DNA of 37,101 nt, taken from the IMG/VR virus record IMGVR_UViG_3300017989_000232, positions 1-37,101 of that record. One strand, given 5' to 3'. Every line of letters starts with the position of its first letter. Position 1 is the stretch's first letter. This document shows positions 1-37,101 of the stretch, one piece after another. Below the pieces are notes generated by a model, which worked only from the letters and a program-made list of their open reading frames with translations, was not told the DNA's origin and did not search any database. The translations under genes were made by a program, and so were the position numbers. Source of the stretch: a virus.

Positions 1-11
1 AAATTAAAAAC
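1..11. repeat. Terminal direct repeat, left copy
   Basis: The first 11 bases, AAATTAAAAAC, are repeated exactly as the last 11 bases of the window (37091-37101). This is what an attachment-site core duplicated at prophage ends, or a circular contig overlap, would look like. The sequence is short and A-rich, so chance cannot be excluded. The integrase gene starts 359 bases away from this copy, which fits an attL position. Confidence 0.35.
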
Positions 12-369
12 CTCGGGTGGTACCCCCCCCGGGAAAGAACCTAAGACACCCGGGCCCCCCTAACCCCATGTATGTATGTGCCTTGTGGGTTTTTTTTATT
101 TTCCCCCCCGCAGTGGGGGGAGGGCCCCAAAAATTGGCGATTGCTTTCACGTTTTCACCTCGTGCTTTTTCAGGAATGCCCCGGATAGGCGACTTTTCTG
201 CATGATTTCGCTCTCGCCTTCTGTCGGCTATTAAAATCCTACGTCCGACCACGTACACCTATCCCCATCCCCGTATACACCCGCCCCCGTTTGTATTACA
301 GTCCTAACCCTAAAGCCCACCAGCCCGCACAACAAAAGACTTATACGATTCCGCACATACAAAAACCGG
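1..369. other. Non-coding left end downstream of the integrase
   Basis: I see no convincing gene here. The stretch has unusual homopolymer blocks (runs of C, G and T), two CCCGGG motifs near 27-56, and a C-run/G-run inverted repeat around 104-121 that lacks a T-tract on either strand. It lies directly downstream of the integrase stop, a common place for a phage attachment site. It could therefore be attP/attL sequence or flanking host DNA; nothing in it decides between these. Confidence 0.5.
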
Positions 370-1452
370 TTAACCCCCTTGCGCTCGCAGCATCCGATCC
401 ACGGCGCCGCCTCTGATGCGGTCGATGGCATCGCGTGCGGCTTCTGAATCGCTGCCGGTTAGGTGCGTATAGATTTCCCCGGTGCTGCGCTTGGCGTGGC
501 CGAGTACGAGCTGTACGTGCGTAGGATTGCCGTCCATCCTGGCGATCATCGTGGCCAGTGAATGGCGCGCGATGTAGGGCGTTAGCTTCCGCCCCTTCTT
601 CCGCCGGCGGCGATGATGCTGCAGGGCCCCGGCCATGGTGCTGTTCGTCCAGGAGTTGCCGCGGGCGTTCACGAATATAGGATCCGCCTTACGTGGCGGC
701 CTCCCGACAATGGACGCGAATAAAGCACGTGCGCGGCCGAGCAGCATATCAACGCGGCCGCCTGCATCGAAGCTTACCGAACGCTCGCACCGATCCCCTG
801 CGCGCCCCTTGCGCTTCTGAAGGCGCACGACACCGCTCAGCTGCAGACGTGGCATCCAGATATCGCGGCCGCGCAGCGCATAGATTGCTCCTGGCCTGTC
901 TCCCAGCTCAAATATGGCGAGGATGGGCAGGCGTACATGCCACGGGTACGGCCTCAAAGACTCCACCAGATCCCGCTCTGTCAAAACCGTAGGGGTTGGG
1001 CGCCGGCAGGGCAGCTTTTCAATGGCCAACCAGGCCACGGCCTCCGCGTCAATCGTCCATAGGCGATCGCGTATGGCCCAGCGTGCAAATGCCTGCAGAA
1101 TTTTAACGTCTTTATTTACGGTCGATTCCTGCACGCCATCAACGCGCATGCGTTCGATACGCCAGGCCCGCAACCCCTCGCGCGTGATATTGTCGAGGTG
1201 CTCGCCCAGATCGCGCGCAAAGCGCATCAGCACCCGCCGGCTGTCGGCAATGCGCCCCTCGCTAACGCGGCGCTCCGCGTCCAGATATTTCAGATATTCC
1301 GGCAGCGCATCGCCGATGCACACCACGCGCCAGCCCTCGCTATACTCACGATCCGCGCGCGCGAGGTGCAGGTCGAGACAAGCAGCGAACCGATCGCGAT
1401 CGGCCGCGGAATGGAACCGCCTCCGGATTTCCTTGCGCAAAATAAAGGTCAT
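370..1452 (-). CDS. int: Tyrosine-recombinase integrase
   Basis: Site-specific recombinase for integration and excision of the phage. The ATG at 1452 gives 360 aa, a usual size. It forms an ATGA overlap with the upstream membrane-protein gene, so translation is probably coupled; a longer reading from 1533 is less likely. The SAM-like core-binding region is at about 45-140 and the catalytic domain at about 155-345. Visible catalytic residues are R186 (ELGDRPGAIYALRG), R296 (YIARHSLATMI), H319 (LGHAKRSTGEIY) and the nucleophile Y328. The histidine usually three residues before the second arginine is a tyrosine here (Y293). The gene is last in the early operon, next to the non-coding left end where an attachment site would be expected. 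Confidence 0.93.
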   Translation of the reverse strand: MTFILRKEIRRRFHSAADRDRFAACLDLHLARADREYSEGWRVVCIGDALPEYLKYLDAERRVSEGRIADSRRVLMRFARDLGEHLDNITREGLRAWRIERMRVDGVQESTVNKDVKILQAFARWAIRDRLWTIDAEAVAWLAIEKLPCRRPTPTVLTERDLVESLRPYPWHVRLPILAIFELGDRPGAIYALRGRDIWMPRLQLSGVVRLQKRKGRAGDRCERSVSFDAGGRVDMLLGRARALFASIVGRPPRKADPIFVNARGNSWTNSTMAGALQHHRRRRKKGRKLTPYIARHSLATMIARMDGNPTHVQLVLGHAKRSTGEIYTHLTGSDSEAARDAIDRIRGGAVDRMLRAQGG

Positions 1453-1679
1453 CTCACCACAATTTTTTTCCAGGAAGATATACCCCAGATCGCCATGCCG
1501 AGGTATGCAAAAAACAATGCAGCCTGCGCCCATTCGTGAATCGCCAGATTGTGCGCGATCAATACCACGTCAGCCAGGGCCCAGCAGACAAAGCCCAGGC
1601 GGCGGCGCCGTATTACAAACAGATTGCCGGCCAGCGCCAGCAGCGCCACGGCAAAAAGCACCACCTGCGGCATTACCAT
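1449..1679 (-). CDS. Small PnuC-like membrane protein
   Basis: A 76-aa protein with two or three hydrophobic segments. The ATG at 1679 is chosen because GGAGG lies seven bases upstream; ATG codons at 1685 and 1673 are alternatives. The pattern GNLFVIRRRRLGFVCW followed by a second helix and a final IWGISSWKK resembles short phage proteins related to nicotinamide mononucleotide transporter PnuC. That would place it in the inner membrane. It overlaps the HD-protein gene upstream and the integrase downstream by a few bases. The transport role is an inference from pattern only; full PnuC is much longer. Confidence 0.6.
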   Translation of the reverse strand: MVMPQVVLFAVALLALAGNLFVIRRRRLGFVCWALADVVLIAHNLAIHEWAQAALFFAYLGMAIWGISSWKKIVVR

Positions 1680-2257
1680 AACCATTCCTCCATGGCTGAC
1701 AGAAACATCCGCTCCGCATCTTTCGGCGCAGCCGGGATAATCATCAAGGTGGTATGCGCTTCTTCGGTGAGACACCAATCGCCAACCTGTTCGGGCCAAA
1801 AATACGCGGCCTCGGTCGCCAGCATTACGTCATCGGCTTTTTTTACGGCAGCGGGCATGGATAACGATAAGCCAAAATGCATGGCAACATAAAATAAAAT
1901 TCTTTCTTCTATTCCGCTTACATGCCTATAGCCATTTAAAAAACCCAAACCTAAATTATTTGGATCATAAAAATATAATTGTGATTTGATCGGCCGCACA
2001 ATATCGCCGACATATGCCTCTGCCGCATCATGCAACAGCGCCCACGCCCTAAGATCATCGGACGGCGCCTTATCGTACGCCGCCACAATTTCGGCCACGT
2101 GTACGCAATGCTGCGCCACGCTATAGAACTCTCGGCAATGACCGCCGAATCTGCATATCTGGCTGAGCGCGTGCGCGATATCGCGGATATCAATATCCTC
2201 TGCGCGCGGGCAAATCGGATCAAATCGCTTGCACGAATAGGTCTGCATCCAGCTCAT
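1673..2257 (-). CDS. HD-domain phosphohydrolase (YfdR/YfbR-like)
   Basis: A 194-aa metal-dependent phosphohydrolase of the HD superfamily, similar in layout to prophage YfdR and 5'-deoxynucleotidase-type proteins. Visible metal-binding positions are H50 (SVAQH), H76-D77 (LLHDAAEAY) and an aspartate near 142 (KADDVMLATE). The motif ALLHDAAEAYVGDI is characteristic of this phage group. Its likely role is trimming nucleotide monophosphates or related phosphate esters in the cytoplasm during replication. It overlaps the upstream zinc-ribbon gene by ATGA and the PnuC-like gene by TAATG. Substrate specificity cannot be read from the sequence. Confidence 0.85.
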   Translation of the reverse strand: MSWMQTYSCKRFDPICPRAEDIDIRDIAHALSQICRFGGHCREFYSVAQHCVHVAEIVAAYDKAPSDDLRAWALLHDAAEAYVGDIVRPIKSQLYFYDPNNLGLGFLNGYRHVSGIEERILFYVAMHFGLSLSMPAAVKKADDVMLATEAAYFWPEQVGDWCLTEEAHTTLMIIPAAPKDAERMFLSAMEEWLW

Positions 2258-2475
2258 GGCGTTCCCCTTTGTTTACAGTCCGCGTGCGCGGCCGGCCCCA
2301 TAATAGGCGCCTCTCCAAACTGTTTCATCGGATACAGGCGCACTATTACGATGGAAAAACAAAGCTTGCATTGCGCATATGAACCATACTTCCCATGAGC
2401 AAAGCGCGTCATCGTATGCCCGCGCAACAGGCAAATTTCTTTGGCTTGTCGGCATAAACGATCTTGTTTTTTCAT
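2254..2475 (-). CDS. Small Cys/His protein of unknown function
   Basis: A 73-aa protein with cysteines at CRQAKEIC, CKLC and a C-terminal CKQ, and the conserved-looking segment LLRGHTMTRFAHGKYG. This layout recalls small phage zinc-binding proteins of unknown role. It overlaps both neighbours by ATGA, so it belongs to the early operon and is probably translated by coupling. I cannot assign a function. Confidence 0.65.
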   Translation of the reverse strand: MKKQDRLCRQAKEICLLRGHTMTRFAHGKYGSYAQCKLCFSIVIVRLYPMKQFGEAPIMGPAAHADCKQRGTP

Positions 2476-2657
2476 GCTCGCCTCCGCACGCGCTTCTTGC
2501 CGATAAAAACTGCTGCCTGCCGGAAACCTTCCTCGCGCAAATCATCCAGCAGCATACGCGCGCTGCGTTCTATTTCCGCGCTGCTGCCCTGGCGATTTGC
2601 CCACAGCTCCAGCGGATCGCGCGGGCGCTCCCTGAAATAAATCTGCGCGGTCGGCAC
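2472..2657 (-). CDS. Small basic hypothetical protein
   Basis: A 61-aa charged protein (RERPRDPLELW near the start, KKRVRRRA at the end) with one predicted amphipathic helix (EIERSARMLLDDLREEGF). It starts three bases after the stop of the helicase-loader gene and ends in an ATGA overlap with the next gene. The arrangement, rather than any homology, supports it. I do not recognise the family. Confidence 0.6.
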   Translation of the reverse strand: MPTAQIYFRERPRDPLELWANRQGSSAEIERSARMLLDDLREEGFRQAAVFIGKKRVRRRA

Positions 2658-2660
2658 GGC

Positions 2661-3365
2661 CTATCCCTTTCCGCGCATGCGGTAATCACCCCACGCGCAC
2701 ACTACAACCTCTCCATGCATGGCCCAGCGGCTGCGAATGCGATCGCCCATCAAATCGAAAAATTCACTCGGCGGAAGATTCGTGGTCATGACAATAAATC
2801 GCCCGGTAACGCAAACGCGATTTACCAGATCCTCTATAGCCGCCCGCACCTCTATGCCAAGGTCAACCGAATAAATATCATCCAGCACAAGCAGCTGATC
2901 GCCGTAAAGGCGAGCCATGATTTCAATCTTTTTTTGTTTGGGGCTGTAGCGCCGGGCAGCATCCCAATCGAGCAGCCACTGAAACGCATTGATCCAGCGC
3001 GTTGCCGGTTGCATCTGCTGCCGCAATCGCTCGATCAAAAACTTTCTGCATATGGCCGTAGCGAGATGCGTTTTACCCGTACCGGTCGGCCCGGACAACA
3101 GAAGAAGATTTCTGCCTATATCGCTGGCAAACATTCGGCATATCTGTCCGGCCTTCTCTTGACACCTGCGCGGCTCATCTCCCTCCGCCCAAACATCAAA
3201 ATTTTCCAGCGTACAATCCTGCAGCCGCCCGACAATGCCGCACTGCGTTAACGTCGCCCTCAAAATTTCCGCATGGCGCGCAGCCATAAATTCCTCGTAC
3301 TCCGCCTCCGTGGAAAGATCAAAATCCCGCATGATCATTTCTCTATACCCGTTTATTCCCCGCAT
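2661..3365 (-). CDS. DnaC-like AAA+ helicase loader
   Basis: A 234-aa AAA+ ATPase of the DnaC/IstB type that would deliver the replicative helicase to the phage origin. Walker A GPTGTGKT is at 92-99, Walker B LLVLDD at 158-163, a sensor-like MTTN at 193-196 and an arginine-finger-like DRIRSRW at 208-214. The ATG at 3365 is chosen because AAAGGAG sits eight bases upstream, giving a 13-base overlap with the gene before it. The pairing of an initiator-like gene carrying repeats with a loader directly downstream mirrors lambda O and P. Confidence 0.88.
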   Translation of the reverse strand: MRGINGYREMIMRDFDLSTEAEYEEFMAARHAEILRATLTQCGIVGRLQDCTLENFDVWAEGDEPRRCQEKAGQICRMFASDIGRNLLLLSGPTGTGKTHLATAICRKFLIERLRQQMQPATRWINAFQWLLDWDAARRYSPKQKKIEIMARLYGDQLLVLDDIYSVDLGIEVRAAIEDLVNRVCVTGRFIVMTTNLPPSEFFDLMGDRIRSRWAMHGEVVVCAWGDYRMRGKG

Positions 3366-3958
3366 GATCCCGGCTCCTTTCCCGGCTGCCCGTTTCCGTC
3401 AAGATACGCCTCCGGCGGCGGATTTACATACCCGGCCTTCCGCCTCTTTTTCCCTTTCGATTTCAAACCCCTTCCTCCCCCCGCTGGCGGGGGGATATAG
3501 GGGGGATCTTCCGTTCGTACGTTCGTACGTTCGTAGCGCGGACGGTCCGCGGACGGTCCGCGGACGGTCCGCGGACAGTCCGCGGACAAATCGCGGACGG
3601 TCCGCTTACGTGCTCGGTCGCGTAAAACCTTACCGTTGCGTTCCTTCCAGCCGCTTACCACCATGCGCTTTTTACCGCGGGGTTTCATAACCTGGATATA
3701 CCCAGCGGAAATCATCGCACTCAAAACCGACTCCGTTTCAGCTTCGTACAGACACCCCTGCACGTTAAATTCGCACACCTCGCGCAGCTCGTCCTCCGTC
3801 AGATCCGACACGTTACCATCCTCGAAATCCCTGGCCACTGCCTCGTAAAAAAGGTGCACGAGGCCGAGGGCATCGCGCCGCGTCAGCCGCAACAGCTTGG
3901 CCAGCCGGCGCGCCTTGCGCGTGCGTGATTCGTCGGATTCTGCTCTATACCACTGCAA
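3353..3958 (-). CDS. Replication initiator-like protein carrying origin repeats
   Basis: A 201-aa protein starting at a TTG (3958) after a GGGCGGG-like site; no ATG fits. Residues 1-100 (WYRAES, RKARRLAKLLRLTRRDALGLV, DGNVSDLTEDELREV) look like the N-terminal winged-helix domain of phage replisome organisers or O-like initiators. Residues about 110-180 are a low-complexity linker made by the DNA repeats, with 11-residue units such as RTVRGPSADRP and then a PPPAGGGRG segment. The C-terminus is basic. The loader gene lies directly downstream. I infer that it binds the iterons inside its own gene. The preceding gene ends with an amber codon in the same frame, four codons upstream of this start. 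Confidence 0.72.
   Translation of the reverse strand: MQWYRAESDESRTRKARRLAKLLRLTRRDALGLVHLFYEAVARDFEDGNVSDLTEDELREVCEFNVQGCLYEAETESVLSAMISAGYIQVMKPRGKKRMVVSGWKERNGKVLRDRARKRTVRDLSADCPRTVRGPSADRPRYERTNVRTEDPPYIPPPAGGGRGLKSKGKKRRKAGYVNPPPEAYLDGNGQPGKEPGSCGE
3477..3494. repeat. G/C inverted repeat next to iterons
   Basis: Arms CCCCCCGC and GCGGGGGG around a two-base centre form an almost perfect palindrome. It lies 17 bases from the iteron block and inside the initiator gene, where it encodes the PPAGGG part of the linker. It may be part of an origin or only a coding repeat. Confidence 0.5.
3512..3535. repeat. Three tandem 8-bp repeats
   Basis: CGTTCGTA occurs three times in perfect tandem (3512-3519, 3520-3527, 3528-3535). 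The unit length is not a multiple of three, so the repeats are not explained by a simple peptide repeat. They abut the 11-bp iterons and probably belong to the same origin-like element. Confidence 0.75.
3538..3603. repeat. Six tandem 11-bp iterons (candidate replication origin)
   Basis: The unit GCGGACGGTCC occurs in six contiguous copies: exact at 3538, 3549, 3560 and 3593, one mismatch at 3571, and a degenerate copy at 3582. Each copy contains the dyad CGGAC-N-GTCCG, so every iteron is itself a palindrome. The array lies within the initiator-like gene, just as the lambda origin lies within gene O. A helicase-loader gene follows. That it is the replication origin is an inference. Confidence 0.7.
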
Positions 3959-3970
3959 AGGATACCCGCC

Positions 3971-4264
3971 CTATAAAAGCGATTGCGCCTCGTACAAATC
4001 TTGCTTATGCGCCGGAATCGAAATGCGATATTCCCACACTCCCCGCGTTTTTTCCCCCCGGCGCCGCCGGTCCTTTTTGTACCCGTACTTGTTGGCCAGG
4101 TCGCGCAGCCGCGCGGAAATGGACGCCTCTGGCTCGCGGGTACCTGCGCTGATTTCCGCCAGCGTAGCCCAGCCGTCGAGGCGCAGCATGAATGACAATA
4201 CAATCCGGCTTTGACGATTTAAGCGTTTGCGGTCGAGCGCCGGTTTATACGTTGATTTTTCCAT
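3971..4264 (-). CDS. Small winged-helix DNA-binding protein
   Basis: A 97-aa protein with the segment RIVLSFMLRLDGWATLAEIS, then GTREPEASISARLRDL and a basic wing KKDRRRRG. This is the pattern of short phage winged-helix proteins that annotate as DNA-binding or ArsR/MarR-like. Its ATG directly abuts the TGA of the upstream zinc-ribbon gene. It ends with an amber codon that is in frame with the replication-initiator gene downstream. A role in replication control or transcription is inferred from position. Confidence 0.72.
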   Translation of the reverse strand: MEKSTYKPALDRKRLNRQSRIVLSFMLRLDGWATLAEISAGTREPEASISARLRDLANKYGYKKDRRRRGEKTRGVWEYRISIPAHKQDLYEAQSLL

Positions 4265-4501
4265 TCAAATATCCCCCGATATTGGCAAGCGCCCGGTCCT
4301 CCATCCGCGTTTGCTTTTCAGTTCAATATTGCCATGCACACACACGGCATACCGAATTAACAACCTGCGCACCATGGCCACTCCCTTATTATCCTGCAAG
4401 GCCCTGGCCGAATGGCTGAAACATTCCGGACAATAAAGCGCTCTCGTATGCCCGGCTATAAATTCCTCTCCACAAACCGAACAATTTAAAAGGCGCTTCA
4501 T
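4265..4501 (-). CDS. Zinc-ribbon mini-protein
   Basis: A 78-aa protein with CSVC and CPEC pairs near the N-terminus, as in a zinc ribbon, followed by a helical segment (ALQDNKGVAMVRRLLIRYAV). It starts in an ATGA overlap with the Rossmann-protein gene and ends TGAATG against the winged-helix gene. Function is unknown; such proteins usually bind nucleic acid or partner proteins. Confidence 0.7.
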   Translation of the reverse strand: MKRLLNCSVCGEEFIAGHTRALYCPECFSHSARALQDNKGVAMVRRLLIRYAVCVHGNIELKSKRGWRTGRLPISGDI

Positions 4502-5322
4502 TTTATTTTTTTTAGCGGCGGTAATCGCGTACCCTCCCAGCTCTTTCTCAGCACAATATCGAGGCGCTTGCGCCTTATACCCTCTGCATCAAACCCCGCG
4601 CGCGCGCCGCACTGCCATATTGCCTGGTTGCGCTGCGCGGCAAATGCGGCGAGGCAGCCGTAAGCATGCGCGGCCTTTGCCGGTTCTCCATGCTTATAAA
4701 GCTCGCCATGATCACAACCCAACAGGCAGACATTTTTAAAGCCGAGACATAGCAGCAGATAGGCCATGGCGATCGCGCTGCGGCTGAAAAATATTGAATA
4801 TTGCGCGGTAGTGGTGAGCCCGAATTCCAGATCGCCGGTGGGCGCCATGCCGAATGTGGGGCAGGTCCACGTGTAGGGCAGCCGAATTGCATCGAACCCC
4901 ACCAGCACCTTGCCGCCCATCTGCAGTTGCGTTTTAAACGACTCCACGAGGCCCGCGGCCTTATCGGTAGCCATATCAATACGATCAAGGAAAAATGCGA
5001 GCGAAGGCACGGGCAGCGATGGTAATGCAGTAATGCCTCTTTCTGCTTTTATAACGGGAAAAAAGTTAATGCCGATCGTGAAAAACCGCGAAATTTCCAT
5101 CCATTGCTTGGCCGTAACATTCTGCAGACTGGGCCCTGTGCCGAGCACAAACGCCTGACCGCGCGGCCAGCGCGCGGCATACTCCCGCAGCTCCGGCACG
5201 CCGTGCCGAACCCAAGCCATTTCAAGCGTACGCCGATACACGCTGCGCGTTTGCCACTGCCAATATTGTTCAGTGGTCATTATCGCCGGGCTTGATCCTG
5301 GCTCTGCCTGGATAGACTCCAT
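4498..5322 (-). CDS. GT42/DUF115-like Rossmann protein (putative transferase)
   Basis: A 274-aa protein. Its core starts at about residue 56 with FVLGTGPSLQNV, continues with a strand ending TIGINFFPVIK, and has LLGCDHGELYKHGE near 200-215. A nucleotide-binding xGxGPSL motif, an N-F segment and a late GxD motif are shared by sialyltransferase-like GT42 enzymes and by the DUF115/MptE-like family. It could act on a sugar or phosphate donor, for example to modify the host surface or phage DNA. It is unusual to find it inside an early replication operon. The ATG at 5322 follows GAGGGG. Family-level assignment is moderate and substrate is unknown. Confidence 0.6.
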   Translation of the reverse strand: MESIQAEPGSSPAIMTTEQYWQWQTRSVYRRTLEMAWVRHGVPELREYAARWPRGQAFVLGTGPSLQNVTAKQWMEISRFFTIGINFFPVIKAERGITALPSLPVPSLAFFLDRIDMATDKAAGLVESFKTQLQMGGKVLVGFDAIRLPYTWTCPTFGMAPTGDLEFGLTTTAQYSIFFSRSAIAMAYLLLCLGFKNVCLLGCDHGELYKHGEPAKAAHAYGCLAAFAAQRNQAIWQCGARAGFDAEGIRRKRLDIVLRKSWEGTRLPPLKKIK

Positions 5323-5326
5323 TGTA

Positions 5327-5473
5327 TTATTTCCCCTCTGTTAAAATCGCCCACCACAAACGAGCGCATTCTGATTCCCAGCACATGAGACAGATCGCGC
5401 CATCATCACCCGGCCAATTTTCAGACTGCATTTTACCGCAGCGCGCGCAGGGTTTTTGACTTGCACCAGTCAT
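5327..5473 (-). CDS. 48-aa zinc-finger-like peptide
   Basis: A short reading frame of 48 codons from ATG 5473 to TAA 5329-5327, with CARC (9-12) and CLMC (28-31) pairs followed by CWESEC-like residues and a Trp-rich tail (LWWAIL). The paired CxxC motifs, good codon use and tight junctions support it. The preceding frame ends TGA directly before the ATG, and the next gene starts five bases after its stop. It is probably a zinc-binding accessory protein of the early operon. Function is unknown. Confidence 0.6.
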   Translation of the reverse strand: MTGASQKPCARCGKMQSENWPGDDGAICLMCWESECARLWWAILTEGK

Positions 5474-5809
5474 TCAGAATACGCTTTCGGCTTTAATAGG
5501 CGGCGGCGGACGGCCGTGCACAGGTTCGGCCGTCCGGTCCGCCCGCCGCCTAATAAAAAATGCAGGCTCAGAGGCGTGGCAACCCCTGAACCTGCTACGC
5601 GCAGAAACGGATCTCGGGAACCCTGTCCGGGTTGCGGTAGGCAACAAGGATTTCCACGCGTATTTTTTTACAATGATCATGCCCCGAGATCCCGCTATCA
5701 TGCCACACAAACACACCACAAAAGAAAAACTACGCTCGAACGTCCAATAATTCAAGAAAAAAACCGCATTCGCCTCCGATTTTTTCAAACAAAACCGAAT
5801 CGCGTACAT
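5474..5809 (-). CDS. Doubtful 111-aa open frame
   Basis: The frame fits the operon geometry: it starts 12 bases after the previous stop and its TGA abuts the next ATG. Its composition is odd, however, rich in Arg, Ser, Cys and Phe in the first half and low in acidic residues. The ribosome binding site is weak (AGGCGGG, two bases from the ATG). Its 3' part contains a long GC hairpin. It may be a real fast-evolving gene, or a regulatory spacer between two small genes. Confidence 0.3.
   Translation of the reverse strand: MYAIRFCLKKSEANAVFFLNYWTFERSFSFVVCLCGMIAGSRGMIIVKKYAWKSLLPTATRTGFPRSVSARSRFRGCHASEPAFFIRRRADRTAEPVHGRPPPPIKAESVF
5499..5550. other. Long GC-rich hairpin without T-tract
   Basis: Two stacked perfect stems are visible: GGCGGCGG (5499-5506) with CCGCCGCC (5543-5550), and CGGACGGCCG (5507-5516) with CGGCCGTCCG (5527-5536). 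A six-base bulge separates the 3' arms and the loop is ten bases. Neither strand has a run of T after it, so it is not a standard intrinsic terminator. It could pause transcription, shape an mRNA, or bind a protein. Confidence 0.6.
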
Positions 5810-5820
5810 AACCCGCCTAA

Positions 5821-6027
5821 TTATAAGCCCTTACGTTCCTGGTTTTTTTCTTCTTTTTGGCGGGCGCCTTTTGTGTATGCCAGGCGAAGCCTATATGATT
5901 TTGTGCCCTGCCGGCGCCAAAGTTCCGTCAGATCGTCCGCATGCTCGCGGCACGAGCTGACCACCGGGCCAAGTCCATCAACAATCATAAAGATGGCCTC
6001 GCCGCCACCGAGCAATTCATTCAGCAT
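5821..6027 (-). CDS. Small hypothetical protein
   Basis: A 68-aa protein with an N-terminal hydrophobic segment (LLGGGEAIFMIVDGLGPVV) and a basic, glutamate-lysine tail (RQKEEKNQERKG). The ATG at 6027 has GGAAAGG about eight bases upstream and overlaps the end of the ribbon-helix-helix gene by 11 bases. I do not recognise the family. Confidence 0.55.
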   Translation of the reverse strand: MLNELLGGGEAIFMIVDGLGPVVSSCREHADDLTELWRRQGTKSYRLRLAYTKGARQKEEKNQERKGL

Positions 6028-6358
6028 CTTGTGCCCTTTCCTCTTCCGCGCGCTCGTAAAGCGATACGATCGCCGAGGCCACGTGCTTTATATGTGGGTT
6101 ATAATCGCCGGCCAAAATATTCCGCGCGATGCCATAAAGTTCGTCATCGCAGTACAGATCCGATCGGCCCAACAAAATGGCCTCTCGCAAAATATGCATG
6201 AGAGAAACGCTGCGCTGCTGCGCCTCGCCCACCATGGCATCGCGCATCGGCTCGGGTATCCAGGCATTCACGTGCACCCGCCGTACCGAAGGCCCTGGCC
6301 GGCCAGCCCCGGAACGGTCCCCGCCCCACCCCTTTTTTTTCTTGCGGTTCTTTTTCAT
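6017..6358 (-). CDS. Ribbon-helix-helix-like regulator
   Basis: A 113-aa protein. The N-terminus is a strongly basic tail (MKKNRKKKKG) followed by GGDRSGAGRPGPS, a flexible AT-hook-like lead seen in many phage proteins. Residues about 28-65 (VHVNAWIPEPMRDAMVGEA, then QRSVSLMHILREAILLG) fit a strand-helix-helix DNA-binding fold of the Arc/CopG type. It starts one base after the stop of the HTH gene with no strong ribosome binding site, which suggests coupling. It probably regulates phage promoters, possibly through the palindrome near 7.6 kb. Confidence 0.58.
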   Translation of the reverse strand: MKKNRKKKKGWGGDRSGAGRPGPSVRRVHVNAWIPEPMRDAMVGEAQQRSVSLMHILREAILLGRSDLYCDDELYGIARNILAGDYNPHIKHVASAIVSLYERAEEERAQDAE

Positions 6359-6359
6359 G

Positions 6360-6647
6360 TTACGCCCGATCGGATGATCGCTCGCGCCGCATCAGCATTT
6401 CGCTCAACTCAATAAACAGACGAGGCGAAATAACAATATGCCCGTTTGTGATACGGCTCAAATAGGCAACCGATTTTTTTATTTTCCGTGCCAACTGGCG
6501 CAAGCTGCATTCGTAATGCGGCATGTTCAACAAACGCTGAATAATATGCGGGCCATCGCGTTTCAGCAAATCACGAATAACCTCGCCATCATCTATATAA
6601 GCCCGAACGCGATCGCATGCGAGCGATACGGCTTCATCATATTTCAT
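6360..6647 (-). CDS. Helix-turn-helix protein (Cro-like position)
   Basis: A 95-aa protein from ATG 6647, preceded by AAAAGG eight bases upstream. Residues about 48-85 (CSLRQLARKIKKSVAYLS, RITNGHIVISPRLFIELSEML) match the helix-turn-helix layout of XRE/Cro proteins, with LARKIKKSVAYLSRITNG as the two key helices. It is the third gene of the early operon, the position of an early repressor such as Cro. The direct target is unknown; the palindrome at 7598-7621 is the obvious candidate. Confidence 0.65.
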   Translation of the reverse strand: MKYDEAVSLACDRVRAYIDDGEVIRDLLKRDGPHIIQRLLNMPHYECSLRQLARKIKKSVAYLSRITNGHIVISPRLFIELSEMLMRRERSSDRA

Positions 6648-6684
6648 TATATTTACCTTTTGCTTTTCGGCCAAAAGCCGAGAT

Positions 6685-7218
6685 TTAATCCGCCTCAAAA
6701 GGCGCGGCCAGCCGCTGCGCCAAAAATTCGAACGTATGATCATCGTAACCCGGATCCATGGCAATTGAAATATCTTCCGAGCAATGCGCCGTCGCGTGGT
6801 CGCTCACGCGCACCTTGATCGTCTGCCATGCCGCGTCGCCGTCTTCGTCCAGGCCCTCGCGCGTCAGCTCTACATATTGCGAACCGGTCTGCGCAACATG
6901 CCAGCGGTCCCGACTCCAGCCGTGCGCCTTGGCCAGCGATTCCACGCGCGCCTCCGCCTCAGTCATCCATGCATGGCGCGCCGCGTCGCGTTCGTCCGTT
7001 AGCCTGCAGGCTTCACATAAGCCGCCCGCCTCTTCCGCCTCATGCTGACAGGTTTCGCCGGCACACAATCGGTGCGCCAGCGGGCAAGACTCCCAGCGCT
7101 CGCAGCTTTCGCATTCGATCGGTTCGCACTGGTAGCTATCGTCACCACCTTCAAACAGCCGCGCAACCCAAGCCGCTTCATCCATACCATCCGCAATTGC
7201 TCGCTCATAACCGTTCAT
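6685..7218 (-). CDS. Cys-rich hypothetical protein
   Basis: A 177-aa acidic protein with about eight cysteines between residues 30 and 75 (CEPIECESC, CERWESCPL, CAGETC, CEAC), probably binding one or two metal ions. The C-terminal part (HVAQTGSQYVELTREG, IKVRVSDHATAH) looks like a small beta domain. The ATG at 7218 overlaps the upstream gene by ATGA and follows a strong GGGGGG stretch, so an upstream in-frame ATG at 7233 is not needed. Function is unknown. Confidence 0.7.
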   Translation of the reverse strand: MNGYERAIADGMDEAAWVARLFEGGDDSYQCEPIECESCERWESCPLAHRLCAGETCQHEAEEAGGLCEACRLTDERDAARHAWMTEAEARVESLAKAHGWSRDRWHVAQTGSQYVELTREGLDEDGDAAWQTIKVRVSDHATAHCSEDISIAMDPGYDDHTFEFLAQRLAAPFEAD

Positions 7219-7553
7219 GCTCCCCCCTTCCATTCCGAATATTTGTCCTCAAATTCTTTTTCAGAAATGGCCATCTTGACGAGCGCATGAAAATTTTTCC
7301 GACTTATACAAAAGGCGCGGTCTTTACCTAAAACCAACCGGCACCAGCGCATCACGATTTCTTCCGCATAATTACCAGCAAAATGCGCGTGACGTGGCGA
7401 GTCATTGAAATTAAACGAGTCATAATAACGGGGATTCCGCTGTAAATTTTCGCGGATCTCGCCATTAATAATTTCGTCATTTTGGCACCACTCATTGATT
7501 GCCGATCTAAGGATATGGCATTTTTCCTCATGGCTGATTCTCGTGTATCTCAT
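7215..7553 (-). CDS. First gene of early operon, hypothetical
   Basis: A 112-aa, moderately charged protein (HEEKCHILRSAINEWCQND, RNPRYYDSFNF) beginning just downstream of the palindrome-controlled promoter. The start codon follows a purine-rich AAGGGGGGAGG. It is A+T-richer than its neighbours. I do not recognise a domain. Its position as the first early gene suggests a regulator or host-takeover function, but nothing in the sequence shows this. Confidence 0.65.
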   Translation of the reverse strand: MRYTRISHEEKCHILRSAINEWCQNDEIINGEIRENLQRNPRYYDSFNFNDSPRHAHFAGNYAEEIVMRWCRLVLGKDRAFCISRKNFHALVKMAISEKEFEDKYSEWKGGA

Positions 7554-7591
7554 GGCCTCCCCCCTTGCGCCGTTAGTGTAATCATGCAGGA

Positions 7592-7620
7592 ATCTTACTT
7601 GATTAGTAATTACTAATCAA
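7592..7620 (-). promoter_or_regulatory. Early promoter (minus strand)
   Basis: On the minus strand, TTGATT (7615-7620) and TAAGAT (7592-7597) are separated by exactly 17 bases, which fits a sigma-70-type promoter. It would start the early operon about 30 bases upstream of the 7553 gene. The -35 element and the whole spacer are covered by the 24-bp palindrome. Confidence 0.65.
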
Positions 7621-7621
7621 G
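7598..7621. promoter_or_regulatory. Perfect 24-bp palindrome, probable operator
   Basis: The half-site CTTGATTAGTAA is followed directly by its exact reverse complement, giving a 24-bp palindrome with no centre gap. It overlaps the -35 and spacer of the early promoter. A related partial sequence (TTAGTGTAATCA) occurs at 7573-7584. Binding of a dimeric repressor here would shut off the early operon. Confidence 0.75.
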
Positions 7622-7690
7622 GCAAAAGCAAATATTTTTCTTTGTTTCGCAAGAGTTGAAATAGCATATGGTTATGGAATTTATTGAAAT

Positions 7691-8218
7691 TTGCCGTACA
7701 AAAATCCCAATTTTCGGCCAAAAATTGAAACAGCAGAGGCGCGGCTTGTCGATTTTACGGGCATATGGCGGCCGCAGGATGGCCCGCACGCGCGGCTTTT
7801 GCTTATTTTGCATGATGATGCCCTCTCCACAAAAAAGCCTGCTGCGGGCTTCTGTGGCGATTTAAGCGCTGAATTTGCGGGCGAGGCGGAAAATATATAT
7901 AATCCGATAATGGACAGGGCGATACTTCACAAATTGGCCGATGGCTACGCCTGGCTGCGCGTGCCGTTCGGTGACGTCACTGGCCAGCGCCTGACCATCC
8001 ATACCACGGCCATGGGTTACACCTGGACAGCAAACGGGCATCCACACGAGCCGCCGGATCGCCTCGACCACCTTCTGCCGGCCAGCCTACGGCTGCTCAC
8101 GCGAGACCGCAGGCTCGGCAGCGTCACCTGGACGGCGGTTATAAATGGTGACGGTTACCTCGTCCTCGATGCCGAAATTTGCAAAAAGAAGTTGCGGGCG
8201 GCGCTGCTGGCCATATAA
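7691..8218 (+). CDS. Divergent plus-strand gene of unknown function
   Basis: The only convincing plus-strand gene, 175 codons, with codon use like its neighbours after the first fifteen codons. The TTG at 7691 is the first usable start; no ATG occurs before residue 74 and the ribosome binding site is poor, so the true start is unsure. The protein has a beta-rich look (GYAWLRVPFG, TGQRLTIHTTAMGYTW, GSVTWTAVINGDGYLVLD) and no helix-turn-helix that I can see. It lies where a lysogeny repressor would be, diverging from the early promoter. It may be a lysogeny-expressed gene of unknown type. Confidence 0.55.
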   Translation: MPYKNPNFRPKIETAEARLVDFTGIWRPQDGPHARLLLILHDDALSTKKPAAGFCGDLSAEFAGEAENIYNPIMDRAILHKLADGYAWLRVPFGDVTGQRLTIHTTAMGYTWTANGHPHEPPDRLDHLLPASLRLLTRDRRLGSVTWTAVINGDGYLVLDAEICKKKLRAALLAI

Positions 8219-8313
8219 TCTTACGCCTACGCGAAAGGGTACAGCAGTTGCAGCACAAAGATGGCGGCGGCCTGGCGATTTACCGCACCCGGGAACAGGC
8301 TGCTTTTGATTTG

Positions 8314-8443
8314 TCCGGCCCGGCGCTCCCGGCGCTCCTGTTACCGGGCCGGATTTGCGGACGCGCCTCTGCAGCCGACAGGCTGCCCCCGTGACAGAGG
8401 CGCTGGCGGTTCGGGGCCCTGGCCCACCTACGAGCGAACCGCC
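8314..8443. ncRNA. Array of three perfect-stem hairpins (candidate structured RNA)
   Basis: Three hairpins follow each other within 130 bases. H1 pairs TCCGGCCCGG (8314-8323) with CCGGGCCGGA (8344-8353). H2 pairs GCGCCTCTG (8363-8371) with CAGAGGCGC (8395-8403) and encloses CAGCC-GACA-GGCTG (8372-8385). H3 pairs GGCGGTTCG (8405-8413) with CGAACCGCC (8435-8443) and encloses complementary G/C runs. All outer stems are perfect. The terminator hairpin at 8468-8490 lies next to them. The strand and the existence of a transcript are unknown. Confidence 0.45.
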
Positions 8444-8461
8444 CAATTTCATTTTGTCCAT

Positions 8462-8490
8462 AAAAAAACCCGGGCATCCAGATCCCGGGT
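8462..8490 (-). terminator. Intrinsic terminator of the late operon
   Basis: On the minus strand, ACCCGGG and CCCGGGT form a seven-base-pair stem around a nine-base loop and are followed by a run of seven T. It lies 24 bases after the stop of the last late gene. The stem is symmetrical, but only the minus strand has a proper T-tract. Confidence 0.85.
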
Positions 8491-8513
8491 ATTTAAACTT
8501 AAAATCGGCGGAG

Positions 8514-8741
8514 TTAAGAGGTAAAGGCTTCGTAATACGCTTTGGCGGCCGCCTTCTGCTCGGCAGTCATATCGGCCAGCGGTATGATCTCCATGCTGCC
8601 GCCGATCGCGTTATAATTCACCTCCACGGATGCGATCAATTTATCCTCCGCATCCTTTTCCGCGCGTAAAATGAGGTACGGAAAACCCTGCACCTGTTTT
8701 TCAGGAACGGTTTTGCTCACTGCAGCCAGTTCGTCAGCCAT
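8514..8741 (-). CDS. Last late gene, small hypothetical protein
   Basis: A 75-aa protein starting after AAGGAG. It contains a short hydrophobic segment (FPYLILRAEKD), a beta-like middle (LIASVEVNYNA) and an alanine-rich helix at the end (MTAEQKAAAKAYYEAF). It lies between the fibre genes and the late terminator. The position suggests a virion or fibre-assembly accessory, but no family is recognised. Confidence 0.65.
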   Translation of the reverse strand: MADELAAVSKTVPEKQVQGFPYLILRAEKDAEDKLIASVEVNYNAIGGSMEIIPLADMTAEQKAAAKAYYEAFTS

Positions 8742-8783
8742 AATAACATCTCCTTTTTAATGACCCAAATCAAAAATGGCCGG

Positions 8784-8969
8784 TTACTGCTTCTTTGCCT
8801 CCACCGGTTCGGCATGTTTCTTTTTTTCCGCTTCCAACTCCTGCACTCGCTGGATGCACTCGAGGAGCGCCTGCCGGATTTGATATTCCTTTAAAAACTT
8901 ATCGCGTTCCTCCACGATTTGCGCGATATTAATTTGTATCTGCTGCGGTTGCGGTTGCTGCTGTTCCAT
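8784..8969 (-). CDS. Small coiled-coil protein
   Basis: A 61-aa protein with a Gln/Pro-rich start (MEQQQPQPQQ) and a long charged helix (IVEERDKFLKEYQIRQALLE, then VQELEAEKKK) with heptad character. The start follows AAGGGGGAAG. It could be a small trimerisation or chaperone partner of the fibre protein encoded upstream. This is an inference from position only. Confidence 0.65.
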   Translation of the reverse strand: MEQQQPQPQQIQINIAQIVEERDKFLKEYQIRQALLECIQRVQELEAEKKKHAEPVEAKKQ

Positions 8970-8983
8970 ACTTCCCCCTTTTT

Positions 8984-10825
8984 TTAGCTGTACCAGTTTG
9001 TGGCATCAATCGCCCTATAAACCACGCTGGCCCCTGCGGCCAACGTAACCGAAGCATCAACTCCCGTGCCGTCGATGTCGTCACCGCTGGCCGGGAAAAT
9101 TTGTAACGCATTCGCGCCGTTATTGCGAACGTAAATTGTCATGCCGGCCGCCGCCGTCGGCATGGTCACCACGTCATTGGCATTTGCGCACGTGGCAATC
9201 TCGTTAATATCCTTGGTCAGCGGCTGCTGTCCCTGGCTCTGCGTTGTGCTGGCCGTAATACCCGCTTCGACGCTATGCTTGATATTTACCAAACAAGTAA
9301 TATTTGTAAAAGTTGCATTTAGCCCAGAATCAATAACGGGAATGATACCGATATTAAGTTGAGATAACTTGCCGATTCTCGTCGAACTGATTACCTCGTT
9401 ACCACCGATTTTTAAACTAACTAAATTGGCAATACGTGCGGAACTTACGATTTCCGTACCGCCAACCTTGATACTTGCAAAGTTGGCAATGCGTGCCGCG
9501 CTTACAATCTCGGTTCCACCAACTTTTATTCCACCTGTAAAAACGCTTAAATGTTTTCCGCTTGCAAGATAAATAGCCAAATCATTTACAAGCGACAACA
9601 TGGTAATGCTGCCGGTGCTGTCTATAATAATTGCATCCGTATTGTTTACTTGGCCGATTTGAAGGCTACCGGAAGCATTGGAAGCATAAATGAAATTTGC
9701 ACCGGCACGAGTAAACGTAACGACATTGCCGTTTGAGTTTACAGCAAAATTTCCAAGCGAACCGGTAATCGTTAATTGTGAACCCTGCAAATGCCGCGCG
9801 CTACTTATGACCTCCGTACCGCCAACAGATAACGATCCTGGCGTTACTAGGTTTAGGTTACCAGTAGCGAAATTAAAAATGAATCGGTCGGTAGTTCCAA
9901 GCAAACCACCAGCGGACATGCGATAGGTGTTATCGGTATTGTCTTTTCCTACAGAAAACAAAAGTGCACCAGTGGCTATATCGCGGTATCTGATTGCACT
10001 ATCGCCTCCGCGCATATCCATATAAATGTACGAAGACGACGTATAAAAGGTCGGGTTTAATCCGCCGGTATTTACCATGCTTAATGCGCCATTCAGCATT
10101 AAAGCGCCGGAGAGCGTTGTCGTGCCTGAAACGCCGAGCGTGCCGTTCACGTACGTGCTTGCAAGGCCGCCCGAAAGTGTAGTAAGCCCCGAAACGCCGA
10201 GCGTGCCGTTGATATAGGTATCGGCAAGCGAAAGAGTAGCCCCGGATTTAATGCCAAGCGTACCGCTTGCCGTGAATTCTATGGTGGAATCATCAGCCAT
10301 TGCACGGCCACCAACATCAAAATATGCATATGAGGTGGTTAGGCCGATGGCTTTAGGCGGATGAATTCCACCGGTATAGGTTACGAGCCCGCCTCCATTC
10401 GATAGGCCGTAAAGCGTGCTTGTAACAAAGGTGCCTGAGATAACGCCGCGATGGATGCCGAAAAAGCCCGTGGCGCTGGCCGTGCCGTCAAGGTCGCCGC
10501 CCTGCTCAATGGCCTCCATGGCCGCAGCCCATTCCTTGTTTAGATCGGTCGTAAGGGCCGCTGACGCGCGTGCGAGGCCGCTCGTAACATCCACGCCAGT
10601 AAAACGCACCACCTTGGCATTCACGCCCGCCGTAGCCGGCGAAATAGCCGCGCAAAGCGCCTGCATACGCAACGCGCGCGCGGTCGCCATCACGTGGCCG
10701 CCGAGGATATCATGGTCGGCCGCGTCGAACCAATTATCTTCCTGGCCCACCGGTACCTCTGTGATATCCGTTTTTTCGTTAATGCTCGGCAGTATGCCCG
10801 GCAGGGTTTCAGTGACGGCGACCAT
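8984..10825 (-). CDS. Tail fibre protein with beta repeats
   Basis: A 613-aa virion protein, probably the receptor-binding fibre. The N-terminal ~130 residues (GILPSINEKTDITEVPV, DNWFDAADHDILGGHVM) may attach to the tail. Then follow NGTLGVSG-TTLSG repeats (about 205-245) and 19-residue units of the type IKVGGTEIVSSARIANLVS, which are typical of trimeric fibre shafts. The C-terminal domain (TIYVRNNGANALQIFPASGD, ending in ATNWYS) is a common fibre-tip module. The start follows GAGAGGG. Two small genes downstream may assist folding. Confidence 0.85.
   Translation of the reverse strand: MVAVTETLPGILPSINEKTDITEVPVGQEDNWFDAADHDILGGHVMATARALRMQALCAAISPATAGVNAKVVRFTGVDVTSGLARASAALTTDLNKEWAAAMEAIEQGGDLDGTASATGFFGIHRGVISGTFVTSTLYGLSNGGGLVTYTGGIHPPKAIGLTTSYAYFDVGGRAMADDSTIEFTASGTLGIKSGATLSLADTYINGTLGVSGLTTLSGGLASTYVNGTLGVSGTTTLSGALMLNGALSMVNTGGLNPTFYTSSSYIYMDMRGGDSAIRYRDIATGALLFSVGKDNTDNTYRMSAGGLLGTTDRFIFNFATGNLNLVTPGSLSVGGTEVISSARHLQGSQLTITGSLGNFAVNSNGNVVTFTRAGANFIYASNASGSLQIGQVNNTDAIIIDSTGSITMLSLVNDLAIYLASGKHLSVFTGGIKVGGTEIVSAARIANFASIKVGGTEIVSSARIANLVSLKIGGNEVISSTRIGKLSQLNIGIIPVIDSGLNATFTNITCLVNIKHSVEAGITASTTQSQGQQPLTKDINEIATCANANDVVTMPTAAAGMTIYVRNNGANALQIFPASGDDIDGTGVDASVTLAAGASVVYRAIDATNWYS
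9359..9529 (-). repeat. Three 57-bp coding repeats in the fibre gene
   Basis: Three contiguous units of 57 bases (9473-9529, 9416-9472, 9359-9415) encode the 19-residue pattern (I/L)K(V/I)GG(T/N)E(I/V)(V/I)S. A more distant fourth unit (LSVGGTEVISSARHLQG) is encoded near 9.8 kb. Such units can expand or contract by recombination and change fibre length. Confidence 0.8.
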
Positions 10826-10854
10826 GATAGACCCTCTCTTTCAAAACGCTTCCC

Positions 10855-10900
10855 GCAAAAATAAAAATTGAACCTCCGGCGGGCGGGAACCGGCCGGAGG
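10855..10900 (-). terminator. Terminator-like hairpin before the fibre gene
   Basis: On the minus strand CCTCCGGC and GCCGGAGG form an eight-base-pair stem with a 12-base loop, followed by a T-rich tract (TTCAATTTTTATTTTT). It stands in the 118-base gap between the lipoprotein gene and the fibre gene. It would partly terminate late transcription and reduce fibre expression, or a fibre promoter may lie beyond it. Confidence 0.5.
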
Positions 10901-10943
10901 CCGGGGCTCGATGGGGGAGTATCGGCCCCTCGGCGCATGCGCC

Positions 10944-11516
10944 CTATATTTCGCGGTCAGTAGCCGCGCGCCATACCGCATCCGTCATTTCACGCGTAAC
11001 GCCTGGCGTGCCGGCCACCTCGTCCACGACATGCCCGCCAAATCCATCGGCCGCATTACCCGCGCGCGCCAGCACTCCCATTATTTTATTTGCCGCACCC
11101 AATTTAGAGTTGCGATTATACGCCACGACTCCGCCCAAAATGCTCGGCAGCAAAAGCCAAAGCTGCTGATACCACGGCACGCCGGAATCCCGTATGGCCT
11201 CCACGGTTTTGGCCAGGATTTTAACCTCTTCAATACCCGCTTTAATTTCCATCTCCACCGGTTCTTTTTGCGCTTTATAAAGGGCAATCAAGCGATCCCC
11301 TTCCTCTTTCGGCAGCTCGCCGCGCGCAACCTTTTCCACCACGTCGGCAATATTTTTACATAACCGATCAAGAACCGGCACCAGCTTTCCGATGCGCGCC
11401 TCTATACTGACGACCTTCGCGCTTGCTTCGCTAACGCGATTCTGCTGATCTTCCGTCAGCTGAACGCACCCCGCGCTCAAAAATAAAACCAGAACCAAAA
11501 CCAAAAAACGTTGCAT
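10944..11516 (-). CDS. Lipoprotein with internal membrane segment (possible spanin)
   Basis: A 190-aa protein with a lipoprotein signal: hydrophobic residues 5-13 and lipobox LSAGC with Cys17 as the lipidation site. Residues about 20-105 form a charged, coiled-coil-like helix (ARIGKLVPVLDRLCKNIADV and later KAGIEEVKILAKTVEA). A second hydrophobic segment (QLWLLLPSILGGVVAY) is at about 118-133, followed by a 55-residue tail. A lipobox plus coiled coil plus transmembrane segment recalls unimolecular spanins, which link the two membranes during lysis. In known u-spanins the transmembrane segment is nearer the C-terminus. AAGGAG precedes the ATG. Confidence 0.6.
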   Translation of the reverse strand: MQRFLVLVLVLFLSAGCVQLTEDQQNRVSEASAKVVSIEARIGKLVPVLDRLCKNIADVVEKVARGELPKEEGDRLIALYKAQKEPVEMEIKAGIEEVKILAKTVEAIRDSGVPWYQQLWLLLPSILGGVVAYNRNSKLGAANKIMGVLARAGNAADGFGGHVVDEVAGTPGVTREMTDAVWRAATDREI

Positions 11517-11531
11517 GACTTTCTCCTTTCG

Positions 11532-11996
11532 TCAACCGTTAGGTACGTGCGCCGCCAGCCACCCCAAGGCAACCATCGCCGCGGCCGTGGCCAGCCCCGC
11601 CAGAACATTAAAAAACAATTTACGCCAATCGCGTTTGCCTTCATTACGTTTTTTGTGGTCGAGGATCGCCGGCGCCGCAGCGATTTGCGCATCCTCCGCA
11701 ATCGTACGCGCTGCCACTGCTATGTCCTTCGCCTTGTCGATGGAGGCGCACATAAATTTTTGTTCTCTCAAAAGTTCTCCGTGCATCTGCTGCAGGGCTG
11801 CCTGGCGCTCCGTATTCCCCGCGCATGATTTTTCCAGCCGCGAAACGTTCCGCCCGATTTCTTCCATATTCGCCGTGACGCGTTCGAGGCGCTTATCAAG
11901 TTTTCCGTTCCGCTCGATACTACCCATTTCTACATTGGTGAGGCGGTCTTGCATATCGTTAATGCGACCGTGTACGTTTTCTATATTGTCCGGCAT
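11532..11996 (-). CDS. Coiled-coil protein with C-terminal membrane anchor (holin-like)
   Basis: A 154-aa protein with a long helix (residues about 5-105, including NDMQDRLTNVEMGSIERNGK), a basic linker (HKKRNEGKRDWRK) and one hydrophobic segment at about 128-148 (FFNVLAGLATAAAMVALGWL). The layout is that of XhlA/hemolysin-like phage membrane proteins and some class-III holins. Its position between tail genes and the lipoprotein gene supports a lysis role. TAGGAG precedes the ATG. An alternative is a membrane-bound virion accessory. Confidence 0.6.
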   Translation of the reverse strand: MPDNIENVHGRINDMQDRLTNVEMGSIERNGKLDKRLERVTANMEEIGRNVSRLEKSCAGNTERQAALQQMHGELLREQKFMCASIDKAKDIAVAARTIAEDAQIAAAPAILDHKKRNEGKRDWRKLFFNVLAGLATAAAMVALGWLAAHVPNG

Positions 11997-12018
11997 ACTA
12001 ACTCCTACTACTTAACTT

Positions 12019-13212
12019 TTAATAGTTTGATTTTACAATATCTGTAACTGATACATCAATCCCCAGAACTTTATAATAAAGATCACCTGTTTGTTCCTGA
12101 AATGTCCATGTATCCCCCTCGTCATCCGAATACCAATAGCCATTTGGTGATTCTCCGCGCGTTGGCGTCCACCATAAACGGTCGTTTTCATCGCGCATCA
12201 CAAACCATGCCGGTCCAAAAGCAGTATGCGTTCCATATTCCTGCTGAACGACTCGGAACGTATGAAGATTAGTTGTTTTACCAATCGCAAAATGGTCGTC
12301 ATCATCAATAAGCTGGCATATAACCTCATTATCTTTTGTAACAAATCCCGGCCTAACCCAATGAATCATATATGGTTCAGTTCGATGTTTTTCATATTCT
12401 CCATGATCCGTCCAGGTAACGAGGTCATCAATTGCCGATGAAAAATGCCGAAAAAATTTAGTGTTAACATCTGGCTGAGTATACGTCCGAAAATTATGCC
12501 AAAAATGAACGCGCCCATCCACTTCTTGTATCGTTGGGCGAGAATATACCAGTGCAAGAGTTACATCAATCAAATGCTCAGTCCACGAAACATCATCTTT
12601 TTCCTTCTCGGCAATCCAAAAAGTATAATTCCAATAACCATCAAATACCGCAGTCCAATGCAAAATAACAATCTTGCCATTCGACAAATTTATTATTTGC
12701 AGCATATACGCTTCTGGTCCTGGTGGCGTATATGAATCAGTTGGAGTTAACGCACTATCTATTTCTCTCAATGTTCCGTAGTGCTCGCCATAAACCAACC
12801 AAAACGGATCCGGAGTTCCGCCCATAAGTTGACTTCGAAAATTTTCCAGTGTTATCCATGAATGCGTCTTCCATCCATCTTCAGTACTCAAAAGATATGT
12901 TTTCAAACCTTCGGTAACGTGTTTACCCCAAAGATAATAATGGGTAAGTTCATTATTCACGATATAAATGCCATTCTCGGAAACGATCCAATTAAGATAT
13001 CCTTCTGGTAATTCCTCACTGACAAGAAATCTCAAATTCCCAAGAAAATTATTTGTTCGCGTAACGGCCAAACGACGTTCTCCATACGCCGGATCGTACT
13101 GCGGCCCCATGAAATAAATATTCCCGCCGATTTCCCCACGCGCGCCCAACGGCGATTCGATAAATCCGCCAAGAGGTGACTTATTAAAACTGTCAAATGC
13201 AGTCGTCATCAA
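12019..13212 (-). CDS. Tail protein with Asp-box-like motif, A+T-rich
   Basis: A 397-aa protein. The N-terminal motif FNKSPLGGFIESPLGARG resembles N-terminal virion-attachment segments of other phage tail proteins. The rest is rich in Trp, Tyr and His (HYYLWGKHVTEG, GYWNYTFWIAEKEK, VHFWHNFRTYTQ). Near the end is YSDDEGDTWTF, an Asp-box (SxDxGxTW-like) motif typical of sialidase-fold beta-propellers. This suggests a carbohydrate-binding or -cleaving tail protein. The gene is much richer in A+T than its neighbours after its first ~100 bases, so the domain was probably swapped in. The start overlaps the upstream stop (ATGA). Confidence 0.65.
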   Translation of the reverse strand: MMTTAFDSFNKSPLGGFIESPLGARGEIGGNIYFMGPQYDPAYGERRLAVTRTNNFLGNLRFLVSEELPEGYLNWIVSENGIYIVNNELTHYYLWGKHVTEGLKTYLLSTEDGWKTHSWITLENFRSQLMGGTPDPFWLVYGEHYGTLREIDSALTPTDSYTPPGPEAYMLQIINLSNGKIVILHWTAVFDGYWNYTFWIAEKEKDDVSWTEHLIDVTLALVYSRPTIQEVDGRVHFWHNFRTYTQPDVNTKFFRHFSSAIDDLVTWTDHGEYEKHRTEPYMIHWVRPGFVTKDNEVICQLIDDDDHFAIGKTTNLHTFRVVQQEYGTHTAFGPAWFVMRDENDRLWWTPTRGESPNGYWYSDDEGDTWTFQEQTGDLYYKVLGIDVSVTDIVKSNY

Positions 13213-15941
13213 GAATCATCCCCAAGCGCCCAGGCCCGACCGTCCGCGTTGATATCGAGGAATTCGGCATTCGTAACGTTCGTGCCGCCCTCTATATTGC
13301 TGATGCCATAAATCAGATCGTCCTCTACATAAGAAGGCACGATAACCTGATCCTCTGTCTCTTCGTCCAGCGTGGCCGTGCGCTCGAAATGTGAAGTGTA
13401 CGCGTATGAAATTCCATCGCGTGTTTGCCCATCAAATGGCGAGCGCCGCAACAAATACGGTTTGGCCACCAGCACATCCTCTCCGCCTTCGTCCGCGCCA
13501 TCCCAGGTGCGGCAGACCAACAAATCCGCATAAACGGATTTTACGCGAAATTGTTTTGACGTGCTTTCCGCCGAACCCGAATATTGCAGGTACCATTGGC
13601 CGGATACGCGCGAGCACATCACTTCCACGTCTGCCTCCGGCTTAGCACCATCCATGGCGCGCGCCGTCACCGTATCGCCCGCAGCGCCGTCTAATCCATC
13701 GGGGTACAACTTGACGCTATAATCCGGATCCGCAACTTCTGAAAGAACAATGCCCGGCACGCTGCCGGTTTCCGATTCGTCCTCCGGCCCGTCGCGGCCA
13801 CCGCTGATAAAAGTAAGCGTAATTTTTAAGGCTTGCGGATCGCCCTCTTCTATTCCATCCCCCGGATCATCCGGCGGCGTATCGCCGGAATCATCGAGGT
13901 ACGCCGAATCGCTGACCACCGCCGTGCCTTCCTCGATCGGCAGCCATATATCGAGGCCGATTTCGTGCGCACCCGTATCATGGTCAACAGACTGCACCAG
14001 GCCCAGCAGATCCGCCGGCCATAAATCCGCCACGTCGATCTCTACATAATCATTTATCTCCACGGCCAGGGCATTCGGCTGCGTGGCGATACGCGCCAAT
14101 TTCCATAAACGCGACCGCCGCGCGATCATGAAATCGAGCGTTTTCTGTACACATTCAGAGGTTTGCAACCCCCAAAATTCAATCACCGTCTCCACCACGC
14201 CATAAAGCCCCTGCGCGGTTGCGTTTTCCACCATGATCCGCTGCGGTGCCTTTGCATAACTATCTCTATACACGCCCACGATGCGCGTGGCGAAACGATC
14301 GGAAGACTCCCGCCCCGTAGCCGTAATTTCTATCCGCCCCTCTGTAATCCAATCATCGTCAAGATTTGTCGCTGCATCGCCGAGGGAAGGCTCAGCAGAA
14401 AGGTACCGGATATGCCACAATCCATTTTGCCAGGTAAGCGCGCACCTTGACTGCTCCGCAAATTCCTGCAATTTAGATATGGTAATTGGTTCGAGGCAGG
14501 CAAAATGCGCTGGATAATTTGTAAGCGCCGTTTCCACCAATGCAAAAGCCGTTGAATCCAAATCCTCCGCAGCGTATCCGGCTCTTTCCGTCAGCGCCCA
14601 CTCTATCACCTCCGCCGGATTGCTCGACAGCGAAGAACGCAAAGAAACATAAACCGTATCGTCAAGCCAAGCCGGATCACGATCGGATAAAGGCACATCA
14701 AAAGTAATAGTGGTAACCGTGCGGCCGCCGACCGTATCGGAAAGGTTGATAGTATAAAAATTGGACGGCACGGGCAAAAGCGCCTGCGTTTCCACGCCCT
14801 TATTATCCACCTGTTTCTGCAGCGCCTGCACGCGCAGTACTTCCGTGCTCTCTTCGTCATTTGCAACAAAAACATCCGCTTGATTTAACTGGCGCACCCG
14901 CGCGCCCGCCTTTATAAACCACGTCCGTACAAGCGGCGATTGCTCGTGCGATACGGCATTGGCAACAAACGTACCTGGCCCGGTATTTGAAAGCAGCACA
15001 CCCCACGGGTATGCGCACCAGATTTTATTGCCCTTTTGCGCCTGTACAAAATTTACCTGCCGCGCCGAATCCATGCCCGTAGATGATTGCACAACCAACG
15101 TCAGCCCGATTATTTCCTGTGTAGAATCCTGCAGCCAAAAAACATTATCATTTTCTTCGTCATCATCCGCCACGCGCGGCCCGGGTATCACGTTCGTATA
15201 TTTCGGCACGTTCCACTCGCTCGGCGTAAAAATCTCCGGATCCCCGCCCGCGCCAAATTCGCCGGTGACGTATACGCCGCCGATCAAAAGCGTAATGGAT
15301 TCACTTTGCGGAAAATTCGCGCCGTCCGTTACCTTGAGCGTTGTATTATTACTACTGATCGCTTCTTTCAACGTTCCGCGCGGTCCGCGCGATACACGAA
15401 CCGCCGGCACATCAATCACCGTACCGAAACAAAGCGGCCAGGTCGCGCCTTCGGATTCCTCCGGCAAATCGGCAACCTCTCCATACTCCGGCGTATACGT
15501 GATTACATTATCGACCAGCACGCGCTCCGCCTGAAAAGCCAACGTACGATCGCTGTCATTCCAGACAACCGGCCCGCGCACTATACCCGAAAGGATTTCG
15601 AGCAGATCACTTTCGCCCAACCCATCGTAATGGTGATAAATCGTTATGGCGCAGCCATCCATTACAACCTGGTTAGTATACCCGCGCAGCGTTCCATCCG
15701 GATCCACCAGGCTGACGGAAGCTTCCTGCACCGTGCCCGGGCTTCCGTTGGATGCAATACCGTTTACATCCGCATTTACCACTCTGCCGGACGCGACAAT
15801 CGAACCCACGGTAACCGCTGCATCCGCGTAATATTTCGTTCCGATGGCGCCGCCCCATTCGATCTTGACGATCACCATGGGCGCCGTGCCGGCCGCCATG
15901 GCCGCTTTAACCGCCGTTGCTATTGATAAGCTGCGCGTCAC
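13209..15941 (-). CDS. Large tail hub / baseplate-like protein
   Basis: A 910-aa protein starting at GTG (15941), with GGAGG seven bases upstream and a GTGA overlap with the gene before it. The N-terminal part (ATAVKAAMAAGTAPMVIVKI, later LVDPDGTLRGYTNQ and LLEILSGIVRGPVVW) resembles tail-tip proteins that begin with a jelly-roll or hub domain. Residues 455-700 (RAGYAAEDLDSTAF, KLQEFAEQSRCALTWQNGLW) fit the central hub region. The C-terminus has acidic linkers (DDSGDTPPDDPGDGIEEGD) and beta segments. It is probably the counterpart of the lambda gpJ tail tip. Family match is by layout only. Confidence 0.7.
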   Translation of the reverse strand: MTRSLSIATAVKAAMAAGTAPMVIVKIEWGGAIGTKYYADAAVTVGSIVASGRVVNADVNGIASNGSPGTVQEASVSLVDPDGTLRGYTNQVVMDGCAITIYHHYDGLGESDLLEILSGIVRGPVVWNDSDRTLAFQAERVLVDNVITYTPEYGEVADLPEESEGATWPLCFGTVIDVPAVRVSRGPRGTLKEAISSNNTTLKVTDGANFPQSESITLLIGGVYVTGEFGAGGDPEIFTPSEWNVPKYTNVIPGPRVADDDEENDNVFWLQDSTQEIIGLTLVVQSSTGMDSARQVNFVQAQKGNKIWCAYPWGVLLSNTGPGTFVANAVSHEQSPLVRTWFIKAGARVRQLNQADVFVANDEESTEVLRVQALQKQVDNKGVETQALLPVPSNFYTINLSDTVGGRTVTTITFDVPLSDRDPAWLDDTVYVSLRSSLSSNPAEVIEWALTERAGYAAEDLDSTAFALVETALTNYPAHFACLEPITISKLQEFAEQSRCALTWQNGLWHIRYLSAEPSLGDAATNLDDDWITEGRIEITATGRESSDRFATRIVGVYRDSYAKAPQRIMVENATAQGLYGVVETVIEFWGLQTSECVQKTLDFMIARRSRLWKLARIATQPNALAVEINDYVEIDVADLWPADLLGLVQSVDHDTGAHEIGLDIWLPIEEGTAVVSDSAYLDDSGDTPPDDPGDGIEEGDPQALKITLTFISGGRDGPEDESETGSVPGIVLSEVADPDYSVKLYPDGLDGAAGDTVTARAMDGAKPEADVEVMCSRVSGQWYLQYSGSAESTSKQFRVKSVYADLLVCRTWDGADEGGEDVLVAKPYLLRRSPFDGQTRDGISYAYTSHFERTATLDEETEDQVIVPSYVEDDLIYGISNIEGGTNVTNAEFLDINADGRAWALGDDS

Positions 15942-16423
15942 TGGGCCGCCTCCACATCAATGCGCAGCGCCATATCTTCCGTGCCCGCGCGCGTGGTTTC
16001 TGAAAACTTCAGCGATTCAGGTACGAGGTACGCCTTCCAGGTGAGCCCATCATGATCCACGTATCGCATAGCTGACGATCGGGCCGCGTCAAAAAACACC
16101 TTGGCGGCCGCGGCCATGGCCGGCGTCAGATATCGGAACCTCAGAATAAACGCACGCCGGCGAGGCGGTGAATGAAAGCGCACCAACCCACGGCCGCGCA
16201 TGCGCCGCGATACAACAAGTGAATTCTGTTCGTGAATATTGCCGAGGTCAGGCTGCCGCAAACCCAATTCAGACGATGCAGAGGCAAACGGCCAGTAAAA
16301 CCACACGCGATTTCCCGTGCCGAGCCCCGTGCCGGAACCATTCACCATTAAATGGGATTTCTTAGGATCGGTAACGCCGGATCCCTGAACCCAAAGCTGG
16401 ACGGTTTTCGGCGTTGTTACCAT
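15938..16423 (-). CDS. Tail protein, paralogue of the next gene
   Basis: A 161-aa protein sharing VQGSGVTDPK, LGTG-RVWFY, LGNI, LVV, a (Y/F)(V/M)xxR-YVDH segment and a WKAY motif with the 222-aa protein encoded just upstream. The N-terminal part has two short repeats (TTPKTVQLWVQGSG, VTDPKKSHLMVNGSG). Located after the tape measure and before the hub, it fits a distal-tail or tail-completion component. It starts in a TAATG overlap with its paralogue. Confidence 0.7.
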   Translation of the reverse strand: MVTTPKTVQLWVQGSGVTDPKKSHLMVNGSGTGLGTGNRVWFYWPFASASSELGLRQPDLGNIHEQNSLVVSRRMRGRGLVRFHSPPRRRAFILRFRYLTPAMAAAAKVFFDAARSSAMRYVDHDGLTWKAYLVPESLKFSETTRAGTEDMALRIDVEAAQ

Positions 16424-17091
16424 TATTGCGCATCCTCAACATCAAGTATTATTTGAAGATCCTCGGTCCCGTCGGCCGTTGCCTCCGCAAACGTGAGCGC
16501 GCCATCGCGCACGTACGCTTTCCAGGATTTATCATTATGATCCACATACCGCACCGCAGCCGATCGCGCGGTATTGAAAAAATCGCGCGCAGCATCGGCC
16601 ATATCGGACGGTAAAAACCGAAAATTGAGCTGCAGCTCTTTAATGGCGCCGCCGCGGTCGAATTGGTTAAGCGTACCGCCGCGGCTTTCCACGCGCACCA
16701 CCAACGGATTATGCCCCTCTATATTGCCCAGCTCCGGCCTGCGCAATTGCAATTCCTCTGTTGCCGCGCCCGAAAACGGATAATAAAACCATACGCGATA
16801 CCCCGTGCCGAGGGCATCCACCTCAGAATTAACCATCAAACGGCCCGTTTTCGGATCCGTAACCCCTGAACCCTGCACGCGCAAAAGCGCCGTAAGTGAC
16901 GAGGTTATGGTCGCCAGCACCTGCAGCGGTGCGGTCAGCGGCGTGGTATCAAGCTGATTTACCACGTATAAGAGGCCGGTTTTTTGGGTAGTAACCAACA
17001 TCCGCACCACATGCAATGGCGCGGTTTTGGGCTCCGTATCCGTAAGGTTCACCCCGCCCAACGGCTGGGCAAATGGTCCGCCTAGCTGCAT
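16423..17091 (-). CDS. Tail protein with short N-terminal repeats
   Basis: A 222-aa paralogue of the downstream 161-aa protein. Residues 17-85 carry about five units of ~15 residues built on (T/P)xTxxLxV (for example EPKTAPLHVVRML, TTQKTGLLYVVNQL, PLTAPLQVLATI). The conserved domain follows (ALGTGYRVWFYYPF, LQLNFRFLPSDMADAARDFF, YVDHNDKSWKAYV). The start follows GGGGGAATT. It is probably a distal-tail component; the repeat number may set a length or copy of small beta modules. Confidence 0.7.
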   Translation of the reverse strand: MQLGGPFAQPLGGVNLTDTEPKTAPLHVVRMLVTTQKTGLLYVVNQLDTTPLTAPLQVLATITSSLTALLRVQGSGVTDPKTGRLMVNSEVDALGTGYRVWFYYPFSGAATEELQLRRPELGNIEGHNPLVVRVESRGGTLNQFDRGGAIKELQLNFRFLPSDMADAARDFFNTARSAAVRYVDHNDKSWKAYVRDGALTFAEATADGTEDLQIILDVEDAQ

Positions 17092-17105
17092 AATTCCCCC
17101 GATCG

Positions 17106-17672
17106 CTACGAAACGCCATCCACGCGGAATTCAATGGTGCCGTTTGCGAGCGCCGTATTCACCCGCTCGCAATCTGCGCTCAGCGTGATTTTGAACCACA
17201 GGTAAACGTTATCGCCGAAGTCGAGGTCCATATCCGCCCCGCCGTTAATGCCGTAACCATCGGCGTACGTGGTCTTGCCGGTTGCCGCCACAAACACAAC
17301 CCCCCCGGGGGGAGTTTCTTCGTCAGCAGCCACCGCAGCGGCCGTAACGCCATCGCCAGGCGCTTCCGTGCCCATTTCGATAGTGATATCCCCGGAAGAT
17401 GGCAGCGAATCGAAAACGATCCGCGCGTTAAGTAGATCTTCCGCGTCATCTGTATTACGGATGGCGAGGCACCTGTAAAACGTTCCGCCGGCCACGGCCT
17501 CGGCCAGGCTGAAAATATCGCACAGATTTTCCTCTGTATCGTCCGTGAATTCCGTTGACGAACGATAACCGCCGAGGGATCCATCCGGATCCCCCTGCGC
17601 CGCGCTGCCGTCCGATCCACCGGCATTTCCCTGCGTGTAATATGTTTTGATATCAGCATCTTCGAGCGTCAT
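17106..17672 (-). CDS. Virion structural protein, Gly/Asp-rich
   Basis: A 188-aa acidic protein. The N-terminus (TQGNAGGSDGSAAQGDPDGS) is low complexity, and the rest (NLCDIFSLAEAVAGGTFYRC, LAIRNTDDAEDLLNARI, IEFRVDGVS) looks like a beta-sandwich seen in other phage structural proteins. It lies just downstream of the tape-measure gene, with a GGAGGG site. It is probably a tail component, but the exact role is unknown. Confidence 0.65.
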   Translation of the reverse strand: MTLEDADIKTYYTQGNAGGSDGSAAQGDPDGSLGGYRSSTEFTDDTEENLCDIFSLAEAVAGGTFYRCLAIRNTDDAEDLLNARIVFDSLPSSGDITIEMGTEAPGDGVTAAAVAADEETPPGGVVFVAATGKTTYADGYGINGGADMDLDFGDNVYLWFKITLSADCERVNTALANGTIEFRVDGVS

Positions 17673-17676
17673 TATT

Positions 17677-19080
17677 TTACCCTCCGGCGGTGGCTGGAAT
17701 CACGCCCTGGCGCTGGGCCCGAGCGATTGAATCCGCCACCTTTTTGGCATCGCGGGCAGTCATGTTGCCCACGCCTTGATTATTGATAACGATTGCTCGC
17801 TGCGCGGCTGCCTGACGTCGGCTTGCCTCTTCGCTAGCTTCCGCGGTATTTACATCACGCGCAGCGGTAATCATATTCTCGAAATTCCCGGCCGCGCCCT
17901 TGAACTGCCCGGCCGACCATGCATATGTACCCTTGGCCAGCTGATCCACGGTGCCGGACAGGCCACCGATTGCCGTGGCCGCAGTCCGGAATCCTGACGC
18001 GGTACCGCTCAACCCAAGCCATTCCGCTGCCGCAGCGCCGGCTTCGAGCACCTTTTGGATACCCACCAGCATGCCGGAGATAACATTCATAACCACGCCG
18101 CCCACGGCCCCAAACGCTGCCCCGACAAGCCGCGCCACGCCCACCACGGCATTAAACCCCACGCGTACGCGCGCGATAATACCCTCTAGACCGCCCCATT
18201 CGCTGATGGTTTTGGTCGTCCATTCCACGATATCCTTAAGTGCGCTCCCGATATCCATGGCAATCCACTCTTTATTTTCCGTTATCCAGGCAGAAATGGC
18301 GTTTATGGCATTCGTGAGCGCCGGCATAAGGTCAACTGCTATACCCTGGAAAAGCCCACCTACGGCACCCTGTACGCGCGTGAGGCTATCATTGAACGCC
18401 GCTGCATCCTCGGCGCCGGCCTTCGTCCATACAATGCCCAGTTTCTCGGCTTCCTGCATCATCGCATTCATGCCCTTTGTTCCGCCTTCGAGCATAGGCA
18501 ACATGGCCGTGCCCGCGCGCCCGAAAAGCTCCTGCGCAATCGCCGCCTTTTCCGTTTGGTTTTCCACCGCCGCCAGCGCCTCAACCGATTCCTTGAAAAG
18601 CGCCTCCGAATCTTTCAATTTACCGGAAGAATCCGTTGCAGATATGCCGAGGCGCTCAAACGTCCGCGAAGCGGTTTTTAATCCGCTGGAGGCATCGAGC
18701 GCCGTCTTTTGCATCTTTTTAACGCCCTTTTCCATATCTGTAACAGAGGTACCGGAAAGCTCTGCGGCGTATTTAAGCTTGCTCAAGAATTCAGCGGAAA
18801 GCCCGGTGCGCTTCGACATTTTATCGATTTGATCGCCCGCATCAGCCACTTTTTTAACCATCGCACCAACCGCCACCGCCGCGCCCGCAGCGCCCACGGC
18901 CAGGGCCTTGCCCATGGAAAGCCCCACCTTACCGATGCCTTTTCCTACGCGCGCAACCCCTTTGCCCATGGCCGCCACGCTTCGCGTAAAAATCGCCGTG
19001 GCGCTGCCGGCTGATTTTAAAGCTTTATTCCATGATTTGGTGGACAGCGATAATTTTGCAGAATAGGCTTCCTCTACCAT
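17677..19080 (-). CDS. Tape measure protein (short)
   Basis: A 467-aa protein with the helical, alanine- and glycine-rich composition of tail tape measures. Characteristic early residues are TRSVAAMGKGVARVGKGIG followed by a hydrophobic stretch (LAVGAAGAAVAVGAMV) and the TP901-like segments IDKMSKRTGLSAEFLSKLKY and LFGRAGTAMLPMLEGG. A second hydrophobic region lies near 315-345. At 1.5 A per residue the length would correspond to a tail of roughly 70 nm, shorter than lambda. AAAGGA precedes the ATG. Confidence 0.85.
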   Translation of the reverse strand: MVEEAYSAKLSLSTKSWNKALKSAGSATAIFTRSVAAMGKGVARVGKGIGKVGLSMGKALAVGAAGAAVAVGAMVKKVADAGDQIDKMSKRTGLSAEFLSKLKYAAELSGTSVTDMEKGVKKMQKTALDASSGLKTASRTFERLGISATDSSGKLKDSEALFKESVEALAAVENQTEKAAIAQELFGRAGTAMLPMLEGGTKGMNAMMQEAEKLGIVWTKAGAEDAAAFNDSLTRVQGAVGGLFQGIAVDLMPALTNAINAISAWITENKEWIAMDIGSALKDIVEWTTKTISEWGGLEGIIARVRVGFNAVVGVARLVGAAFGAVGGVVMNVISGMLVGIQKVLEAGAAAAEWLGLSGTASGFRTAATAIGGLSGTVDQLAKGTYAWSAGQFKGAAGNFENMITAARDVNTAEASEEASRRQAAAQRAIVINNQGVGNMTARDAKKVADSIARAQRQGVIPATAGG

Positions 19081-19082
19081 GG

Positions 19083-19535
19083 CTAATCCTTTCCAACCTT
19101 AGATCGGCCCGCCCGAAGCGCTTTTGTGAACGATGGCGCAAACGTTCCGCGCAGCTCTTTCATCGCGCGGCTGATCACTTTAAATCTGCGCTCTATCCAG
19201 TAAAAATGCTTTACATGATTAATTAATTTTACGTAATACACGAGCTTGGTTTGTTTTTCGCCCACCCTCCCCAACTTTTCGCCCTTTGCGCGCTGATCGC
19301 GCACGCCTTTCCGCGGTACAATAGATGGCGGGCTTACGTTGAATTTCCGCGCACTCGGCACCCATGCGGAGGCTGCCTTGCCTGTACGCACCGGCGTTTT
19401 CTGAATTAATTTTATGGCTGTTTGGCCGGCCATTTTATCAATAACCTTTTTGCCATCGCGTTCGGCAAGCATTGAAAGGTCACGGTAAATGCTCGCAAAA
19501 GAGTTTTTTTCAATTTTTACTTTTGCCTTTGCCAT
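19083..19535 (-). CDS. HK97 gp10-like tail completion protein
   Basis: A 150-aa basic protein with IYRDLSMLAERDGKKVID, AIKLIQKTPVRTGKAASAW and a later hydrophobic-aromatic segment (YYVKLINHVKHFYWIE). The TPVRTG motif is a hallmark of gp10/minor tail proteins that help join the head and tail. Here it lies between the tail chaperone and the tape measure rather than in the neck cluster. Its start overlaps the T-frame stop (TAATG). Confidence 0.72.
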   Translation of the reverse strand: MAKAKVKIEKNSFASIYRDLSMLAERDGKKVIDKMAGQTAIKLIQKTPVRTGKAASAWVPSARKFNVSPPSIVPRKGVRDQRAKGEKLGRVGEKQTKLVYYVKLINHVKHFYWIERRFKVISRAMKELRGTFAPSFTKALRAGRSKVGKD

Positions 19536-19768
19536 TATTTCGCCCGTTTAATCCGGCCCCACGCTGCTGATTCCTCTGCCTGTCGCACGCGCTCAAACGC
19601 CATAAGTTCGATCATTTCATCCCGGTTAAGTTCCGGCAATGCCTTACCCCAAACCGCCCGAGGATCCACCCGCTCGCAAGCCCGAATCTGTACAAATCGC
19701 CCGGTCCGCGGCAGGTGAAGCGGCAAATCTAACTGCAACCCTCCCTCTACCGGTCCTCTGTAAAAAAA
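19535..19768 (-). CDS. Frameshift extension of tail assembly chaperone (T-domain)
   Basis: This frame is open from the slippery site to TAA at 19537-19535 and has no ATG; a TTG at 19738 would give 67 aa. It is best read as the C-terminal extension joined to the upstream protein by -1 frameshifting, as in lambda GT, giving a fusion of about 224 aa. It contains helices such as PELNRDEMIELMAFERV and a basic end. The T-domain of such fusions is thought to contact tail tube and tape measure. Confidence 0.7.
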   Translation of the reverse strand, partial: FFYRGPVEGGLQLDLPLHLPRTGRFVQIRACERVDPRAVWGKALPELNRDEMIELMAFERVRQAEESAAWGRIKRAK

Positions 19769-20208
19769 TCCTGAGCTACCTCTTCCACATCTTCGCTGGA
19801 TAGTGCATTAACCTTCATCACCGCATTTAAAATCCGCTTGCGATCACCCACGCCGAAACCGGCGGCCACCAGTTCCTTTTGGACGTTTTCCCATGTTTCC
19901 GGATCCGCATCATCCACGGTTTGCCACGTAAGCCCGGGCGTGGCCTTCAGGCTTTGCGCCATCAGCCAAAACACGGATAATTCGTCATGCCGGTGCTTGG
20001 CATCGAGGTACCGCTGATCCCCAAAATCAGGCCGGCCAGGGCGGCCCTTGCGATGCAGGATCGGCGGCGATGGATCCGGCACCATCCTCTCGAAGTCCGT
20101 GCTATCCAACACTGCCGCCACCTTGAGCACTACGTGGTCACCATCCGGACGCGGTAAAACCACGTCCATGGTAGCGCGAGCACTTATTTTTTGCCCCTCA
20201 ATCAGCAT
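19747..20208 (-). CDS. Tail assembly chaperone (G-like)
   Basis: A 153-aa protein from ATG 20208, which follows AAAGGGGG. It lies between the tail-tube gene and the tape-measure gene, as G does in lambda. The N-terminus is beta-rich (QKISARATMDVVLPR, DHVVLKVAAVLDS) and the C-terminus helical (KRILNAVMKVNALSSEDVEE). Near the end is QDFFTEDR, encoded over a run of seven T that can shift the ribosome by -1 into the following frame. The protein itself is a non-virion chaperone for tail assembly. Confidence 0.75.
   Translation of the reverse strand: MLIEGQKISARATMDVVLPRPDGDHVVLKVAAVLDSTDFERMVPDPSPPILHRKGRPGRPDFGDQRYLDAKHRHDELSVFWLMAQSLKATPGLTWQTVDDADPETWENVQKELVAAGFGVGDRKRILNAVMKVNALSSEDVEEVAQDFFTEDR
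19762..19768 (-). promoter_or_regulatory. T-TTT-TTT slippery heptamer for -1 frameshift
   Basis: In the zero frame the codons are GAT TTT TTT ACA, so the heptamer T TTT TTT stands in the canonical X XXY YYZ phase. A -1 slip gives TTT TTT TAC AGA GGA CCG and enters the open T-frame, while the zero frame stops 12 bases later at TAG (19749-19747). Confidence 0.75.
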
Positions 20209-20243
20209 ATTTCCCCCTTTCAATCGTTACGCCCGCACTGCCG

Positions 20244-20750
20244 TTATGATTGCGCCGCGCGCGCGCTTGCCGGCGTGGTGATAAACGCGGTGCCGCTTGC
20301 CTTTACCACGTTATATTCCTCGCCATCCTCATAGGCCACCTCGGCCGCCCGGCATTTGTCGAAGGTGAGCGTTTCCTTTTTGCCGTTGGAATCCGGATTC
20401 GCCACCTCGTACGTCATGCCGAACGCGTACGGCTCGCCATCCTGCGCCACGGATACCCAGGCGGACGCTTCGTTACGCTGTTTCATGCAATCAATCGGCG
20501 AGGGCGATGCACCGGAATCCGCTTTCCATTCGCGGAATTTGAAGGAAAACGACCAGGAAACCGGCACTTGATTTCCCTGGCGTACATGGTCGAGCACGCC
20601 GCGGTCGAGGATGTTGATAAATTCCTCTGTTTCCGTATACGAAAAATCGCCCTCGCAATACGGAATTTCCAGCGTCTCCGGCGTGGTCGTATTGTCGTAA
20701 AGCGTGAGCGCGCCATCGCGGAAATTTCTGGTTAAATTCGTGTCGGTCAT
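20244..20750 (-). CDS. Major tail tube protein
   Basis: A 168-aa protein with a beta-rich pattern (RNFRDGALTLYDNTT, LEIPYCEGDFSYTETEEFIN, VPVSWSFSFKFREWK) and a terminal region with YEDGEEYNVVKASGTA. The gene lies directly upstream of the chaperone with its frameshift, which is the expected position of the tail tube (gpV in lambda). GGAGGG lies seven bases before the ATG. Such subunits form stacked hexamers of the tail shaft. Confidence 0.78.
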   Translation of the reverse strand: MTDTNLTRNFRDGALTLYDNTTTPETLEIPYCEGDFSYTETEEFINILDRGVLDHVRQGNQVPVSWSFSFKFREWKADSGASPSPIDCMKQRNEASAWVSVAQDGEPYAFGMTYEVANPDSNGKKETLTFDKCRAAEVAYEDGEEYNVVKASGTAFITTPASARAAQS

Positions 20751-20768
20751 CTCAAAGCCCTCCTAAGC

Positions 20769-21155
20769 TTAAGGCAGACGGCGACAAATTAGCCGCACCT
20801 GTTGGTTATCGTTAAGAAAAATCCAGGAAACCACGGCGTAAACTTCGCTGCCGTCCGTTATTCGATCTCCATGCGCGGGTATAACACCCAACGCGTAAAT
20901 GGTCGTGCCTCCAATTTCCGCGTCATCGCCGTAAAGGCAGGTATATGCGCGGTCACCCTCCAACAATTTCCGCGTCGCTTCCGGCACTTCGGTTAAATCT
21001 TCGCGAATCACCGTTACCGTCGAATCCGTAAAAACTTCCACATTCTGGCCGGTTGAAAAATTCGGCGTGGCGCTCTGCCGATCGCGATACGTAACATCTT
21101 CAGAATCCATAAGAAGATAGGTATCCGCCAATTGACTTTGCGAAAATAACGTCAT
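20769..21155 (-). CDS. Head-tail connector / tail-joining protein
   Basis: A 128-aa protein from ATG 21155, in an ATGA overlap with the upstream gene; an earlier in-frame ATG at 21182 is less likely. It has a beta-rich C-terminal half (TTIYALGVIPAHGDRITDGS, VYAVVSWIFLNDNQQV) of the kind seen in FII-like or adaptor proteins. The position between a tail-terminator-like gene and the tail tube supports a connector role. Assignment is by context. Confidence 0.6.
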   Translation of the reverse strand: MTLFSQSQLADTYLLMDSEDVTYRDRQSATPNFSTGQNVEVFTDSTVTVIREDLTEVPEATRKLLEGDRAYTCLYGDDAEIGGTTIYALGVIPAHGDRITDGSEVYAVVSWIFLNDNQQVRLICRRLP

Positions 21156-21574
21156 AGCGCCGTTTCCATAATTGCATCGCACTCAAGCCGCAGCGCAATG
21201 GCATCCTCCCCGGCTTCCTCCGGCGGTAAGATGCCATCGCGCTGCGGTTCGTAAATGCGCAGCGCCAAAGATTCCGCGCCTGATGTAAACGTAATGAGCG
21301 CGCCGGAAAGGTACCCGCTGATTTCGTCCGCCAATTCATACGCGCGCACGAAATCGGAAGAATTGCGGACAATCGCGTCCGCCATTACCGCTACGTGCTC
21401 ATACCGCCGTCCAGCGCGCGCAGGCGCCCCACGCGTGCGCATAATATCAATCGCCACCCATTCAGCCGCCGAGGTATCAAACGCGACGCCAGGCACGCGC
21501 ATGGGCGCAGACGGCGAAAGATCATTCAGATAATCCAGCAATGCGAGCATGGCGCTTTCGAGGGGTTCGGTCAT
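21152..21574 (-). CDS. Tail terminator-like protein
   Basis: A 140-aa protein with an N-terminal helix (ESAMLALLDYLNDLSP), a middle helix (VRAYELADEISGYLSGALIT) and a final beta part (LALRIYEPQRDGILPPEEAG, ALRLECDAI). This order resembles lambda gpU-type tail terminators. It is the first protein gene after the major capsid gene. The start codon follows GGGGGTATG. The overlap with the downstream gene suggests coupled expression. Confidence 0.62.
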   Translation of the reverse strand: MTEPLESAMLALLDYLNDLSPSAPMRVPGVAFDTSAAEWVAIDIMRTRGAPARAGRRYEHVAVMADAIVRNSSDFVRAYELADEISGYLSGALITFTSGAESLALRIYEPQRDGILPPEEAGEDAIALRLECDAIMETAL

Positions 21575-21639
21575 TTTCGCATACCCCCGATGCCATGCAA
21601 ACGGCAGAATAATGTAATTATGGATTTTCCCCGCGCCAT
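21571..21639 (-). CDS. Possible 22-codon leader peptide
   Basis: An ATG at 21639 with GTGAGG upstream opens 22 codons (MARGKSIITLF, then CRLHGIGGMRK) and ends in an ATGA overlap with the tail-terminator gene. It could be a leader that couples translation across the post-capsid hairpin. It is very short and may be chance. Confidence 0.2.
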   Translation of the reverse strand: MARGKSIITLFCRLHGIGGMRK

Positions 21640-21664
21640 TATCCGCACCTCACGCGGCGGGCAA

Positions 21665-21693
21665 ACGGGAGGGGGAATACTCCCCCCTCCCGT
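21665..21693. other. Hairpin after the major capsid gene
   Basis: ACGGGAGGGGG (21665-21675) pairs perfectly with CCCCCTCCCGT (21683-21693) around a seven-base loop. On the minus strand it is followed by only two further T, so it may attenuate transcription or protect capsid mRNA rather than fully terminate it. It lies 44 bases after the capsid stop. Confidence 0.6.
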
Positions 21694-21736
21694 AATGCTC
21701 AGCCGTTCGTTACTGTTCCAGCCCGCAGGCCGAAAC

Positions 21737-22717
21737 CTACTTGGTGAGTACGGTGCTGAGCAGATAGCCCAAAGAGGCATCCATCACGACCGGCTCCACC
21801 TGCCGGCGCGCCCGCAGCACGTTCGATCGGATCTCTTCGTTGTAGTACGTTTCGGTTGTGAAATCGTACATTGAACCATCGCCCATCCAGTGCCGGTTGA
21901 CGGCAACCGTGCGCGTGGTCGGCCGTACCGCGCCCTTAGCGCGATAGCAGGCGAGGGCATAATCCGTGCTCCAGATCGAGCCGAGCGTCGGCGTGCCCTG
22001 CCCCTTGTTCGTGGTCATCCGGTAGCCGTCCGCCACGATGATTTCCTCCACATCGAGGAGTTTCGCCACGGACGAACGATTCGCCACCTTGGGATCCGCG
22101 CTCGATTCCGCACCGATGCGGTCAAGCACCGCATCGCATTCGAGCAAATGATCCCATGCGAGCCACGCGAGCACCACGGTATTGGGCGTGATACCAGTGT
22201 TTTCCTTTACCGCCCGAATCGCGATTTTGAGGTCGCCGATCGGATCGGCCGTGGAATGCTGATCCCAGGCCACGCCGTTGATCGCGGCGGTGTAGCCGGA
22301 AAATTCCGTGGTGCTGAAAAGCAGATCGGCCACGCGTTTTTCGTGCAGCGCGTGCTCTTTGTAGAGCACGATATCCGCGGCTTCCTGCTCCACATTGAAA
22401 TACCCGCCAGCCTGCGCCGCGCGATTGCGGTCGATCCGCATCTCGTGGCCACGCTCTTGAGTATCGTACGTGAATTGCGTATACTCGAATTCGCTCCGAG
22501 AATACCCGCCGCCGGCAGCGCGCCGGTCGTCCGGCTCGTCGAGGTACTGCTCTGAGGGGATCTTTTTGATCACACCGCTGGCGTCCTGCACCACCACCTC
22601 CGGGCATGCGAGGTCAGCCACGAAACCGCGGCGCATGCCGGTTACATCCCATTCGCGGTATACCGCGTTTTTCAGATCCGGCCGGTTGACGGCCGATGTT
22701 GCACTCGGGGTTACCAT
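21737..22717 (-). CDS. Major capsid protein (HK97-fold)
   Basis: A 326-aa protein from ATG 22717, preceded by AGGAGAAAGAATC. It has the segment order of an HK97-fold major capsid protein: N-arm, an E-loop region (EYTQFTYDTQERGHEMRID), the helical P-domain (NVEQEAADIVLYKEHALHEK, RVADLLFSTTEFSGY) and the A-domain (NTVVLAWLAWDHLLECDAVL, DVEEIIVADGYRMTTNKG). It follows the protease/scaffold and decoration genes, in lambda order (C, Nu3, D, E). A cleavage site for the prohead protease cannot be read directly. Confidence 0.83.
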   Translation of the reverse strand: MVTPSATSAVNRPDLKNAVYREWDVTGMRRGFVADLACPEVVVQDASGVIKKIPSEQYLDEPDDRRAAGGGYSRSEFEYTQFTYDTQERGHEMRIDRNRAAQAGGYFNVEQEAADIVLYKEHALHEKRVADLLFSTTEFSGYTAAINGVAWDQHSTADPIGDLKIAIRAVKENTGITPNTVVLAWLAWDHLLECDAVLDRIGAESSADPKVANRSSVAKLLDVEEIIVADGYRMTTNKGQGTPTLGSIWSTDYALACYRAKGAVRPTTRTVAVNRHWMGDGSMYDFTTETYYNEEIRSNVLRARRQVEPVVMDASLGYLLSTVLTK

Positions 22718-22777
22718 GATTCTTTCTCCTGTTCCTTGGGCCATCAGCCCGGTTTTACTTGCAAATCCTCGGCTGGA

Positions 22778-23620
22778 TTACTTGCGCACCAGCTCGACCG
22801 TCAGCTGCTGCAGTTCCAGCAGGTTCGAGGCGTGCTCCGCATCGAATTTGCCCGTGCACTTGAGCACGACAGCCGCCGAAAGATCTTCGGACGCCTCGGC
22901 CTTTTCCCAGCTTTTGGCCGCGGTACCGCTCGCGTCGAAAATCTGGAACCCGCTGCCCAGCACCTTACCGCTGGCACCGGAAGCGCTGACCGTGATTTCC
23001 GCGTCGATCACACAGATATCGTTTGCCGCGCCCGCCGCCACCACGGACGAAACGATATTTTCCGTGCCGAGTACCAGCGCGACCGTGCACTGCGGCGTAC
23101 TGTCGATGCCCGTGATTTTCGCTTTCGCGCGTACGCGGATCACGTCGCCGGCAGCCAAAACCCCGGCCGGGATTGTCGCGTACTTGTCGAAATCGGCCAC
23201 TGCCGAGCTGTTGGAACCCACGGCCGTGCTGGCCGTGATGTTAGCATACAGCAACCCGAGCTTGCCGGCTTCCGGCAGAACCTCTACGAGGTCATCATCC
23301 GCCGTCACCGTGGCCAGGGCCTTACCGATTTTGTAGCCGGTATTGGTCGCGGTCACCTTGCCGTCATCATCCGCGAACACGTCCGCATATGCGGAAATCG
23401 CGCCGCTCGCCACCAGCACGAGCGTGCCGGGCTTGTTTCCGAGCAGCGTAACCAACGCCGGCCGACCGCTCGCCACGTAAGCGCCATTTGCGCCCAGCGG
23501 CACCTCTCCCGCGTCACAATACACCGCATCGCCGGAACCGTCGTGCCGGACGAGGCGATATTTTTCCAGGGCTTCCGCCGAATCCAAAGTCAGATCCGGT
23601 GTGTCGTGATTCTGAGTCAT
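22778..23620 (-). CDS. Head decoration protein with C-terminal extension
   Basis: A 280-aa protein. The first ~125 residues (LVRHDGSGDAVYCDAGEVPL, KPGTLVLVASGAISAYADVF, GYKIGKALATVTADDDLVEV) resemble short DUF2190-like or gpD-like decoration proteins. The rest (residues 126-280) is an added beta domain (IPAGVLAAGDVIRVRAKAKI, CTVALVLGTENIVSSVVAAG) with a fibre-like character. It could project from the capsid surface. GGAGG lies seven bases before the ATG. The gene stands between the protease/scaffold and the capsid genes, as D does in lambda. Confidence 0.72.
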   Translation of the reverse strand: MTQNHDTPDLTLDSAEALEKYRLVRHDGSGDAVYCDAGEVPLGANGAYVASGRPALVTLLGNKPGTLVLVASGAISAYADVFADDDGKVTATNTGYKIGKALATVTADDDLVEVLPEAGKLGLLYANITASTAVGSNSSAVADFDKYATIPAGVLAAGDVIRVRAKAKITGIDSTPQCTVALVLGTENIVSSVVAAGAANDICVIDAEITVSASGASGKVLGSGFQIFDASGTAAKSWEKAEASEDLSAAVVLKCTGKFDAEHASNLLELQQLTVELVRK

Positions 23621-23679
23621 GTTTTTTCCTCCAAAATCGGCCGCATGGCCTTCGTTTTTTTTGTTCCTTGATCCGACTC

Positions 23680-24177
23680 CTACCGGCTGCCAACGGCCTG
23701 CAGATAGGCGTTATGCAGTTCCGGCTGTTTGTTGGCGATAGTCGCCTCCGGGCTTTTGTCGCCGGCTTCCACCAGCTCCTTGATGCGAGCGTTGTAAGCC
23801 TTTTCCGCATCGCCACCGGTGGCCGCCGCCGGCTCCACGTCGAGCGCGTTCGCGCCGACCGCGCCGAGGTCCGCCTTCAGCTTTTCGATTTCCTCGTCCT
23901 TCGCGCTTAACTCCGCGCGAAGTTTGCTGCCGGTCGCTTTCTCGATCGCCAGCTGTTCGAGCACTACAGGATAATGATCCTGCCGCGCCTCTTCCACGTC
24001 GTGGCCCATTTCCCATTGACTTCGCGCGAACGCGGAATCATTCGGGAAAGCCGTCTCCAACGCCTTCAGCGTTTCCACGCTTTTGGCCGCGGCTTCTTTT
24101 GCAGCGTCCGCCTGCAGGGCTTCCAGATCCGGAGTATCCTTTCCGGATTCGTTCGAGCCTTTCTTCATGCCTGCCAT
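23680..24177 (-). CDS. Nested scaffold protein (Nu3-like internal start)
   Basis: An internal ATG at 24177 of the protease gene is preceded by AAAGGAG six bases upstream, an ideal ribosome binding site. It would give a 165-aa protein equal to the C-terminal part: a helical, charged region (DLEALQADAAKEAAAKSVET, then ELSAKDEEIEKLKADLG) as expected for a scaffold. This is the same design as lambda C/Nu3. Confidence 0.72.
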   Translation of the reverse strand: MAGMKKGSNESGKDTPDLEALQADAAKEAAAKSVETLKALETAFPNDSAFARSQWEMGHDVEEARQDHYPVVLEQLAIEKATGSKLRAELSAKDEEIEKLKADLGAVGANALDVEPAAATGGDAEKAYNARIKELVEAGDKSPEATIANKQPELHNAYLQAVGSR

Positions 24178-25038
24178 GTTATTCTCCTTTATCCATGCGG
24201 CACTGTTCGGCCGCTCCTGTAATACGCTCTCGGCCGTGCCGACCGAATCAACCAATTTTAAATCCACGGCATCATGGCCGAGGTATACCTCTCCCGTGGC
24301 CAATTTTCTAACCGCTTTTTCTTCCATATCTCGCCCGCGCGCCACCGTCTCGATAAAGCTTTCGGTCAGAGCATCAACGATTTTCTGCTCGCCGGCGAGC
24401 TGCTCGGGCGTGACCTTATCACCCACAACCCCGAGCCCCTTATGCGGCCCCGAACGAATCACGTGCACCTTTATACCGCGCTCCTCGATCGCCTTTGAAT
24501 AATCCACAATCACAGAAAAGGTGCCGATGGAACCCACCAGCGCGTCATATGTAGAAACCACATGATCCGCCTGGCTGGCGAGGTAATACGCTGCTGACGC
24601 GCACAAATCATCCGCGAACGCCACCACCTCTTTTTCCTGCCGCGCCGCATAAATTTCGTCTGCGATCTCCTTCAACCCTACCGCCATGCCTCCAGGCGAT
24701 TCGATATGCAGGCAGATCGTTTCCACCCCATCATCCGCGCGCGCTTCCGCAAGGGCCTCTTGAATTTCATCGAAACCGGTCACCTGATAACCATATTCGC
24801 GCATCCATGAAGGCACGCGCTTAAGCAATACGCCATAGATAGACACGATGCCGGTTTTCCCTTCGCGCCGATACGCTATTGGCCCTTTCGCGCGATCAAC
24901 CGCGGATACGTCCATATCCTTATCTTCCACAGAAGCGAGCGAAGAGAAAAACGCTTCCAGCGCGTTCGCGCCCATTGCCCAGATTTCCGCGGAATAACTG
25001 GCCATCATCGCATGAGCAAAAATTTTTGGCTTTACCAT
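23680..25038 (-). CDS. S49-family prohead protease fused to scaffold
   Basis: A 452-aa protein. Residues 60-275 are an SppA/ClpP-like serine protease of the S49 family: nucleophile Ser148 (DDLCASAAYYLAS), general base Lys200 (RSGPHKGLG) and the surrounding SIGTFSVIVDYSKAIE. From about residue 288 the sequence changes to a helical scaffold region. The protease would mature the prohead and degrade the scaffold. AAGGGG precedes the ATG; the portal gene lies 12 bases upstream. It corresponds to lambda gpC, with the scaffold also made alone from an internal start. Confidence 0.85.
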   Translation of the reverse strand: MVKPKIFAHAMMASYSAEIWAMGANALEAFFSSLASVEDKDMDVSAVDRAKGPIAYRREGKTGIVSIYGVLLKRVPSWMREYGYQVTGFDEIQEALAEARADDGVETICLHIESPGGMAVGLKEIADEIYAARQEKEVVAFADDLCASAAYYLASQADHVVSTYDALVGSIGTFSVIVDYSKAIEERGIKVHVIRSGPHKGLGVVGDKVTPEQLAGEQKIVDALTESFIETVARGRDMEEKAVRKLATGEVYLGHDAVDLKLVDSVGTAESVLQERPNSAAWIKENNMAGMKKGSNESGKDTPDLEALQADAAKEAAAKSVETLKALETAFPNDSAFARSQWEMGHDVEEARQDHYPVVLEQLAIEKATGSKLRAELSAKDEEIEKLKADLGAVGANALDVEPAAATGGDAEKAYNARIKELVEAGDKSPEATIANKQPELHNAYLQAVGSR

Positions 25039-25050
25039 CCTGCACCCCTT

Positions 25051-26625
25051 TTATTCTTCCGCGGCATCGTCTTCACCTTCCGGCAAAATTTGGCCAGAAA
25101 AATTAAACCCGGCGCCGAGCTGCCAGCGCGCAACCTCTCGCCAGCTGACGTTTGCTTTCGGATTTATTTTATTAAGCTCGTCCGCCGCGGTCATCGCCAT
25201 ACGGATCATGAGCTTATTATCCTCGATCGTTTCGCGCGCGATCTCGTCATAATCCCTCCCACGCTCGCCCATTAACCCGCGCGGGCTATTAAGCCGATTC
25301 GCCAAAATCGCCGCATCCGCCTGCGCCTCCGCCAGCGGCTGGATATACCGAAACCCGGAATAAATGATTTTTGATTTCAGAATCCGCCGCGTCCGCCACA
25401 GACTTAATGCCTTCTGGCCCATGGACGGCACCCACTGCCGCACCTTCCAACGCCATATAGGCATTACCATCTGATCGCCGAAATCGCGCTGAATACGCAT
25501 ATGGCTTGTGCGCGCAGCATCCATGGCCCCGCGCCATCCGCTGAAATTCGTTTCTGACGCGTCCAGCAGCATGAGCACATACGGCATATGCAGCGGGCCG
25601 CCCATTTTCTGCAGCTGATATTTGACGTGCCGCATATGCTCCGCATTAGGCACGTTCGGCGTAAAGCCCGCCAGCTTTTTACCCGGCGGAAGTTCCGGCA
25701 GGGCCCCCGGCCGCAGCTTAACCGTGGTGATTGCGTCTCCGGATCCGGTCGTTTTAGATTCTTCTGTCCCGAGCACCGCGTGGCTGGGCGCTGCATTTTT
25801 ATCCGATTCAATCACTCCGGAAATAGCAGCCGCTTGCTGCGCTTTTAGGACCATCGCAAAATCGAGGTCATCAAGCATGCCCGATTCTACCATCACCGGA
25901 TGCCACCACGAATACCCGCGATTTGCGCTCACCCTATGAGTATTATACGAATGCAGCGCATACTGCAGATCATCCTCTCCATATATCGCATACCGCACCA
26001 AATTTTTATCATCCGTGCCGTATCCGCCATATGTAGGTTTTTTCGAAAAATAATACGCTCGCGGCACTGAATCGCCATCCAATTCAACGCCCGCGCTGAT
26101 AATCTTTCCATCAGATACCGATGCCGGGCTTACGCACCGATCCGCTTCCACCAACTGCACGCGGCCATCGTTAACGAGCAACGCGAAAATATCGCCATCG
26201 AGGATGGTTTGGTACATGGCGAGCCAACACATCTTGGAAAAATTCCGCTCGCCCTTAAAATCGCATTGTCGTTTATCACCCGCCCATTCATTCCATCGCG
26301 CTTTCAGCTCCGCGTCGAGCCCCTCGTCCCCCGTATCAGGCTCTACCCGCCAAGGCGAGGAAAATAGATGGTCAACAAGGCGCTCCATGGTCTGCCCCGG
26401 CAGCGAATCGTTCCGATCCATATGCCGCGCGACCTCGCGCACCATCCATAATTGGTATGGGTCGAGATGCGAATCACCCGTTCCGCCGAGTCCCGTCCGC
26501 TGGCGCATAAACCGATTTCCGGACGCCGCCGCATCAAGGCCAGCCACGTATTCGCGCTTTGCCTCCTGCCAATCCTCTTGGCCCTTATGATCAAAATGCT
26601 CTGAATTTCCAGGTCTTACTCTCAT
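25051..26625 (-). CDS. Portal protein (lambda gpB family)
   Basis: A 524-aa protein from ATG 26625, where CAGGGA lies upstream; the earlier in-frame ATG at 26655 overlaps the gpW-like gene and is less likely. It has residues typical of lambda-type portals: RTGLGGTGDSHLDPYQLWMV near the start, then RWNEWAGD, LAMYQTILDGDIFALLV, a stretch of conserved segments around GGYSWWHPVM-like residues, and the C-terminal MGQKALSLWRTRRIL. It forms the dodecameric ring at the capsid vertex through which DNA is packed. It is followed by the protease/scaffold gene. Confidence 0.85.
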   Translation of the reverse strand: MRVRPGNSEHFDHKGQEDWQEAKREYVAGLDAAASGNRFMRQRTGLGGTGDSHLDPYQLWMVREVARHMDRNDSLPGQTMERLVDHLFSSPWRVEPDTGDEGLDAELKARWNEWAGDKRQCDFKGERNFSKMCWLAMYQTILDGDIFALLVNDGRVQLVEADRCVSPASVSDGKIISAGVELDGDSVPRAYYFSKKPTYGGYGTDDKNLVRYAIYGEDDLQYALHSYNTHRVSANRGYSWWHPVMVESGMLDDLDFAMVLKAQQAAAISGVIESDKNAAPSHAVLGTEESKTTGSGDAITTVKLRPGALPELPPGKKLAGFTPNVPNAEHMRHVKYQLQKMGGPLHMPYVLMLLDASETNFSGWRGAMDAARTSHMRIQRDFGDQMVMPIWRWKVRQWVPSMGQKALSLWRTRRILKSKIIYSGFRYIQPLAEAQADAAILANRLNSPRGLMGERGRDYDEIARETIEDNKLMIRMAMTAADELNKINPKANVSWREVARWQLGAGFNFSGQILPEGEDDAAEE

Positions 26626-26626
26626 T

Positions 26627-26902
26627 TTAATCCCTGAAATCCTGCACATCAGCATACAAAACGCGCGCCTTCACGTTCGATGCGATCCAACTCTCCACCA
26701 TGGCGAGCTGATTATTGAGATTCGCCGTATTATGGCTGCGCGAAGCGCCGGATTGCGAAATACCGGCCGGTAATAACAACAGAAGCGCCCGCGTGGCGCT
26801 CCGAAATGCCTGTGCTTTGGTAGTATCACCGCTGCCGTCCGCATAATCTGCGTTAGCGAGGTAGGCCGCCTGAGCATCCGCGAGGTTCGCGTAGGTCGTC
26901 AT
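26627..26902 (-). CDS. gpW-like head-tail connector
   Basis: A 91-aa protein (LADAQAAYLANADYADG, KAQAFRSATRALLLLLPAG) located directly before the portal, as W is in lambda. Length and helical character fit gpW-type connectors, which bind the portal before the tail joins. The ATG at 26902 has no obvious ribosome binding site but lies just after a promoter-like element. Confidence 0.58.
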   Translation of the reverse strand: MTTYANLADAQAAYLANADYADGSGDTTKAQAFRSATRALLLLLPAGISQSGASRSHNTANLNNQLAMVESWIASNVKARVLYADVQDFRD

Positions 26903-26910
26903 TGCCGCAA

Positions 26911-26937
26911 AATATAGGGCCGCGCCCTATCCGTCAA
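26911..26937 (-). promoter_or_regulatory. Possible promoter with internal palindrome before head genes
   Basis: On the minus strand TTGACG (26932-26937) and TATATT (26911-26916) are 15 bases apart, shorter than the usual 17. The spacer is a perfect inverted repeat (ATAGGGC, three bases, GCCCTAT, 26914-26930). It could drive the head-tail genes separately from the terminase and methyltransferase block, with regulation through the palindrome. Confidence 0.4.
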
Positions 26938-27110
26938 TGGCGAATGGTGAAAATGGGTGAAGTTTTGGGCGATTCGGGCATATTGGGCGGATTGAGATAA
27001 TTGATCCGCACAGGATGCCCTCTAAGCGCGTTTCTCGGGCTCGCCTATGTGATTACATACCTGCGATCGGTGCGTTTTACCGGGCTGGCCAGGATGGCCA
27101 GGGATGCCCG

Positions 27111-28145
27111 TCAGGCAAATAATCCCGGCTGCGCCTCTTCGGCCTCGATGCGAGGTATGGCCAGGGCGTTAATATACTCTTCGTTAATTTCGATGCCGAT
27201 AAATTTACAATCAAGTTTCAGCGCAACCATGCCCGTAGTGGCCGCGCCCATAAATGGATCCATGACGGTACCGCCAGCCGGGCAGCCGGCCTTGATACAC
27301 GGATCGACAAGCCGCGGCGGATAGGTTGCGAAATGCGCCCCCGAAAACGGCGCGGTCGGAATCGTCCAAACGGTGCGCTTATTTCTGGAATCTACCAAAC
27401 CGCTAACCGCCGCGCTAAACGATTCGTTTTGTTTCGGCCGGCCTCTCTCGCGTCCTTTCTTATGGATAGCGCCATGCCCCCCTTGACCTTTCGATGTATC
27501 CCATCCGTCCGGTGTTTTCCATGCTTTTGCTTTTGGGTTCACGCCATGCCCGCGCGAATTGGTAGTTCCCGTGACGGGTTCTTTAATCGCCGCCGCATCA
27601 TAAAAATATTTTGGCGACTTGCTCATCAGAAAAATATACTCGTGCGCCTTTGTCGGTCGATCCGTAACGCTTTCCGGCATCGGGTTCGACTTGTGCCAGA
27701 TTATATCTGATCGTAAATACCACCCGTCTGCTTGAAGCGCGAAGGCAACGCGCCATGGGATGCCGATGATATCTTTGGGTTTGAGGCCATCAGGAACCGA
27801 ATGCCCCCTCTTCGTCATTGCCCCGATCCGTTTCGGTGTACCCTGGATTGACTTTGTTCCACCCGTATTGCTGGATGCCGCGTATGAATCGCCCAAGTTC
27901 AGCCACAGCGTTCCATCGCATCGCAGCACCCGCCGCACCTCCGCAAAAATTTCCACCATTTTTTCCACGTATTCCTCCGGTGTGGATTCCATGCCGAGCT
28001 GCCCGGCCATTCCATAATCCCGCAATCCCCAATATGGCGGTGACGTGACACAACATTGCACGCTTTCTTCCGACAATCCACGAAGAATATCGAGCGCGTC
28101 GCCGTGGTAGACGGCCGTCCGATCGGTTTTATATATGACCGTCAT
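27111..28145 (-). CDS. DNA amino-methyltransferase (beta class, SPPY)
   Basis: A 344-aa methyltransferase. Motif IV TSPPYWG is at 34-40 and the SAM-binding motif I DPFMGAATTG at 296-305, an order of the beta class. SPPY is typical of cytosine-N4 (or adenine-N6) methylation. The middle region 130-260, including HKKGRERGRPKQNES, probably holds the target-recognition part. It would modify phage or host DNA and protect it from restriction. The ATG follows a GGAG-AAAAAGG region. A PAPS-reductase-like gene precedes it by 38 bases. Confidence 0.88.
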   Translation of the reverse strand: MTVIYKTDRTAVYHGDALDILRGLSEESVQCCVTSPPYWGLRDYGMAGQLGMESTPEEYVEKMVEIFAEVRRVLRCDGTLWLNLGDSYAASSNTGGTKSIQGTPKRIGAMTKRGHSVPDGLKPKDIIGIPWRVAFALQADGWYLRSDIIWHKSNPMPESVTDRPTKAHEYIFLMSKSPKYFYDAAAIKEPVTGTTNSRGHGVNPKAKAWKTPDGWDTSKGQGGHGAIHKKGRERGRPKQNESFSAAVSGLVDSRNKRTVWTIPTAPFSGAHFATYPPRLVDPCIKAGCPAGGTVMDPFMGAATTGMVALKLDCKFIGIEINEEYINALAIPRIEAEEAQPGLFA

Positions 28146-28183
28146 TCCTTTTTCTCCAAATCATCCGCGCGCCCAGGATGCCA

Positions 28184-29128
28184 TTACAAATTAAATAAAT
28201 CCATCTGCCCGGATGGCTCTGATGGTATGCCGCAATGCCGCAATACCTCGCGCAGTCCCAATTTATCCATGCAATATTTCCATGCCTTCGGATGCGTTTT
28301 ATACATTAGCTGAAATCGGTTTGGCTCTTTTTCAAGATGAACGCCGAACATACAAAACATGCAGCCCGTGCGCGTATATCCCATATCGTAAATTTTGCTG
28401 TACGGTACGCCGAAACGCCTAACATATTCCCAAATATCCGCATCCGACCAAAAAGCCAGCGGCGTAGAGCGAGGCGTTTTTATCTCGTAGGCATTGCATC
28501 CAAAAGAAAGATACGTCTGCTTTCGCTGGCTTGCCTCGTCCGCCCGCGTCCCGATGAATGGCGCGCCATATTCTTTCTGCGCGAGTTTTGCCGGATTCTT
28601 TTTCATAATATCGCAGCATTTGCCGCTGATCTTAAATGGAGCTGAGCAAAGATACTGCCACTTTTTAGAAATCATCGACATTTCAGAACGTCGGCCAGCC
28701 GTATTTATTCCAGTAAGCCGCAAGCGCTTTGTTGCCGTTTCGCCTTTTGCAGATCTTACCTCATGGATATATTGAGCGTTTCTCTTTGAAATAACCGGAT
28801 AACCGTATACCCTCAATACCTCAATAAAATTCATTTTAGGGCGAACCCATTTAACGCCAGGCGTATTCTTTACGTGCTCTCTGATTTCTGGATATTCAAG
28901 CCCGGTATCAGCAAAAACTGCAGGTACATCAGGAAACGCAAGCCCGGCAGGATTATTGCGCACGAGATGCAATAGTACCGTGGAATCCATCCCTCCCGAA
29001 AAAGATACGCATACCTTTCCGCCGTGATGGTTATACCACTGCTCAATTTTACAGGCGGATGCCTGTATCTTTTCATCGAGCGTCCAGGATTTTCGGCGAT
29101 CGAATTCCTTTTCACTTATGCGCGCCAT
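28184..29128 (-). CDS. PAPS/APS reductase-family PP-loop enzyme
   Basis: A 314-aa protein of the adenine-nucleotide alpha-hydrolase fold. The PP-loop SFSGGMDST is at 42-50. Cys171-Cys172 (GKCCDIMKKNP) and C256xxC259 (GCMFC) match the iron-sulfur ligand pattern of assimilatory APS reductases, and Cys161 and Cys299 (RHCGIP) are also present. The fold activates sulfur or releases sulfite from nucleotides; related enzymes (DndC) act in DNA sulfur modification. Being between two DNA methyltransferases suggests a role with nucleic acid. Activity in the phage is not shown. Confidence 0.78.
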   Translation of the reverse strand: MARISEKEFDRRKSWTLDEKIQASACKIEQWYNHHGGKVCVSFSGGMDSTVLLHLVRNNPAGLAFPDVPAVFADTGLEYPEIREHVKNTPGVKWVRPKMNFIEVLRVYGYPVISKRNAQYIHEVRSAKGETATKRLRLTGINTAGRRSEMSMISKKWQYLCSAPFKISGKCCDIMKKNPAKLAQKEYGAPFIGTRADEASQRKQTYLSFGCNAYEIKTPRSTPLAFWSDADIWEYVRRFGVPYSKIYDMGYTRTGCMFCMFGVHLEKEPNRFQLMYKTHPKAWKYCMDKLGLREVLRHCGIPSEPSGQMDLFNL

Positions 29129-29172
29129 CTTTGCCTTCTAACTCGGTAACGCGCATTCCGCCCGCAACCAAA

Positions 29173-30192
29173 TCAAAATAACCGCATTTGCTCGCCATCG
29201 CCCAGCGCTTCAATCTCTACGCGAGCACGGCCCACGATACGCCGCTCTGCAATCTCAAAATAATTAGCATCAATTTCGATGCCGATAAAACCACGGCTCG
29301 TATCCCTCGCAGCCACGCCGGTGCTGCCGCTGCCCATCGTCAAATCGACCACCAAATCGCCCGCATTACTGAACGTCTTTATTAAATCCTTTAACAAAGC
29401 GACAGGCTTTTGGGTCGGATGGTAGCCGCTATAATCCTTTTTGTATCGCAAAATATTGGATTTATACCGGCCGCCCTCCCACAAGTTAAAGGTGCTGGGG
29501 AATTTCTCATTCATTTCTCGCAGCAGCCCATCCCGATAAGAGGTATCAATTTTTTTTAAGTCCGCATATTCCCGGTTAAAATATCCCGTCGATTGTAACT
29601 TTGCATAATTATCCGCAGTGGGCAAACAAAACTGCACGCCGCCAGTGAAGTAATGGCCGCCCATTTCATTGCCGAGAATATTCCTTATGCTCGCATTCGT
29701 AAGCCCCGCCTCTTCTTTTTCATCCAGAAAATAGCCCCTCAGCGGATGCGACCCATCGAAATCATATTTATGATTATTCTTGCTGAAAACAAGAACATCC
29801 TCGAAGAAAGCAACCGGGGCTTTTTTGGCGATTAAACTATTGGCAAAATGATCTTTTTCCCAAATCATGGGATAAGAAAACGGAATGCTCGGCAGCGCTT
29901 TGTTTTTTAATTCCGTGCTGAACGGATCCTGGCTGAACAAAACCATCTTGCCGTTTTTTCGCAGTATCCGATTTGCTATTTCATAAATTCTTTCTGTTTC
30001 AATAACGAAATCCCAGCACGTTTTACCCTGCATGCCATGCGATATATTTTCGCCATCGCCTATATCACGAACGACTCCATAAGGCAGATCGGACAAGATA
30101 AGGTCAACGCTTCCGTCTGCGATTTTATCGCTTTCGATCAAACAATCGCCGCGGTAGATGGTCGTTTGTTCCGATGAATGAATGATAGTCAT
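29173..30192 (-). CDS. Second DNA amino-methyltransferase (DLPY variant)
   Basis: A 339-aa protein from ATG 30192, in an ATGA overlap with the upstream gene; a much longer reading from 30390 is not supported. Motif IV is SDLPYG (DLPY at 35-38), a variant of the DPPY seen in adenine-N6 enzymes, and motif I is near the C-terminus (DLVVDLTMGSGSTG). The IWEKDH and AFFEDVLVFSK segments are typical of phage adenine methyltransferases. It is A+T-richer than the structural genes. It would give a second methylation specificity. Confidence 0.87.
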   Translation of the reverse strand: MTIIHSSEQTTIYRGDCLIESDKIADGSVDLILSDLPYGVVRDIGDGENISHGMQGKTCWDFVIETERIYEIANRILRKNGKMVLFSQDPFSTELKNKALPSIPFSYPMIWEKDHFANSLIAKKAPVAFFEDVLVFSKNNHKYDFDGSHPLRGYFLDEKEEAGLTNASIRNILGNEMGGHYFTGGVQFCLPTADNYAKLQSTGYFNREYADLKKIDTSYRDGLLREMNEKFPSTFNLWEGGRYKSNILRYKKDYSGYHPTQKPVALLKDLIKTFSNAGDLVVDLTMGSGSTGVAARDTSRGFIGIEIDANYFEIAERRIVGRARVEIEALGDGEQMRLF

Positions 30193-30404
30193 TCCTTTTT
30201 TTCCAATTCGCTTACGCGCCGCTCCGCAATCACCCGCGCGTACAAGCTCTTCGAAAGCTGCGCGCGCGTTTTGTAATAGCGTTCGCGCCACGAATCGCAT
30301 TCTGATTGCATGGCGGCGAGGCGTAATTTCAGGCTGGCGCATTCCGCGCATCCATCCTGCTGCGGCAGCTTGATTCCTCTGTGTTTGCAATATTCATCTT
30401 GCAT
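30189..30404 (-). CDS. Small coiled-coil Cys protein
   Basis: A 71-aa protein from ATG 30404 after AAAGGGG. It has YCKHRGIKL and CAECASLKLR near the start, a zinc-like CxxC pattern, and a long charged helix after it (KTRAQLSKSLYARVIAERRV). An in-frame extension to 30716 would overlap the upstream gene and is rejected. It overlaps the second methyltransferase by ATGA, so it may be a partner or regulator of that enzyme. Confidence 0.6.
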   Translation of the reverse strand: MQDEYCKHRGIKLPQQDGCAECASLKLRLAAMQSECDSWRERYYKTRAQLSKSLYARVIAERRVSELEKKE

Positions 30405-30414
30405 TTTATCCCCT

Positions 30415-30708
30415 TTATTTCTTGTCCAAAAATTCCGCGTTATCGAGCAGCCACAGGATGGCATGCCCGAATTCATATACCGGCTTTTGTACCACCTGGC
30501 CGCCGCGGCCGTGCGCGATCGTGGCGCCGGCGCGCTTGAGCCCGGCATAAATCGCGTGCAGCTTGCGCCGCCGCGTTGGCGATAATGATACCCGCAAATT
30601 TCGTGGATGCCCCGGCGCTTTATCCGCCGGCAGATCCTCGAAGGGAAACCGCAACACCGGCAAACCCGTTGAAGGGAAAATCTTACTTGTGAGGGATTTT
30701 TTCGCCAT
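30415..30708 (-). CDS. Hypothetical protein after terminase
   Basis: A 97-aa basic protein (KIFPSTGLPVLRFPFEDLPA, LSPTRRRKLHAIYAGLKRAG) with a C-terminal helix (EFGHAILWLLDNAEFL). The ATG follows AAGGAG with a spacer of nine bases. It lies between the large terminase and the methyltransferase block. I do not recognise a family; a packaging or portal accessory role is possible from position. Confidence 0.6.
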   Translation of the reverse strand: MAKKSLTSKIFPSTGLPVLRFPFEDLPADKAPGHPRNLRVSLSPTRRRKLHAIYAGLKRAGATIAHGRGGQVVQKPVYEFGHAILWLLDNAEFLDKK

Positions 30709-30723
30709 AATAACACTCTCCTT

Positions 30724-32682
30724 TTAACGATCCGTAATTAAAAAAGGCCGACCGTATTGGTCAGTTATACCCTGTTCCGTTTCCGTACGCGCGCGCGCTT
30801 CATGCGCACGCGACTTTGCCAGCTCTGCCGCCGGCGGTACGGTAGCCACGTGCAGATAATCGGCGGCCGCGCACTGGTAGACCTCGCAATCCCATAGATG
30901 ATTCTCCGCGCCTGCGGTTATCTTCGTCCATATAAACTGCTGCGATGCGCCGCGGCGATGTAAAATTTTATGCTCTGACGCCATCTGCAGCAGATAATCC
31001 GGGCCGACTTCCGCGTGTATTTCCCATGAATCAGACGCGCCGGCAGCCATTTTAATACGAGAGGAAAGCACGTCTTTATACACCTCCGTATCAATCCGCA
31101 AATATTGAGTCTTGATTGATTCGGATTCGTCCGGCGGTGTATACGTATGCCTGCGCACCATAAGCGGCATGGCCATGGGCCGCTCTCCACCGTGCCCGTG
31201 CAGCGCCATTATGCGCGAATCTGTTTCTGCAAAACGGTACACCTGATGCGTGCGGCTTTTTTCGATCGCATCATCCGGCGCGCGGCCGCCGCCTGCATCC
31301 ATAAACAGCATGCGCGCGCGTAATGATATTTTTTCATCCTCCGGGCCTTCAACCGGCCACGCTGCATCAAGGCATACGCGGCGCAAGTCATCAAACGAAT
31401 CCACGCGGCCATACTGAATTAGCCGCGACCTTGAACCCTCGCCCCACGCCCTGATCGTAAACCAAAAATGATCTTTTTGCGTATCCACGGCCGCGATCAA
31501 AAGCCCGGCCCAGGCCGGTACGATAAGCGGCTTATGGCCAGCTGCTATTTTGTCGTCAAATGAACGCGTGCGGATGGCCGTTACTTCCTGCTCGTAGACT
31601 TCCGCCAAAAAGTTATTGCGGAAACTCATTTGCTTAACCGCATTGCCCATCGATCGAATGCCCTCCACGGCTACGTCGCTGAAGGTCAGCCATGGACTAT
31701 AAAGCGCGGATACCCGAAAGGCAACCCTGCGCGGCGGTTTATTTTCAGGCCATAGGATGCCGTTACGGCCGACCGCATCATCTGGATTATCGGCAATCAT
31801 GATGTCAATTTCTGCCCACATTCCGCGCGCGTTCATCCATAATTTATGACGATCTCCAATCCATTCCTCGCAATGCGCGCATGCATACCATGCAGACTGA
31901 TCGCGCTCTATCCTGTCCGCCCTGGCCGTGCGTTCCTCGCCGCTTACCTTATCCCATTTCACGCGCTGCCAGTCGAGTACCTGATAGGCTTTGCAATGCG
32001 GGCATGGCACATGATACACCAACCTGCACGGCGATGCCTCCCATTCGCGCCAGATATAACCCTGCCGCGTTGTGGGCGTAGAAAGCTTTACGATCATTTT
32101 CCTATCCTGAAACGTTGTGGCGCGGCGCTCGCCGAGGCTGATCGGGTCCGCATCATCGCCGGAAAAAGGCGGGTATTTGTCTGTTTCGTCAAATACCACG
32201 TACCGATATGGATCACTCGCCAATGATTGCGGGCTGCCGGCCCAGCCGATGCGCACGAGCGCATTATTAAGCTCCACGTGATACTTTGTTACGTCGCGTT
32301 TAGCCGGCGTCATGTGCCGCCTGAGCGCCGGCGTGCGGCGCATCATCGGCAATATACGATCTCCAAAATTCTTTTTTGCCGCCTTTTCGTCCGGCATAAC
32401 AAAAATAACCGGGCCCGGATCCTGATCAACCCAATAACCGAACGCATTGCGGAACGCTTCGCTGCCGCCGATTTGCGTGGGCTTCAAAAACACTACCTGG
32501 TCAATACCTGGATCCGCGCAAGCATTCATAACGGCCTTCATATACGGCGTACGATCCGGGGCATACGGCCCGGGCTCATTGGATTCCTTGGTGGACAGTA
32601 CACGATTTCGCGCCGCCCATTCGGTTACTGTAATTTTTTCCGGCAGCGCCCACGCGCGCCGCTCGGCTTCGGTCCAGATCAT
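30724..32682 (-). CDS. terL: Large terminase subunit (GpA family)
   Basis: A 652-aa packaging motor of the lambda gpA type. A Walker A-like KPTQIGGSE is at 67-75 and Walker B VVFDETD at 162-168. Two CxxC pairs, CPHC and CAHC, in the middle fit the zinc-like region of this family. The C-terminal nuclease half includes LIAAVDTQKDHFWF with a likely metal-binding Asp. GpA-type enzymes usually cut at specific cos sites and leave cohesive ends, so a cos site should exist in this genome. The small terminase gene is two genes upstream. Confidence 0.9.
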   Translation of the reverse strand: MIWTEAERRAWALPEKITVTEWAARNRVLSTKESNEPGPYAPDRTPYMKAVMNACADPGIDQVVFLKPTQIGGSEAFRNAFGYWVDQDPGPVIFVMPDEKAAKKNFGDRILPMMRRTPALRRHMTPAKRDVTKYHVELNNALVRIGWAGSPQSLASDPYRYVVFDETDKYPPFSGDDADPISLGERRATTFQDRKMIVKLSTPTTRQGYIWREWEASPCRLVYHVPCPHCKAYQVLDWQRVKWDKVSGEERTARADRIERDQSAWYACAHCEEWIGDRHKLWMNARGMWAEIDIMIADNPDDAVGRNGILWPENKPPRRVAFRVSALYSPWLTFSDVAVEGIRSMGNAVKQMSFRNNFLAEVYEQEVTAIRTRSFDDKIAAGHKPLIVPAWAGLLIAAVDTQKDHFWFTIRAWGEGSRSRLIQYGRVDSFDDLRRVCLDAAWPVEGPEDEKISLRARMLFMDAGGGRAPDDAIEKSRTHQVYRFAETDSRIMALHGHGGERPMAMPLMVRRHTYTPPDESESIKTQYLRIDTEVYKDVLSSRIKMAAGASDSWEIHAEVGPDYLLQMASEHKILHRRGASQQFIWTKITAGAENHLWDCEVYQCAAADYLHVATVPPAAELAKSRAHEARARTETEQGITDQYGRPFLITDR

Positions 32683-32685
32683 TTT

Positions 32686-33102
32686 TTAACTTCCGTGCTT
32701 CTGAAAACTCCGCACTTTTTTGGGGTCGGAGACTTGATTTTCAAAATAAGGGCGCAAGACAATTTCGCCCCCATTTATGATTTCATAAATCCATTTTGCG
32801 CGCTCACGTATTGCCATACCCCAAAATTTTGCACCAGCAGATACACGATGATATCCACGAAAAGCAATAACTTTTATTGCCCATGGCATATGATCATCAG
32901 GCAACGGATATTTATAATCAAAACCGATAATATTAGACTTGGCTACATCAAATAAATCTTGATCGTATGTGCTACAATTTCTATGCCATCCAATCATCGG
33001 CCTGCCCTTTTCGCACTGAAAATACAATAGGATTCTTTCCGTATTTTTTTCTTCATTCATCGGAAAACCACAATAAGCGCAATATGGAATTTTTTTAGGC
33101 AT
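32686..33102 (-). CDS. Zinc-finger-like protein inserted between terminase genes
   Basis: A 138-aa A+T-rich gene with CAYCGFPM near the start and WHRNC at 39-43, giving a CxxC plus H..C zinc-binding layout. The rest (NIIGFDYKYPLPDDHMPWAI, ERAKWIYEIINGGEIVLR) has no match I know. It overlaps the small terminase gene by eight bases and ends four bases before the large terminase. Base composition and position suggest an acquired gene. Confidence 0.6.
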   Translation of the reverse strand: MPKKIPYCAYCGFPMNEEKNTERILLYFQCEKGRPMIGWHRNCSTYDQDLFDVAKSNIIGFDYKYPLPDDHMPWAIKVIAFRGYHRVSAGAKFWGMAIRERAKWIYEIINGGEIVLRPYFENQVSDPKKVRSFQKHGS

Positions 33103-33904
33103 CGCTTTTTCCCTTTCGTGAATTTATGGTCTTCTTTTTCTTCTTCTTTACCTTTTTCTTTTTCGCGGGCCGCGCGCTTTTCGCCGCCGGCCGTGCGCCG
33201 CGTGCGGAGGTCTTTGCTTTCTTCTTCTTGACCTTTTTCTTTTTCGCCCGCCGCGCGCTGTCCGCCGGCAGCTTATCGCCGCGCGCAAAGGCTTCTATTA
33301 TTTCCACCACAAAGCCCGTAAGCCGATCTTCTATTTCGCGGCGGTCATCCATTGCGGCCAATATCGGCGCGGCGCGGCGCGGCAATGCCAGCATGCCGGC
33401 CTTAACCGTCTGGATGCGCTCCACGCGCTCGCGGATCACCTGCTCTACGGGCATAAGCAATTCCTTCAGCTTCGATACGTGGATTTCTTTTTCTTCCGCG
33501 CGCGCCAGCTCCCAGCGCTCGCGCGCCTCCGCATTCACCACCGGCGCGCCGCCGCCTTCATCAAGCCATCGCGATTTCAACCACGGCAGGCAGACGAAAA
33601 GATTGTAACTGACACGGCGATCGCCCCCGCGATTCCGTGGCATGCCATCCGATTCCCAGTCGAGCACCACTTTCCGATCGGTATCGAGCAGCTCAACAAA
33701 TACAGTTTGAGATATTGCCGATAACGTATTCCGTAAATCGACCTGCCTTATTCGTTCCTCGTGCTTACGTATAATTGTAATTTCCCGCGTATTTAAACTG
33801 CCGGCGCCTTTTTCCCGGCGCTTCCGCAAAATTCTATCCATGCGCGCACGATCGGCAGCATCTGCAACCGATTCGTTATCGCCCGATGGAATCTTCCGCG
33901 CCAT
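33095..33904 (-). CDS. terS: Small terminase-like protein with lysine-rich tail
   Basis: A 269-aa protein. The first ~215 residues are helical and charged, with the terminase-like segment LPWLKSRWLDEGGGAPVVNA and a helix ELARAEEKEIHVSKLKELL resembling Nu1-type small terminases. The last ~50 residues are lysine-rich: two copies of AKKKKVKKKK separated by SARGARP and PAAKSARP-like units, encoded by an 81-bp DNA repeat. The tail may bind DNA non-specifically like a histone tail. The gene starts after GGGGTAAG and precedes the large terminase by one inserted gene. Confidence 0.65.
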   Translation of the reverse strand: MARKIPSGDNESVADAADRARMDRILRKRREKGAGSLNTREITIIRKHEERIRQVDLRNTLSAISQTVFVELLDTDRKVVLDWESDGMPRNRGGDRRVSYNLFVCLPWLKSRWLDEGGGAPVVNAEARERWELARAEEKEIHVSKLKELLMPVEQVIRERVERIQTVKAGMLALPRRAAPILAAMDDRREIEDRLTGFVVEIIEAFARGDKLPADSARRAKKKKVKKKKAKTSARGARPAAKSARPAKKKKVKKKKKKTINSRKGKSDA

Positions 33905-33906
33905 AC

Positions 33907-34836
33907 TTACCCCGCAACGTCAGGAAACAACCGAACGCACAAATCCGCCGGCCATTCCGCCGGATTATTGCCCTTTGACGCCCGCGGCCACTTCTTGTCA
34001 AGCATCCATATTCCGCATTCTTCCCGTTCGTGCTCGGTCATTCTTGTGGGGTTTGATCCGATTTGTTTCATATAAACCGGAATGCACGCCCGTTGACACT
34101 GATCTATAATCATGCGCGGCCATTCCAAATCCATAACGCGCGCGCCCGGCCCGCTCTCGCCGCCGATGATAACCCAATCGAGCATGGGCATTTCTTTCCC
34201 GTCCTGCTCAAAATAAATCAAATCCTTACGGTGCCGGTACCACAATCCAAGTCCGTGCAAATCGAGGGATCCCAATAACGGCTCCGCGCTGACATACCTC
34301 ACGCTTGCCGGCACCTGCAACAATAAAGGTATACGTTCCTCCGCGGTCTTTTGATCCTCGACCGAAACGCCAAACCAAATATGAGGCATCAGCGCAAACG
34401 CACTGCACGAGCACGGCGACCGCTGCACCTGCATCGCGGACGGCCACTCAACTTCCTTCGCAACCTCCCGCGCAATCCCAAAATATTCCAGCGCCCGCGC
34501 CGGCCGCTTCGTAAGCACCTGGAATATGTGCCGCGGGCAATTACCCATAACGCGAAAAACCTCATGAATAAAATAGAAAGGCACATCCTCGTGAAACAGA
34601 TCGCCCATCAGGCACACCGCGATTTTCCGCGGCTTTTTCCACCGATAAGGTTGATCCAATTTATCTTGGCGCAACGTTACCCGAAACGGATCGCACGAAT
34701 CGTATCCGTTCCGTCCACGCTGACGCGTCGCCATACGCTTCGCCCAGCAATTTTTGCACCCGGCCGAAACCGGCGAACATCCCGTCATCGGATTCCACGT
34801 GGTATCAGTCCATTCGATTTTGCTATTTAAGACCAT
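33907..34836 (-). CDS. DUF5131 (Gp37/Gp68) three-cysteine protein
   Basis: A 309-aa protein. Its start, IEWTDTTWNPMTGC, then SPVSAGCKNCWA, gives Cys20, Cys27 and Cys30 in a C-x6-C-x2-C cluster, the signature of the phage Gp37/Gp68 (DUF5131) family, which looks like radical-SAM-type enzymes. Further family-like segments are FGVSVEDQKTAEERIPLLL and WVIIGGESGPGARVMDLEW. The family often sits near DNA-modification genes. The ATG follows AAGGGGG and overlaps the methyltransferase gene by 14 bases. The reaction is not established. Confidence 0.85.
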   Translation of the reverse strand: MVLNSKIEWTDTTWNPMTGCSPVSAGCKNCWAKRMATRQRGRNGYDSCDPFRVTLRQDKLDQPYRWKKPRKIAVCLMGDLFHEDVPFYFIHEVFRVMGNCPRHIFQVLTKRPARALEYFGIAREVAKEVEWPSAMQVQRSPCSCSAFALMPHIWFGVSVEDQKTAEERIPLLLQVPASVRYVSAEPLLGSLDLHGLGLWYRHRKDLIYFEQDGKEMPMLDWVIIGGESGPGARVMDLEWPRMIIDQCQRACIPVYMKQIGSNPTRMTEHEREECGIWMLDKKWPRASKGNNPAEWPADLCVRLFPDVAG

Positions 34837-35968
34837 TGGTGATTCCCCCTTTTAATAATCCCTCAACATCCCCCAACATTTGAACGCCGGGGAAACGCGC
34901 TGCATATACCGCCTGCGCGCGCGTATATATTTCACTGGCCCACAGCACCTTGATTTTTTCGCGCTCGGCAGCCAGGCCAAAGCCACCGATTCCGCTAAAT
35001 AATTCGCCCATGGTGCGCACTCCAGCCGCCGCCAAACGGCGAATAATCCACTGCACCACAGGAACGGCCACGGCGTTTCCGATCATCTTATAGCGCGCGC
35101 TGTCGCTCATGGGTCTGCCATTAAAGGGTACCTGTGTCCAATCGTCAGGAAAGCCCTGCAGGCGCTCGCATTCGCGCGGGGTTAGACGTCGTACGCCAAA
35201 TTGACCGACAATACCCGGCGGAGTCTGCGTTCCGCTTTCCGTAGCGCCGAGCGTCGGGCTTTGTTCGGACCGGTAGCCGATACTCCTGGCGGCCGCGCCC
35301 TGGCCCCGCTTGAATGAAGCGACCAGAAAATCAGCCTCATTACACTGTCCCGCTGGCCGTGCCGTACCGGCCCCGGAAGCCGCAAGCGTACCGGCTACAA
35401 CAAGCGGTGTTCCCCTTCCGGTACCATCTTCGCTTGCATCGAATCCTTCACCGCGTAGCGTATGCGCCACTAAATGTCCGGCTTGGTCTTGGTTGTCATC
35501 TGCGCCACATGTTCCAACGCTGCTTGCAGATAGGGCGGTAACGACCGCCCCCTCTTCTCGGCACGGCGGAGAATGCCCCGACATGCCTTCGGGCTCAAAT
35601 AATATTTCTGGTGGACACGGGGCTCCAAGACGGCAGACAATAAACACGCGCTCCCGCCGCTGCGCCAAGCCGAACCATTGTGCATCCAGACTTGCCCACG
35701 CCACACCGTACCCGAGTTCATCCAACGCGGCCAGCGCGACGGTGAAGTCTCGCCCATTTGCACCAGTTGGCGAAGATCGAAATCCGGGAACATTCTCAAG
35801 GAGAAGCCAGCGCGGTCGTAACCGCTTGGCAATTCGGATAATTCCCCAGAAGAGTCCGGATCGTTTTCCATCAAGCCCCCCACGCTTCCCCGCCACGCTC
35901 AAATCCTGGCATGGAAAGCCAGCCGTAATTAAATCGGGCACCTGCATGCTATCCTCAATATGGACCAT
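34823..35968 (-). CDS. Circularly permuted cytosine-C5 DNA methyltransferase
   Basis: A 381-aa enzyme with all key motifs of m5C methyltransferases but in permuted order. It starts with motif IV (AGFPCQDLSVAGK, Cys20), then VI (ENV, 58-60), VIII (QRR, 103-105), a target-recognition region at about 115-255, IX (RLTPRECERLQGFP, 261-274) and X (GNAV, 297-300). Only then does motif I follow (ELFSGIGGFGL, 322-332), ending with the strand SEIY and FPGVQMLGDVEG. The break lies between motifs III and IV. A possible internal start at 35011 has GGAG eight bases upstream, so the C-terminal part might also be made alone. Confidence 0.85.
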   Translation of the reverse strand: MVHIEDSMQVPDLITAGFPCQDLSVAGKRGGLDGKRSGLFWGIIRIAKRLRPRWLLLENVPGFRSSPTGANGRDFTVALAALDELGYGVAWASLDAQWFGLAQRRERVFIVCRLGAPCPPEILFEPEGMSGHSPPCREEGAVVTALSASSVGTCGADDNQDQAGHLVAHTLRGEGFDASEDGTGRGTPLVVAGTLAASGAGTARPAGQCNEADFLVASFKRGQGAAARSIGYRSEQSPTLGATESGTQTPPGIVGQFGVRRLTPRECERLQGFPDDWTQVPFNGRPMSDSARYKMIGNAVAVPVVQWIIRRLAAAGVRTMGELFSGIGGFGLAAEREKIKVLWASEIYTRAQAVYAARFPGVQMLGDVEGLLKGGITNGLK

Positions 35969-35976
35969 TAAAGACC

Positions 35977-36336
35977 CTATTCCTCTTCCTCACAAAAAAA
36001 ACAATGGAGCGCGTAAATATATGACATATGCGCCCGCGAAAGCGCGTAGCATTCCGGGCAATTTCCCGGATCGTATTTGTGCGTATGGCCCATCAATGGA
36101 TACAGGTGCCGCCGCAACACCACAAGGGGCGTTGCACAGCATAGCGACTCCCCCGTTATCTTAAAAATAGGACACGCCAGACAGGTACCACCATCGAAAA
36201 ACCTACGGCACAGCGGGCCTTCCCCGATCGTTGGTTCCGGCATACCATTTTCAATATTGATTGCCCACGCGCCAGCCGCTTCCAGCAGCGCAACCCCTTC
36301 CTCCCCGGTCAGTTTAATTTTTTCGCTTGCCGGCAT
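35977..36336 (-). CDS. Cys-rich hypothetical protein
   Basis: A 119-aa protein with many cysteines (LCRRFF, GGTCLACPIF, LCCATPL, NCPECYALS, CFFCEEEE), probably binding one or two metal ions. It is the first gene of the late/modification block and starts after AAAGGGGAAAG. No family is recognised. Position before the permuted methyltransferase suggests it belongs to the modification genes. Confidence 0.62.
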   Translation of the reverse strand: MPASEKIKLTGEEGVALLEAAGAWAINIENGMPEPTIGEGPLCRRFFDGGTCLACPIFKITGESLCCATPLVVLRRHLYPLMGHTHKYDPGNCPECYALSRAHMSYIYALHCFFCEEEE

Positions 36337-36444
36337 TTTTCTTTCCCCTTTTTCTAAAGTTTACACGCCGACCTTGCCGATAGAAATAACACCACGCCGG
36401 CGGACCACAGGAACCCACCACCAGCCGCCAGAACCCCCACCACC

Positions 36445-36470
36445 CCGGGCATCGCACGCCGGATGCCCGG
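36445..36470. other. Perfect hairpin, CCGGGCATC / GATGCCCGG
   Basis: A nine-base-pair stem (36445-36453 with 36462-36470) around an eight-base loop. It lies 109 bases upstream of the first late gene. It resembles repetitive extragenic palindromes of bacterial chromosomes, but a single copy does not prove this. Confidence 0.55.
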
Positions 36471-36607
36471 CCTACCTCCACTCGCACCACGCCGACAGTC
36501 AGCCCGACCGAACACTGCATGCATGTGTTGACAAACCTGTGCCGTCCACAACCCAAAACCTCCCACAATCGCAGTAAAACCCGCGATTTTCGGCCCGCCA
36601 GCCATCG

Positions 36608-36799
36608 CAGCCGGCAATTTTGGATCCGCAACCGCCGCCAGCCCGGGCTGCCCAGCGCCGCACATCGGCAGGAGCTGCCGGCCACTACCGCCGGGCCCCG
36701 ACGTCGCCGCACATCTGCCCGGCTGCCGGCCACCGCAGCCGGCAATTGTGGATCCGCAACGCCAGCCAGCCCAGCGCCGAACATCGGCAGGAGCTGACG
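36608..36799. repeat. Two imperfect copies of a ~70-base repeat
   Basis: Copy one begins at 36608 and copy two at 36735; both start GCAGCCGGCAATT, continue with GGATCCGCAA and end near ACATCGGCAGGAGCTG. The spacing is 127 bases. Differences are point changes and small gaps, so the duplication is not recent. Confidence 0.65.
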
Positions 36800-36810
36800 G
36801 GCCCCGTCGC

Positions 36811-36942
36811 CGCGCATCTGCTGGCGGACGGCCACCGCGGCAGGAGCCCGCCGGGGCAAGGCCGCCCCGGCACCGCCGCGCATCTGCTGGCGGACGGCCA
36901 CCGCAGCAGGAGCCCGCCGGGGCAAGGCCGCCCCGGCGCCGC
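36811..36942. repeat. Two tandem 66-bp repeats, each with a hairpin
   Basis: Copies at 36811-36876 and 36877-36942 differ at two positions. Each contains GCCGGGGC and GCCCCGGC as a perfect eight-base-pair stem around AAGGCC (36850-36871 and 36916-36937). The array is contiguous and has no spacers. Confidence 0.8.
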
Positions 36943-37090
36943 GGGTTCTTGCCGAGCAGAGGCCAGGCCCCCCTCCGGACCCCCTACCGGCAGGGGCCAT
37001 GCCTCCCAAAATCCCCACCTGAAAACAACCCCCAAAATGCAACTGACGTTACCCGCCTTCAATGTGACAAAAATTTGTAAAAAAAACAAG

Positions 37091-37101
37091 AAATTAAAAA
37101 C
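37091..37101. repeat. Terminal direct repeat, right copy
   Basis: AAATTAAAAAC, identical to bases 1-11. It follows an A-rich run (TTTGTAAAAAAAACAAG). Together the two copies may mark attR and attL, a circular overlap, or chance similarity. Confidence 0.35.

Follow-up and report, generated by a model that had tools for sequence, protein, structure and literature searches.

Organization of the locus

The window, by which we mean the whole analyzed stretch of 37,101 nucleotides (IMG/VR record IMGVR_UViG_3300017989_000232), carries on its minus strand an m5C DNA methyltransferase gene whose motifs, as read from the protein, follow the order IV-VI-VIII-TRD-IX-X-I-II-III, where TRD is the variable, or target-recognition, region. 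The catalytic half of the gene is overlapped by an ORF in the +1 frame. Motifs IV to X and the TRD were located by protein reading and alignment, and the relocated motifs I–III also with the AlphaFold2 model. The features of the locus are listed below.

34823..35968, minus strand: circularly permuted m5C DNA methyltransferase gene, 381 aa, a single open frame from ATG to TAG
35903..35917, minus strand: motif IV, GFPCQ, with the catalytic Cys20, 20 residues from the N-terminus
35789..35797, minus strand: motif VI, ENV, residues 58–60
35648..35662, minus strand: motif VIII, QRRER, residues 103–107
35201..35611, minus strand: variable (target-recognition) region, about residues 120–256
35138..35191, minus strand: motif IX, RRLTPRECERLQGFPDDW, residues 260–277
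35069..35104, minus strand: motif X, DSARYKMIGNAV, residues 289–300 (GNAV, 297–300)
34865..35011, minus strand: relocated C-terminal motifs I–III, residues 320–368, including a non-conserved internal ATG at 35011
35220..35442, minus strand: 223-bp TRD stretch missing from the near-identical contig L002, where its loss frameshifts the methyltransferase and spares the overlapping ORF
35470..35883, minus strand: overlapping +1-frame ORF, 137 aa, ending ...QKYYLSPKACRGILRRAEKRGRSLPPYLQAALEHVAQMTTKTKPDI, over the catalytic half of the methyltransferase

An alternative start of the methyltransferase gene, ATG 35947 preceded by GAGG, is as plausible as ATG 35968. The relocated motifs are I (LFSGIGG, residues 323–329), II (WASEI, 343–347) and III (LGDV, 365–368), and the stop follows residue 381. 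The protein matches the Pfam family DNA_methylase (PF00145) with E 9.5e-61, and the permutation is visible in the match itself, the best stretch of which pairs protein residues 9–312 with profile positions 59–322. The catalytic and SAM motifs of a PF00145 C5-cytosine DNA methyltransferase are all present, namely the catalytic PC of motif IV, ENV of VI, QRRxR of VIII, motifs IX and X, and the SAM motif I.

Canonical phage C5-MTases (PHROG 116 / PF00145; for example L259, L008 and L006) have the same motifs and the same kind of TRD, but in them the order I–X is normal. After rotation, with RTMGELF... placed first, the window enzyme was aligned to such enzymes over residues 2–372 of 374 with about 40–44% identity; the bit score against L259 was 266 for the rotated and 224 for the unrotated sequence. 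At the junction, the C-terminus ...RFPGVQMLGDVEG followed by the N-terminus VPDLITAGFPC aligns to ...HWPAVKNFGDIHG INTPPTVDVLTGGFPC of L259, so that the N-terminus does continue the C-terminus, as the original prediction had claimed. The motif order and the break between III and IV that it had proposed are confirmed by the motif reading and by the rotated end-to-end alignment. The window ORF is thus a complete m5C methyltransferase, circularly permuted with its break between III and IV.

Position of the break and known permutations

In natural permuted C5-MTases, according to a 2018 REBASE survey, the cut always lies in the variable region and in no case at the II/III loop (PMC5944983). M.BssHII, M.Alw26I, M2.Eco31I, M.Esp3I and M2.BsaI are natural permuted enzymes of Type H/J; in M.BssHII the cut in the variable region places IX and X before I–VIII (PMC5944983). 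These enzymes resemble that of the window in having motif X before I in one chain, but they are cut in the variable region, whereas the window enzyme is cut between III and IV. A topology of the M.BssHII kind is therefore rejected. The original prediction had cited M.BssHII as a precedent, rightly insofar as natural permutation of this class is known, but the cut lies elsewhere. Since the known natural permutations all fall in the variable region, the window topology differs from the known natural one.

In Type C of Albert et al. 2018 the new N-terminus lies between III and IV, and III is at the C-terminus (PMC5944983). The window enzyme has exactly this arrangement. Albert et al. 2018 engineered C5-MTases permuted at the II/III loop, the best of which had approximately wild-type activity (PMC5944983). 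An earlier directed-evolution study had yielded active M.HaeIII permutants that start in the II–III interval, within III, or in the III–IV interval, and so belong to Types B and C (PMC5944983). The engineered Type B/C permutants of M.MpeI, M.SssI and M.HaeIII share their new N-termini with the window enzyme (III/IV) or with the gut-phage clade described below (II/III); they are laboratory-made, several of them active, whereas the window enzyme is natural. Together with its relative from contigs L003 and L004, it is a natural Type C enzyme, a topology earlier reported in the open-access literature only for engineered enzymes.

Permuted relatives in phages

A search of phages for permuted m5C enzymes, suggested along with the original prediction, was made with the X-I junction and yielded a separate Type B clade. 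The Type C enzyme of L003/L004, contigs from other samples, is 61% identical to that of the window over the aligned protein and has the same order, the same break and an intact frame; a broken pair of this enzyme is found in L005/L257, also from other samples. The chain of the Type B enzymes begins with motif III (MKHLGDITK...), and the stop follows motif II (...TKxRFGEE). These enzymes are carried by Faecalibacterium phages FP_Toutatis and Lelie, several human-gut phage contigs and a Subdoligranulum replicon (L242–L250, L318–L397). Like the window enzyme, they are natural, phage-borne and permuted near motif III; unlike it, they are broken before III, which stays with IV, form a separate clade and are often split or frameshifted.

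In two IMG/VR scans with junction profiles, motif X was joined to I in at least 76 ORF entries. Single intact permuted ORFs account for 23 of the 76 listed (two of these being the L003/L004 Type C gene again), and the other 53 have their parts spread over different frames or ORFs, or come from contigs on which the rest is missing. Where X and I are joined, the enzyme parts are in different frames or ORFs in over two thirds of the cases (L318–L397, L242–L250, L405–L412). A further scan with the L003 junction gave L405–L412, all Type B, and no additional Type C among the matches listed. The distinct Type C phages among the matches listed are thus two, that of the window and that of L003/L004. 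The original prediction had called the permutation uncommon. This holds for the III/IV break, which among the matches listed is confined to the window and L003 clades; the sister topology, broken ahead of III, is common among phages of the gut and rumen.

The P7 dam gene was also considered as a permuted enzyme, as tblastn matched residues 7–344 in one piece, but was rejected because its motif order is canonical.

A tree of 71 enzymes, with the motif regions put in canonical order, was computed by a quick method and leaves many forks open. The C clade (2 rows) and the B clade (16 rows), each with SH-aLRT 99, occupy different places in it. Because each type is a single clade and the two are placed apart, the canonical order must have been altered at least twice. 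The starred branches and the different break points suggest two separate origins of the Type B and Type C permutations.

Reality of the permutation

Two circumstances that would speak against the permutation had been named in advance: an assembly break at the junction, and a separate intact motif I gene upstream with a frameshift. An assembly artefact is rejected, because the 61%-identical enzyme on unrelated contigs (L003/L004) has the same order and break. A frameshifted upstream motif I gene is rejected as well: the upstream ORF 35977–36336 has no family match and no motif I, and no second m5C methyltransferase gene was found in the 37-kb record, where the window gene is the sole match.

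Contig L002 reproduces both new protein ends, with 2 mismatches over the rest of 5 kb, and lacks the 223-bp TRD stretch. Because this deletion causes a frameshift, either some variants can do without the methyltransferase, or the TRD is prone to change or difficult to assemble. The deletion and the many Type B relatives with halves in different frames are what one would expect if the permuted order were an assembly join or the gene a decaying pseudogene. Nevertheless, the frame in the window is open with all motifs, both new ends recur in L002, and L003/L004 keep the frame, order and break at 61% identity, so that this explanation is largely refuted already and we regard it as extremely improbable.

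Structure prediction and the internal start

The AlphaFold2 input was an alignment of permuted relatives and of canonical relatives cut into two pieces. The model of the window methyltransferase has pTM 0.69, with 150 residues at pLDDT 90 or more and the motif I segment at 93–98; residues 144–245, in the variable region, have low confidence. In Foldseek its best matches are M.HhaI structures (E 3e-10), followed by other C5-MTases including M.HaeIII and M.MpeI. The sequential Foldseek alignment to M.HhaI has an RMSD of 13–15 Å, which is expected for a permutation and uninformative on the whole fold. By the model and these matches, the core is predicted to have the C5-MTase fold, the TRD being of low confidence. 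Structure prediction had been proposed as a check of the permutation, and in it the relocated motif I folds confidently within one chain.

The original prediction also raised the possibility that the enzyme works as two pieces, a short motif I–III fragment being made from the internal ATG 35011. The start and its ribosome-binding site are indeed present, with GGAG about eight bases upstream; in related Type B loci the gene is often divided between two ORFs, and fragment complementation is on record for M.MpeI (PMC5944983). However, in the relative L004 the homologous codon is GTC and there is no ATG, hence the internal start is not a conserved feature. The Type B splits, moreover, fall in the catalytic half or the TRD and not before motif I, so that the C-terminal ORF has IX-X-I together, usually with the TRD, and the one-chain model is confident. 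Operation in two pieces thus finds no support in these data, and we consider it very unlikely.

The overlapping +1-frame ORF

The +1 ORF is also present in L003/L004, in Type B enzymes and in P7 dam (L251); its relatives comprise L003–L161, L251, L259, L278, L282 and L318–L397, and it is lost or absent in 7 of the 71 tree rows. The relatives' methyltransferase genes share in this frame the peptide YFLSxKACxGILRRAxKRGKxLPxxLxxAL. The strict motif GIL.RA..RG..LP was found in the +1 frame of 72 of 120 canonical phage/prophage genes, in the +2 frame of none, and never in codon-permuting synonymous shuffles. From motif VI to 38 residues past VIII, the +1 frame of the 120 genes contains 24 stop codons against 254 (sd 14) expected, and 115 of the genes are free of +1 stops in this interval (23 expected). 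The +2 frame shows there only a slight depletion, 398 stops observed vs 433 expected.

Fourfold third-base identity, computed for 121 enzymes, is mostly 0.8–0.98 over methyltransferase residues 110–151. It is elevated from about residue 57 and drops back at the end of the overlapping ORF; over the variable region and most of IX–X it is at the expected 0.25–0.30. Synonymous constraint combined with stop depletion specific to one frame is what an overlapping gene usually leaves as its trace. Judging by these sequence comparisons, the +1 frame of the gene family is under strong purifying selection.

In the named records examined, the +1 ORF is not annotated as a gene of its own. No significant family match was obtained in Pfam and NCBIfam, the only family matching it being PHROG 16143, which is labelled DNA methyltransferase. 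AlphaFold2 gave a confident helical C-terminal segment (residues 98–129) and low confidence elsewhere, and Foldseek with this model gave no significant structural match. No description of an overlapping gene in m5C methyltransferases, or of its peptide motif as text, was found in the open-access literature.

At eight split Type B loci (L320, L323, L333, L358, L365, L380, L384 and L396) the +1 ORF is fused in frame with the TRD-IX-X-I ORF, usually with a possible start codon of its own. The catalytic half is there in another frame, and its ORF was found in seven of the eight. These loci possibly encode a natural two-subunit enzyme.

Probably, the ORF at 35883..35470 is a genuine overprinted, unannotated gene, conserved across phage m5C methyltransferases of very different hosts, with the helical end YLSxKACxGILRRAxxRGKxLPxxLxxAL, whose product works with or regulates the methyltransferase. 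The hosts and records concerned include Vibrio, Mycobacterium, Caulobacter, Streptococcus, gut-phage records and P1/P7-like phages. One could go further and suppose that it is chiefly the +1-frame protein for which this stretch is maintained, and that the methyltransferase here is secondary or inactive: the +1 frame is under strong purifying selection across the family, and the L002 deletion breaks the methyltransferase but spares the +1 ORF. The methyltransferase frame, however, keeps every catalytic motif and is conserved well beyond the overlap, including IX, X and I–III, which makes this supposition very unlikely.

Proposed function and origin

The gene content of the phage includes integrase, terminase, portal, head protease and tail genes and two further amino-methyltransferases. 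The neighbours of the methyltransferase gene are a DUF5131 protein, terminase subunits and hypothetical proteins; no restriction endonuclease was seen among the window genes scanned, which were part of the ORFs.

Several other features of the record were observed. At 27111–30390 on the minus strand, a PAPS-reductase-domain protein lies between two amino-methyltransferases; PADLOC shows weak similarity of this protein to BrxP, SspD and DndC. The terminase small subunit (phrog_57) at 33095–33904, minus strand, has a long lysine/alanine-rich, histone H1-like C-terminal tail. The GC-rich, gene-poor right end contains two 66-bp tandem copies (97%) at 36808–36942. Contig L002 starts at exactly the same base as the right end of the window, 37101; this could reflect either a genuine terminus or a break common to both assemblies.

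Most probably, the gene encodes a single-chain Type C C5-cytosine methyltransferase of a tailed phage that has the ordinary fold and chemistry and would protect the phage DNA. The old N- and C-termini would be joined between X and I and the new ends opened in the III/IV loop, the permuted chain probably still adopting the ordinary C5-MTase fold. Cys20 would attack C6 of cytosine, supported by Glu58 and the arginines of motif VIII, and SAM would be held by the relocated motifs I–III and by X. The phage DNA is most likely methylated at a site set by the variable region, and this methylation may protect the genome from host restriction. In the simplest reading, the protein is likely an orphan phage modification enzyme hiding DNA from restriction. 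Tandem duplication followed by trimming is the probable route to the permutation, which would be independent of the Type B permutation of gut phages.

Significance

Albert et al. 2018 asked why the II/III-loop topology is unused in nature and proposed weaker SAM binding or a need for two intact domains (PMC5944983). The natural Type C enzymes (window and L003) and the abundant natural Type B enzymes of gut phages contradict the pattern of Albert et al. 2018. The sequences are mostly metagenomic and the collections non-exhaustive, and the novelty of Types B and C and of the +1 ORF is judged on the open-access literature. The natural Type B/C enzymes are ready-made proteins for measuring SAM affinity and for tests of the duplication model. 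Should the +1 ORF be translated, the family to which dam/dmt of P1-like phages belongs would hold a gene that has long gone unnoticed, and there it could be tested in a laboratory phage.
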